DNA of 33,042 nt, taken from IMG/VR virus record IMGVR_UViG_3300031227_000234, positions 1 through 33,042 of that record; one strand, written 5' to 3'. This DNA is from a virus. This document shows positions 1 to 33,042 of the stretch, piece after piece. Below the pieces are notes generated by a model, which was given only the letters and a program-made list of their open reading frames with translations, searched no databases and was not told where the DNA came from. Every line of letters starts with the position of its first letter. Within the stretch, counting starts at the first letter, position 1. The position numbers were made by a program, and so were the translations under genes.

Positions 1-71
1 AAATATCTAAAAAGTTTAGCGTTAGTAGACAATCAATAAGTTTAATATTATCTGGAAAACGCTGGATTTAA
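1..71 (+). CDS. HNH endonuclease, C-terminal end only (cut by window edge)
   Basis: The first 71 bases read in frame (from base 3) as the last 22 residues of a protein ending in ISLILSGKRWI, then TAA. They are identical to the end of the HNH endonuclease at 1380-1757, so this is the tail of a second copy of that gene whose body lies left of the window. The visible part is the helix-turn-helix-like DNA-contacting end, not the nuclease core. Whether the missing part is intact cannot be seen. Confidence 0.7.
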   Translation, partial: ISKKFSVSRQSISLILSGKRWI

Positions 72-101
72 CGCCAGAGCCTCTATGCTTATTTATTTAA
101 A
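1..101 (+). repeat. Direct repeat, copy 1 (HNH gene 3' end and flank)
   Basis: Bases 1-101 match 1687-1787 exactly and diverge at base 102. The match covers the end of the HNH coding sequence plus 30 bases after its stop. The left limit is outside the window, so the full repeat is longer. Identity past the stop codon points to a recent duplication or gene conversion of the endonuclease cassette rather than selection on the protein alone. Confidence 0.9.
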
Positions 102-121
102 AAAGAATAACCTTATATAAT

Positions 122-430
122 ATGCCAAACAAAACTTGGGAAGAAAGATTTAATGATGAGTTTGTTACACCGACAGATAGTAATATGCGTGCTATGGATT
201 TGAGTGGTGAGCCTTGTCTAATTGGGACAGCTAAAGCAATGAAGCAATTCATCAAAGAAGAAAAGGAGAGGGATAGAGAGGAGTTGGTTAAGAGTTTGCC
301 TAAACATATCGTTCAAAACCCTTATGTAGATGAAAAGTTGGTTGAAGAAAGAGGATTACAAACAAGTGATGTTATTGGATACAATAAAGCTCTTAAGGAA
401 GTAATAGAAGTTATAAATAAGATTAAATAA
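122..430 (+). CDS. Small charged phage protein, unknown function
   Basis: This 102-residue protein is highly charged and mostly helical in appearance, with an N-terminal stretch MPNKTWEERFNDEF and a Lys/Glu-rich centre around residues 43-58 (FIKEEKERDREEL). No enzymatic motif or membrane segment is visible. Small proteins with this N-terminal WEERFNDEF-like pattern are common in uncultured tailed phages, but none has a role I can name. It is the first complete gene in a close-set run of small plus-strand genes. The ATG follows an AT-rich leader with no Shine-Dalgarno motif. Confidence 0.7.
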   Translation: MPNKTWEERFNDEFVTPTDSNMRAMDLSGEPCLIGTAKAMKQFIKEEKERDREELVKSLPKHIVQNPYVDEKLVEERGLQTSDVIGYNKALKEVIEVINKIK

Positions 431-447
431 TATATAAAGTGTAATGT

Positions 448-546
448 ATGAAGAAAGATGGTAGGCTTAATACAATAGAGGTAATTATAATACTTTTTGC
501 TGCTATGACTATTTTACAAATAATAATTATTTTAGCTACTAAATAA
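448..546 (+). CDS. Tiny single-span membrane protein
   Basis: A 32-residue reading frame begins with a basic stretch (MKKDGR) followed by about 21 hydrophobic residues (roughly 10-30) and ends TK-stop. This is the form of a small N-in membrane peptide. It lies in the 118-base gap between two ORFs in the same direction, its stop is 2 bases before the next ATG, and it has the same AT-rich leader as its neighbours. Function is unknown. A small phage membrane peptide could act in superinfection exclusion or lysis timing, but nothing here shows it. Confidence 0.5.
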   Translation: MKKDGRLNTIEVIIILFAAMTILQIIIILATK

Positions 547-548
547 AT

Positions 549-842
549 ATGACTACACTACAAAAACTATCAAAAATAATAATCAAAGCTAATCCGATGA
601 TAGGAGCTAAGTGTAAGGATGGATATGTTTTATTTAGGGATATTAATTTAGAAGATATACTTAGGGCTATAGAGCATAAGTCTAATTCAGAAAAAGGATT
701 ATCCTTTCCTGAAGAAGATATTGTTGAATATCCAGCATTATTTATTATTGGTAAAGTTATTAAAATGTGGCTCTTAAGCAAACCCCTACAAGACCAAACA
801 GAAGAATGTATTGATAGTTTAATAAAATTACTTAAAGAATAA
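549..842 (+). CDS. Hypothetical phage protein (97 aa)
   Basis: This 97-residue protein is of mixed character. The start is basic (MTTLQKLSKIIIKANPMIGAK), the middle has a short VLFRDINLEDILRAIEHK helix, and the C-terminal helix is amphipathic (ECIDSLIKLLKE). I see no catalytic or metal-binding motif. It begins 2 bases after the small membrane peptide and ends 1 base before a tiny downstream frame, so these are probably translated from one message. The opposite-strand frame over the same bases is a shadow. Confidence 0.65.
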   Translation: MTTLQKLSKIIIKANPMIGAKCKDGYVLFRDINLEDILRAIEHKSNSEKGLSFPEEDIVEYPALFIIGKVIKMWLLSKPLQDQTEECIDSLIKLLKE

Positions 843-843
843 T

Positions 844-888
844 ATGTCAAAAGAAACTATTGAAGAAGTTTTAAATAAGATTAAATAA
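844..888 (+). CDS. Possible 14-residue peptide
   Basis: ATG at 844 opens a 14-codon frame (MSKETIEEVLNKIK) directly after the preceding stop. Its last residues resemble the end of the 122-430 product (EVINKIK), and the DNA around both stops is similar. It may be a duplicated remnant of that gene's end rather than a working gene. Included with low confidence because of the tight spacing. Confidence 0.25.
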   Translation: MSKETIEEVLNKIK

Positions 889-896
889 TAAAATAT

Positions 897-1040
897 ATGA
901 TGGAAAATAAAAATGAAAAATTAGATCTTGATAAAATTCGTTATAATTTAGAGTTTAGAATGAAAATATTTTCAATATGTTGTTTAATTCCAGTTATTAT
1001 AATTTTTGGATATATTTTGTATCAACTTTTATTTAAATAA
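897..1040 (+). CDS. Small single-span membrane protein (47 aa)
   Basis: A 47-residue frame has a charged N-terminal part (MMENKNEKLDLDKIRYNLEF, to residue 20) and one hydrophobic segment at about residues 24-44. This indicates a single-pass membrane peptide. It sits between two plus-strand genes with short gaps. The next gene is sometimes called from an in-frame ATG at 1006, but that would overlap this frame, and the ATG at 1048 fits the local spacing better. Function unknown. Confidence 0.5.
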   Translation: MMENKNEKLDLDKIRYNLEFRMKIFSICCLIPVIIIFGYILYQLLFK

Positions 1041-1047
1041 TAATTAT

Positions 1048-1377
1048 ATGAAATTAGAAAATCAAGTTTGTTCGCTTAAATTTGCTAAACAAATGAAAGA
1101 GTTGGGATTTAAACAGGAGAGTTTGTTTTATTGGGTAATAGTTAAAAAAGATAAATTAATAGAAGAAAAGTTTTTAGTATATAAAACCTATGTAGGATAT
1201 ATATTTGAAACAGGGGGAGAATGTTCTTCTAATTATATAAAAGAAACTTATCCAGCCTACACCGTAGCTGAATTAGTTAGTATGTTGCTTAATATTTCAA
1301 ATGATGATATAATTATTACAAAGGAAGTTGATAATGTTGCCGACTTTCTTGCTAATAAATTAATCATTAATCATTAA
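1048..1377 (+). CDS. Conserved small phage protein (109 aa), unknown function
   Basis: The protein begins MKLENQVCSLKFAKQMKELG and continues with FYWV and YTVAELVSMLL segments. This pattern recurs in many phage and plasmid small proteins of unknown role. I chose the ATG at 1048, preceded by an AT-rich leader, over the longer in-frame start at 1006, because the N-terminal motif starts here and the longer form would overlap the membrane peptide at 897-1040. There is no metal or nucleotide motif. The HNH endonuclease begins 2 bases after its stop, which suggests the endonuclease inserted just behind this gene. Confidence 0.7.
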   Translation: MKLENQVCSLKFAKQMKELGFKQESLFYWVIVKKDKLIEEKFLVYKTYVGYIFETGGECSSNYIKETYPAYTVAELVSMLLNISNDDIIITKEVDNVADFLANKLIINH

Positions 1378-1379
1378 AT

Positions 1380-1757
1380 ATGAAAAAAGCAAAATTTAAG
1401 GGTGAGTGTTGGTTATGGCCTTATTCAGTTAATAAAGACGGATATGGGCATATAAGTAAAGACGGTAAGTTAATCGATGCTCATAAATATCTTTATGAGT
1501 TACTAAAAGGAAAAGTTCCCTATAAGTCAGAGTTAGACCATTTATGCCGTAATAGGGGTTGTGTTAATCCTGAGCATTTAGAACCAGTTAGCCACGCAGA
1601 AAATTGTCGTAGAGGTTCTCAAACAAAGTTAAAGCCAGAAGATATTAAAAAAATAAAGAAGATGTCTGCGACGATGACCCACTTAGAAATATCTAAAAAG
1701 TTTAGCGTTAGTAGACAATCAATAAGTTTAATATTATCTGGAAAACGCTGGATTTAA
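1380..1757 (+). CDS. HNH homing endonuclease with C-terminal helix-turn-helix
   Basis: This 125-residue protein has an HNH nuclease core at about residues 50-70 (LDHLCRNRGCVNPEHLEPV): the metal-binding pair H54 and H66, the asparagine N63 and a Cys pair that shapes the fold. Residues 84-125 form a helix-turn-helix-like region (DIKKIKKM, then FSVSRQSISLILSG), as in free-standing phage homing endonucleases that need a DNA-reading tail. Its length suits that class. It probably cuts phage DNA that lacks the insertion and spreads by repair copying. The 3' end is duplicated exactly at 1-101, so at least two copies of the cassette lie close together. Confidence 0.88.
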   Translation: MKKAKFKGECWLWPYSVNKDGYGHISKDGKLIDAHKYLYELLKGKVPYKSELDHLCRNRGCVNPEHLEPVSHAENCRRGSQTKLKPEDIKKIKKMSATMTHLEISKKFSVSRQSISLILSGKRWI

Positions 1758-1787
1758 CGCCAGAGCCTCTATGCTTATTTATTTAAA
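1687..1787 (+). repeat. Direct repeat, copy 2 (HNH gene 3' end and flank)
   Basis: Exact match to bases 1-101. The two copies are 1686 bases apart and bracket five or six small genes, so recombination between them could delete that block. Confidence 0.9.
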
Positions 1788-1867
1788 GAAAAATAAACTA
1801 ATATAAACTGGATTTACCTTTTAAAGTAATTTCTAGTTTAATAAAGCAATTAAATAGTATAAAATTT

Positions 1868-2053
1868 ATGAAAAATATTAATATAAATATTCCACAAGAC
1901 TTGAGAAAAGGTCAATACATTTTTAATCTGTTAGAATTTATAAAGAGTAAGGGTGTTAGTGGTAATCAAAACCAAAGATTAGCAGATACTTTTTATATAT
2001 CTGATGAGGATATGGAAGAATATATAAAAGAGTTTAATAAATCAATTAAATAG
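1868..2053 (+). CDS. Hypothetical protein (61 aa)
   Basis: A 61-residue protein starts MKNININIPQDLRKGQYIFNLLEFIKSKG and ends with an acidic helix (SDEDMEEYIKEFNKSIK). It looks like a small helical protein, and no known motif is visible. A 15-base direct repeat (caattaaatagtata) lies just before its start (about 1847) and again across its stop (about 2042), so the gene is bracketed by short direct repeats. It ends in TAG. It is followed by a gene-free 140 bases holding a promoter for the next group. Confidence 0.55.
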   Translation: MKNININIPQDLRKGQYIFNLLEFIKSKGVSGNQNQRLADTFYISDEDMEEYIKEFNKSIK

Positions 2054-2134
2054 TATACATTATATATATAATCGTATTATTAAACTATACATATATGTAC
2101 AGTATAAAGAAACAACTGTTTAATAATTAATCAC

Positions 2135-2163
2135 TTGACTTTTTAATTTAGATAGTGTATAAT
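2135..2163 (+). promoter_or_regulatory. Sigma-70-type promoter
   Basis: TTGACT (2135-2140), a 17-base spacer and a perfect TATAAT (2158-2163). It lies 31 bases before the ATG at 2195 and would drive the genes at 2195-3561. Confidence 0.75.
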
Positions 2164-2194
2164 GTAATAGTGTTAATAAATAATAATAAATAAA

Positions 2195-2377
2195 ATGAAT
2201 AAAAAAGAAATAATATTTAGAGTTTGGAAATTAGTTTATATGAAACTATATAATAATCAAGGATGGTTATTAAATCAAAAATATCAATATTATAGTGATG
2301 CTAAATATAATTTTGATTGTACAAAATTATTTTGGAGATTTTATTATGTTAATTTAAAAACAAAGATATATGAGTAA
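2195..2377 (+). CDS. Hypothetical aromatic-rich protein (60 aa)
   Basis: A 60-residue protein unusually rich in Tyr, Trp, Phe and Asn (for example KYQYYSDAKYNFDCTKLFWRFYYVN). No motif is recognised and no clear membrane span is present. It is the first gene after the promoter at 2135-2163 and overlaps the next gene by 8 bases, a sign of translational coupling. Function unknown. Confidence 0.5.
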   Translation: MNKKEIIFRVWKLVYMKLYNNQGWLLNQKYQYYSDAKYNFDCTKLFWRFYYVNLKTKIYE

Positions 2378-2708
2378 AAAAGCAAAATTAATTTTTTCGG
2401 AAGAATCAATTGAGCAGGATGTAAAAAATTATCTATTAACAGCTAAGGATGAAATGTTTAAAATAGCTGATGAAAAAGCTATTGGAAAGAAATGTAAGAA
2501 ATGCGGTAAGAATAAAAAGTTAAAAATAGTTCCTTTATTTACTGATACATATCCATTACCAACAGAAATTGTTTTATATTGTGGTGATTGTCATAATAGT
2601 GAAGCGTTGATAGTTAGAAATAAAAATAAAAGAATGATTACTCACATGGAGAAATTATTAAAGATGGCTAGTAGCGCGGAAAAATTTATTAAAAAGTTAA
2701 AAAAATAA
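2370..2708 (+). CDS. Zinc-ribbon protein, unknown function (112 aa)
   Basis: The protein carries a four-cysteine zinc-ribbon: KKCKKCGKN at about residues 42-49 and LYCGDC at about residues 69-74. A basic C-terminal helix (SSAEKFIKKLKK) could touch nucleic acid. Zinc ribbons of this size occur in many phage accessory proteins that bind DNA, RNA or other proteins, and the family is not recognisable beyond that. It overlaps the upstream gene by 8 bases and is followed after 4 bases by the next one, so it belongs to one operon. Confidence 0.65.
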   Translation: MSKKAKLIFSEESIEQDVKNYLLTAKDEMFKIADEKAIGKKCKKCGKNKKLKIVPLFTDTYPLPTEIVLYCGDCHNSEALIVRNKNKRMITHMEKLLKMASSAEKFIKKLKK

Positions 2709-2712
2709 ATCT

Positions 2713-3048
2713 ATGTTTAATATAAAACGAAAGAAAGAAATAATTAAAGAAGAGTTAAGTGTAGATAAAACGATTCTTGATAAAATTATAACGAACTTAG
2801 AAGAAGCTAGAAAGTCTGGATCATTTATGGTCTGTATGTCTGTAGTATATAAGGATGATAATGATGAAGAAAGATTACGTCATGATATTTTTACGGTTGG
2901 GTTTAAAAAAGATGATGTACCTGTTTCATTAAATGCTTATATAGAACAAATTAAAAATAAAGAAAATAAAGATATTAAATCAAGTAATAGTGATAATATT
3001 AAAAAAGTAACAGTTGTTGATGAGGGCTCTCAGAAGGATGATAAATAG
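2713..3048 (+). CDS. Hypothetical acidic-tailed protein (111 aa)
   Basis: The N-terminal half is a Lys/Glu helical segment (about residues 1-36). The middle looks like beta strands (SFMVCMSVVYKDD and RHDIFTVGF), and the tail from about residue 75 is hydrophilic and probably disordered. No motif gives a function. It ends in TAG, and a gap of 96 bases precedes the next gene, in which I see no clear terminator. Confidence 0.55.
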   Translation: MFNIKRKKEIIKEELSVDKTILDKIITNLEEARKSGSFMVCMSVVYKDDNDEERLRHDIFTVGFKKDDVPVSLNAYIEQIKNKENKDIKSSNSDNIKKVTVVDEGSQKDDK

Positions 3049-3144
3049 ATGTGTTGGTACAATCTATCATAAATATAGCTTACGTCTCACTATGACACCA
3101 AATTTTGCCAAATTAAGGCTGTTAATATAACTAATCAGATCAAT

Positions 3145-3561
3145 ATGAATCCAGATAATGTGAATAAAAAGAAAAATAATAGAATATGTGAAGAATGTGG
3201 AAATAATTATTTATCTTTTAGTTATAAAGCAAAATATTGTGATGGGTGTAAGTTAATTGTTAAAAGACGAAAGCATAAGGAATATACTAAGAAAAAAAGA
3301 AGAGAGAAGCGACTCTCTCAGGAATTAAAATGTGAAATTTGTGGTGCTGATATTCGTGATATTAAATATGCTAAAAAATATTGTTCAAAATGTAAAAGTT
3401 TGGTAGCTATAACAAGAAGTAAAAAATATTATTCAGATAATATAGATAAAATAAGTATTCGCCAAAAAGAATATGATAGTAAACCAGAAAATAAAGATAG
3501 ACATAGGATAATTGCTCGAGAATCAGCAAGGCGTAAACGTGAAAGAGATAAGTTAAAATAA
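3145..3561 (+). CDS. Basic protein with two zinc fingers (138 aa)
   Basis: There are two four-cysteine clusters, CEECGNNY...CDGC near residues 15-35 and CEICGAD...CSKC near residues 65-85. Each is followed by a strongly basic stretch (KRRKHKEYTKKKRREKR, and RKRERDKLK at the end). The layout suggests a DNA- or RNA-binding protein with repeated zinc-finger plus basic-helix units. Similar arrangements occur in the DNA-reading parts of phage homing endonucleases, but no nuclease core is present here. It ends just before the large structured-RNA candidate, so any promoter for that RNA would lie inside the end of this gene. Confidence 0.6.
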   Translation: MNPDNVNKKKNNRICEECGNNYLSFSYKAKYCDGCKLIVKRRKHKEYTKKKRREKRLSQELKCEICGADIRDIKYAKKYCSKCKSLVAITRSKKYYSDNIDKISIRQKEYDSKPENKDRHRIIARESARRKRERDKLK

Positions 3562-3576
3562 TTGTCTATTTAAAAT

Positions 3577-4073
3577 ACTAGATGTGAGTGGAATAGCTAG
3601 GGCTATATCGGTTTATTACTAATTAGTTCCTCCTGTGAAGTTATTTCTAGTACTTTAAGTAGATAATAAAATTGTTTATTGAGAATCTGACGAGCCTCAC
3701 AGCCCGCTAGGTAAAAAATAATTGTAGGAGTAGTAGGCATTACAGTGCTAAAATCCGAGAATCCTAGGGTAGAAAGAAGTGACTGCTAAACTGTAAATAA
3801 ATGCAGGAGAGCTTTCTAGGGGTGGACAAGCCAGTAAATTATTTGAGCTAGCTGGAATATACGTGATGACAGATCGTGGGGACAGGCTCTCAGTAAATAA
3901 TATTGTTCATTATCACTAATCAATCAAAAATAGCTTATAAGCAAAATATGAAAAAATATGGAGATAGCGGACAGCACATGGCTAAAGCTTACCTCCTAGG
4001 GCATTGAATGCTGACTAAAGGGCATTGAATGCTGACTAATATGTTTAATAATTTAGCAGTGAAAAATTCTAGT
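3577..4073 (+). ncRNA. Candidate large structured RNA (about 500 nt)
   Basis: This gene-free stretch is richer in G and C than its surroundings and can form many helices. They include a closing pair joining its two ends (ACTAGA 3577-3582 with TCTAGT 4068-4073), a hairpin at 3593-3606 (ATAGC/GCTAT), a long-range pair TGTGAG 3583-3588 with CTCACA 3696-3701, CCGCTA 3704-3709 with TAGCGG 3965-3970, and GAGAGC 3807-3812 with GCTCTC 3886-3891. No ORF of note crosses it on either strand. Size, phage setting and closeness to a tRNA array recall the large ornate phage RNAs (ROOL, GOLLD). I could not match it to either by eye, so the family is open. Confidence 0.55.
3999..4040 (+). repeat. Tandem 21-base repeat, two copies
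   Basis: Two adjacent units, 3999-4019 and 4020-4040, identical except for the last base. Each contains a small hairpin (GCAT, TGA loop, ATGC). They lie near the 3' end of the structured-RNA candidate. Confidence 0.9.
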
Positions 4074-4137
4074 CCTTGATTGATTGGCGATAGTGAATAA
4101 TTGTAAGATAAAGTTAATAATAATTAAAATAAAAATT

Positions 4138-4659
4138 ATGAAAAGTAATAAAAAAGTTTTTAAGAGAAAAGTTAAAAAATTAATAAAGGAAGAAAAAAAA
4201 GTAGTAGTACCTAAAATATATACAGAGACTATTCCTAGATTTGAAATTGGTGATCTAGTATTATATTTTATGGATACATCAACATTAGTTGAAAGTGGTG
4301 TGATTGTTGGTATATTTGTACAGCCTGGAGCAGATAAAGATTATGTTTATCAAGTAGAATATGAATTTAAAGATGATAAAAAGAAAAAACATAAAGGTAT
4401 GTGTGTTCCTAAATCAGAAAACGTTTTAGGTGTTAATGATAAAAATGCTAAAGAAAATTTAGCAAAGAAATTAACAAAAATTAATGTTAATAAGTTAAAT
4501 GTAGAAATAAAGGAGTATAAAGATAGTTTAAAAATGGCTGATGATAATATTAAGCAACAAAATAAATATAAAGTTGATACATCTAAAATAATTGATGATT
4601 TAGAAAAGAGAAAATTAGAAATATTAAATAATTCTAAGTTATCTACTTGTAAGAAATAA
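4138..4659 (+). CDS. Hypothetical protein with possible SH3-like domain (173 aa)
   Basis: The first 25 residues are very basic (MKSNKKVFKRKVKKLIKEEKK). Residues about 35-90 look like a small beta barrel: RFEIGDLVLYFMD, GVIVGIFVQPG and YVYQVEYEF have the pattern of SH3-like or ribosome-type barrels. The C-terminal third is a Lys/Glu/Asn helical region that could form a coiled coil. I chose ATG 4138 rather than the in-frame TTG at 4084, because the added residues are low-complexity and the leader of the ATG matches the other genes. Function unknown. Confidence 0.6.
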   Translation: MKSNKKVFKRKVKKLIKEEKKVVVPKIYTETIPRFEIGDLVLYFMDTSTLVESGVIVGIFVQPGADKDYVYQVEYEFKDDKKKKHKGMCVPKSENVLGVNDKNAKENLAKKLTKINVNKLNVEIKEYKDSLKMADDNIKQQNKYKVDTSKIIDDLEKRKLEILNNSKLSTCKK

Positions 4660-4675
4660 GTACTTATGGTATAAT
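4647..4675 (+). promoter_or_regulatory. Extended -10 promoter for small RNA candidate
   Basis: TTGTAA (4647-4652), a 17-base spacer and TATAAT (4670-4675), with TG one base before the -10. The stretch GTACTTATGGTATAAT resembles the promoters near 17258, 21671, 28120 and the minus-strand one at 10587. It overlaps the end of the upstream gene, and no good ORF follows. Confidence 0.65.
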
Positions 4676-4681
4676 TATAGT

Positions 4682-4904
4682 AGATAAGTTTTTATTGTTA
4701 ATAATTGAAATGTGGATACAATCTTTAAGTCATATAAGACCACTTTTACAATAATAATTATGATATAACTTGTTTACTACTAACGTGTGCGTAAATATAC
4801 ACGGATTTTCTAAGCCTTTCCTGACAGATATGTTAAGGGGGGAACAGTTATTCTTATTTACATTGTCTTAGTGGCAATGAAGAGATTTAAGTATCTCTTT
4901 TTTG
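4682..4904 (+). ncRNA. Candidate small RNA (about 220 nt)
   Basis: A promoter just upstream and an intrinsic terminator at 4880-4904 define a short transcript with no convincing gene (only a 14-codon frame at 4710). Local pairings include CGTGT/ACACG around 4784-4803 and CCTT/AAGG around 4816-4838, followed by a run of six G. Role unknown. It could be a regulatory RNA or the leader of the short transcript only. Confidence 0.45.
4880..4904 (+). terminator. Intrinsic terminator
   Basis: Stem AAGAGAT (4880-4886) with ATCTCTT (4893-4899), a 6-base loop, then a T run. It ends the plus-strand small RNA candidate. Confidence 0.8.
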
Positions 4905-4910
4905 TTTAAT

Positions 4911-4939
4911 AAAAAACCCCTTGGAATCGGGGGTTTTTT
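4911..4939. terminator. Bidirectional intrinsic terminator
   Basis: A6-CCCC, an 8-base loop, then GGGGG-T6. The stem has an A run on one side and a T run on the other, so it works in both directions. It separates the plus-strand genes from the converging minus-strand tRNA operon. Confidence 0.85.
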
Positions 4940-4951
4940 GTTTATACAATA

Positions 4952-5092
4952 TTAATCATTTTTTATTTTAAAAGTTTTTCTATCTCCGTATTCTGCTACT
5001 TTACCAGGATTATAGTTCTTAACTGGAGTCAACCAGCCGACAACGCGACTATAAACTATACATTCTTGTCTCTTTTTTTCGATTGGGGCCAT
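4952..5092 (-). CDS. Glycyl-radical mini-protein resembling the NrdD C-terminal end
   Basis: This 46-residue frame was too short for routine calling. It contains YSRVVGWLTPVKNYNPGK followed by AEYGDRKTF. The pattern Y-S-R-V-V-G-x-L-x-P-V-x-x-x-x-x-G-K-x-x-E-x-x-x-R-K-T-F is that of the C-terminal glycyl-radical loop of class III (anaerobic) ribonucleotide reductase. Gly19 is the position that would carry the radical, and one Cys (C11) precedes it. The rest of the enzyme, some 600 residues, is absent here. It could be a free-standing radical domain that works with a separate NrdD body, or a spare part for a damaged enzyme as YfiD is for pyruvate formate-lyase. The gene starts with ATG after an AT-rich leader and sits at the end of the tRNA operon, just before the bidirectional terminator. 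Confidence 0.7.
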   Translation of the reverse strand: MAPIEKKRQECIVYSRVVGWLTPVKNYNPGKVAEYGDRKTFKIKND

Positions 5093-5115
5093 AATTTTAT
5101 GATTAATTATTAATG

Positions 5116-5186
5116 TCAGGATAGAATGAATCGAACATTCGTCTCACGGATCCAAACCGCGTATAATGCCATTATAAGATATCCTG
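5116..5186 (-). tRNA. tRNA-Pro (TGG)
   Basis: Full cloverleaf: 7-bp acceptor CAGGATA/TATCCTG, T-arm GAATG-TTCGATT-CATTC, anticodon loop TTTGGAT. No encoded CCA. Last gene of the array in the direction of transcription. Confidence 0.92.
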
Positions 5187-5192
5187 TGTTAG

Positions 5193-5264
5193 TCGAAGTA
5201 GTAGGACTCGAACCTACAGCCAGCTGGATGTAAACCAGCCACTCTACCATTGAGTTATACTTCG
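5193..5264 (-). tRNA. tRNA-Val (TAC)
   Basis: Acceptor CGAAGTA/TACTTCG, anticodon stem GCTGG/CCAGC around loop TTTACAT, T-arm TGTAGG-TTCGAGT-CCTACT region, A73. U34 could read all four GUN codons. Confidence 0.93.
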
Positions 5265-5270
5265 ATATTG

Positions 5271-5341
5271 AGAAGGGTAGTGGAATCGAACCACTGATAG
5301 ATGTTTTGCAGACATTTGCCTTACCACTTGGCTAACTCTTC
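5271..5341 (-). tRNA. tRNA-Cys (GCA)
   Basis: Anticodon loop CTGCAAA, T-arm AGTGG-TTCGATT-CCACT, and U73, the base CysRS requires. The acceptor has one A-C mismatch at 5-68. Confidence 0.92.
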
Positions 5342-5347
5342 TATATG

Positions 5348-5420
5348 AGCGAGTAGAGGGATTCGAACCCTCGTAAACTGCTTGGAAGGCAACCGCACTA
5401 ACCAACTATGCTATACTCGC
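5348..5420 (-). tRNA. tRNA-Gly (TCC)
   Basis: Acceptor GCGAGTA/TACTCGC, anticodon loop CTTCCAA, T73. The anticodon stem holds two G-U pairs. Sole glycine tRNA seen; U34 would have to read all GGN codons. Confidence 0.92.
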
Positions 5421-5426
5421 ACTTTG

Positions 5427-5509
5427 CGGAAAACAATGGAATCGAACCATATGGTTTTAACCACCCTTCGATTAGCAATCGAGCCTAGCCCCAGACTAGT
5501 TTATCTTCC
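5427..5509 (-). tRNA. tRNA-Ser (GCT)
   Basis: Long variable arm (GGGTGGTTAAAACC region), anticodon loop TTGCTAA, acceptor GGAAGAT with its 3' partner, G73. Reads AGC/AGU. Confidence 0.92.
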
Positions 5510-5513
5510 AATG

Positions 5514-5596
5514 CAGAAAGTGATGGCATCGAACCATTATCCTTTCGGATACTACAGTTTTCAAGACTGTTTGAGGAGCCAACCTCAGCACCTTCT
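5514..5596 (-). tRNA. tRNA-Ser (TGA)
   Basis: Long variable arm (GTATCCGAAAGGATA), anticodon stem ACAGT/ACTGT around CTTGAAA, acceptor AGAAGGT/ACTTTCT, G73. Reads UCN. Confidence 0.92.
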
Positions 5597-5601
5597 ATAC
5601 G

Positions 5602-5673
5602 TGGACCGTAAGAGAATCGAACTCTTACTCATTGATTGCAAATCAATTGTGCTACCATTATCACTAACAGCCC
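5602..5673 (-). tRNA. tRNA-Ala (TGC)
   Basis: Acceptor GGGCTGT/ACGGTCC places a G3-U70 wobble pair, the alanine identity element. Anticodon loop TTTGCAA, A73. Confidence 0.95.
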
Positions 5674-5678
5674 ATACG

Positions 5679-5752
5679 CACGAGGAATAAGAATCGAACT
5701 TATCTCAGTCGGTTTTGGAAACCGTCTCGCCAACCTTGGTACATTCCCCCGC
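5679..5752 (-). tRNA. tRNA-Trp (CCA), irregular 5' half, overlapped by endonuclease gene
   Basis: Anticodon loop TTCCAAA, T-arm ATAAG-TTCGATT-CTTAT and G73 are as expected for tRNA-Trp. The acceptor pairs only as GCGGGGG with TCCTCGT, with three G-U pairs and A instead of U at position 8, and the D-arm is poor. The GIY-YIG endonuclease reading frame runs into this gene and stops inside it at 5705. The 5' half may have been rewritten when the endonuclease inserted, so activity is uncertain. The 5' boundary is approximate. Confidence 0.7.
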
Positions 5753-6301
5753 TTTTTTTATTTTCCAATATCTTAGCATTGATTCGCTTAATTTTTTCTT
5801 TGTTAAATTAGAAAGTTTATTTCCAGTTAACGTTTTACTTATTTTAAGCTTATGTTCTTCTGTTTTTGGTATTTTTAATTTATCATTCCATGTTATTTTT
5901 CTACCTTTCATTGCAATTCTTATTTTTTCTTTTGTTTCTTTTGATGTTTTCCTACCAACATTAAATTTTCGTATTTTATTTTTCGTTTTTTCGGAATGAT
6001 TAGTATATATATTATTTGTATTAATATATTCAAATCCACCTTTTCCTCCAGTACAAATATTATAATTATCATTTATTAAACAAAAGTCTTTTGTTACTAT
6101 ATCTGCTTCTTCTGAAAATGCGTCCTTTTTATTATTAAAGTTAAATAAAATTTCTCGTTTAAAATTCTTTTCACCATATTTTTTTATTGCTCTTTTTAAA
6201 TATTTACCAGAACCTAAATAATTATCTTTTTTTATCATTTTATGAACACCAATATAAATTTTATTGTTTAGTAGGTTGGTTGTTTTGTATACGATATACA
6301 T
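5705..6301 (-). CDS. GIY-YIG homing endonuclease inserted in the tRNA array
   Basis: The 198-residue protein opens with a GIY-YIG nuclease domain: YIVY at residues 2-5, KIYIG at 14-18, the helix LKRAIKKYG near 35-43 with a catalytic Arg candidate, and a Glu pair near 64-65 (SEEAD). Residues about 108-175 hold NUMOD3-type DNA-contact repeats (GRKTSKETKEKIRIAMKGRK, then TEEHKLKISKTLTGN). This is the plan of free-standing phage Seg-type endonucleases. The last residues are encoded by the tRNA-Trp gene, which supplies the stop. That stop is TGA, the only one I found in the window. It sits between tRNA-Trp and tRNA-Arg, where the array is otherwise tightly spaced. Confidence 0.9.
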   Translation of the reverse strand: MYIVYKTTNLLNNKIYIGVHKMIKKDNYLGSGKYLKRAIKKYGEKNFKREILFNFNNKKDAFSEEADIVTKDFCLINDNYNICTGGKGGFEYINTNNIYTNHSEKTKNKIRKFNVGRKTSKETKEKIRIAMKGRKITWNDKLKIPKTEEHKLKISKTLTGNKLSNLTKKKLSESMLRYWKIKKAGECTKVGETVSKTD

Positions 6302-6327
6302 ATTATTATTTTAATAATTATATATAC

Positions 6328-6356
6328 AGTATAACATATAAAAAATAAAAAGTAAA
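6328..6356 (-). promoter_or_regulatory. Possible promoter of the GIY-YIG gene
   Basis: On the minus strand TG-T-TATACT forms an extended -10 (6328-6336), 27 bases before the ATG. The -35 (TTACTT, 6351-6356) is weak at a 17-base spacing. It would let the endonuclease be expressed apart from the tRNA operon. Confidence 0.4.
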
Positions 6357-6400
6357 TAACTGATACCCACGTGTTTCCGGCTACACTAACTCTGCTTTTG

Positions 6401-6473
6401 TCGACACGGTAGGACTCGGACCTACAACCTCTTGGTTCGAAGCCAAGTGCTCATCCAGTTGAGCTACGTATCG
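6401..6473 (-). tRNA. tRNA-Arg (TCG)
   Basis: Acceptor CGATACG/CGTGTCG, anticodon stem CTTGG/CCAAG around CTTCGAA, A73. The T-loop begins TCC rather than TTC. Reads CGN by U34. Confidence 0.9.
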
Positions 6474-6477
6474 TTTG

Positions 6478-6549
6478 TGGGGATAGAAGGAATCGAACCT
6501 ACATCTTCTGTTTAAAAGACAGTTACTCTAGCCATTGAGTTATATCCCC
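6478..6549 (-). tRNA. tRNA-Lys (TTT)
   Basis: Acceptor GGGGATA/TATCCCC, anticodon loop CTTTTAA, T-arm GTAGG-TTCGATT-CCTTC, A73. Near copy of the adjacent tRNA-Lys (CTT). Confidence 0.93.
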
Positions 6550-6560
6550 ATGTTTTTTTG

Positions 6561-6632
6561 TCGGGACAGAAGGAATCGAACCTACATCTTCTGTTTAAGA
6601 GACAGTTACTCTAGCCGTTGAGTTATATCCCG
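6561..6632 (-). tRNA. tRNA-Lys (CTT)
   Basis: Acceptor CGGGATA/TGTCCCG, anticodon loop CTCTTAA. Differs from the neighbouring tRNA-Lys (TTT) at five positions, two of which keep the first acceptor pair (G-C to C-G). This marks a tandem duplication with an anticodon change. Confidence 0.93.
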
Positions 6633-6636
6633 AATG

Positions 6637-6710
6637 TCGGAATAGTAGGATTCGAACCTACAACCTATAGATTAGAAATCTATTGCTCTATCCAGTTGAG
6701 CTATATTCCG
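6637..6710 (-). tRNA. tRNA-Arg (TCT)
   Basis: Acceptor CGGAATA/TATTCCG, anticodon stem ATAGA/TCTAT around TTTCTAA, A73. Reads AGA/AGG. Confidence 0.94.
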
Positions 6711-6714
6711 TATG

Positions 6715-6786
6715 TTGGAATAATAGGACTTGAACCTATAACTACTGCCTTATAAGGACAGGGCTCTACCATTGAGCTATATTCCA
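6715..6786 (-). tRNA. tRNA-Ile (TAT)
   Basis: Acceptor TGGAATA/TATTCCA, anticodon loop CTTATAA, A73. Decodes AUA directly with UAU. Most bacteria instead use a CAU tRNA modified to lysidine, so this gene frees the phage from that enzyme. Confidence 0.88.
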
Positions 6787-6792
6787 TAACTG

Positions 6793-6863
6793 TTGGCAAG
6801 AATAGAATCGAACTATTGTCTCCGCCTTATCAGAGCGACAATCTACCATTGAAATACTTGCCA
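6793..6863 (-). tRNA. tRNA-Ile (GAT)
   Basis: Acceptor TGGCAAG/CTTGCCA, anticodon loop CTGATAA, T-arm AATAG-TTCGATT-CTATT, A73. Reads AUU/AUC. Confidence 0.92.
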
Positions 6864-6870
6864 TTAACAG

Positions 6871-6954
6871 TGCCATCGGAGGGAGTCGAACCCTCATGGG
6901 GTTTCCCCCGGCTGGTTCTAAGCCAGCTGCGTATACTAATTCCACCACGATGGC
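6871..6954 (-). tRNA. tRNA-Leu (TAG)
   Basis: Long variable arm, acceptor GCCATCG/CGATGGC, anticodon stem GCTGG/CCAGC around CTTAGAA, A73. Reads CUN. Confidence 0.94.
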
Positions 6955-6962
6955 ATAAGTAG

Positions 6963-7045
6963 TACGAGTGGAGGGAGTCGAACCCTCATGGGGTTGCCCC
7001 CAATAGATTTTAAGTCTATCGTGTATACCGTTCCACCACACTCGC
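6963..7045 (-). tRNA. tRNA-Leu (TAA)
   Basis: Long variable arm, acceptor GCGAGTG/CACTCGT, anticodon stem ATAGA/TCTAT around CTTAAAA, A73. Reads UUA, a very common codon in this AT-rich genome. Confidence 0.94.
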
Positions 7046-7048
7046 ATG

Positions 7049-7133
7049 TGTAGATGGAGAGATTCGAACTCTCAAGAGTTTCCTCTTAAATAGGGTTTGA
7101 GCCTATCGTGTCTTCCAGTTCCACCACATCTAC
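7049..7133 (-). tRNA. tRNA-Leu (CAA)
   Basis: Long variable arm, acceptor GTAGATG/CATCTAC, anticodon stem ATAGG/CCTAT around CTCAAAC, A73. Reads UUG. Confidence 0.94.
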
Positions 7134-7137
7134 TTTG

Positions 7138-7209
7138 CGACCTCACGGGGAATCGAACCCCGATTTTCTGGTAGACAGCCAGATATAATAACCGTTATAT
7201 CATAAAGTC
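7138..7209 (-). tRNA. tRNA-Asp (GTC)
   Basis: Anticodon stem TCTGG/CCAGA around CTGTCTA, T-arm CGGGG-TTCGATT-CCCCG, G73 as AspRS expects. The acceptor contains two G-U pairs. Confidence 0.93.
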
Positions 7210-7214
7210 ATGTG

Positions 7215-7285
7215 TGCTCCCACTTTGAATTGAACAAAAATCTCGCGGGCTTCAACCGCACGCTCTACCATTGAGCTACAGGAGC
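7215..7285 (-). tRNA. tRNA-Phe (GAA)
   Basis: Anticodon stem TGCGG/CCGCG around TTGAAGC, acceptor GCTCCTG/TGGGAGC, A73. The T-loop is TTCAATT rather than TTCGATT. Confidence 0.92.
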
Positions 7286-7289
7286 ATTG

Positions 7290-7363
7290 CGTCTCCTGCA
7301 GGACTCGAACCTGCGATCTTCTGTTTAACAAACAGTAGCTCTAACCAACTGAGCTAAAGAGAC
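7290..7363 (-). tRNA. tRNA-Asn (GTT)
   Basis: Acceptor GTCTCTT/AGGAGAC, anticodon loop TTGTTAA, T-arm GCAGG-TTCGAGT-CCTGC, G73. Confidence 0.94.
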
Positions 7364-7368
7364 ATATG

Positions 7369-7441
7369 AGCTCCTGATCGGCTTCGAACCGATAACCTTC
7401 CGCTTACAAGGCGGATGCTCAACCAGTTGAGCTACAGGAGC
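7369..7441 (-). tRNA. tRNA-Thr (TGT)
   Basis: Acceptor GCTCCTG/CAGGAGC, anticodon stem TCCGC/GCGGA around CTTGTAA, T73. Sole Thr tRNA; U34 would read ACN. Confidence 0.94.
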
Positions 7442-7447
7442 TATTTG

Positions 7448-7530
7448 TGCATACTGATGGAGTCGAACCACCCGAGTCCGAAGACAACTGGTTTACAGCC
7501 AGTCCCGCTACCCCTACGGTATAAGCATGC
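7448..7530 (-). tRNA. tRNA-Tyr (GTA)
   Basis: Long variable arm as in bacterial tRNA-Tyr, acceptor GCATGCT/AGTATGC, anticodon stem ACTGG/CCAGT around CTGTAAA, A73. Confidence 0.92.
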
Positions 7531-7546
7531 TTAATATTTACTGAGG

Positions 7547-7617
7547 GGTGGTCGTGGAGAATCGGACTCCAGTACATGGGACCACAACCCATTGCTCTAC
7601 CACTGAGCTACGGCCAC
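7547..7617 (-). tRNA. tRNA-His (GTG)
   Basis: Anticodon stem ATGGG/CCCAT around TTGTGGT, C73 as HisRS expects. The base before G1 is T, not the usual G-1, so the extra guanosine may have to be added after transcription. T-loop begins TCC. Confidence 0.9.
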
Positions 7618-7633
7618 ACCACAATAAACATTG

Positions 7634-7704
7634 TTCTGGGACAGGGAATCGAACCCCGATAAACAGGCTCAAAACCTGTCGTCCTACCGTTAGACGATCC
7701 CAGA
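7634..7704 (-). tRNA. tRNA-Gln (TTG)
   Basis: Acceptor TCTGGGA/TCCCAGA with the weak U1-A72 pair typical of tRNA-Gln, anticodon stem ACAGG/CCTGT around TTTTGAG. Confidence 0.93.
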
Positions 7705-7710
7705 ATGAAG

Positions 7711-7782
7711 TAGGGACACGGGGAATCGGACCCCAGTTTTCAGGTTGAAATCCTGACGAATTAACCACTATTCGATGCCCCC
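7711..7782 (-). tRNA. tRNA-Glu (TTC)
   Basis: Anticodon stem TCAGG/CCTGA around ATTTCAA, T-arm TGGGG-TCCGATT-CCCCG, A73. The acceptor GGGGGCA/TGTCCCT contains G-U pairs at both ends. Confidence 0.9.
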
Positions 7783-7804
7783 ATTAATTGTTTGAAGTAA
7801 GTAT

Positions 7805-7813
7805 ATTATATCA
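7805..7813 (-). promoter_or_regulatory. Possible internal promoter of the tRNA array
   Basis: On the minus strand TGATATAAT is an extended -10 in the only wide gap (35 bases) at the head of the array, just before tRNA-Glu. No good -35 is present because that position falls inside tRNA-Gln (CTG). Confidence 0.4.
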
Positions 7814-7817
7814 CAAG

Positions 7818-7890
7818 TTCTGGAGGTAGGGATCGAACCCACAATTTCTTGTCTCAGAAACAAGCGACTTGCCAATTTGTCTACTCCAGA
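7818..7890 (-). tRNA. tRNA-Gln (CTG)
   Basis: Acceptor TCTGGAG/CTCCAGA, anticodon stem CTTGT/ACAAG around TTCTGAG, A73. First tRNA of the array, directly after the LAGLIDADG gene. Confidence 0.92.
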
Positions 7891-7905
7891 ATTATTTATA
7901 ATTTA

Positions 7906-7968
7906 TTATCCTTTTATCACACCTAGTGGAGTTAGTTCAACTAGTATTTCTACTAAATCTTTTTGATT
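7906..7968 (-). repeat. Displaced copy of the rtcB 3' end
   Basis: These 63 bases encode the same tail as 8496-8558 (the true rtcB end), with 17 of 20 residues equal but many silent differences. The two copies bracket the endonuclease cassette, so it has the outline of an insertion with target-end duplication. Confidence 0.85.
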
Positions 7969-8424
7969 TTCCATTATAATTGATATATCTTTTGTCTTTA
8001 ATTCTTTCATCAATTTAATAACTTTTCCTGTAAATTCTATTTCATCTCCACTAAATTCAACTATCCTCCCGTGTCCATCCCTTTTTATTTTTGGTTTATT
8101 TTCTATCCAATATAAAGCTAATTTTGCTTGAATTTTTTTGCAGATAAGATATGGCTCAATATCTTTTAAAAAAATATTAACCCCTTTCGGATTAAGTTGC
8201 CAGTTATATTTTATACCACCAGATAAGGTTTTCTGCTCAGATAAATTACCACCATATTTTTCTTTTAAGAATGATAATATATATAATGATTCTTTCGTTT
8301 TATTTTGCGTTAATTGAGTTCTTAAACAAGCACCATTATATCTATCTTTTCTGCTATAAATTCCAATACTCCCTTCTCCATCAAAAAACCCAGCTACATA
8401 TTCTAATGATATTTTTTTAGACAT
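7906..8424 (-). CDS. LAGLIDADG homing endonuclease ending in an RtcB C-terminal tail
   Basis: This 172-residue protein has a single LAGLIDADG motif at residues 9-23 (YVAGFFDGEGSIGIY), with the acidic DGE that binds the metal, so it would act as a homodimer. The rest, to about residue 150, fits a one-motif endonuclease. The last 20 residues are different: they match the last 20 of the neighbouring RtcB at 17 positions, ending in PLGVIKG, the conserved end of RtcB proteins. The DNA of the two tails differs mostly at silent sites. The likely reading is that the endonuclease cassette entered the 3' end of rtcB, supplied a new end to rtcB upstream, and pushed the old end downstream, where it stays fused to the endonuclease. 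It has its own promoter. Confidence 0.88.
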   Translation of the reverse strand: MSKKISLEYVAGFFDGEGSIGIYSRKDRYNGACLRTQLTQNKTKESLYILSFLKEKYGGNLSEQKTLSGGIKYNWQLNPKGVNIFLKDIEPYLICKKIQAKLALYWIENKPKIKRDGHGRIVEFSGDEIEFTGKVIKLMKELKTKDISIIMENQKDLVEILVELTPLGVIKG

Positions 8425-8450
8425 AAATTTTATTTAATTATTATATCTAA

Positions 8451-8479
8451 AGTATATCAAAATATAATTACCTTGTCAA
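8451..8479 (-). promoter_or_regulatory. Promoter of the LAGLIDADG gene
   Basis: On the minus strand TTGACA (8474-8479), a 17-base spacer and TATACT (8451-8456). It lies between the rtcB stop and the endonuclease start, 27 bases before the ATG, and belongs to the inserted cassette. Confidence 0.8.
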
Positions 8480-8495
8480 TACTATAATAAGCACC

Positions 8496-9710
8496 TTAAC
8501 CTTTTATCACAGCGAGAGGACTAAGCTCTACAAGTATTTCAACAAGGTCGGATTGATTACGCATAACATCTTCTATCGGCTTATAAGCTCCTGGAGCTTC
8601 ATCCAAATCTTTTGAACCACGTATAGAGTGGAGTATTCCCTGATCATCTAGATTTTTAGTTTCTTCTTCTAGATTCAATTCTCTTTCTGCTTGTTTTCTC
8701 CCCATTTTGCGACCAGCCCCGTGGGAACAAGATTTAAAACTATCAACATTGCCCCTACCACGAACAATATAAGATTTTGTGCCTTGAGAACCAGGTATAA
8801 TCCCAATAGTGTCGGCAGAAGCGAGAGTAGCACCTTTCCTATGAACCATAACATTTTCTTTGAAGTGATTTTCAAGTTTTGCATAATTGTGAGCTATGTT
8901 AATTATTTCTTCAAAATTACACTGAATATTATCTACTGCATCATAAATGTTTTTATAAAATATTTCCTTAACTCTATCCATCATTAACTTTCTATTAGCA
9001 AGGGCGAACTCTACACAATAATTCATCTCTCTGATATAATTTTGTCCCTCTTCGCTATCTAATGGAAGAAAAGCTAAGTCATATTCTTTAGGAACTGAAC
9101 TATGCCATTTTTCATTTAACTCTTTAGCTAATTTATTGTAATGGTCAGCTACTTGCTTGCCTAAATTACGAGAACCACTATGGATCATTATCCAAATATG
9201 TCCGTCATTTCCTTTTTGTATTTCTATAAAATGATTACCACCTCCTAGAGTTCCAATAGATATTAAAGCATTATTATATTCTTGTTGAACTATTGAATTA
9301 TATTTATCATTCCAATTATGAATTTCTTGCCAATCAAACATATCTGCTACTTCTGGCATTAACTTTTCATCTTGTGCTTTTTTATGTTTATTAAACCCTA
9401 CTGGCACAACTTTTCTAATTTCTCCCATTATCTTTTTAAGTGTTTCTGTATTAATATCAGTTAGGCTAGTCTTAACAGCGCACATACCGCACCCGATATC
9501 AACTCCTACAATTGAAGGAATTATTACATCTTTTGTAGCTAAAATAGTTCCTATCGGACAACCAAATCCAGCGTGATTATCTGGCATTATAGCTATATGC
9601 TTAAATACAAATGGAAGTTCTGCTAAATTTTTTATTTGTTCCATAGCACTATCTTCTACATTATTGCTCCATATCTTAACTAAGTTTTTCCCTTCATTAT
9701 AAATTTTCAT
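8496..9710 (-). CDS. rtcB: RNA-splicing ligase RtcB
   Basis: RtcB joins RNA ends bearing 2',3'-cyclic phosphate or 3'-phosphate to 5'-hydroxyl ends, using GTP and Mn2+. At 404 residues the protein has the usual bacterial length. Visible motifs are DNHAGFGCPIG (44-54), GVDIGCGM (69-76, metal ligands D71 and C74), GGGNHF (156-161), HSGSR (177-181), AHNYA (273-277), PGSQGT (306-311) and SHGAGR (329-334), where H330 is the histidine that takes the guanylate. The C-terminal PLAVIKG is normal. It stands next to 26 tRNAs, so its likely phage role is repair of tRNAs cut by host anticodon nucleases. Its start is 6 bases from the end of the upstream gene, which suggests co-transcription. Confidence 0.96.
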   Translation of the reverse strand: MKIYNEGKNLVKIWSNNVEDSAMEQIKNLAELPFVFKHIAIMPDNHAGFGCPIGTILATKDVIIPSIVGVDIGCGMCAVKTSLTDINTETLKKIMGEIRKVVPVGFNKHKKAQDEKLMPEVADMFDWQEIHNWNDKYNSIVQQEYNNALISIGTLGGGNHFIEIQKGNDGHIWIMIHSGSRNLGKQVADHYNKLAKELNEKWHSSVPKEYDLAFLPLDSEEGQNYIREMNYCVEFALANRKLMMDRVKEIFYKNIYDAVDNIQCNFEEIINIAHNYAKLENHFKENVMVHRKGATLASADTIGIIPGSQGTKSYIVRGRGNVDSFKSCSHGAGRKMGRKQAERELNLEEETKNLDDQGILHSIRGSKDLDEAPGAYKPIEDVMRNQSDLVEILVELSPLAVIKG

Positions 9711-9716
9711 ATATTT

Positions 9717-9998
9717 TTAATATAAATCTTCACTAAATAAAATATCTCCTTTATAACCATCTTTGTCTACTGATTTTATTTCCGCTTCTTCTTGTAAGCG
9801 TCTAGCTTCTTTTCTCCCTACAAATCTATTAGTCGAAGTAATAAATCCCTCTTCAACTCTATCTCGTAATAATATTTCTTTTCCTTTTGGTCTAAGAGAT
9901 AAATTATGGAAACAATCACAATGCCTATGTCCGCGAATTATTAAATCATCGCTAACTTTTATTGAGGCACAAATAATTATTTCTTTCATATTTTTCAT
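9717..9998 (-). CDS. Conserved small phage protein (93 aa), unknown function
   Basis: The protein contains IRGHRHCDCFHN near residues 21-32, then GFITSTNRFVGRKEARRLQ and a C-terminal LFSEDLY. This order (His/Cys-rich region, G-F-x-T-S-x-x-R-F-V-x-R-x-E-A, then LFSEDLY) recurs in many large phages, but I know no proven function. The H/C residues could bind a metal. There are two in-frame ATGs three codons apart (9998 and 9989) and either may be used. It lies directly upstream of rtcB in the same operon. Confidence 0.7.
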   Translation of the reverse strand: MKNMKEIIICASIKVSDDLIIRGHRHCDCFHNLSLRPKGKEILLRDRVEEGFITSTNRFVGRKEARRLQEEAEIKSVDKDGYKGDILFSEDLY

Positions 9999-10009
9999 CT
10001 ATTATTATT

Positions 10010-10504
10010 TTAGTTAAAAGTTAGATTAGCTTTATCTAAACACTCTTGCCATCTCCACTCTTCTTTATTGGAAACGTCTATCATAGCTTCTCTAATATTT
10101 GCTTTGTAATCTAATCGACTTATTCCTTTTCTACTCGACGCTGTCTGTCCCCACGTGCCTATAAGATATTGAAATACACCCGTAGCCGTAGAATTAGAAT
10201 TCTTAGCGTCCCACCTAAACCCACTTTCACATTCTGCTAATTTCAACATTATTTGTGGACTAAGACTAAATAACTCTGCTTGTCTAATAATCTCTTCCTT
10301 AACCTGTTCTTTAGTTGGTTCAGTAATTAGTGGTAAGGGTAAGGGATCAACTTCATCAGCAATAACTACTTCTTGCTGGATATTCTCATCAGCTTCTATA
10401 AAATGAGTTGTCGTCTTAATAGTAATAATTATTGTTAAAACTATTACAGCGAAAAAGAGCCATTTATTTGGCTTTTTATTAGTATAATCTGTTATTTTTT
10501 TCAT
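10010..10504 (-). CDS. Membrane-anchored lytic transglycosylase (SLT-type)
   Basis: A basic N-terminus and one hydrophobic segment (about residues 14-30, FFAVIVLTIIITI) anchor the protein. A linker rich in Pro and Glu follows to about residue 65. From about residue 68 comes a lysozyme-fold domain: AECESGFRWDA with the catalytic Glu (E93) before Ser, then STATGVFQYLIGTWGQT (105-121), the glycine/aromatic signature of SLT transglycosylases. It would cleave the glycan strands of peptidoglycan outside the membrane. A signal anchor and the absence of a holin nearby suggest a wall-remodelling or lysis role. At 164 residues it is a compact version of the family. It has its own strong promoter. Confidence 0.85.
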   Translation of the reverse strand: MKKITDYTNKKPNKWLFFAVIVLTIIITIKTTTHFIEADENIQQEVVIADEVDPLPLPLITEPTKEQVKEEIIRQAELFSLSPQIMLKLAECESGFRWDAKNSNSTATGVFQYLIGTWGQTASSRKGISRLDYKANIREAMIDVSNKEEWRWQECLDKANLTFN

Positions 10505-10586
10505 TTTTTTAATTTTTAATTAATAATGCTCTTATTATAATCTTTCATAGCAATATATAATAGTTAAAAAATTGAATTGTTATAAC

Positions 10587-10615
10587 ATTATATCATAAGT
10601 ATCAGTTAATTTCAA
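10587..10615 (-). promoter_or_regulatory. Promoter of the transglycosylase operon
   Basis: On the minus strand TTGAAA (10610-10615), a 17-base spacer and TATAAT (10587-10592), with TG one base before the -10. The stretch ACTTATGATATAATG belongs to the recurring promoter class of this genome. It starts a leader of about 75 bases. Confidence 0.75.
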
Positions 10616-10616
10616 T

Positions 10617-10889
10617 TTAAGCTCGTCCATATTTCTCTAAACGTCTCTTTCTATTGGCTAATATTTTTTCTTTTTCTTCTTCAACGAACTTGTTGTTAGT
10701 AGAAAATAGTTTTTTTGATGATTTTCTAACCTTTTCATCAAACTTTATTATTCTTTTTTGTTTTAATATTCCCTCTATTATATCAGTTTTCTTTATTTTT
10801 TTAACTGGAAGATACTTAGCAATAATATCAGGAGTTTTGAATTTTGCTTCATGTTCCGCAAGTTTCTTTACTAGCTTTTCGTTGTGCAT
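10617..10889 (-). CDS. Basic hypothetical protein (90 aa)
   Basis: A Lys/Arg-rich, probably all-helical protein (KKLAEHEAKF, KYLPVKKIKKTDIIEG, ANRKRRLEKYGRA at the end). The net charge is strongly positive, so nucleic-acid binding is possible, but no fold is recognised. It is the first gene after a promoter bearing a symmetrical operator-like sequence (10912-10955). The opposite-strand frame is a shadow. Confidence 0.55.
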   Translation of the reverse strand: MHNEKLVKKLAEHEAKFKTPDIIAKYLPVKKIKKTDIIEGILKQKRIIKFDEKVRKSSKKLFSTNNKFVEEEKEKILANRKRRLEKYGRA

Positions 10890-10911
10890 ATATTTTTTAT
10901 AAATTAAATTA

Positions 10912-10955
10912 AATCACGCTATATATATTATATCATACAGCGTGATTAAAGTCAA
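10912..10955 (-). promoter_or_regulatory. Promoter with operator-like inverted repeat
   Basis: On the minus strand TTGACT (10950-10955), a 17-base spacer and TATAAT (10927-10932). A perfect 9-base inverted repeat, AATCACGCT (10912-10920) with AGCGTGATT (10939-10947), has one arm between -35 and -10 and the other near the start site. Because one arm lies upstream of transcription, it is more likely a dimer-bound operator in DNA than an RNA hairpin. Confidence 0.75.
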
Positions 10956-10969
10956 GGTGTTAGTTATTC

Positions 10970-11197
10970 TTATTTTTCATTTGAATAGTAATGTCCGTCG
11001 CTATCCATAGATAAGTCGCAATAATCACACCATAGATAATCTTCATCAATCTCTTCATTATTACCGCTGACTGCGTGTAAATATCCATAGCGACAATTAG
11101 GGCATTTTTTAAATAATGATAGCATCTGTATTTTACTAAGCTTGGGATAATATCTTATATCACTTATTGTTGATAAAATTTGTTTTAAATAATTCAT
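10970..11197 (-). CDS. Small zinc-ribbon protein (75 aa)
   Basis: Four cysteines in two CxxC pairs (CPNC near residues 33-36, CDYC near 57-60) predict a zinc ribbon, with an acidic linker (NNEEIDEDYLW) between. The N-terminal 25 residues look helical. It is the first of four neighbouring genes that each carry a CxxC...CxxC pair, and its start is 1 base from the stop of the next. Function unknown; small zinc ribbons often work as adaptors for RNA polymerase or ribosomes. Confidence 0.62.
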   Translation of the reverse strand: MNYLKQILSTISDIRYYPKLSKIQMLSLFKKCPNCRYGYLHAVSGNNEEIDEDYLWCDYCDLSMDSDGHYYSNEK

Positions 11198-11198
11198 A

Positions 11199-11510
11199 TT
11201 ATTTATTAATAGTTTTTATAAAATCGCTATCTCTTTTACGACATTTAGCACACCATTTAGCTTTTCCACCATTAAACTCTTCTTTCATCTTAACTTCTTT
11301 AACGTCTTCACAAGGTTTATATTCATCATGGTCGCAATTATCACAACCAAACTCGTCTTTAAAGCTAGGCTCAATTAAATCGCTTTCAAATAAGCATTGA
11401 AAAATTTCTTCTACTAATTTTTCTTTATCTTCTTCTCTTTTTAATACATAGTCGTTAAGGTATAATGGCTTTTGAGTTAAAAATTCAATTTTTATTTTAA
11501 ATTCTTTCAT
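11199..11510 (-). CDS. Zinc-ribbon protein (103 aa)
   Basis: The N-terminal half (MKEFKIKIEFLTQKPLYLND, then a long acidic helix) precedes a zinc-binding part with CDNCDHDEYKPC (about residues 56-67) and CAKC (about 87-90). The N-terminal beta-helix pattern resembles that of the next gene upstream (KKLQVKINKLYAIDV...), so the two may be paralogues that diverged. No catalytic motif. Confidence 0.6.
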   Translation of the reverse strand: MKEFKIKIEFLTQKPLYLNDYVLKREEDKEKLVEEIFQCLFESDLIEPSFKDEFGCDNCDHDEYKPCEDVKEVKMKEEFNGGKAKWCAKCRKRDSDFIKTINK

Positions 11511-11524
11511 AGTTTTATTTAATA

Positions 11525-11764
11525 TTAATTATTTTGACATTGTAAACACTTTCCTGCTTCTTTTTCTTCGTCAAGTTTTAATGATATACCACAATCAGAA
11601 CAAACAACTTCTATATTTTCATAAAATTCATTGCTTGCTGTTGTATTATTTCCGGCTAGTTCTTTTTCCATTAAAATTGAGATAGCAAGTTCGTCTGTAA
11701 AATCAAAATCATCTTTTACATCAATAGCATAAAGTTTATTAATTTTTACTTGTAATTTTTTCAT
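11525..11764 (-). CDS. Zinc-ribbon protein (79 aa)
   Basis: It begins MKKLQVKINKLYAIDVKDDFDFTDELAISILM and ends with a zinc ribbon (CSDCGISLKL...CLQC, about residues 55-76). The order of a beta strand, an acidic helix and then a ribbon is the same as in the neighbouring 103-residue protein. Function unknown. Confidence 0.6.
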   Translation of the reverse strand: MKKLQVKINKLYAIDVKDDFDFTDELAISILMEKELAGNNTTASNEFYENIEVVCSDCGISLKLDEEKEAGKCLQCQNN

Positions 11765-11771
11765 AGTTTTA

Positions 11772-11906
11772 TTAATTATTAAAATTAGATTTATAATGCG
11801 CCATACGACATTTAAACAAACAACAAGGGCAAAAAAACCAATTAACTCTATAAATTAATTGTTTATATCCTTGTCTTTTATTACATTTTGGGCATAGCAT
11901 TTTCAT
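11772..11906 (-). CDS. Tiny zinc-ribbon protein (44 aa)
   Basis: A short frame that routine calling would miss encodes MKMLCPKCNKRQGYKQ...WFFCPCCLFKC and ends in NFNN-stop. Two cysteine pairs (CPKC at 5-8, CPCC at 26-29) spaced like a zinc ribbon, together with many basic residues, support a real gene. Its stop is 7 bases from the start of the next gene downstream, as tight as the rest of the operon. Confidence 0.6.
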   Translation of the reverse strand: MKMLCPKCNKRQGYKQLIYRVNWFFCPCCLFKCRMAHYKSNFNN

Positions 11907-11939
11907 AAAGTTTCTGTATAAATATGATTATCAAATTAA

Positions 11940-12182
11940 TTAATTTTCAAGTGTTAAATCATAATTTAATTCAATAAAATTAAGTATAATATTTTTATCC
12001 ATCATTTCTTGTAAAATACTTTGATTATCTATTTCATCTTCATAATATCTTCTTCTGCGTTTAGTTTTTTCAAACATTTCATTAATTATATCTTTTTTAT
12101 CTTCTTCACAAGTTATAATATAACTATAATCATAGGCGTAGTCATCTGTGTCTATTATTAAAACATTGTAATTTTTAATCAT
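11940..12182 (-). CDS. Acidic hypothetical protein (80 aa)
   Basis: An 80-residue protein rich in Asp, Glu, Tyr and Ile: MIKNYNVLIIDTDDYAYDYSYIITCEEDKKD, a KRRRRYY patch, then an acidic helix. It looks like a small alpha/beta protein of the same general build (strand, then acidic helix) as the zinc-ribbon genes downstream, but lacks the cysteines. It is preceded by one copy of the repeated promoter-leader sequence (12184-12239). Confidence 0.55.
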   Translation of the reverse strand: MIKNYNVLIIDTDDYAYDYSYIITCEEDKKDIINEMFEKTKRRRRYYEDEIDNQSILQEMMDKNIILNFIELNYDLTLEN

Positions 12183-12183
12183 A

Positions 12184-12239
12184 TATTTATTATTGAATTA
12201 TTATTAAATTTTATCCATTTTCTTTATTAATATATTATA
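12184..12239 (-). repeat. Repeated promoter-leader, copy 1
   Basis: On the minus strand this reads TATAATATATTA, then AAAGAAAATGGATAAAATTTAA and an AT-rich run into the next ATG. It closely matches 12754-12817 and more distantly 14399-14450. It holds a -10-like TATAAT and a four-codon frame, ATG GAT AAA ATT TAA. It overlaps the stop of the upstream gene. Confidence 0.7.
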
Positions 12240-12753
12240 CTAATTTACAAAAAGCATTTTCAAATCTATGAAGCATATAGCCCCGACTTCTCGCTCGTGG
12301 TTTCATTAAAAATGCGTCTCCGTTGTTATCAATAAATGGTTTATAAACTTGATTAATGCTAGTAGATAGCCAATCTTGAGACATTTTTGCTATTACTTCC
12401 AGTCTTTTGTTTTCATTAATAGCTTGTTTAACAATATCAATAGTTAATTCAAGCCACCCCTCTTTTATCATTTTTTCTTTATGAGCATTTTCTTTTTCTT
12501 GTCTTCGTAAGCTAGAAGAATAATAACAAGCAGTCTTAATATTATCGCGATCAGTAGTAATATTTAATTTTTCCATAACATAATCAGTCGCTTGTTCAAG
12601 GTAAGCAATTTTAACAGAATTAGCAAAATCACAATAGTGTTTATAAATATCATTAAAGCCTTTAATTTTCTTAAGGGCTTGATAGTCGTCCCTTGTTTCT
12701 CCGTGATTAGTAATTTTAAATAGATTTTTGTGTTCAAATTGTTTTGTCTCCAT
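12235..12753 (-). CDS. Hypothetical phage protein (172 aa)
   Basis: A 172-residue, mainly helical protein with mixed charge. The C-terminal part (MKPRARSRGYMLHRFENAFCKLV) is basic. No recognisable enzyme motif, membrane span or cysteine pair is present. It has its own repeated-type leader (12754-12817) and lies downstream of a clear terminator, so it forms a separate transcription unit with the genes after it. Confidence 0.6.
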   Translation of the reverse strand: METKQFEHKNLFKITNHGETRDDYQALKKIKGFNDIYKHYCDFANSVKIAYLEQATDYVMEKLNITTDRDNIKTACYYSSSLRRQEKENAHKEKMIKEGWLELTIDIVKQAINENKRLEVIAKMSQDWLSTSINQVYKPFIDNNGDAFLMKPRARSRGYMLHRFENAFCKLV

Positions 12754-12817
12754 ATATATATTATTATTGAATTATTATTAAATTTTCTCCATTTTCTTTA
12801 GTAATATATTATAAATA
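12754..12817 (-). repeat. Repeated promoter-leader, copy 2
   Basis: On the minus strand TTTATAATATATTAC is followed by TAAAGAAAATGGAGAAAATT, TAA and an AT-rich run to the gene start. It is nearly the same as copy 1. The four-codon frame here is ATG GAG AAA ATT TAA. Confidence 0.7.
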
Positions 12818-12836
12818 ATTGTTTTTGTCTATTACC

Positions 12837-12874
12837 AAAAAAAGACTATTTAGGCAGGTTATAAATAGTCTTTA
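12837..12874 (-). terminator. Intrinsic terminator
   Basis: On the minus strand a 12-bp perfect stem, AAAGACTATTTA with TAAATAGTCTTT (12842-12853 and 12863-12874), a 9-base loop and a T run. It ends the operon that contains 12935-13625. Confidence 0.88.
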
Positions 12875-12934
12875 AGTAGTTAATAGATTTTTTCTCCATT
12901 AAGTCGTTAAAAAGTTTAGTGGTAGCTGATAAGT

Positions 12935-13108
12935 TTAATTTTTATCAGGTAGCAAATACGCATTTCGCAAAATAATTTTTCTGCTTGATTGACTATTTCT
13001 ATATAATATTACTTTTTCTTTATCTGTAATATTAAGAGAATTGCTTATTATTGTTAGCTCGTCAATGGTGGCAAGTATTTTTTTAGCTTGTCCTGTTAAA
13101 ATAGCCAT
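12935..13108 (-). CDS. Small helical protein (57 aa)
   Basis: A 57-residue frame (MAILTGQAKKILATIDELTI at the start, YRNSQSSRKIILRNAYLLPDKN at the end), too short for routine calling. It starts 4 bases after the stop of the upstream gene, and the terminator at 12837-12874 lies 60 bases beyond its end. This supports a genuine last gene of the operon. It is helical with a basic tail and of unknown function. Confidence 0.55.
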   Translation of the reverse strand: MAILTGQAKKILATIDELTIISNSLNITDKEKVILYRNSQSSRKIILRNAYLLPDKN

Positions 13109-13112
13109 ATAA

Positions 13113-13625
13113 TTAAGAGTTAATTATCTTAGTAATTTCTTTATTGACATACGCTGTCATTTCTTCGGCAGTATATGGTAAGCAATAAATATCACTTAGT
13201 AATTTTGCTTTTAAATCATTGACCTTTTCTAATTTTATTCCTTTTTTATCATAGTAATTAGTAAATTCTTTATTTCTATTATCGCCATGATATGTATTAA
13301 TAGTTAAACTTTTATTATCTTTATATCCGCCAATACTAAACCCTTTATTTTCTAGCAGTGTCTCGTTTCTTTTAACAAGCTTTTCCGCTGTTAGAATATC
13401 TTTAAATAGTTTTCCAATAGTTTTGTCTTTTTTAGCTTTAACTATTAGATTTTTAATAAAGGTTTTTTCTTCTTTGTTTAGTTGATCGGTAATAGAAGAA
13501 TAAGCTTTGTCTAGCTTAGCAGAAAATAGTTTATATAAAACTCTTTTCTGTTCTCCGTTAAGCAATTTCTTGCTAGCCATTTCTCTAATAGTCTTTTGCT
13601 GTGCGTTAGTCTTTTTATTATTCAT
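13113..13625 (-). CDS. Basic helical protein (170 aa)
   Basis: Lys-rich from the start (MNNKKTNAQQKTIREMASKKLLNGEQKR) and probably helical to about residue 95. A short beta-like stretch follows (GFSIGGYKDNKSLTINTYHGDNRNKEFTNYYDKKG), then another helix. No domain is recognised. A DNA-associated role is only a guess from charge. Its leader of about 130 bases contains no repeated-type element. Confidence 0.55.
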   Translation of the reverse strand: MNNKKTNAQQKTIREMASKKLLNGEQKRVLYKLFSAKLDKAYSSITDQLNKEEKTFIKNLIVKAKKDKTIGKLFKDILTAEKLVKRNETLLENKGFSIGGYKDNKSLTINTYHGDNRNKEFTNYYDKKGIKLEKVNDLKAKLLSDIYCLPYTAEEMTAYVNKEITKIINS

Positions 13626-13764
13626 AGTTGTTAATGTTCCCGCCTATTTATAAGTTGTTAATAGGTATTAACTATTAACTAAAGCATTTAAAATGGCTTA
13701 GAAGTCCTTTTAATCGCTCTATTTTTGCCACTATTTAGAATAATGACAAATAAGAGAGGTTAAA

Positions 13765-13938
13765 TTATTTAATAGTTAATTCAGCGTCTTTTGTTATATC
13801 TCCGTCAATTCTAATAATATATTTAGTTTTATCGTTTATAACTCCCTCTTTTCCACTTTTTCCATTATGTTCCCACTTAATAAAAGTATCAAAAAGATAT
13901 TCTGCCCCTCCGTCTGTTTTATGATAGTATAATTTCAT
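13765..13938 (-). CDS. Small beta-rich phage protein (57 aa)
   Basis: This frame reads MKLYYHKTDGGAEYLFDTFI, then a hydrophilic middle and KYIIRIDGDITKDAELTIK-stop. The strand pattern and the opening MKLYYHKTDGGAEYL are of a type common in small phage ORFs of unknown role. Its ATG is 1 base from the stop of the gene upstream, so the two are surely co-translated. Confidence 0.6.
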   Translation of the reverse strand: MKLYYHKTDGGAEYLFDTFIKWEHNGKSGKEGVINDKTKYIIRIDGDITKDAELTIK

Positions 13939-13939
13939 A

Positions 13940-14398
13940 TTAGTTAATGTTATGCTTATTATTTAATGTATTAATTACTAATTGTATCGTGGCTCTTTCG
14001 TCTGATCCTATCCTATCACTCCAACTTAATAAACCTTTAAGCGTGTTTATAGCTATTGCCATGTTCTCTCTATCTATCTCCTCAACTCCCGCCCACTCTA
14101 ATAATAAAGTGTTGGACGGCTCAATGTATTGTTTTAGTCCTTGTAATTCTGCTATTTCGCCCGTGCTTATTCTTTCCGCTTCAATTTCTTGGCGTAGATA
14201 GTCAAGGCGGGCTTTTATTGTATTATTATATTCTCGCTCAGTTAAATAACTATAACTCTTTAAAAACTCTTCTTTAGTTAGAATATAAAAGTCTTTCATT
14301 TTTTCTTTGTCGCTTGTAAAATTGTTTTTATAATCATTATTAGATAATTGTTTTTCTAATAAATCAGTTTGCTCTTCGTCATATTCTTTTTTAGTCAT
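13940..14398 (-). CDS. Acidic helical protein (152 aa)
   Basis: A Glu/Asp/Asn-rich, all-helical protein (MTKKEYDEEQTDLLEKQLS, ARLDYLRQEIEAERISTGEIAELQGLKQYIEP, then a C-terminal INTLKGLLSWSDRIGSDERA segment). The GEIAELQGL region could form a short coiled coil. No function is recognised. The two plus-strand frames over its middle are shadows. The leader (14399-14450) is the third, more diverged copy of the repeated leader. Confidence 0.6.
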   Translation of the reverse strand: MTKKEYDEEQTDLLEKQLSNNDYKNNFTSDKEKMKDFYILTKEEFLKSYSYLTEREYNNTIKARLDYLRQEIEAERISTGEIAELQGLKQYIEPSNTLLLEWAGVEEIDRENMAIAINTLKGLLSWSDRIGSDERATIQLVINTLNNKHNIN

Positions 14399-14450
14399 AT
14401 ATATTAAAATTAGTTTTAAAGTTTCCCCATTTTCTCTAGTGATATATCTA
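14399..14450 (-). repeat. Repeated promoter-leader, copy 3 (diverged)
   Basis: On the minus strand ATATATCACTAGAGAAAATG is followed by GGGAAACTTTAA and an AT-rich run into the ATG at 14398. It keeps the AGAAAATGG-x-x-AAA core and a four-codon frame (ATG GGG AAA CTT TAA), but the TATAAT is lost. Confidence 0.55.
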
Positions 14451-14474
14451 TTATTAAGTCTTTAGTAATAATTC

Positions 14475-14522
14475 AAAAAAAAGACTTTTAGTTTATTAGC
14501 AAGTAATAAGTATTTATAAGTC
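14475..14522 (-). terminator. Intrinsic terminator
   Basis: On the minus strand GACTT pairs with AAGTC and an inner TTATTA with TAATAA, followed by a run of eight T. It overlaps the stop of the gene at 14514-14720 and separates it from 13940-14398. Confidence 0.65.
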
Positions 14523-14720
14523 ATTAATATTAAAATTACTAGCCCAATTATTCAGTTCTTTTATTTGATTTCTCTTGGCGTTCATTTCGTCTGTATAATC
14601 TGATATATTAATAACTTTATCTTTTAGCTTTCTTAATTCTTTTTGCCCAAAATTCTCCCATATTCCTCCTTTAGCTTTTGCTTTAGCTGTCATTTTTTGT
14701 TTAAAGTTTCCAATAGTCAT
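14514..14720 (-). CDS. Small basic phage protein (68 aa)
   Basis: The sequence reads MTIGNFKQKMTAKAKAKGGIWENFGQKELRKLKDK, then a helix and IKELNNWASNFNINDL. The GGIWENFGQKE segment followed by a helix is common in small phage proteins with no assigned role. There is no cysteine pair or membrane span. Its stop is embedded in a terminator, so it is the last gene of its unit. Confidence 0.6.
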   Translation of the reverse strand: MTIGNFKQKMTAKAKAKGGIWENFGQKELRKLKDKVINISDYTDEMNAKRNQIKELNNWASNFNINDL

Positions 14721-14824
14721 AAGTTTAGGTGTTAAGTATTAATTAAGTTTTTAAATGCTCTTAGATCGCCGTTTAAAGCCTTGTTTTTGGCTATAATCTT
14801 ATATTATAGCCAATTTATAAGAGT

Positions 14825-14986
14825 TTAAAAGTAAATGCCAAAATAAACATCATTTAAATCTTCGTCAAAATAAACGTCATTTATTTCCTTCGTTTCTTTA
14901 GAATAAGAGCCATAAATGTTCACATTAACATTGCCATGTTTTTCTTCTAATTTTTGTAATTTATTAATTAATTCTTTAATTTTCAT
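14825..14986 (-). CDS. Small hypothetical protein (53 aa)
   Basis: This frame reads MKIKELINKLQKLEEKHGNV, then NVNIYGSYSKETKE and DVYFDEDLNDVYFGIYF-stop. The helix followed by repeated DVYF strands looks like a small folded protein, and the opening MKIKELINKLQKL is frequent among short phage ORFs. It is too short for routine calling but well placed between minus-strand neighbours. Confidence 0.55.
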   Translation of the reverse strand: MKIKELINKLQKLEEKHGNVNVNIYGSYSKETKEINDVYFDEDLNDVYFGIYF

Positions 14987-15167
14987 ATTATTACCAACTT
15001 AAAAAAGTTATAAGTCTATTGGTTCGTTCTTCGTTTAATAATCTAATTATCAAAACATAATAAGGCAAATTTTTAAATACTAAATAATGCTTTTGTTTTG
15101 TTATAACTATATTAAAAAAATATAGATTGATAAATAACTTCCTTGATATAATTTTAAACATATACTT

Positions 15168-15617
15168 TTAATCGTTAATTAGTGTTGCGTCGTCGTTTTC
15201 TTTATTAATAAATTGACGCTCTTTAATTAATTGTTTTTTATAGACTTTCATTATTTCTTCTTTAGTATAAATGCCGTCAAACAATTCAATAACTGGCTCA
15301 ACATTTCCCCTATAAAAGCTTTCATGATTGTTTAATTCGTAGATAATAGCTTTCTCTTTGGTTTCTTTAGCTTCTTTTAACTCTTTTTTGTAAGCCTTGC
15401 TATTGTCATCCATTGCTTTCATAAAAGCGTCAAAATTTTTCATTAAGATATAACCGCCAGCCCCTATGCTTCCAACTTTGTTGTCTTTACTAGCCCCAAC
15501 TTTTTCACAACCTTTTTTAAATTGTTCATTACCAAAAGCAAAAAATACTTGATATTTTTCTATTATATCATTAACTGCTTTGTCTTGTTTTGTTTTTAGC
15601 TCGTTGTAGGTTTTCAT
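15168..15617 (-). CDS. Conserved phage protein (149 aa), unknown function
   Basis: The N-terminal part has the pattern YQVFFAFGNEQFKKGCEKVG (about residues 22-41) and the C-terminal part has GIYTKEEIMKVYKKQLIKER. Together these recall a widespread family of phage and prophage proteins of unknown role in which F-F-A-F-x-x-x-Q-F-x-x-G is the signature. The central region is a Lys/Glu helix. No catalytic residues are evident. It lies between two minus-strand genes near the divergent control region, where early genes are expected. Confidence 0.65.
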   Translation of the reverse strand: MKTYNELKTKQDKAVNDIIEKYQVFFAFGNEQFKKGCEKVGASKDNKVGSIGAGGYILMKNFDAFMKAMDDNSKAYKKELKEAKETKEKAIIYELNNHESFYRGNVEPVIELFDGIYTKEEIMKVYKKQLIKERQFINKENDDATLIND

Positions 15618-15652
15618 AATGCTATAGTTTATTATTTGTTAGTTAATGGTTT

Positions 15653-15928
15653 TTACATTGTAGCAATAACTTTCTCGTCTGTTCTCTTTCTTTCTTCTTC
15701 TTGTAAAGCGTCAAGCATTTTAATAACTTTCTTTTTTTCTTCTTCCGTCATTAGTTCTTCGCCGTCTATAAATTCGTGTCGTGGAGTTAAGACTAGCTTT
15801 GTATTGTTTAGTGCTTGCTCTACGCTGTAAAGGTTAGCATAGCTATTGCCCTCAGCGTCAGATGATAAGATAATATCAGCGTCTTGATTGCTATTTTTTA
15901 ATAAAGCTAGTAATTTTTTGACTTTCAT
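15653..15928 (-). CDS. Conserved small phage protein (91 aa)
   Basis: It opens MKVKKLLALLKNSNQDADIILSSDAEGNSY, a pattern (M-K-V-K-x-L-x-x-x-L...D-A-x-I...S-D-A-E-G-N-S-Y) found in many small phage proteins of unknown function. The C-terminal helix is strongly charged (MTEEEKKKVIKMLDALQEEERKR). It is the first minus-strand gene leaving the divergent non-coding region, so it is probably expressed early. Confidence 0.7.
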   Translation of the reverse strand: MKVKKLLALLKNSNQDADIILSSDAEGNSYANLYSVEQALNNTKLVLTPRHEFIDGEELMTEEEKKKVIKMLDALQEEERKRTDEKVIATM

Positions 15929-16234
15929 ATGTTTTTTTTTAAATGTTAATATCTATCCAGTAAGCTATATTGACTTTTTTCTTAAGTTATTTGTTTATTA
16001 AAAATGTTCCCAAGTTTCCAGTCTTATTATTATTTATATTAAGATAGAGGGGAGACTAATAACTATAATTACTATAATAAAGATTAATAGTTTTCTTTCT
16101 TCTCCTTTAAAGTATAGTCTAGTTCTTTTATAATCAGATAGTAAAGAAGATTTAAAGTTTATAGGATATATATAAGTATTATTATATAGCATATAGTTAA
16201 AGCTTAGTTTTTGATCTTATTAGTTTGGTGTTTA

Positions 16235-16282
16235 TAATAGTGTTTAGCTTGTAGTGTGTAATAGTGTTTAGCTTGTAGTGTG
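16235..16282 (+). repeat. 24-base direct repeat, two tandem copies
   Basis: Units 16235-16258 and 16259-16282 are identical (TAATAGTGTTTAGCTTGTAG plus TGTG). They lead straight into the heptamer array. Confidence 0.92.
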
Positions 16283-16361
16283 GCGTGTGGCGTGTGGCGT
16301 GTGGCGTGTGGCGTGTGGCGTGTGGCGTGTGGCGTGTGGCGTGTGGCGTGTGGCGTGTGGC
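16278..16361 (+). repeat. Heptamer array (GTGTGGC) x 12
   Basis: Twelve perfect back-to-back copies of GTGTGGC, 84 bases in all. Single degenerate units occur further right. Iteron-like, though the unit is shorter than most initiator sites. The length of such an array could vary between relatives. Confidence 0.95.
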
Positions 16362-16766
16362 GTGTGTTGGTGTTTAGTGGTTAGAGTGTTGTTTATCAAT
16401 AAATAGGGTTATTTCTGTGTTTTGTGGTAAAAAGGGGGGCGTGTGTGCCGTTTTAAGCGTTGTTATAATTAGAGTTAATGTATAAGTCAGCTTATTTTCC
16501 TAAATTTAGGCAAAACTTTCTAAACATATACTCTAAAAGCTTTTAATTTACTAGATAAACTTTTAGCCCCTTGTTATTCGTTCCGTCTTTATTGCGATAA
16601 CTATACGATAAGCTATAGTCTTTTAAAAGTCATGTAATTGTCGCAAGTGATAGAACGCAAGAGGCTAGAGTTATAAGATAACTAATAGTCCGTCGTTAAT
16701 GTTGATTGACTTCTTGCTATCTACTTATCATTATACTCTTGATTAATATAAAAGTCAAGCGTAGCC

Positions 16767-16775
16767 TGTGGATAA
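16767..16775 (-). promoter_or_regulatory. DnaA box
   Basis: TGTGGATAA, the exact complement of the consensus TTATCCACA. Only one perfect copy was seen. Confidence 0.6.
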
Positions 16776-17229
16776 CTTAAAGGCTTATATCCTCCTATCA
16801 TTAGACTTAAGACTATAGGTTAAGCCTGTAGTCTGTAGTCTGTTGCTATTGTGTCATATGGTTTAGACTTTTGCTTATAGTGTGGCGTGTGTGTGCTAAT
16901 ATCCTATAGCCTGTATAGTGTGGAGTTAGTCGTTAAAACGTCATAGTGTGGCGTGTGTGGGCTTAGGCTTGAAGGGGGGAGTGGTTCGTTTAGGGTGGTT
17001 GAAATTATTTAGGAATCCGTTATATGGGACTCTAGTACGAAAATTGAACAATTTTAAATCTTCCTTATATCTATAAAAAATTCAGACAAAAAAATCCCAG
17101 CCAAATTTTGTAGCCTAAACCATAGTGTTTTATAGCCTTTAGTTTGGGACTCCTAGCAATCTATAGTTTTCATACTACAAAAAAAATTCTCATATTTTTT
17201 ACTTAGTTAAAGTAGGTTTATGTTAGGTA

Positions 17230-17258
17230 TTGCTAAAGATTGTAACTTATGCTATAAT
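17230..17258 (+). promoter_or_regulatory. Rightward extended -10 promoter
   Basis: TTGCTA (17230-17235), a 17-base spacer and TATAAT (17253-17258) with TG before it. It shares ACTTATGCTATAATG with the promoter near 21655. It drives 17335 onward after a leader of about 70 bases. Confidence 0.8.
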
Positions 17259-17334
17259 GATAATGTGTTATTCTTAATAGATAAGAATTTCAGGCTAATT
17301 AATATACTATACTAAATAAATAATAAATAAAATT

Positions 17335-17874
17335 ATGAAAAATGAAAACAAAGGAGAAGCTAATAGCAAAGAAGTTAAAGAAAAAAAAATTATATCTTCA
17401 TTAACAGATGATAATGTTAATAAAATTAAAGAAAGCATTAGAGTTTCTGGTGGTGATTGGAATGAAGGATGTGAATATGCTGGATATTGGTTAAATGGAA
17501 GATCACTTATTTTTACAAATAATTGTATAGATAAACCATCAAAAGATGCTTTTTGTATAAGTAGAAATTGTTTAGAAAAAATTATTAAAGAATTACCAGA
17601 GCATGATAATAAAGATAAAAAATTAAAAGAGATACAAGAAGATGTTAATGCTAAAGATGTTAAAGAAATTCCTAAAGCTACTAAAGAAAGTTCTGTTAGA
17701 AGGATTATTATTGAAACAGATGGTAATATTATAACAAACGTAAATGCTCAAGTTAATGGTAGTATTGAATTAATAGCTATTCTAGAAGAAGTAATTGGTA
17801 CTCTTAAGAATGCTCAAATTGAAAGAGCTAAAGAAGTACAAGCTAGTTTCAGAGCTAAAGAAGAAAAGAAATAG
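17335..17874 (+). CDS. Hypothetical protein (179 aa), first gene right of the control region
   Basis: After a Lys-rich start (about residues 1-25), the middle (SGGDWNEGCEYAGYWLNGRSLIFTNNCIDKP) contains three Cys and aromatic residues and may form a small folded domain. The last 60 residues contain a strand-rich stretch (RRIIIETDGNIITNVNAQVNGSIE) followed by a helix with KEVQASFRAKEEKK. No known domain is evident. It is transcribed from the promoter at 17230-17258. Confidence 0.6.
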   Translation: MKNENKGEANSKEVKEKKIISSLTDDNVNKIKESIRVSGGDWNEGCEYAGYWLNGRSLIFTNNCIDKPSKDAFCISRNCLEKIIKELPEHDNKDKKLKEIQEDVNAKDVKEIPKATKESSVRRIIIETDGNIITNVNAQVNGSIELIAILEEVIGTLKNAQIERAKEVQASFRAKEEKK

Positions 17875-17901
17875 TTAGATTTGTCAAATAAAATTTTTTT
17901 T

Positions 17902-18171
17902 ATGAAATTAGAAAATAAAAGGATAATTAAAATTGGAGGTCTTAATGTTGATTTAAAATTTGTTACTAGTGATGAATTAGAAGGTGATTGTGGATCATCT
18001 GACCAGAAGGCTCCGTATATCAAGATAGATAAAGATATGAGTGATGATTTGATTATTCTTACATTACTTCATGAGATTTTTCATCACATTGACCCTGGAC
18101 TATCAGAAAGTAAAGTAGAGCTATATTCTCGAGCGTGGTTTCAAATTTTTAAAGATAATGATTTATTATAA
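17902..18171 (+). CDS. HExxH zinc metallopeptidase-like protein (89 aa)
   Basis: Residues 52-64 read ILTLLHEIFHHID, a HEXXH zinc site (H57, E58, H61) in a helix as in gluzincins. A downstream acidic residue (E69 or E73) could be the third ligand. The upstream strands (KIGGLNVDLKFVTSDELEG...APYIKIDKDMSDD) give the usual minimal ImmA/IrrE-like or SprT-like core. In phages such proteins can cut repressors or other host proteins, and the substrate here is unknown. I chose ATG 17902 over the TTG at 17881 because the latter adds only a poor leader. Confidence 0.72.
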   Translation: MKLENKRIIKIGGLNVDLKFVTSDELEGDCGSSDQKAPYIKIDKDMSDDLIILTLLHEIFHHIDPGLSESKVELYSRAWFQIFKDNDLL

Positions 18172-18176
18172 TATGT

Positions 18177-18425
18177 ATGCCAAACGGTAAAAAACAAAGT
18201 AGCGAGCCAGAGTGTAAAAAACAATTTAATAGAACTGTAGCGAAAACAGGAAAGTGGAGAGGAAAAACTCCAGATAAATATATTAAGTATCAGTCTCCTA
18301 AAAGAAATAAAGTAATAACCTTAATGGGTAATGATAAAGGTATTAGTTCTAGAGAACAAAAAAAGATTTATAAAGAATTTCAGTTCAAAAAGAAAAAAAA
18401 GCACGATAAAGAAGAAGATATGTAA
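18177..18425 (+). CDS. Basic hypothetical protein (82 aa)
   Basis: A Lys-rich protein without hydrophobic core segments (MPNGKKQSSEPECKKQFNRT, KTGKWRGKTPDKYIKYQSPKRN, ending EFQFKKKKKHDKEEDM). It is likely disordered or nucleic-acid binding. Its start overlaps nothing and lies 5 bases after the metallopeptidase stop. Its own stop codon forms the foot of a 15-bp RNA hairpin (18423-18500). Confidence 0.55.
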   Translation: MPNGKKQSSEPECKKQFNRTVAKTGKWRGKTPDKYIKYQSPKRNKVITLMGNDKGISSREQKKIYKEFQFKKKKKHDKEEDM

Positions 18426-18500
18426 TCTTCTATCCCATCAGCGTAAGTTGGTGACAGGAAAACAGTCCATCATTATTTATAATGGTGGGATAGAAGATTA
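18423..18500 (+). ncRNA. Long hairpin element after 18177-18425
   Basis: A 15-bp perfect stem (18423-18437 with 18486-18500) encloses a 48-base head that has an inner hairpin, CATTA/TAATG (18471-18475 and 18480-18484). No T run follows, so it is not a standard terminator. It is contiguous with a second structured stretch at 18511-18657. Confidence 0.6.
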
Positions 18501-18510
18501 ATTGATTTAA

Positions 18511-18657
18511 CTTCCAGCGTATAGAAACTCTATATTAAGACTTGTTGTAATATACAAAGTCTAACCCCCAGCTCATAGAGTAAAGAAACTGGAAGAAGCT
18601 AATATTTATATCCTTAAAAGAAATATTAGTATCTGGATAACTAAATGTTGGGGGTTA
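18511..18657 (+). ncRNA. Candidate pseudoknotted RNA element (about 150 nt)
   Basis: The helices nest as CTTCCAG 18511-18517 with CTGGAAG 18589-18595, inside which CTCTAT 18528-18533 pairs with ATAGAG 18575-18580 and AGACTT 18538-18543 with AAGTCT 18557-18562. AACCCCCA 18563-18570 pairs outward with TGGGGGTT 18649-18656, a pseudoknot. A 9-bp hairpin CTAATATTT/AAATATTAG (18599-18607, 18621-18629) has a loop TATCC that can pair with GGATA (18635-18639), a second pseudoknot. No ORF occupies the region. It could be a free RNA or the leader of the gene at 18716. Confidence 0.55.
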
Positions 18658-18690
18658 AGTTAATTAATTGATAATAGTAAAAATTGTTCC

Positions 18691-19142
18691 TTAAAACCTG
18701 AAGTCAAGTTATGTTATGTTATGTCAAAATGTTATGTTGTTATATAAAAAATATTTAACTTGTAAAGATGATAAAGATACTTTATCTTATCCTTGTAAAA
18801 TTATTACAGATGGAAAAGATACGAATGATTATAATGGAGATAAATTAGTAGATTTTCAATTTATTCAAGCTAATTTAAGAAGTTTAACTGGAAGAATATT
18901 GACGATTATCGATGCGTCAATAACAGATAGTAATCAGAATAAATGTGTTAAAGACTTAGTTAGAGGAGAGTTTATGCACGAGTTTGAAGCGTTAGGAGAT
19001 TTAATGTTCGATAAACAAAGAATAGAGAGAACAATGAATGGATTTTATACAAATGGTATTGATCCAGAAATTATTACTGCCAAAGAAGCATTAGGAGCTT
19101 AATTAATTAAAATAAAAACATTAAGTTGACTTCAGATTTTAA
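18691..19142. repeat. Gene-enclosing inverted repeat 1
   Basis: The arms 18691-18711 and 19122-19142 pair at 19 of 21 positions, with core CTGAAGTCAA/TTGACTTCAG. They enclose exactly one gene (18716-19102). Confidence 0.8.
18716..19102 (+). CDS. Hypothetical protein (128 aa), paralogue of 19896-20300
   Basis: The stretch LTGRILTIIDASITDSNQNKCVKDLVRGEF (about residues 57-86) matches LGEILTIIDAVIVDEKQNKSVKDLIKATI in the product of 19896-20300, so the two share a helical domain. The first 20 residues (MLCQNVMLLYKKYLT...) have no match there and overlap a run of ATG-rich repeats (atgttatgttatg), so the start is uncertain. It lies inside a long inverted repeat and follows the pseudoknotted RNA candidate. 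Function unknown. Confidence 0.6.
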   Translation: MLCQNVMLLYKKYLTCKDDKDTLSYPCKIITDGKDTNDYNGDKLVDFQFIQANLRSLTGRILTIIDASITDSNQNKCVKDLVRGEFMHEFEALGDLMFDKQRIERTMNGFYTNGIDPEIITAKEALGA

Positions 19143-19197
19143 AAAATAAAATGGGCTATAAAGGTATCGATTGCTTTATATGTAAAAAATAAATTAT

Positions 19198-19761
19198 ATG
19201 TCACGTATCAAGGGAAAGAAAAATCCTAATATGGCTCGTTTTGGTAATACTAATTCTTTAGGTCGCATTCAAACGCAAGCTACTAAAGATAAAGTAGGAA
19301 ACGCACACAGAGGAAAAATTGTTTTACAAGCTACTAGAGATAAACTAAGCAAAGCCAATTTAGGTAATAAAAATCCTCGTGGTATGCTTGGTAAAAAACA
19401 AACGCAAACTACTAAGTATAAAATGCATCAGTCTAAGCTAGGAGATAAAAATAATAATTGGAAAGGTGGTATAACGCCAATAAATGATACAATAAGACAT
19501 AGCATTGAGTATGATTTATGGCGTAATGCAGTATTTACTAGAGATAATTTTACTTGCCAAAAAACAGGGATTAGTGGGGGAGAATTACAAGCACATCATA
19601 TTAATAATTTTTCTATATTTTCAGATTTAAGATTTGCCATAGATAACGGTATTACTTTATTAAAAAAATCGCATATAGAATTTCATAAAATATACGGTTA
19701 TAAAAACAACACTAAAGAACAATTAGAGGAATTTCTATTAGATGGTCCTCAAACGCAATAA
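19198..19761 (+). CDS. HNH homing endonuclease with NUMOD3-type repeats
   Basis: The N-terminal 85 residues consist of short repeats (RIQTQATKDKVGNAHRGK, LQATRDKLSKANLGNKNP, KKQTQTTKYKMHQSKLGDKN) of the NUMOD3 type, which lie in the DNA groove. Residues 108-165 hold the HNH core: RNAVFTRDNFTCQ (C120), AHHINNF (H133, H134), AIDNGITLLKKSHIEFH (N150, H159, H163). It is a free-standing homing endonuclease of 187 residues with the DNA-reading part in front. It lies between the first enclosed gene and a broken tRNA-like sequence, so that locus may be its insertion target. It is unrelated in layout to the HNH gene at 1380. Confidence 0.88.
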   Translation: MSRIKGKKNPNMARFGNTNSLGRIQTQATKDKVGNAHRGKIVLQATRDKLSKANLGNKNPRGMLGKKQTQTTKYKMHQSKLGDKNNNWKGGITPINDTIRHSIEYDLWRNAVFTRDNFTCQKTGISGGELQAHHINNFSIFSDLRFAIDNGITLLKKSHIEFHKIYGYKNNTKEQLEEFLLDGPQTQ

Positions 19762-19767
19762 TAATCC

Positions 19768-19842
19768 CGGTGTATGCCGAAGTAATGGTTTAGATGCCAT
19801 TAGGTAGTAATGGTTTATAAGGGTTCGATTCCCTTGCTACCA
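19768..19842 (+). pseudogene. tRNA-like remnant (acceptor/T-arm minihelix)
   Basis: Bases 19803-19842 form a perfect acceptor-like stem GGTAGT/GCTACC, T-arm AAGGG-TTCGATT-CCCTT and a trailing A, as in the upper half of a tRNA. The preceding 35 bases do not give a normal D-arm or anticodon arm. A 12-base repeat (AGTAATGGTTTA, near 19781 and 19806) suggests an internal duplication. It may be a broken tRNA gene or a tRNA-like 3' end used for RNA processing. Confidence 0.55.
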
Positions 19843-19855
19843 TATATTTAGTTCT

Positions 19856-20334
19856 TTTAAATTTGCAGTCAAGTTAAATTTAGTCAAGTAAAGTTATGCC
19901 AAACAAAGATCAAACAGGTCCTAAAGGAAAAGGTCCTAAAACAGGTAGATTAGGTTCTATAAATAAAAAAGTCATGTTCAAAGAAAATGAAGTCAATAAA
20001 GACGTAGCAACATTATGGAATGCTATATATAGCGAAATATATGAATATAAGCAACATAAGTTAGGTGAAATATTAACTATAATAGACGCAGTTATAGTTG
20101 ATGAAAAACAAAATAAAAGCGTAAAAGATTTAATTAAAGCAACTATTTATAATGGAGACAATATGGATTTTAGAATAGCCTCTTGGTTATTTTGGTTAAT
20201 TGATAACAATGATATTACTCATAATAATTCAAGATCAAGTGTTCCATTTAGATATACTGATGAATTAAGAAATCCACAATTAGAAGCTTATAAACAATAA
20301 TAAACTAATATTATAAGTTGACTGCAAGTTTAAA
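19856..20334. repeat. Gene-enclosing inverted repeat 2
   Basis: The arms 19856-19876 and 20314-20334 pair at nearly all of 21 positions (one G-U, one G-G), with core TTGCAGTCAA/TTGACTGCAA. They enclose the gene at 19896-20300. The right arm ends 8 bases before the ATG chosen for the HU-like gene. Confidence 0.8.
19896..20300 (+). CDS. Hypothetical protein (134 aa), paralogue of 18716-19102
   Basis: It begins with a Gly/Pro/Lys-rich, probably flexible tail (MPNKDQTGPKGKGPKTGRLG). A helical domain follows with LGEILTIIDAVIVDEKQNKSVKDLIKATI, shared with the gene at 18716, and the protein ends in an aromatic stretch (FRIASWLFWLIDNND) and a hydrophilic tail. It may be a small virion or regulatory protein. 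It lies inside its own long inverted repeat. Confidence 0.62.
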   Translation: MPNKDQTGPKGKGPKTGRLGSINKKVMFKENEVNKDVATLWNAIYSEIYEYKQHKLGEILTIIDAVIVDEKQNKSVKDLIKATIYNGDNMDFRIASWLFWLIDNNDITHNNSRSSVPFRYTDELRNPQLEAYKQ

Positions 20335-20342
20335 TGAATTAT

Positions 20343-20636
20343 ATGAATAAAGATAATAATGAAAATAATTTTTTTAATAATTTAGCTATTGAAATTGGTA
20401 TTACAGATGTTAAAGTTGTTAGACAATTTTATTATGCTTTAGTAAGAACTTTATATAAAACATTAAAGAATAATAAAAAAGTTGAAATGCCTGATTGGGG
20501 AATATATAAAATTAAACCATTTAAGGCAAGAAGTGTTCATAATATTAATACTGGTGGTAAAATAGATGTACCAGCTACAAATACTCTTAGATTTGAAGTT
20601 GATTACAAATTAAAAGATAAGGTTAAAAATTTATAA
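20343..20636 (+). CDS. HU/IHF-like DNA-binding protein
   Basis: About 97 residues, close to the size of HU. The second half carries the family pattern: WGIYKIKPFKARSVHNINTGGKIDVPATNTLRFEVDYKLKDKV, matching the beta-arm (R-x-G-x-N-P-x-T-G-x-x-I-x-I-P in HU) and the final helix, although Asn replaces the arm-tip Asn-Pro. The N-terminal helices (EIGITDVKVVRQFYYALVRTLYKTLKNNKKVEMPDWG) fit the dimer body. It would bend and coat phage DNA. I favour ATG 20343 over 20334 because the longer start lies in the inverted-repeat arm. Confidence 0.8.
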   Translation: MNKDNNENNFFNNLAIEIGITDVKVVRQFYYALVRTLYKTLKNNKKVEMPDWGIYKIKPFKARSVHNINTGGKIDVPATNTLRFEVDYKLKDKVKNL

Positions 20637-20637
20637 T

Positions 20638-20708
20638 AGCGGGATGGAGAAGAGGCATCTCGACGGTCTCATAAGCCGTAGTCCTGGGTTCGATTCCCAG
20701 TCCTGCCA
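20638..20708 (+). tRNA. tRNA-Met (CAT), partly initiator-like
   Basis: Anticodon stem ACGGT/GCCGT around CTCATAA, D-stem GAGA/TCTC, T-arm CTGGG-TTCGATT-CCCAG, A73. Positions 1 and 72 are A and C, unpaired, and A11-U24 is present; both are initiator-like, but the three G-C pairs of the initiator anticodon stem are not complete. It starts 1 base after the HU-like gene and is the only tRNA on the plus strand. Confidence 0.9.
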
Positions 20709-20745
20709 CAAACAATATTCTTTAACAATTTACGCTAAGCATAAC

Positions 20746-20778
20746 GGGCAGAAGTCGTCTACGTGACGCAGAAGTCCC
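20746..20778 (+). promoter_or_regulatory. Symmetrical hairpin in the leader of 20788-21564
   Basis: GGG and CCC at the ends and CGTC/GACG at the tip (20756-20759, 20765-20768) enclose a perfectly symmetrical internal loop CAGAAGT opposite CAGAAGT. Such purine-rich loops form tandem A-G pairs, as in protein-binding RNA motifs. Confidence 0.6.
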
Positions 20779-20787
20779 ACAAAATCT

Positions 20788-21564
20788 ATGCTAAAAAATA
20801 ATTACGAAGTTGATATATTAATCAACGGAAAGAGAGTACAAGAATACTTACAAAAAGATAAAATGTATATTGAAGGAAGAAAAGGTACTAAGTATTCAAT
20901 TAAAATCAATAATAATTCATGGGAAAAAATAATTGCTATTCCTACTGTTGATGGCATTTCAGTCATTAATGGAAAGTTAGCAGATTATAATTCTACGGGA
21001 TATATTATTAATAGCCATTCTTCAATTACTATTGATGGATGGAGAAAAAACGATAAAGAGGTGGCTGAGTTTTATTTCTCAAACACGAAAGACTCTTATG
21101 CGAGAAGAGTCGGAAAGAATGGTAACCAAGGTGTTATTGGAGTTGCTATATATAAAGAACAAAATGAAGAAAGAAATTTTATAAAAAGAATAACAGAAAT
21201 AGAACCTATATATAGAGAAGTTCCAATGTGGTATAATGGTAGTATTAGTAATATTACTACTAATATAGATTCATGTTCTAGTATAACAACTGCTTCTTGT
21301 TCATTATCAGCATTAAAATCATCAGCATCACAAGTAAATTGTTGTTTTAAATCACAACAAGTTGGTACTGGATGGGGAGAAATTAAACATTCTGAGGTAA
21401 TCAATTCTTCATTTAATAAAGATAATAGTTCTTTAACAGTGTTTGAGATATTTTATAACACAAGAAAAGAGCTTGAAAAACAAGGGATAACTTTTAATAA
21501 GGTTACATATATTAGTTCACCAAAAGCGTTCCCTAATGAGTATTGTGAAACACCAAGAAGATAA
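20788..21564 (+). CDS. Conserved phage protein with beta-rich N-domain (258 aa)
   Basis: The N-terminal part reads VDILINGKRVQEYLQKDKMYIEGRKGTKYSIKINNN, then RIIAIPTVDGISVINGK-like strands, GYIINSHSSITIDGWRKNDKEVAEFYFSNTKDSYA and QGVIGVAIYKEQ. This series (G-R-x-G-x-x-Y-x-I-x-I-x-N, V-D-G-x-S-V-x-x-G-K, I-x-G-W-R-x, F-x-F) recurs in phage and bacterial proteins of unknown role. The C-terminal part from about residue 190 has GTGWGEIKHSEVINSSF and FEIFYNTRKELEKQGI. A Ser/Cys-rich linker joins the two. It is probably secreted or virion-associated, but this is not shown. A good terminator follows. Confidence 0.7.
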   Translation: MLKNNYEVDILINGKRVQEYLQKDKMYIEGRKGTKYSIKINNNSWEKIIAIPTVDGISVINGKLADYNSTGYIINSHSSITIDGWRKNDKEVAEFYFSNTKDSYARRVGKNGNQGVIGVAIYKEQNEERNFIKRITEIEPIYREVPMWYNGSISNITTNIDSCSSITTASCSLSALKSSASQVNCCFKSQQVGTGWGEIKHSEVINSSFNKDNSSLTVFEIFYNTRKELEKQGITFNKVTYISSPKAFPNEYCETPRR

Positions 21565-21608
21565 TTAATTAATAAATAACGTTTAGCGTAAGTTGTTAGA
21601 GAGTAAAT

Positions 21609-21634
21609 AAGCTTCACTTTTGAAGCTTTTTTGT
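21609..21634 (+). terminator. Intrinsic terminator
   Basis: AAGCTTCA (21609-21616), loop CTTT, TGAAGCTT (21621-21628), then a T run. It ends the 17335-21564 unit. Confidence 0.88.
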
Positions 21635-21654
21635 TTTTTTAGCGACAAAACGGT

Positions 21655-21671
21655 GTTACTTATGCTATAAT
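21655..21671 (+). promoter_or_regulatory. Extended -10 promoter
   Basis: GTTACTTATGCTATAAT, with TG one base before TATAAT (21666-21671). A partial -35 (GCGACA, 21642-21647) sits 18 bases upstream. It drives 21735 and the head genes. Confidence 0.78.
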
Positions 21672-21734
21672 GTTATATAGAATGATATAAATTATAACTT
21701 TCTATACATAGTTTAATATAAAATTTTTAAAAAT

Positions 21735-22208
21735 ATGGATAAACCAATGAATAAATCTAAGAATTTAGTATCAAAAGTAAAATCTTCTGAAAGAAAAACA
21801 GAACTTGAAGGAAGTTTAGATGATTTAAATAACAGAGAAGGAGCTATTAATAGTCAAGAAGTTATTAGTAAGAACAAAATAAACGAAATGAAAGGTAAAA
21901 TAATCCAAGAACTATTTAAAATCTTGGAGAATTTTGGCGTGGATCCATCAGACTTAAATTCTATTAATAAATTTTTATCAGAATTAGAGAAGACACAACC
22001 AGATTTATTAAAGTTATTTGAATTAACATTCAATGATTTAATTAAAGAACCAGAAAATAACGCTAATACTATACCAGCAACACCACCTACTACTGGATTA
22101 CCTGAAGCTATGCCTAATACTAGTACAGCTCCAACACAACCAATTGGAAACGAAGGATTAATGGATAAATATAAAAATTTGGGTCAAGAAACAATGATGC
22201 CAAGATAA
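21735..22208 (+). CDS. Hypothetical protein with Pro/Thr-rich tail (157 aa)
   Basis: The first 60 residues are charged and helical (SKVKSSERKTELEGSLDDLNNREG). Residues about 60-115 form a compact helical part (KIIQELFKILENFGVDPSDLNSINKFLSELEKTQPDLLKLFE). The tail is rich in Pro, Thr and Asn (TIPATPPTTGLPEAMPNTSTAPTQPIG) and probably disordered. It is the first gene after a promoter and ahead of the packaging genes; a role in head assembly is a guess. Confidence 0.58.
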   Translation: MDKPMNKSKNLVSKVKSSERKTELEGSLDDLNNREGAINSQEVISKNKINEMKGKIIQELFKILENFGVDPSDLNSINKFLSELEKTQPDLLKLFELTFNDLIKEPENNANTIPATPPTTGLPEAMPNTSTAPTQPIGNEGLMDKYKNLGQETMMPR

Positions 22209-22755
22209 TTATATATAGCTAAGAGAAGTCAAGAACGGTATAAAAAAATATGATTGATAAACCGTTAGAAGTACTAGAAGCCAGATTCCCAGAATTTTTA
22301 GTGTGGCTTAGAGAGATTAGTCGATATGCTCAAGTAGAAAAATTTATTCTACTAAAGGACTATAAAGAAAGTGTAAGGGTTAGTTTCTTTACTAAGGAAA
22401 ATGAATATAGCGTTAGTGTGAGACGACCACATGAATTTAGCGAACACATTGTTCAAAGAGATGTTAATGATAGAATTATTGGTGAGAGCAATGCTCCTAT
22501 TGATAATGGGTATTTAGGGGGCGGAGTGTCTACTAGAAAGCCTAGAGCTGGAGAAGACTGGAGACGAGGAAACGATTTAGCTGACGGACCTTACTGCAAG
22601 GAAACTTGGAACAAAATTAAAAATGATATTGTTTCATATGAACTTGTTAGAGTCATTCGTCCAGTAGATCCAACCTGTGAACCAGTTAATGGACCACTTG
22701 TTAAAGAAGTAAAATAATTAACACCATTCTTTGACTTCTCTTAATTATATATAAT
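22208..22755. repeat. Gene-enclosing inverted repeat 4
   Basis: The arms 22208-22239 and 22723-22755 pair over about 30 positions, including a 13-bp perfect core (TAAGAGAAGTCAA with its complement), a G-U pair, a bulge and two mismatches. They enclose the gene at 22250-22717. The right arm ends 3 bases before the next ATG. Confidence 0.85.
22250..22717 (+). CDS. Conserved phage protein near the packaging genes (155 aa)
   Basis: The sequence contains RFPEFLVWLREISRYAQVEK, a beta stretch KESVRVSFFTKENEYSVSVR, and a conserved-looking end YLGGGVSTRKPRAGEDWRRGNDLADGPYCKETWNKI. The last pattern (L-G-x-x-x-S-x-R-K-P-R-A-G-E-D-W-x-R-G-N-D-L-x-D-G-P) is typical of a phage protein found just upstream of terminase genes, with no known function. 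It lies inside the longest of the four enclosing inverted repeats. Confidence 0.68.
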   Translation: MIDKPLEVLEARFPEFLVWLREISRYAQVEKFILLKDYKESVRVSFFTKENEYSVSVRRPHEFSEHIVQRDVNDRIIGESNAPIDNGYLGGGVSTRKPRAGEDWRRGNDLADGPYCKETWNKIKNDIVSYELVRVIRPVDPTCEPVNGPLVKEVK

Positions 22756-22758
22756 AAT

Positions 22759-23400
22759 ATGAAGGAATATAAAAAAAAATACGAAGATGTTTATACTTCT
22801 TCTAGATTTTTAAATAGATGTAAAATTTGGAAAGTATCAACTGTTTTAGATTTTGATGAACTTAAATATAGAAAAACATTGAGAATAGTATTAAGACAAT
22901 ATCAATCTAATACATTTAATATGTTATTGAAGAATGATTGGTTAGTACATCATTTTTGTTATAATGGTGTTCAACGTATGAAATCTAAGAATAATGGTAT
23001 TGTATTAGATCGTTCTTACGGAATATACATGAGACATTATGTTGGTTATGATAATAAGTCTATTAGTTGTAATCAATTAAGTTCATCTGTAATTAGTTAT
23101 TTTGAAGATTTTTTTCCAAATTTTTATTCACTCAATCCTTTAAAAAAACGTTTTAAATACCCATACTCTTATATGAATTTTGAATGTTTATTTCTTGTTT
23201 ATCAAATGCCAGAGCGATTAGATTTATTGAAAATTGGTGAAAAGAAAAGAATGAGATATACAAAATTCGTTGATTATGTTATTAACTATGCTTTATCAAA
23301 GACTGATGAACTTAATGATGAGAATTATTTTTCTATAGCTTATTCCGGTCAAACAAAAGCACCATTTATAAGATATAAATATTATGAAAGAAAAAAATAA
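22759..23400 (+). CDS. Hypothetical protein (213 aa)
   Basis: A basic protein rich in Tyr, Phe and Asn, with patches such as RKTLRIVLRQYQSNTFNMLLKNDWLVHHF and YGIYMRHYVGYDNK. No known catalytic motif or repeat is seen. It overlaps the terminase small-subunit candidate by 17 bases, which suggests translational coupling. Its codon use (many AAT, TTT, TAT) fits the genome. It may be a captured gene in the packaging module, because nothing like it is standard there. Confidence 0.6.
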   Translation: MKEYKKKYEDVYTSSRFLNRCKIWKVSTVLDFDELKYRKTLRIVLRQYQSNTFNMLLKNDWLVHHFCYNGVQRMKSKNNGIVLDRSYGIYMRHYVGYDNKSISCNQLSSSVISYFEDFFPNFYSLNPLKKRFKYPYSYMNFECLFLVYQMPERLDLLKIGEKKRMRYTKFVDYVINYALSKTDELNDENYFSIAYSGQTKAPFIRYKYYERKK

Positions 23401-23941
23401 AAAACAATTAAAACCAGTTATCTTTTTAAAAGGCAAATATAACTATCATGGTCAAAATCTTTTTCAACAAAATTTATTACTAAAAGCATTACAGGTTACT
23501 ACTGATGTTAATGAACTTAAGAAAATGATTGGAGTTAAAACTGTTGCTGAGGTTTATAGAACGTTAGATAAGATAGCTATTAGAAAAGAATATCATGAGG
23601 CATTACTAAGAAATGAAATAGACCTTGATAGCATTGTTAAAGGAATTAAAGATGTATGTACAGATGAAAATGAATCTGGTGCTATCAAACTTAAAGGATG
23701 GCAAGTATTACTTAAATCATTAGGCTTAGATAATTATAGTGATATAGAAAAAGAAAGTAGAAATTCATGGGAAGATGTTGTTAGAGAAACTGTTAAAGCT
23801 ATTGATAAATCTAAAGATAAACAAATTATTAATGCTGATTATGAAGTTGTTATTCCAAAAGCACCAGAAGCAGAAAGGAGAAAACAAGAAGAAGAGAATG
23901 AACTAGGAAAGAGTTTGTATGAAAATGAAAACGAAAAATAA
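23384..23941 (+). CDS. Terminase small subunit candidate
   Basis: A 185-residue protein that directly precedes the large subunit by 3 bases. Residues about 35-75 look like a helix-turn-helix (VTTDVNELKKMIGVKTVAEVYRTLDKI). A segment IKLKGWQVLLKSLGLDNYSDIEK near 105-127 resembles the oligomerisation end seen in many small subunits. The tail is acidic and disordered. It would recognise the packaging site and load the motor. The assignment rests mainly on position and layout. Confidence 0.7.
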   Translation: MKEKNKKQLKPVIFLKGKYNYHGQNLFQQNLLLKALQVTTDVNELKKMIGVKTVAEVYRTLDKIAIRKEYHEALLRNEIDLDSIVKGIKDVCTDENESGAIKLKGWQVLLKSLGLDNYSDIEKESRNSWEDVVRETVKAIDKSKDKQIINADYEVVIPKAPEAERRKQEEENELGKSLYENENEK

Positions 23942-23944
23942 AAT

Positions 23945-25381
23945 ATGAATACTCAATTATCAAAACTTAAAGATGTTAAATTCTATCTTGAAAATTATAC
24001 AAAAATTAAAATTAAAAAAGGTGGAATTGCTCCGTTCGTTTTAAAAGAAGCTCAAAAAGATTTGTTTAATACTTTGAAATATCACAATAGAGTGATGATT
24101 TTGAAAGCTAGACAATTAGGTTTCAGTACTGCTGTAGTTGGATATTTTTATCATAAGACAATTATGAATCCTGGTGTTACAACTGTTTTAGTAGGATATA
24201 ACCAAAAAATTGTATCAGAATTATTAGATAAAATTAAAACATTACATAAAACAACTCCAGAAGCTTTAAGACCAACATTACAATATAACTCTAGGTCAGA
24301 AATTAGTTTTCCTAAAATAGATTCAAAGATTATTGTTTTACCTAGTAGTGAAAACGTTGGTCGTGGTTTAATGATTAACTATCTTCTTGTTACCGAGCTT
24401 TCATCATGGGATAAAGCAGAAGAAAAAATGGCTGGACTTGAAGAATGTGTACCTAAAGAAGGAATGATAGTTATTGAGTCAACTCCTCGTGGTGTTGGTA
24501 ATTTGTATCATAGAATGTGGATGATAGATAGTGAGTATACTAAGAAAAAATATGGTTGGTGGTGGGAGTATACACAAGCAGAAATGGATATTAAGAAGAA
24601 AGGTAAAGGTCCACAAATGTTTGCTCAAGAATATGGACTTGAATTCCTTGCATCTGGTAGATCAGTATTTGATGGTGATATAGTAAAAAAACAAAGAAAA
24701 AATATACTTGAAGTTGGTGATATTAGAAGAGAAAAAGGTAAAGAAGATTTTACTGTTTATAAACAAGATAATTGGACAATATATAGAGAACCAGAAAAAG
24801 ATGGATTATATGTTTGTGGAGCTGATATTTCAGAAGGTGTTCAAGGAGGAGATTATTCAGTAGCTGCTATTCTTGATAGAAAAACTGGTGAAGAAGTTGC
24901 TATGTGGAGAGGATTAGTTTCTCCTGATAGATTTGGAGAAATACTTAATAAAAAAGGTAGAGAATATAATAATGCCTTAATGGTTCCAGAAGTTAATAAT
25001 CATGGTTTAACAACAATAACAATTTTAAAACAATTGCTTTATCCATCAATGTATTTCAGACAAGCAAAACATGAAGCTTTAAGTCAAACAACTACTGATA
25101 AGATGGGATGGAAAACAAGTAAGGTAACAAGACCATTATTGATTGATGATTTTATACAAATGGCAAGAGATGGTGAAATAACAATTCATAGTAAAATAAC
25201 ATTAGATGAAATGTCAATATTCGTTTATGATGATGCTGGAAATATGGTTCCACAAGCTGGATTCCATGATGATACAATTTTTGCTACTGGAATTTGTTTG
25301 CAAGGATTCAAAGTATTATATGATAAAAAATTAGATCAATTAAATTATCAAGACCATTTACCAAAGAGTTTCGCATATTAA
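23945..25381 (+). CDS. terL: Terminase large subunit
   Basis: The DNA-packaging motor and nuclease, 478 residues, a normal length. ATPase part: KARQLGFST at 54-62 (the R-Q-x-G-x-S/T form of Walker A), INYLLVTELSSW near 144-155 with the catalytic acid after the Walker B strands, and ESTPRGVGN at about 178-186 (coupling motif). Nuclease part: YVCGADISEGVQGGDYS near 289-305, with D294 and D303 as metal ligands, then VPEVNNHGLT near 345 and FHDDTIFA near 440 supplying the remaining acids. It follows the small-subunit candidate and precedes portal. Confidence 0.96.
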   Translation: MNTQLSKLKDVKFYLENYTKIKIKKGGIAPFVLKEAQKDLFNTLKYHNRVMILKARQLGFSTAVVGYFYHKTIMNPGVTTVLVGYNQKIVSELLDKIKTLHKTTPEALRPTLQYNSRSEISFPKIDSKIIVLPSSENVGRGLMINYLLVTELSSWDKAEEKMAGLEECVPKEGMIVIESTPRGVGNLYHRMWMIDSEYTKKKYGWWWEYTQAEMDIKKKGKGPQMFAQEYGLEFLASGRSVFDGDIVKKQRKNILEVGDIRREKGKEDFTVYKQDNWTIYREPEKDGLYVCGADISEGVQGGDYSVAAILDRKTGEEVAMWRGLVSPDRFGEILNKKGREYNNALMVPEVNNHGLTTITILKQLLYPSMYFRQAKHEALSQTTTDKMGWKTSKVTRPLLIDDFIQMARDGEITIHSKITLDEMSIFVYDDAGNMVPQAGFHDDTIFATGICLQGFKVLYDKKLDQLNYQDHLPKSFAY

Positions 25382-25398
25382 TTAATATTTAAAAATAT

Positions 25399-27438
25399 AT
25401 GAGTACAGAAAAAGATTACAGACCTGAAGATTTCTCTAAAGGAGAAATTGAAATGATGAGAAAATATCCATTACAACTAGATGATTCTAGAAATTATTTT
25501 AAAGCTATTCTTAAACCAAGACTTGATAGGTCTTATAAAATTTATATTTGTGATACAAGAGATAGAGCTAAAGAAATAAATTCTTGGCAGGCTAATGTTT
25601 TTGTTCCATATGCTCATGCTGTAATAGAAACATTAAAACCACGTATTTTAGATGCTAGACCAGATTTAGGTGTACAAGGAAGAACTGAAGATGATCAACC
25701 AAAATCTAGTAAAGTACAAAATTTATTAGATTATGATTGGGAAGTATCTAAAGCTGACTCTATGGCAGAGATGTTTGTTGATGCTGCCTTAATTTATGGC
25801 ACAGGACACGCACAAGTTTATTGGAAGAAAGACGTTAGAACTCATAAGTTTTTCCAAGGAACTAATATAAATACTAAAAAAGCAGAATGGAAAGATAAAA
25901 CTCAAACATTCTATGATGCTCCATATGTTGAAAATGTTGATAACTATGATTTATGGTATGATTGGCATAATATTGCTGCTGAAGATAAACAATATTGGTT
26001 TAGAAGAAAAGTTTTAAATAGAGCTACTATTGAAAGACGTTATCCAATGTTTGATAAAAAAAGATTGGATATGGCTGTCAAAAAGAGTGGTGATTTAACA
26101 AATTATGCTTCTATTAGAAATGAAGTTAAATATACACAAGAAAGTATTTCTAAGGGGACTAATAATATAAGTGGTGGAATGTCTAGTGATAATTATGAAA
26201 GCGCGGATAATAGTCCTGATTTAAAAATGCATGAAGTATTCGAATGGTGGAGACCATTTGAAGATAAATATGCTGTTATGGTTAATGATGTTCCAATTCT
26301 TAAAGGAGGAGAAATGCCATGTCCATATGATTTCAAAGAAGCTCCATTCATTTCAGTTCAGTATTTAAAACTACCTAATGAATTTGAAGGTTATGGAGTA
26401 TCACTTATATTAGAGAATCCTGGTAAAATGTTGAATATGGTTAAAAACCAAAGACTTGATGCTATGACATTAAATATTCATAAGATGTGGATTGTTAATC
26501 CTTTAGCCAATATTAATAAAGAAGAATTAGTAACAAGACCATTTGGTATAGTTTATTCAACTGACCCTAATGGTGTTAAGCCGGTAGAATTTAGTGATAT
26601 TAAAGCTAGTGCTTATAAGGAAGAAGAATTAATAAAAGCTGACATGAGATATGGTATTGGTGTTGATGATTCATCTATGGGTGTTGGTGGTAGTTCTGGA
26701 AGTGCTACAGAAACTAGACATTTAAGAGAATCAACATTAGAAAGAGTTAGATTGTTTGTTAATCATCTTGGAGAAGCATTCTCTACATTAGAAAGATATT
26801 GGATTTCAATGCATAGACAATTCTTTACTAAGAAATTTAACATTAGAATATTTGGAGATAATGGAGCAATAGAATTTCCATTAATTGAAAAAGATGATTT
26901 AATGGGAGAGTTTGATTATAAAGCAACTGTATTACCATCTATTACTGGACAAAATGAAGTTAAGAAGAAACAAGATATGGATTTATTTCAACTTCTTATT
27001 GGGTTACCATTTATTGATCCTCAAAAACTTACTTCTAAAGTTTTATATGATTGGAATTGGGATATTGATTCATTAACTGTTTCAGAAGAAGCACCAACAG
27101 GAATACCATTACCAGGAGAAGAAAATGGAGAAGTACCAACTGGTGAGAGTGGCTTATCAGAAAAAATAGCTGGTGGACAAATACCAGAAGATGTAGCTAA
27201 AAAGGCATTAGCATTATTAGGTGAAGTTCCATCTAGTCAAAGTCAATTTGCTGAAGCAAAATCACCAATAAATTTATTAGAATCTGGTGTACCACCAACA
27301 GTTAAGAATATTCCATTACCTACTACTAATACAAGAGGAATGAATCGTGGAGGTAAAGTTAATACTAATGTTCCAACAAAAGCACCTAATGGCCCTGCTG
27401 CACAAATACAAAATAGAGCAAATAATATACAACGTTAA
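25399..27438 (+). CDS. Portal protein
   Basis: A 679-residue protein directly after the large terminase. Features of the portal family: an opening with NSWQANVFVPYAHAVIETLKPRILDARPD, where long helices contact the capsid vertex; VDAALIYGTGHAQVYWKK; and a stem region near residues 425-470 (SSGSATETRHLRESTLERVRLFVNHLGEAFSTLERYWISMHRQFF), a typical portal helix. The last 130 residues are Pro/Gly/Asn-rich and probably disordered. It forms the ring for DNA entry and tail joining. Confidence 0.92.
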   Translation: MSTEKDYRPEDFSKGEIEMMRKYPLQLDDSRNYFKAILKPRLDRSYKIYICDTRDRAKEINSWQANVFVPYAHAVIETLKPRILDARPDLGVQGRTEDDQPKSSKVQNLLDYDWEVSKADSMAEMFVDAALIYGTGHAQVYWKKDVRTHKFFQGTNINTKKAEWKDKTQTFYDAPYVENVDNYDLWYDWHNIAAEDKQYWFRRKVLNRATIERRYPMFDKKRLDMAVKKSGDLTNYASIRNEVKYTQESISKGTNNISGGMSSDNYESADNSPDLKMHEVFEWWRPFEDKYAVMVNDVPILKGGEMPCPYDFKEAPFISVQYLKLPNEFEGYGVSLILENPGKMLNMVKNQRLDAMTLNIHKMWIVNPLANINKEELVTRPFGIVYSTDPNGVKPVEFSDIKASAYKEEELIKADMRYGIGVDDSSMGVGGSSGSATETRHLRESTLERVRLFVNHLGEAFSTLERYWISMHRQFFTKKFNIRIFGDNGAIEFPLIEKDDLMGEFDYKATVLPSITGQNEVKKKQDMDLFQLLIGLPFIDPQKLTSKVLYDWNWDIDSLTVSEEAPTGIPLPGEENGEVPTGESGLSEKIAGGQIPEDVAKKALALLGEVPSSQSQFAEAKSPINLLESGVPPTVKNIPLPTTNTRGMNRGGKVNTNVPTKAPNGPAAQIQNRANNIQR

Positions 27439-27456
27439 TTAACTAATAAAAATAAT

Positions 27457-27717
27457 ATGTCAAAAGGTATTATACAAATGATTAAGGACAAATTAAAAAA
27501 TCGTAAGGCTAATAAACAAGAAAAAAAAGAAATTATTAAAAAAGCAACTAAAGAAGGTGAAGAAATTTTCATGAAGAATAGACCAGATATGGCAATGAGT
27601 GATAAAAGTTATCCAAAAGTATCTAAAGATACTCCACGTAAATACAATAAAGAAGCGTTAAGAACACAAAATCAAGTTATTAAAACAAGATTAGAACAAT
27701 GGAAGAAAAATAAATAA
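27457..27717 (+). CDS. Small basic protein (86 aa)
   Basis: A Lys-rich protein (MIKDKLKNRKANKQEKKEIIKKATKEGEEIFMKNRPDMAMSD, then LRTQNQVIKTRLEQWKKNK). No hydrophobic core is evident. It could bind DNA or be a small head-assembly factor, given that it lies between portal and scaffold genes. Confidence 0.58.
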   Translation: MSKGIIQMIKDKLKNRKANKQEKKEIIKKATKEGEEIFMKNRPDMAMSDKSYPKVSKDTPRKYNKEALRTQNQVIKTRLEQWKKNK

Positions 27718-27731
27718 TAAATAATAAATAT

Positions 27732-28079
27732 ATGAACAAAAAAACAATTATGAAGGAAAAAAGTAAAATCAAAAAAGAAAAGCCAGTAAAGCCAGTAGAG
27801 AATAAAACAAATAATGATACTAATGACATGAGTATTAATGAAATTACTACAATGTTAGTTGAATTATCAAGAAGTAAATATTGGCCAGCATTAGTATCAA
27901 TTACTAATGGTTGGAAGTTAACTATAGAGAGTGGGTTAAAAACTATAGATCCATTTAAAGAGCCGACTTTAGTTGCTAGAGCTCAAGGACAATTATTAGC
28001 ATTAAATTTTTTAGAAAGTACAATTAAAGCTGAAATTGACAGATTAAATAAAATAGAAAATAATAATACACCAGAATAA
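27732..28079 (+). CDS. Hypothetical protein in the head module (115 aa)
   Basis: After a Lys-rich start, residues 35-105 form helices (INEITTMLVELSRSKYWPALVSITNGWKLTIESGLKTIDP, then QGQLLALNFLESTIKAEIDRLNKIE). The W-P-A-L pattern and helix pair resemble small phage proteins between portal and scaffold, where they are usually unnamed. A promoter follows 24 bases after its stop. Confidence 0.6.
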   Translation: MNKKTIMKEKSKIKKEKPVKPVENKTNNDTNDMSINEITTMLVELSRSKYWPALVSITNGWKLTIESGLKTIDPFKEPTLVARAQGQLLALNFLESTIKAEIDRLNKIENNNTPE

Positions 28080-28103
28080 TCGTGTTTTATTAGTTAATAT
28101 ATT

Positions 28104-28120
28104 GTTACTTGTGCTATAAT
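28104..28120 (+). promoter_or_regulatory. Extended -10 promoter of the capsid genes
   Basis: GTTACTTGTGCTATAAT, nearly the same as 21655-21671; TATAAT at 28115-28120, and no clear -35. It lies ahead of two tiny genes, the scaffold-like gene and the major capsid gene. Confidence 0.75.
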
Positions 28121-28152
28121 ATCAGTATAAATAAAATATTATAAATAAATTT

Positions 28153-28287
28153 ATGTCATATAATGAACCAATACATGATAATACTGTTAGAACAACTGCT
28201 ACATCTGAATCTGAAGGAAGAATTAAAGATATGCTTAAATCTAGGAAAAGAAAGTCTATAAAGAAAAGATTAAATAATTATAAATAA
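28153..28287 (+). CDS. Tiny basic protein (44 aa)
   Basis: A 44-residue frame (MSYNEPIHDNTVRTTATSES, then KDMLKSRKRKSIKKRLNNYK), too short for routine calling. It sits just after a promoter with the usual AT-rich leader and ends with the strongly basic tail common in small phage head proteins. Function unknown. Confidence 0.5.
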   Translation: MSYNEPIHDNTVRTTATSESEGRIKDMLKSRKRKSIKKRLNNYK

Positions 28288-28314
28288 TTAATATATGAAG
28301 TAATAAAAAAATAT

Positions 28315-28494
28315 ATGAATTTAAAAAAAATGAATCAAAAGCAAACTAGCAAAATCATGGATGCTTTAGCTAATCATCCTGAAAAAAAACTAAAGAAAGG
28401 TGAGGTTAACTTAGAGAAGATAACCAAAATGCTTACTGATAGAAGGTTTGCTAAGAACAATACTTCAGAAGATGATAAGTCTGATGAAGAATAA
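28315..28494 (+). CDS. Tiny protein (59 aa)
   Basis: A 59-residue frame (MNLKKMNQKQTSKIMDALAN, HPEKKLKKGEVNLEKITKML, then an acidic end SEDDKSDEE). Small, helical and charged. It lies between a promoter and the scaffold-like gene. It may be real but no family is recognised. Confidence 0.5.
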   Translation: MNLKKMNQKQTSKIMDALANHPEKKLKKGEVNLEKITKMLTDRRFAKNNTSEDDKSDEE

Positions 28495-28530
28495 AAGTCG
28501 AGTTTTATTAATTAATTATGAAGAAAAAAT

Positions 28531-29397
28531 ATGTCTGAAGAAAAAAAAATAGAACCCGGAACTGAGGCATCGGGGATGGATAATTCTAATCTAATTGCAG
28601 ATCCTAAACCACCAGTAGATGATATTATCGCTGGAAGTAAAGATAAATCTGGATTTAAAGGGACAGCAACAGATGAAGAAAAAAGTGTTGAAGAATCAGC
28701 ACTACAAAAAAGTTACAAAGCGTTAGAAGAAAAATTAGGTACTCAAGGCGAAGAGCTAGGAGATTATAGAAAATTCTTTAAAGAAATTTCTCCCCTACTT
28801 GATAAACTTGATACACAACCTGAGTTAATACAAGCTATCATTGATGGAAAAGTCGATACTAGCTTAGCAAAGGCTGCCATTAATGGTAAAATTTCTATTC
28901 AAGACGCTAAAACTGTTACAGAAGCTCACAAAGAAATTAAAAAAGAAGTTGGAGAAAAAAAGTATAAGGAATTATCTCCCGAAGAAATTGAACAAAAAAT
29001 CACTGAAAGAGTTAGTGCTGATGTTAAAAAACTAGGAGAAGATATTACTAAAGATGTTAAAAGAGCATCTAAGGAAGCGGAAGAAAAAAAAGATTATAGT
29101 AATAAAATTGATATTTTTATTAAAGATACAAAAGATTTCCCCGAATATGCTAACGATATTTATAAGTGGCTAGATGAAAATCCTAATCAGGATGACATTA
29201 AAATTGCTTATAGTGTTGTTAAGGGTATTGCCTTACAAAAAAAGGCTGAGGAATTATCTGATGAATCAAAAGGAGAAGATGCTAAAAAAATGGCGTCTAA
29301 TGCTTCTGGTGGTGGTTCTCAAGGAACAACCGTTACTAATGATAAAAGTATTGTTGATGAACTTATAGGAGGAAAATCAAATCCAAACGTATTTTAA
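28531..29397 (+). CDS. Scaffolding-like protein
   Basis: A 288-residue, highly charged and mostly helical protein immediately ahead of the major capsid gene, the usual place and build of a scaffold. Residues about 55-80 and 120-200 are long Lys/Glu helices that could form coiled coils (SYKALEEKLGTQGEELGDYRKFFK; KKLGEDITKDVKRASKEAEEKK). The first 45 residues and the Gly/Ser-rich end (NASGGGSQGTTVTNDK) are probably disordered. Scaffolds guide capsid assembly and leave before DNA entry. The call rests on position and composition, since scaffold sequences are poorly conserved. Confidence 0.75.
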   Translation: MSEEKKIEPGTEASGMDNSNLIADPKPPVDDIIAGSKDKSGFKGTATDEEKSVEESALQKSYKALEEKLGTQGEELGDYRKFFKEISPLLDKLDTQPELIQAIIDGKVDTSLAKAAINGKISIQDAKTVTEAHKEIKKEVGEKKYKELSPEEIEQKITERVSADVKKLGEDITKDVKRASKEAEEKKDYSNKIDIFIKDTKDFPEYANDIYKWLDENPNQDDIKIAYSVVKGIALQKKAEELSDESKGEDAKKMASNASGGGSQGTTVTNDKSIVDELIGGKSNPNVF

Positions 29398-29453
29398 TAT
29401 TTTGTGGGAAAACTGGACAGATATCTAATTAAAATTAAATAAGAAATACAAAT

Positions 29454-30704
29454 ATGTCTAATTTCCCTTATTACACCGAACCTACACATGACGAAGGAAC
29501 AGTTGCTGCAGCTCCAAGAACTACAGCAGTTTCTAACGCAGAAGGTCGGTTAATAGTTAACGCTGTCGATAAAATCTTTCTTTTAGAACCTAACAAGCAT
29601 CCACTTGTAACATTATTAACTAACGTTGGTAAAGTTTGGGATGGAAAAGCTTGGTCAGGATCTAGTATGCTTAAACAAGCAACTGGAAATCCTGAATTTA
29701 GTTGGTTTGAAGATTTTTATGGTGGACGTTACGCAAGAGTTAGTGGTACTTATACAACTGCCGCTGACCAAACTCCTACTTTAACAGGAGCTGGTGCTAA
29801 TTCAGGTTACATTTTCACTGCTGGTGATATTGTAAAGAATGCTAGAACTGGCGAATGTATGGTAGTTGGTACTGTTACTGCTACAACTATTCAGTTACAT
29901 CTACGTGGATTCGGTTCTACGGCTGCTGCTGCTGGTGTTGATAGTGATGGTATGTACCTTATTGGTAATGTAAATGAAGAAAATGCTGGTGCAAGAAATG
30001 TTAATACTACACGTTCTACAAAAGAGAGTAATTATACTCAAATTTTTAAGACTACTATTGCTGTTTCTGGTACTGAAAAAGAAGCTGATTTATATGGTGG
30101 AAAAGATTTACCATATCTTAGAGCTAAGAAAGGAACTGAACATGCTCTTGATATCGAAAGAGCTATATGGTGGGGTCAAAAGAAATACTCTACAAGTGGA
30201 ACTAACAGTCATCCATTAAGAGCTACTGGTGGTGTATTAGAATTCATCGAAGGTGGAGGATCTTATGTTCAAAATCAAGGTGGTGTTTTAACTGCTCCTG
30301 ATTTTAACACATTCTTAAGAGAAGGATTTACTTATGGAAATGATACAAAAACATTTTTCTGCGGTGGTGTTGTTTTACAAGCCATTAATGAAATTGCTCG
30401 AGGTCAAATCCAAATGAAACCATTAGCTAAGTCTTATGGTATGCAAATCGGAGAATATGTTACAGCTTTTGGTAGAATTAATATTATTCACAATCCTCTA
30501 TTTATAGAAGATTATGCTGGATATGGATTCTTACTAGATATGGAATGTTTCAAATATAGATTCATGAATAATCGTGATACTAAATTAGAAACAAACGTTC
30601 AAGCTAATGATGTTGATGGTCAAATCGATCAATATAAAACTGAATGTGGATTACAAAGAATACAAGCTCCTAAATGTGCTTTATTAAAAGGTGTTACTGC
30701 CTAG
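29454..30704 (+). CDS. Major capsid protein
   Basis: A 416-residue protein after the scaffold-like gene. The first 50 residues are hydrophilic. Then PLVTLLTNVGKVWDGKAWSGSSMLKQATGNPEFSWFEDFYGG gives the P-x-x-x-L-x-N-x-G...N-P-E-F-x-W-F-E-D pattern I associate with one large group of tailed-phage capsid proteins of the HK97 fold. The Gly/Ala/Thr-rich middle and the end (QIDQYKTECGLQRIQAPKCALLKG) fit the same family. Codons here include more C-ending forms than in the neighbouring genes, as often seen in highly expressed genes. Several hairpins follow the stop. Confidence 0.85.
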   Translation: MSNFPYYTEPTHDEGTVAAAPRTTAVSNAEGRLIVNAVDKIFLLEPNKHPLVTLLTNVGKVWDGKAWSGSSMLKQATGNPEFSWFEDFYGGRYARVSGTYTTAADQTPTLTGAGANSGYIFTAGDIVKNARTGECMVVGTVTATTIQLHLRGFGSTAAAAGVDSDGMYLIGNVNEENAGARNVNTTRSTKESNYTQIFKTTIAVSGTEKEADLYGGKDLPYLRAKKGTEHALDIERAIWWGQKKYSTSGTNSHPLRATGGVLEFIEGGGSYVQNQGGVLTAPDFNTFLREGFTYGNDTKTFFCGGVVLQAINEIARGQIQMKPLAKSYGMQIGEYVTAFGRINIIHNPLFIEDYAGYGFLLDMECFKYRFMNNRDTKLETNVQANDVDGQIDQYKTECGLQRIQAPKCALLKGVTA

Positions 30705-30732
30705 TAATTAAACGTTTAGAAATTCTTTAGTG

Positions 30733-30808
30733 GGGAGCAGAGAATTAAAATTTAGCTCCCTTCTAGGGGTTTTATCTCCTAGTCCGAAAAGGTTACGGAT
30801 AATTAACC
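30733..30808 (+). promoter_or_regulatory. Hairpin cluster after the capsid gene
   Basis: Three hairpins in 76 bases: GGGAGC/GCTCCC (30733-30738, 30755-30760), CTAGG/CCTAG (30763-30767, 30778-30782) and TCCG/CGGA (30783-30786, 30796-30799), with an alternative GGTTA/TAACC. No T run follows, so it is more likely a stability or processing element than a terminator. Confidence 0.55.
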
Positions 30809-30847
30809 GCTTAGTAATTAAAGCTAAGAAACTAAAATAAAAAAAGT

Positions 30848-31576
30848 ATGAACAGATACGAATACCAATTAATGAATAGAAAAGGTGTTGTAGGACAAAT
30901 AACAAGTGATACTCCAGTTGCCATACGTATTAAATACGTTGGTGGTGGATCAGTAACATCTGTTACTAATACCGCTGCTACTGCTCTTGTATTAATTGCT
31001 ACAGATTCTGCTGGAACTTCTTCAACAGTTACCTGTACTTACTCAACAGACGACACAGTAGGTGAAGTTGTAGACAGAATTAACGCTAGTGACCTTTGGG
31101 AAGCTAAAGTTATGGATTGTTTAAGAAGCCTTGCTACTGATAGTTCTGAATTAGGAGTAGATACTGGTTCTCTTTCAACAACTGCTGTTGATGGTGTAAA
31201 CTATTACGAAGTACACGCAGATACTAGTGTTACTCTACAATTCGCGTATAGATTAACTTATGATCGTGCCGTTGGTGCTGAAAAGCCTAAAGGTTCTCAT
31301 AGAGTAATCTTACAAGAAATTCAATATCTATTAGATGTTGGAACTGCTGCTATGGATAACTTTCAAGTTTATGAAACAAATCCTGTTGGCAATAGTGAAA
31401 CACAACGTCTTAAGATGTTAAATGTAGATAATTCAGACACTACTAAGAATTGGGCAAGTGGTCTAGGATACATTACAGCTGATTATGGAAATGATTTAGT
31501 TGTTATTATCAAGGATGCTGCAACTCTTACAGATTCAACAAGTAACTTTTTAACTGTTACAGGTTTTAGAGAATAG
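30848..31576 (+). CDS. Virion protein, possible capsid decoration or neck (242 aa)
   Basis: A beta-rich protein (ITSDTPVAIRIKYVGGGSVTSVTNT, ATDSAGTSSTVTCTYSTDD, then a helical stretch and LQFAYRLTYDRAVGAEKPKGSH). Its Thr/Ser/Val/Gly composition suggests a virion surface or head-completion protein. It lies right after the major capsid gene and behind a leader with hairpins, where decoration or connector proteins are usual. No specific family is recognised. Confidence 0.65.
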   Translation: MNRYEYQLMNRKGVVGQITSDTPVAIRIKYVGGGSVTSVTNTAATALVLIATDSAGTSSTVTCTYSTDDTVGEVVDRINASDLWEAKVMDCLRSLATDSSELGVDTGSLSTTAVDGVNYYEVHADTSVTLQFAYRLTYDRAVGAEKPKGSHRVILQEIQYLLDVGTAAMDNFQVYETNPVGNSETQRLKMLNVDNSDTTKNWASGLGYITADYGNDLVVIIKDAATLTDSTSNFLTVTGFRE

Positions 31577-31582
31577 CTTATT

Positions 31583-31606
31583 CAGGGGGAAGGAAACTTC
31601 CCCCTG
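31583..31606 (+). promoter_or_regulatory. Perfect 10-bp hairpin with GAAA tetraloop
   Basis: CAGGGGGAAG, loop GAAA, CTTCCCCCTG, just after the stop of the virion gene. It has a very stable stem with a GNRA tetraloop and no T run, so it may be a 3'-end protector or a processing site. Confidence 0.7.
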
Positions 31607-31639
31607 TTTGAGAATTAATTAATTTATGAATAAAAAAAT

Positions 31640-32233
31640 ATGAAGTTTATATCTAAACAAGCAAACTATCGTGTTGTTTTAAAACACGGACAACCAGCCG
31701 AACCAATTACTGGTAGAAATTCTGTTTCTGGCGTTTATGTTAAGTTTGAAAATGGAATCGCTAAAGTAGACGATCCAAAATTATGTGAAATGATGAAAAA
31801 TCATCAAGCATTTCAAACAGATTTTATTCTTGCTGAAGATGAAAATATGGTAGATCCATTTTTATCTACAAGAAGTAATGTAGAACCAGAACATACAATT
31901 ACTGAAATAAAATATGGCGGTGTTGGTAAAAGTATTGGTGCTAAGGCAAGTCCGTTTACTAAAGATCAACAAAAAGCAATTAGTGATATGGCACAAAAAA
32001 TGGCGTTAGAAATGGCACCAAAAATGGCTGTAGAATTAATGAAGAGTTTATCTGATAATAAAAAAGAAGATAAGCCATCAGTCTCAAAAAAGATTGATAA
32101 AGTTGAAAAAGTTAAAGAAACGGAAACAATTAAATCAGATGATGATGTTAATGAAAATTTAACAACTAAAGATGATTTAAAAGTTGAAAACAAAAAAACT
32201 AAAATAACTGATAGTAAAGAAAATAATAAATAA
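31640..32233 (+). CDS. Hypothetical virion-module protein (197 aa)
   Basis: Residues about 1-75 look like a small beta domain (MKFISKQANYRVVLKHGQPAEPITGRNSVSGVYVKFENGIAKVDD) followed by a helix. The pattern of KFISKQANYRVVLKHG then VYVKFENGIAKVDD is seen in small phage head-tail module proteins. The C-terminal 80 residues are Lys/Glu/Asp-rich and disordered, with several short repeats of MAQKMALEMAPKMAVELM. It follows the virion protein and precedes the Ser/Thr-rich protein. Function unknown. Confidence 0.6.
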   Translation: MKFISKQANYRVVLKHGQPAEPITGRNSVSGVYVKFENGIAKVDDPKLCEMMKNHQAFQTDFILAEDENMVDPFLSTRSNVEPEHTITEIKYGGVGKSIGAKASPFTKDQQKAISDMAQKMALEMAPKMAVELMKSLSDNKKEDKPSVSKKIDKVEKVKETETIKSDDDVNENLTTKDDLKVENKKTKITDSKENNK

Positions 32234-32251
32234 TAAATAAATCAAAAAAAT

Positions 32252-33042
32252 ATGGCAGATACAAGATTGGTGGATATGCAATACCACTTTCTCTATGACC
32301 CAACAATATTTGGTGCCAGTGATGATTATTTTAAGAACATAACACTTAAAAAACCATCAATTGCTGGTGGGAAAATAAGACTTAATGCCGTTACTGTAAA
32401 TACGACTGACTTTTTTATGTATGGAAATTTTGAGTTTAGAACTCAAGTTCCTACAGTTCCGACAGGCGGAGATTCTCGTATCATTGGTATTTATACCAGA
32501 GCTATGGGTAATCGAAATGCCGCGTATTTCTTTATCAGTGGTACAAGTCTTTATACAAGATCTTATAACGATGATAGTGCTGTTGCAGAATCTAATACCA
32601 TTACATGGGATACTACATGGACTAATACTCCTACATCATTTGAAATTAAATGGAGAATAGATAGAGTAGAATTTTGGATTGGTAATGGAAGTTTAAAAAG
32701 AAAAGTAGCTACTCATTATGACAAAGTTCCAAGAGCGTTAACTTTACCATTATATATTTATAATGGTAATAGTGATAATATGGATGTTAGTTGGATATGG
32801 ATAGACGAAGTTAGAAAACATGTAAGAGGTAGTGCAGAATTTTATTCTTCTACATCTTCTACATCTAGTTCAACCTCATCTAGTACCTCTAGTTCAACTT
32901 CATCTAGTACATCAAGTTCTACGACTACAAGTTCAACTTCTAGTTCTACAAGTTCTAGTACTTCTAGTTCAACAAGTTCAACCTCATCTAGTACGTCAAG
33001 TTCTACTTCAAGTTCAACAAGTTCAACATCTTCTAGTACATC
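32252..33042 (+). CDS. Virion surface protein with Ser/Thr-rich repeat (cut by window edge)
   Basis: The frame runs from ATG 32252 off the window with no stop. Residues 1-195 look like a beta-sandwich of the lectin or laminin-G type (FRTQVPTVPTGGDSRIIGIYTRAMG, FFISGTSLYTRSY, FEIKWRIDRVEFWIGNGS). From about residue 200 it turns into an almost pure Ser/Thr tract (STSSSTSS-like units, coded mainly by TCT, TCA, AGT and ACA/ACT), at least 65 residues long and still going. This pattern of a binding-type domain followed by a low-complexity stalk suggests a virion surface fibre or decoration, perhaps modified with sugar. Confidence 0.7.
   Translation, partial: MADTRLVDMQYHFLYDPTIFGASDDYFKNITLKKPSIAGGKIRLNAVTVNTTDFFMYGNFEFRTQVPTVPTGGDSRIIGIYTRAMGNRNAAYFFISGTSLYTRSYNDDSAVAESNTITWDTTWTNTPTSFEIKWRIDRVEFWIGNGSLKRKVATHYDKVPRALTLPLYIYNGNSDNMDVSWIWIDEVRKHVRGSAEFYSSTSSTSSSTSSSTSSSTSSSTSSSTTTSSTSSSTSSSTSSSTSSTSSSTSSSTSSSTSSTSSST

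Follow-up and report, generated by a model that had tools for sequence, protein, structure and literature searches.

What do the long imperfect inverted repeats that flank single genes in an uncultured phage do, and are they repeats of the DNA or paired ends of an mRNA? The window, that is, the whole stretch of DNA analyzed here, covers 33,042 nt (positions 1 to 33,042 of the IMG/VR record IMGVR_UViG_3300031227_000234). A preliminary description reported four arm pairs in it, each enclosing one gene, and all four are present at the places reported. The intervening genes, encoding an HNH protein (at 19198), an HU-like protein (20334), and a coiled-coil protein (21735), lie outside any pair. The features are as follows.

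18686..18696, plus strand: boxA-like element of unit 1, GTTCCTTAAAA, one mismatch to GTTCTTTRAAA
18691..18711, plus strand: 5' arm of unit 1, core AGTCAAG; the helix continues to the start codon region
18716..19102, plus strand: gene of unit 1, LT family, 128 aa, motif G[KER][VI]LTIIDASI.., no known domain
19122..19142, plus strand: 3' arm of unit 1
19846..19876, plus strand: 5' arm of unit 2, with boxA-like GTTCTTTTAAA at 19851-19861, then N6, then GTCAAG
19896..20300, plus strand: gene of unit 2, LT family, 134 aa, paralog of the unit 1 gene
20314..20344, plus strand: 3' arm of unit 2, overlapping the start of the HU-like gene at 20334
20716..20741, plus strand: 5' arm of unit 3, including boxA-like ATTCTTTAACA (20717-20727)
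20788..21564, plus strand: gene of unit 3, family C, 258 aa, function not assigned
21580..21605, plus strand: 3' arm of unit 3, with anti-boxA TTAGAGA at 21596-21602
21608..21635, plus strand: hairpin and T-run directly 3' of the unit 3 3' arm, resembling an intrinsic terminator by its sequence
22205..22240, plus strand: 5' arm of unit 4, core AAGTCAAG, then conserved ACGGTA; without boxA
22250..22717, plus strand: gene of unit 4, family D, 155 aa, function not assigned
22723..22758, plus strand: 3' arm of unit 4, ACC..TTGACTTCTCTTAATTATATA

A hairpin similar to that after unit 3 is found at the corresponding place after the 3' arm in phage L094.

The flanks of units 1-4 form duplexes of -32.1, -34.8, -31.5, and -34.6 kcal/mol, respectively, compared with a mean of -13.0 (SD 4.8) for mismatched gene pairs within the window, and none of 1040 shuffled flank pairs reaches -31.5. 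Apart from the four units, the only ORF call with flank pairing at p < 0.01 lies in a tRNA array (7419-7592). When whole units are folded, the 5' arm pairs chiefly with the 3' arm, which takes 83-92% of its pairing probability. The arms of unit 1 extend exactly as first described, those of unit 2 are longer (19846-19876/20314-20344), and the three G-U pairs of unit 3 stand, with the count of paired positions raised from 22 to 23 of 23. The matching changes beside the shared AGTCAA/TTGACT core, CTGAAGTCAA/TTGACTTCAG and TTGCAGTCAA/TTGACTGCAA, are real and keep each pair complementary: the genes of units 1 and 2 are paralogs whose arms covary. An Rfam search of the window yielded tRNAs only, and the arms enclose protein genes rather than rRNA; isolated phages gave no nucleotide match to the window.

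The same layout recurs across dozens of further phages, in three mutually unrelated protein families. Arms of their own sequence surround the gene in 30 of 36 members of LT, which is a new family of small proteins, in all four members of family C, and in 12 of 29 members of family D. The enclosed genes have 85-280 codons, and the helix around each is 15-30 bp long. The proteins have no convincing match in Pfam, PHROG, or NCBIfam; a profile search of LT against PDB found none, and no LT gene was confirmed in GTDB genomes. Structure prediction gives a confident helical bundle for LT (pLDDT 86.6) and a mixed alpha-beta fold for D (pLDDT 82.8); Foldseek with both predicted structures gave no significant match. 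In a second comparison, the LT structure had middling helical matches, including T7 tail chains, with Z of 4.5-5.7, the range of a common arrangement. Distant homologs of family C occur in rhizobial jumbo phages (L216-L218); they have no stalk, so the wrapper is not tied to the C protein everywhere. Two further stalks, in L188 (near 4956) and L094 (near 6344), apparently surround non-coding RNA, and an Rfam search of structured-looking non-coding stretches gave no real match.

Covariation of the arms was assessed by a register-anchored count over 32 units (22 LT and 10 D). Paired cells make up 93.8% of the total versus 66.5% in shuffles, and double changes number 113 versus 32. Far from diverging without compensation, the arms yield a covariation score of 0.685 against 0.171 in shuffles (SD 0.019), and sliding the register reduces it to at most 0.125. 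The GTCAAG/CTTGAC core is nearly invariant; outside it the arms vary freely and complementarity alone persists, single positions showing every one of the four Watson-Crick pair types. Among arm imperfections, G-U on the sense strand outnumbers A-C by 50 to 19, and therefore selection acts on RNA, not on DNA repeats. These data uphold the initial proposal that mRNA ends pair around a whole gene and are not transposon repeats; the arms are indeed not exact DNA repeats, and their orientation is always identical. A swap test on raw duplex energies, in which a unit's own arms were the best of all swaps in 16 of 36 LT and 9 of 29 D members, gave a clear signal that is noisier than the register-anchored count, because GC-rich members pair strongly with anything.

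The 5' arm starts with an element that is likely a boxA (pattern GTTCTTTRAAA) in 21 of the 46 armed units and in none of the 23 members of these families that lack arms (Fisher 4e-5). In unit 3, for instance, ATTCTTTAACA is one base off the gamma-proteobacterial consensus GYTCTTTAANA (PMC5725501). The usual arrangement is boxA-N6-GYYAA (range 5-8) with the core GUCAAG. The element occurs in 11 of 24 LT flanks versus 8 of 440 other genes, and wherever a boxA-N-GYYAA composite precedes an ORF and is matched by a strong partner downstream, the locus is that of an LT, C, or D gene. On the 3' side, the anti-boxA TTAGAGA is present in 6 of 46 armed units versus 13 of 817 other genes. No recognizable boxA was found in the remaining 25 of 46 armed units, including unit 4 of the window. 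It is also a short, AT-rich motif, which counts against this reading.

The probable host phylum, assigned from two contigs that fall in MAG bins (that of L107 being 0.8 Mb in size), includes several small-genome bacteria whose pre-23S rRNA is closed by a helix with boxA at its foot. In the phylum of G002, boxA starts or sits within the leader-trailer helix of 23S in L118 (GTTCTTTAAAAACTGGATAG/CTATCCAGTACTTTAGAGAAC), L117, L122, L130, and L222, and, as in the phage units, boxA itself is paired with the trailer. The pair in phage L091 reads GTTCTTTAAAATCTGGAGTT/AACTCCAGTTTTTAGAGAAG. A point against the parallel is E. coli 16S rRNA, where boxA lies outside the helix. A search of 287 host-phylum genomes for the exact boxA-N6-GTCAAG composite found none; simple copying from genomes of this kind therefore does not account for the units, and the GUCAAG core at fixed spacing is, as judged from sequence, phage-specific. 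The boxA at the arm foot, the likeness to the pre-rRNA leader and trailer, and the spread over three protein families had all been overlooked in the preliminary description.

We suggest, with modest confidence, that each unit is a pre-rRNA-like wrapper onto which Nus factors are loaded and which an RNase III-type enzyme trims; the phage thus seems to put the ribosomal-RNA machinery of its host to use on ordinary mRNA. Each unit would consist of a leader with boxA at the foot of the 5' arm and a trailer with the complementary 3' arm, which together close a helix round one gene. As the leader exits RNA polymerase, boxA would be bound by host NusB-S10 (with NusA and NusG), and the resulting complex would keep the polymerase processive and hold the 5' arm near the exit channel. 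Once the 3' arm is transcribed, the helix would shut and draw boxA back into pairing. The closed helix would then be a substrate for an RNase III-type enzyme, whose cut would release a short mRNA of the gene, its ends paired and protected. The arms are compatible with this predicted processing. The sequence data establish the helix, its covariation and sense-strand RNA nature, a boxA-like element at fixed spacing, and the like layout in bacterial pre-23S rRNA; that Nus factors bind, that the helix is cut, and that the mRNA gains from it is what we infer. The wider proposal is plausible, and we advance it tentatively: phages of small-genome bacteria would carry a reusable RNA wrapper, copying host pre-rRNA ends, that places the transcription of chosen mRNAs and of some non-coding RNAs under the rRNA antitermination complex and has them trimmed like pre-rRNA.

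A rather less probable, though still serious, explanation is a fold-back switch of the 5' and 3' UTRs, in which translation or stability is controlled by closing of the message and the likeness to boxA is secondary or marks the site of another factor. Covariation would then reflect selection for UTR pairing. Such pairing of the ends of one mRNA across the gene is known for S. aureus icaR, whose helix is cut by RNase III, and for hok mRNA (PMC3868564); unlike in the phage units, it is short, directed to the Shine-Dalgarno sequence of one gene, lacks boxA, and is not reused across unrelated families. Two further observations fit a switch. At least two copies of an AGTYR repeat, possibly a binding site, lie between helix and start codon in 23 of 36 LT leaders versus 1 of 544 other genes. 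A Shine-Dalgarno site is present in 2 of 12 armed members of family D versus 10 of 17 unarmed ones, but this contrast may reflect differing hosts only; in the window, none of the 56 ORF calls has such a site. Against a switch, in nearly all members 8-69 nt separate the helix from the start codon and no ribosome site is covered, only unit 1 reaching the start, so that translation control by simple closing of the start site, one of the roles initially considered, is a poor fit. A switch also leaves boxA with its fixed spacing and the stalks around non-coding RNA unexplained.

It is very unlikely that pairing has no role and that the arms serve as a pair of protein-binding sites, or as a promoter and a terminator matching by chance: the nearly fixed core and the resemblance of TTGACT to a -35 box would suit such sites, but beyond the core only complementarity is kept, through all four kinds of Watson-Crick pair. 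Least probable of all is that the arms mark the ends of gene cassettes, mobile or invertible, as terminal repeats at the DNA level, a reading to which the very different neighborhoods of LT genes, the missing gene D at the corresponding spot in L094, and the replacement of C by another armed gene in L004 might point, since near-identical terminal repeats are absent, the arms differ outside the core between and within genomes and yet remain complementary, their mismatches are G-U rather than A-C, the ends are not equivalent (boxA is always 5'), no recombinase accompanies the units, and the empty site of gene D in L094 has no clear target duplication (one site, by eye).

We know of no described phage system, and found none, in which gene-spanning covarying helices surround single genes or have boxA at their foot. 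For the pre-rRNA-like wrapper, the closest counterpart is the rrn leader, for which boxA, the leader-trailer helix, and an RNase III site within that helix have been described (PMC10250234); there too a long helix with a variable, covarying stem closes around the transcribed unit, and boxA is located at its foot or upstream of it. The phage units differ in enclosing single protein genes and apparently two non-coding RNAs, in their GUCAAG core, and in having no rRNA inside. The leaders of E. coli suhB and of a Citrobacter ParE-like toxin gene also carry boxA before a protein gene, with Nus recruitment established experimentally, but they have no 3' partner arm and act by repression via Rho-dependent termination (PMC5725501). 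Lambdoid nut sites likewise place a phage boxA in an RNA leader (PMC10250234). There, the boxB hairpin to which protein N binds comes next, and neither a trailer arm nor enclosure of a single gene is present. The extended start-associated sequences (ESAS) of cluster K mycobacteriophages are imperfect inverted repeats at a subset of genes, kept with the gene family; however, both 17 bp repeats lie upstream of the gene, separated by 4-13 bp, whereas the phage arms lie on opposite sides of it (PMC3203893).

If the wrapper mechanism is true, some phages handle selected mRNAs as pre-rRNA, which would be a new means of insulating one gene within a long transcript and a new use of Nus factors and boxA beyond rRNA and lambdoid nut sites. 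Small and modular, the units would offer a natural minimal substrate for studying how the rRNA antitermination complex aids the pairing of distant RNA ends, and three protein families without a Pfam or NCBIfam match come along with them. In a bolder and speculative form, the closed ends might be ligated into a circular mRNA by the phage RtcB ligase (window positions 8496-9710). Finally, the idea that the arms copy the 5' end of 23S rRNA (GUCAAGUUA) is a lead only; of the 23S 5' ends inspected, that of L109 alone showed GTCAAGTAAG.

The window is a complete IMG/VR entry of 33,042 bases with 26 tRNA genes, and its terminase and apparent portal and capsid genes mark it as a tailed phage. When the 70 bases upstream of every gene in the window were compared with the 70 bases downstream, four genes stood out as enclosed by a 5' arm and a 3' arm:

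18716-19102, unit 1, gene of family LT
19896-20300, unit 2, second gene of family LT
20788-21564, unit 3, gene C
22250-22717, unit 4, gene D

Their flanks form duplexes of -31.5 to -34.8 kcal/mol, against an average of -13.0 for mismatched gene pairs, and none of 1040 shuffled flank pairs reached -31.5; the sole further outlier is an ORF call within the tRNA array. In folds of whole units, the 3' arm takes 83-92% of the pairing probability of the 5' arm. Flank energies, shuffles and folds thus bear out the preliminary description of four genes with paired flanks.

Units 1 and 2 encode paralogues of LT, a new small protein with the invariant core G-LTIID. No recognised domains were found in the LT, C and D proteins; the fold predicted with good confidence for LT, a helical bundle, has no significant structural match. 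Among the matches listed from metagenomic viral contigs, LT has at least 36 non-redundant members (30 of 36 armed), D at least 29 (12 of 29) and C at least four (4 of 4). In one LT gene (L081), which was first taken for an exception, the 3' arm lies some 110 bases farther downstream, beyond an apparent second small ORF. Between helix and start codon, LT leaders carry AGTYR pentamer repeats (e.g., contigs L102, L103 and L104, and window 18703-18727), two or more of which occur in 23 of 36 LT genes and in 1 of 544 other genes. A weak LT-like match (E 0.4) is gene 78 of the actinobacterial prophage prophiGD57-2 of Mycobacterium (L219, 1414-1782), whose leader carries AGTTAAGTCAAGTCGAG; no partner arm was found within the stretch read. 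Homologues of gene C occur in the rhizobial phages Phosso, Atu_ph07 and RHph_I1_18 (L216-L218), where GGCAGNNAAGNCC-like elements, lying in the leader of either C or its upstream neighbour, resemble the GGCAGAAGTC..GCAGAAGTCC leader of the window gene. In contig L004, a different unknown gene (184-711) takes the place of C, with its own strong flanking pairing and the same terminator-like hairpin in both flanks. In contig L094 (600-3800, minus strand), an array of small genes is separated by near-identical elements TTGACTTGACCGCTTTTCTTATAAATTGCGGTTAAGC, another gene-separating repeat system.

The arm sequences diverge wildly from member to member. With 32 units (22 LT, 10 D) set in register at the GUCAA core, standard pairs fill 93.8% of cells (66.5% in shuffles), a figure biased upward because the arms were originally selected by pairing. 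Cells changed on both sides number 113 versus 32 in shuffles, and the covariation score is 0.685 versus 0.171 (SD 0.019). Sliding the register by 1-3 bases lowers the score to 0.085-0.125, and all four Watson-Crick pairs occur at several single helix positions; selection by pairing alone is an insufficient explanation of this. The search score weighted G-U and A-C equally, and the helices contain 50 G-U versus 19 A-C over the three families (28:12, 17:7, 5:0; pooled p about 2e-4, normal approximation). A DNA repeat would give both in equal numbers, and we read the helix as RNA. Covariation and wobble excess agree with the original proposal of RNA-level pairing instead of DNA repeats, and on comparative grounds the RNA helix around the enclosed genes can be regarded as demonstrated.

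Many 5' arms open with GTTCTTTRAAA, the rrn boxA, an rRNA antitermination signal (published gamma-proteobacterial consensus GYTCTTTAANA, PMC5725501), always on the 5' side, making the element directional. It occurs in 11 of 24 LT flanks versus 8 of 440 other genes on the same contigs. Over the three families together, 21 of 46 armed units have it versus 0 of 23 unarmed members (Fisher 4e-5); over half of armed units, window unit 4 among them, show none. Six bases usually separate boxA from the GYYAA core (range 5-8). When boxA-N4-9-GYYAA was scanned for freely, the hits before ORFs with a strong downstream partner were LT, C and D genes only. Judging from these motifs, the arm-foot element is quite probably a true boxA. 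Two further boxA-footed stalks seem to surround a structured non-coding RNA and not a gene (L188, about 4956-5235; L094, about 6344-6612), for which Rfam gave no match.

The main rival is an icaR-like fold-back switch (PMC3868564), which accounts for the pairing, leaves boxA unexplained and conflicts with a start codon free of the helix in most members. In family D (L190-L208, including relatives without arms), a Shine-Dalgarno site precedes 2 of 12 armed and 10 of 17 unarmed genes; the wrapper could aid translation, or the hosts could merely differ. The arm covariation speaks against mobile cassettes and against paired protein sites.

In E. coli, it is through boxA that the rRNA antitermination complex is loaded, and this complex is proposed to hold on to the leader while the RNA is extended as far as the trailer; the leader-trailer helix, required for active 30S subunits, contains an RNase III site (PMC10250234). 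Most simply, the phage would apply such steps to chosen mRNAs, in a model that we favour slightly as a whole and in which we infer Nus binding and trimming. The leader boxA would recruit Nus factors, the enclosed gene would be looped out, the helix would close between the arms, boxA would return into pairing and the closed helix would be trimmed.

We infer the host from two genome bins with terminase relatives, one of them (L107) in a 0.8 Mb genome; genomes of its phylum measure 0.4-2 Mb and suggest Patescibacteria. In several 23S rRNA loci of this phylum (L118, L122, L117, L130, L222), boxA starts or sits within the leader-trailer helix. For instance, GTTCTTTAAAAACTGGATAG pairs with CTATCCAGTACTTTAGAGAAC in L118, the counterpart in phage contig L091 being GTTCTTTAAAATCTGGAGTT with AACTCCAGTTTTTAGAGAAG. 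The anti-boxA TTAGAGA is enriched on the trailer side (6 of 46 armed genes versus 13 of 817 others). The full boxA composite with GTCAAG is phage-specific, being absent from 287 genomes of the probable host phylum.

Elsewhere in the window, about 100 bases of its start (1-100) recur near 1.7 kb (about 1689-1790), where an HNH gene ends; copying of a gene or an effect of the assembly may explain this. Two non-coding regions with many nested hairpins, e.g., CTAACCCCCAGC..GTTGGGGGTTAAG, are probably structured RNAs (18423-18665 and 3560-4080; no meaningful Rfam match). An RtcB RNA ligase (8496-9710, minus strand; Pfam E 5e-117) adjoins a 25-tRNA array; tRNA repair or a tie to the enclosed RNAs is possible.
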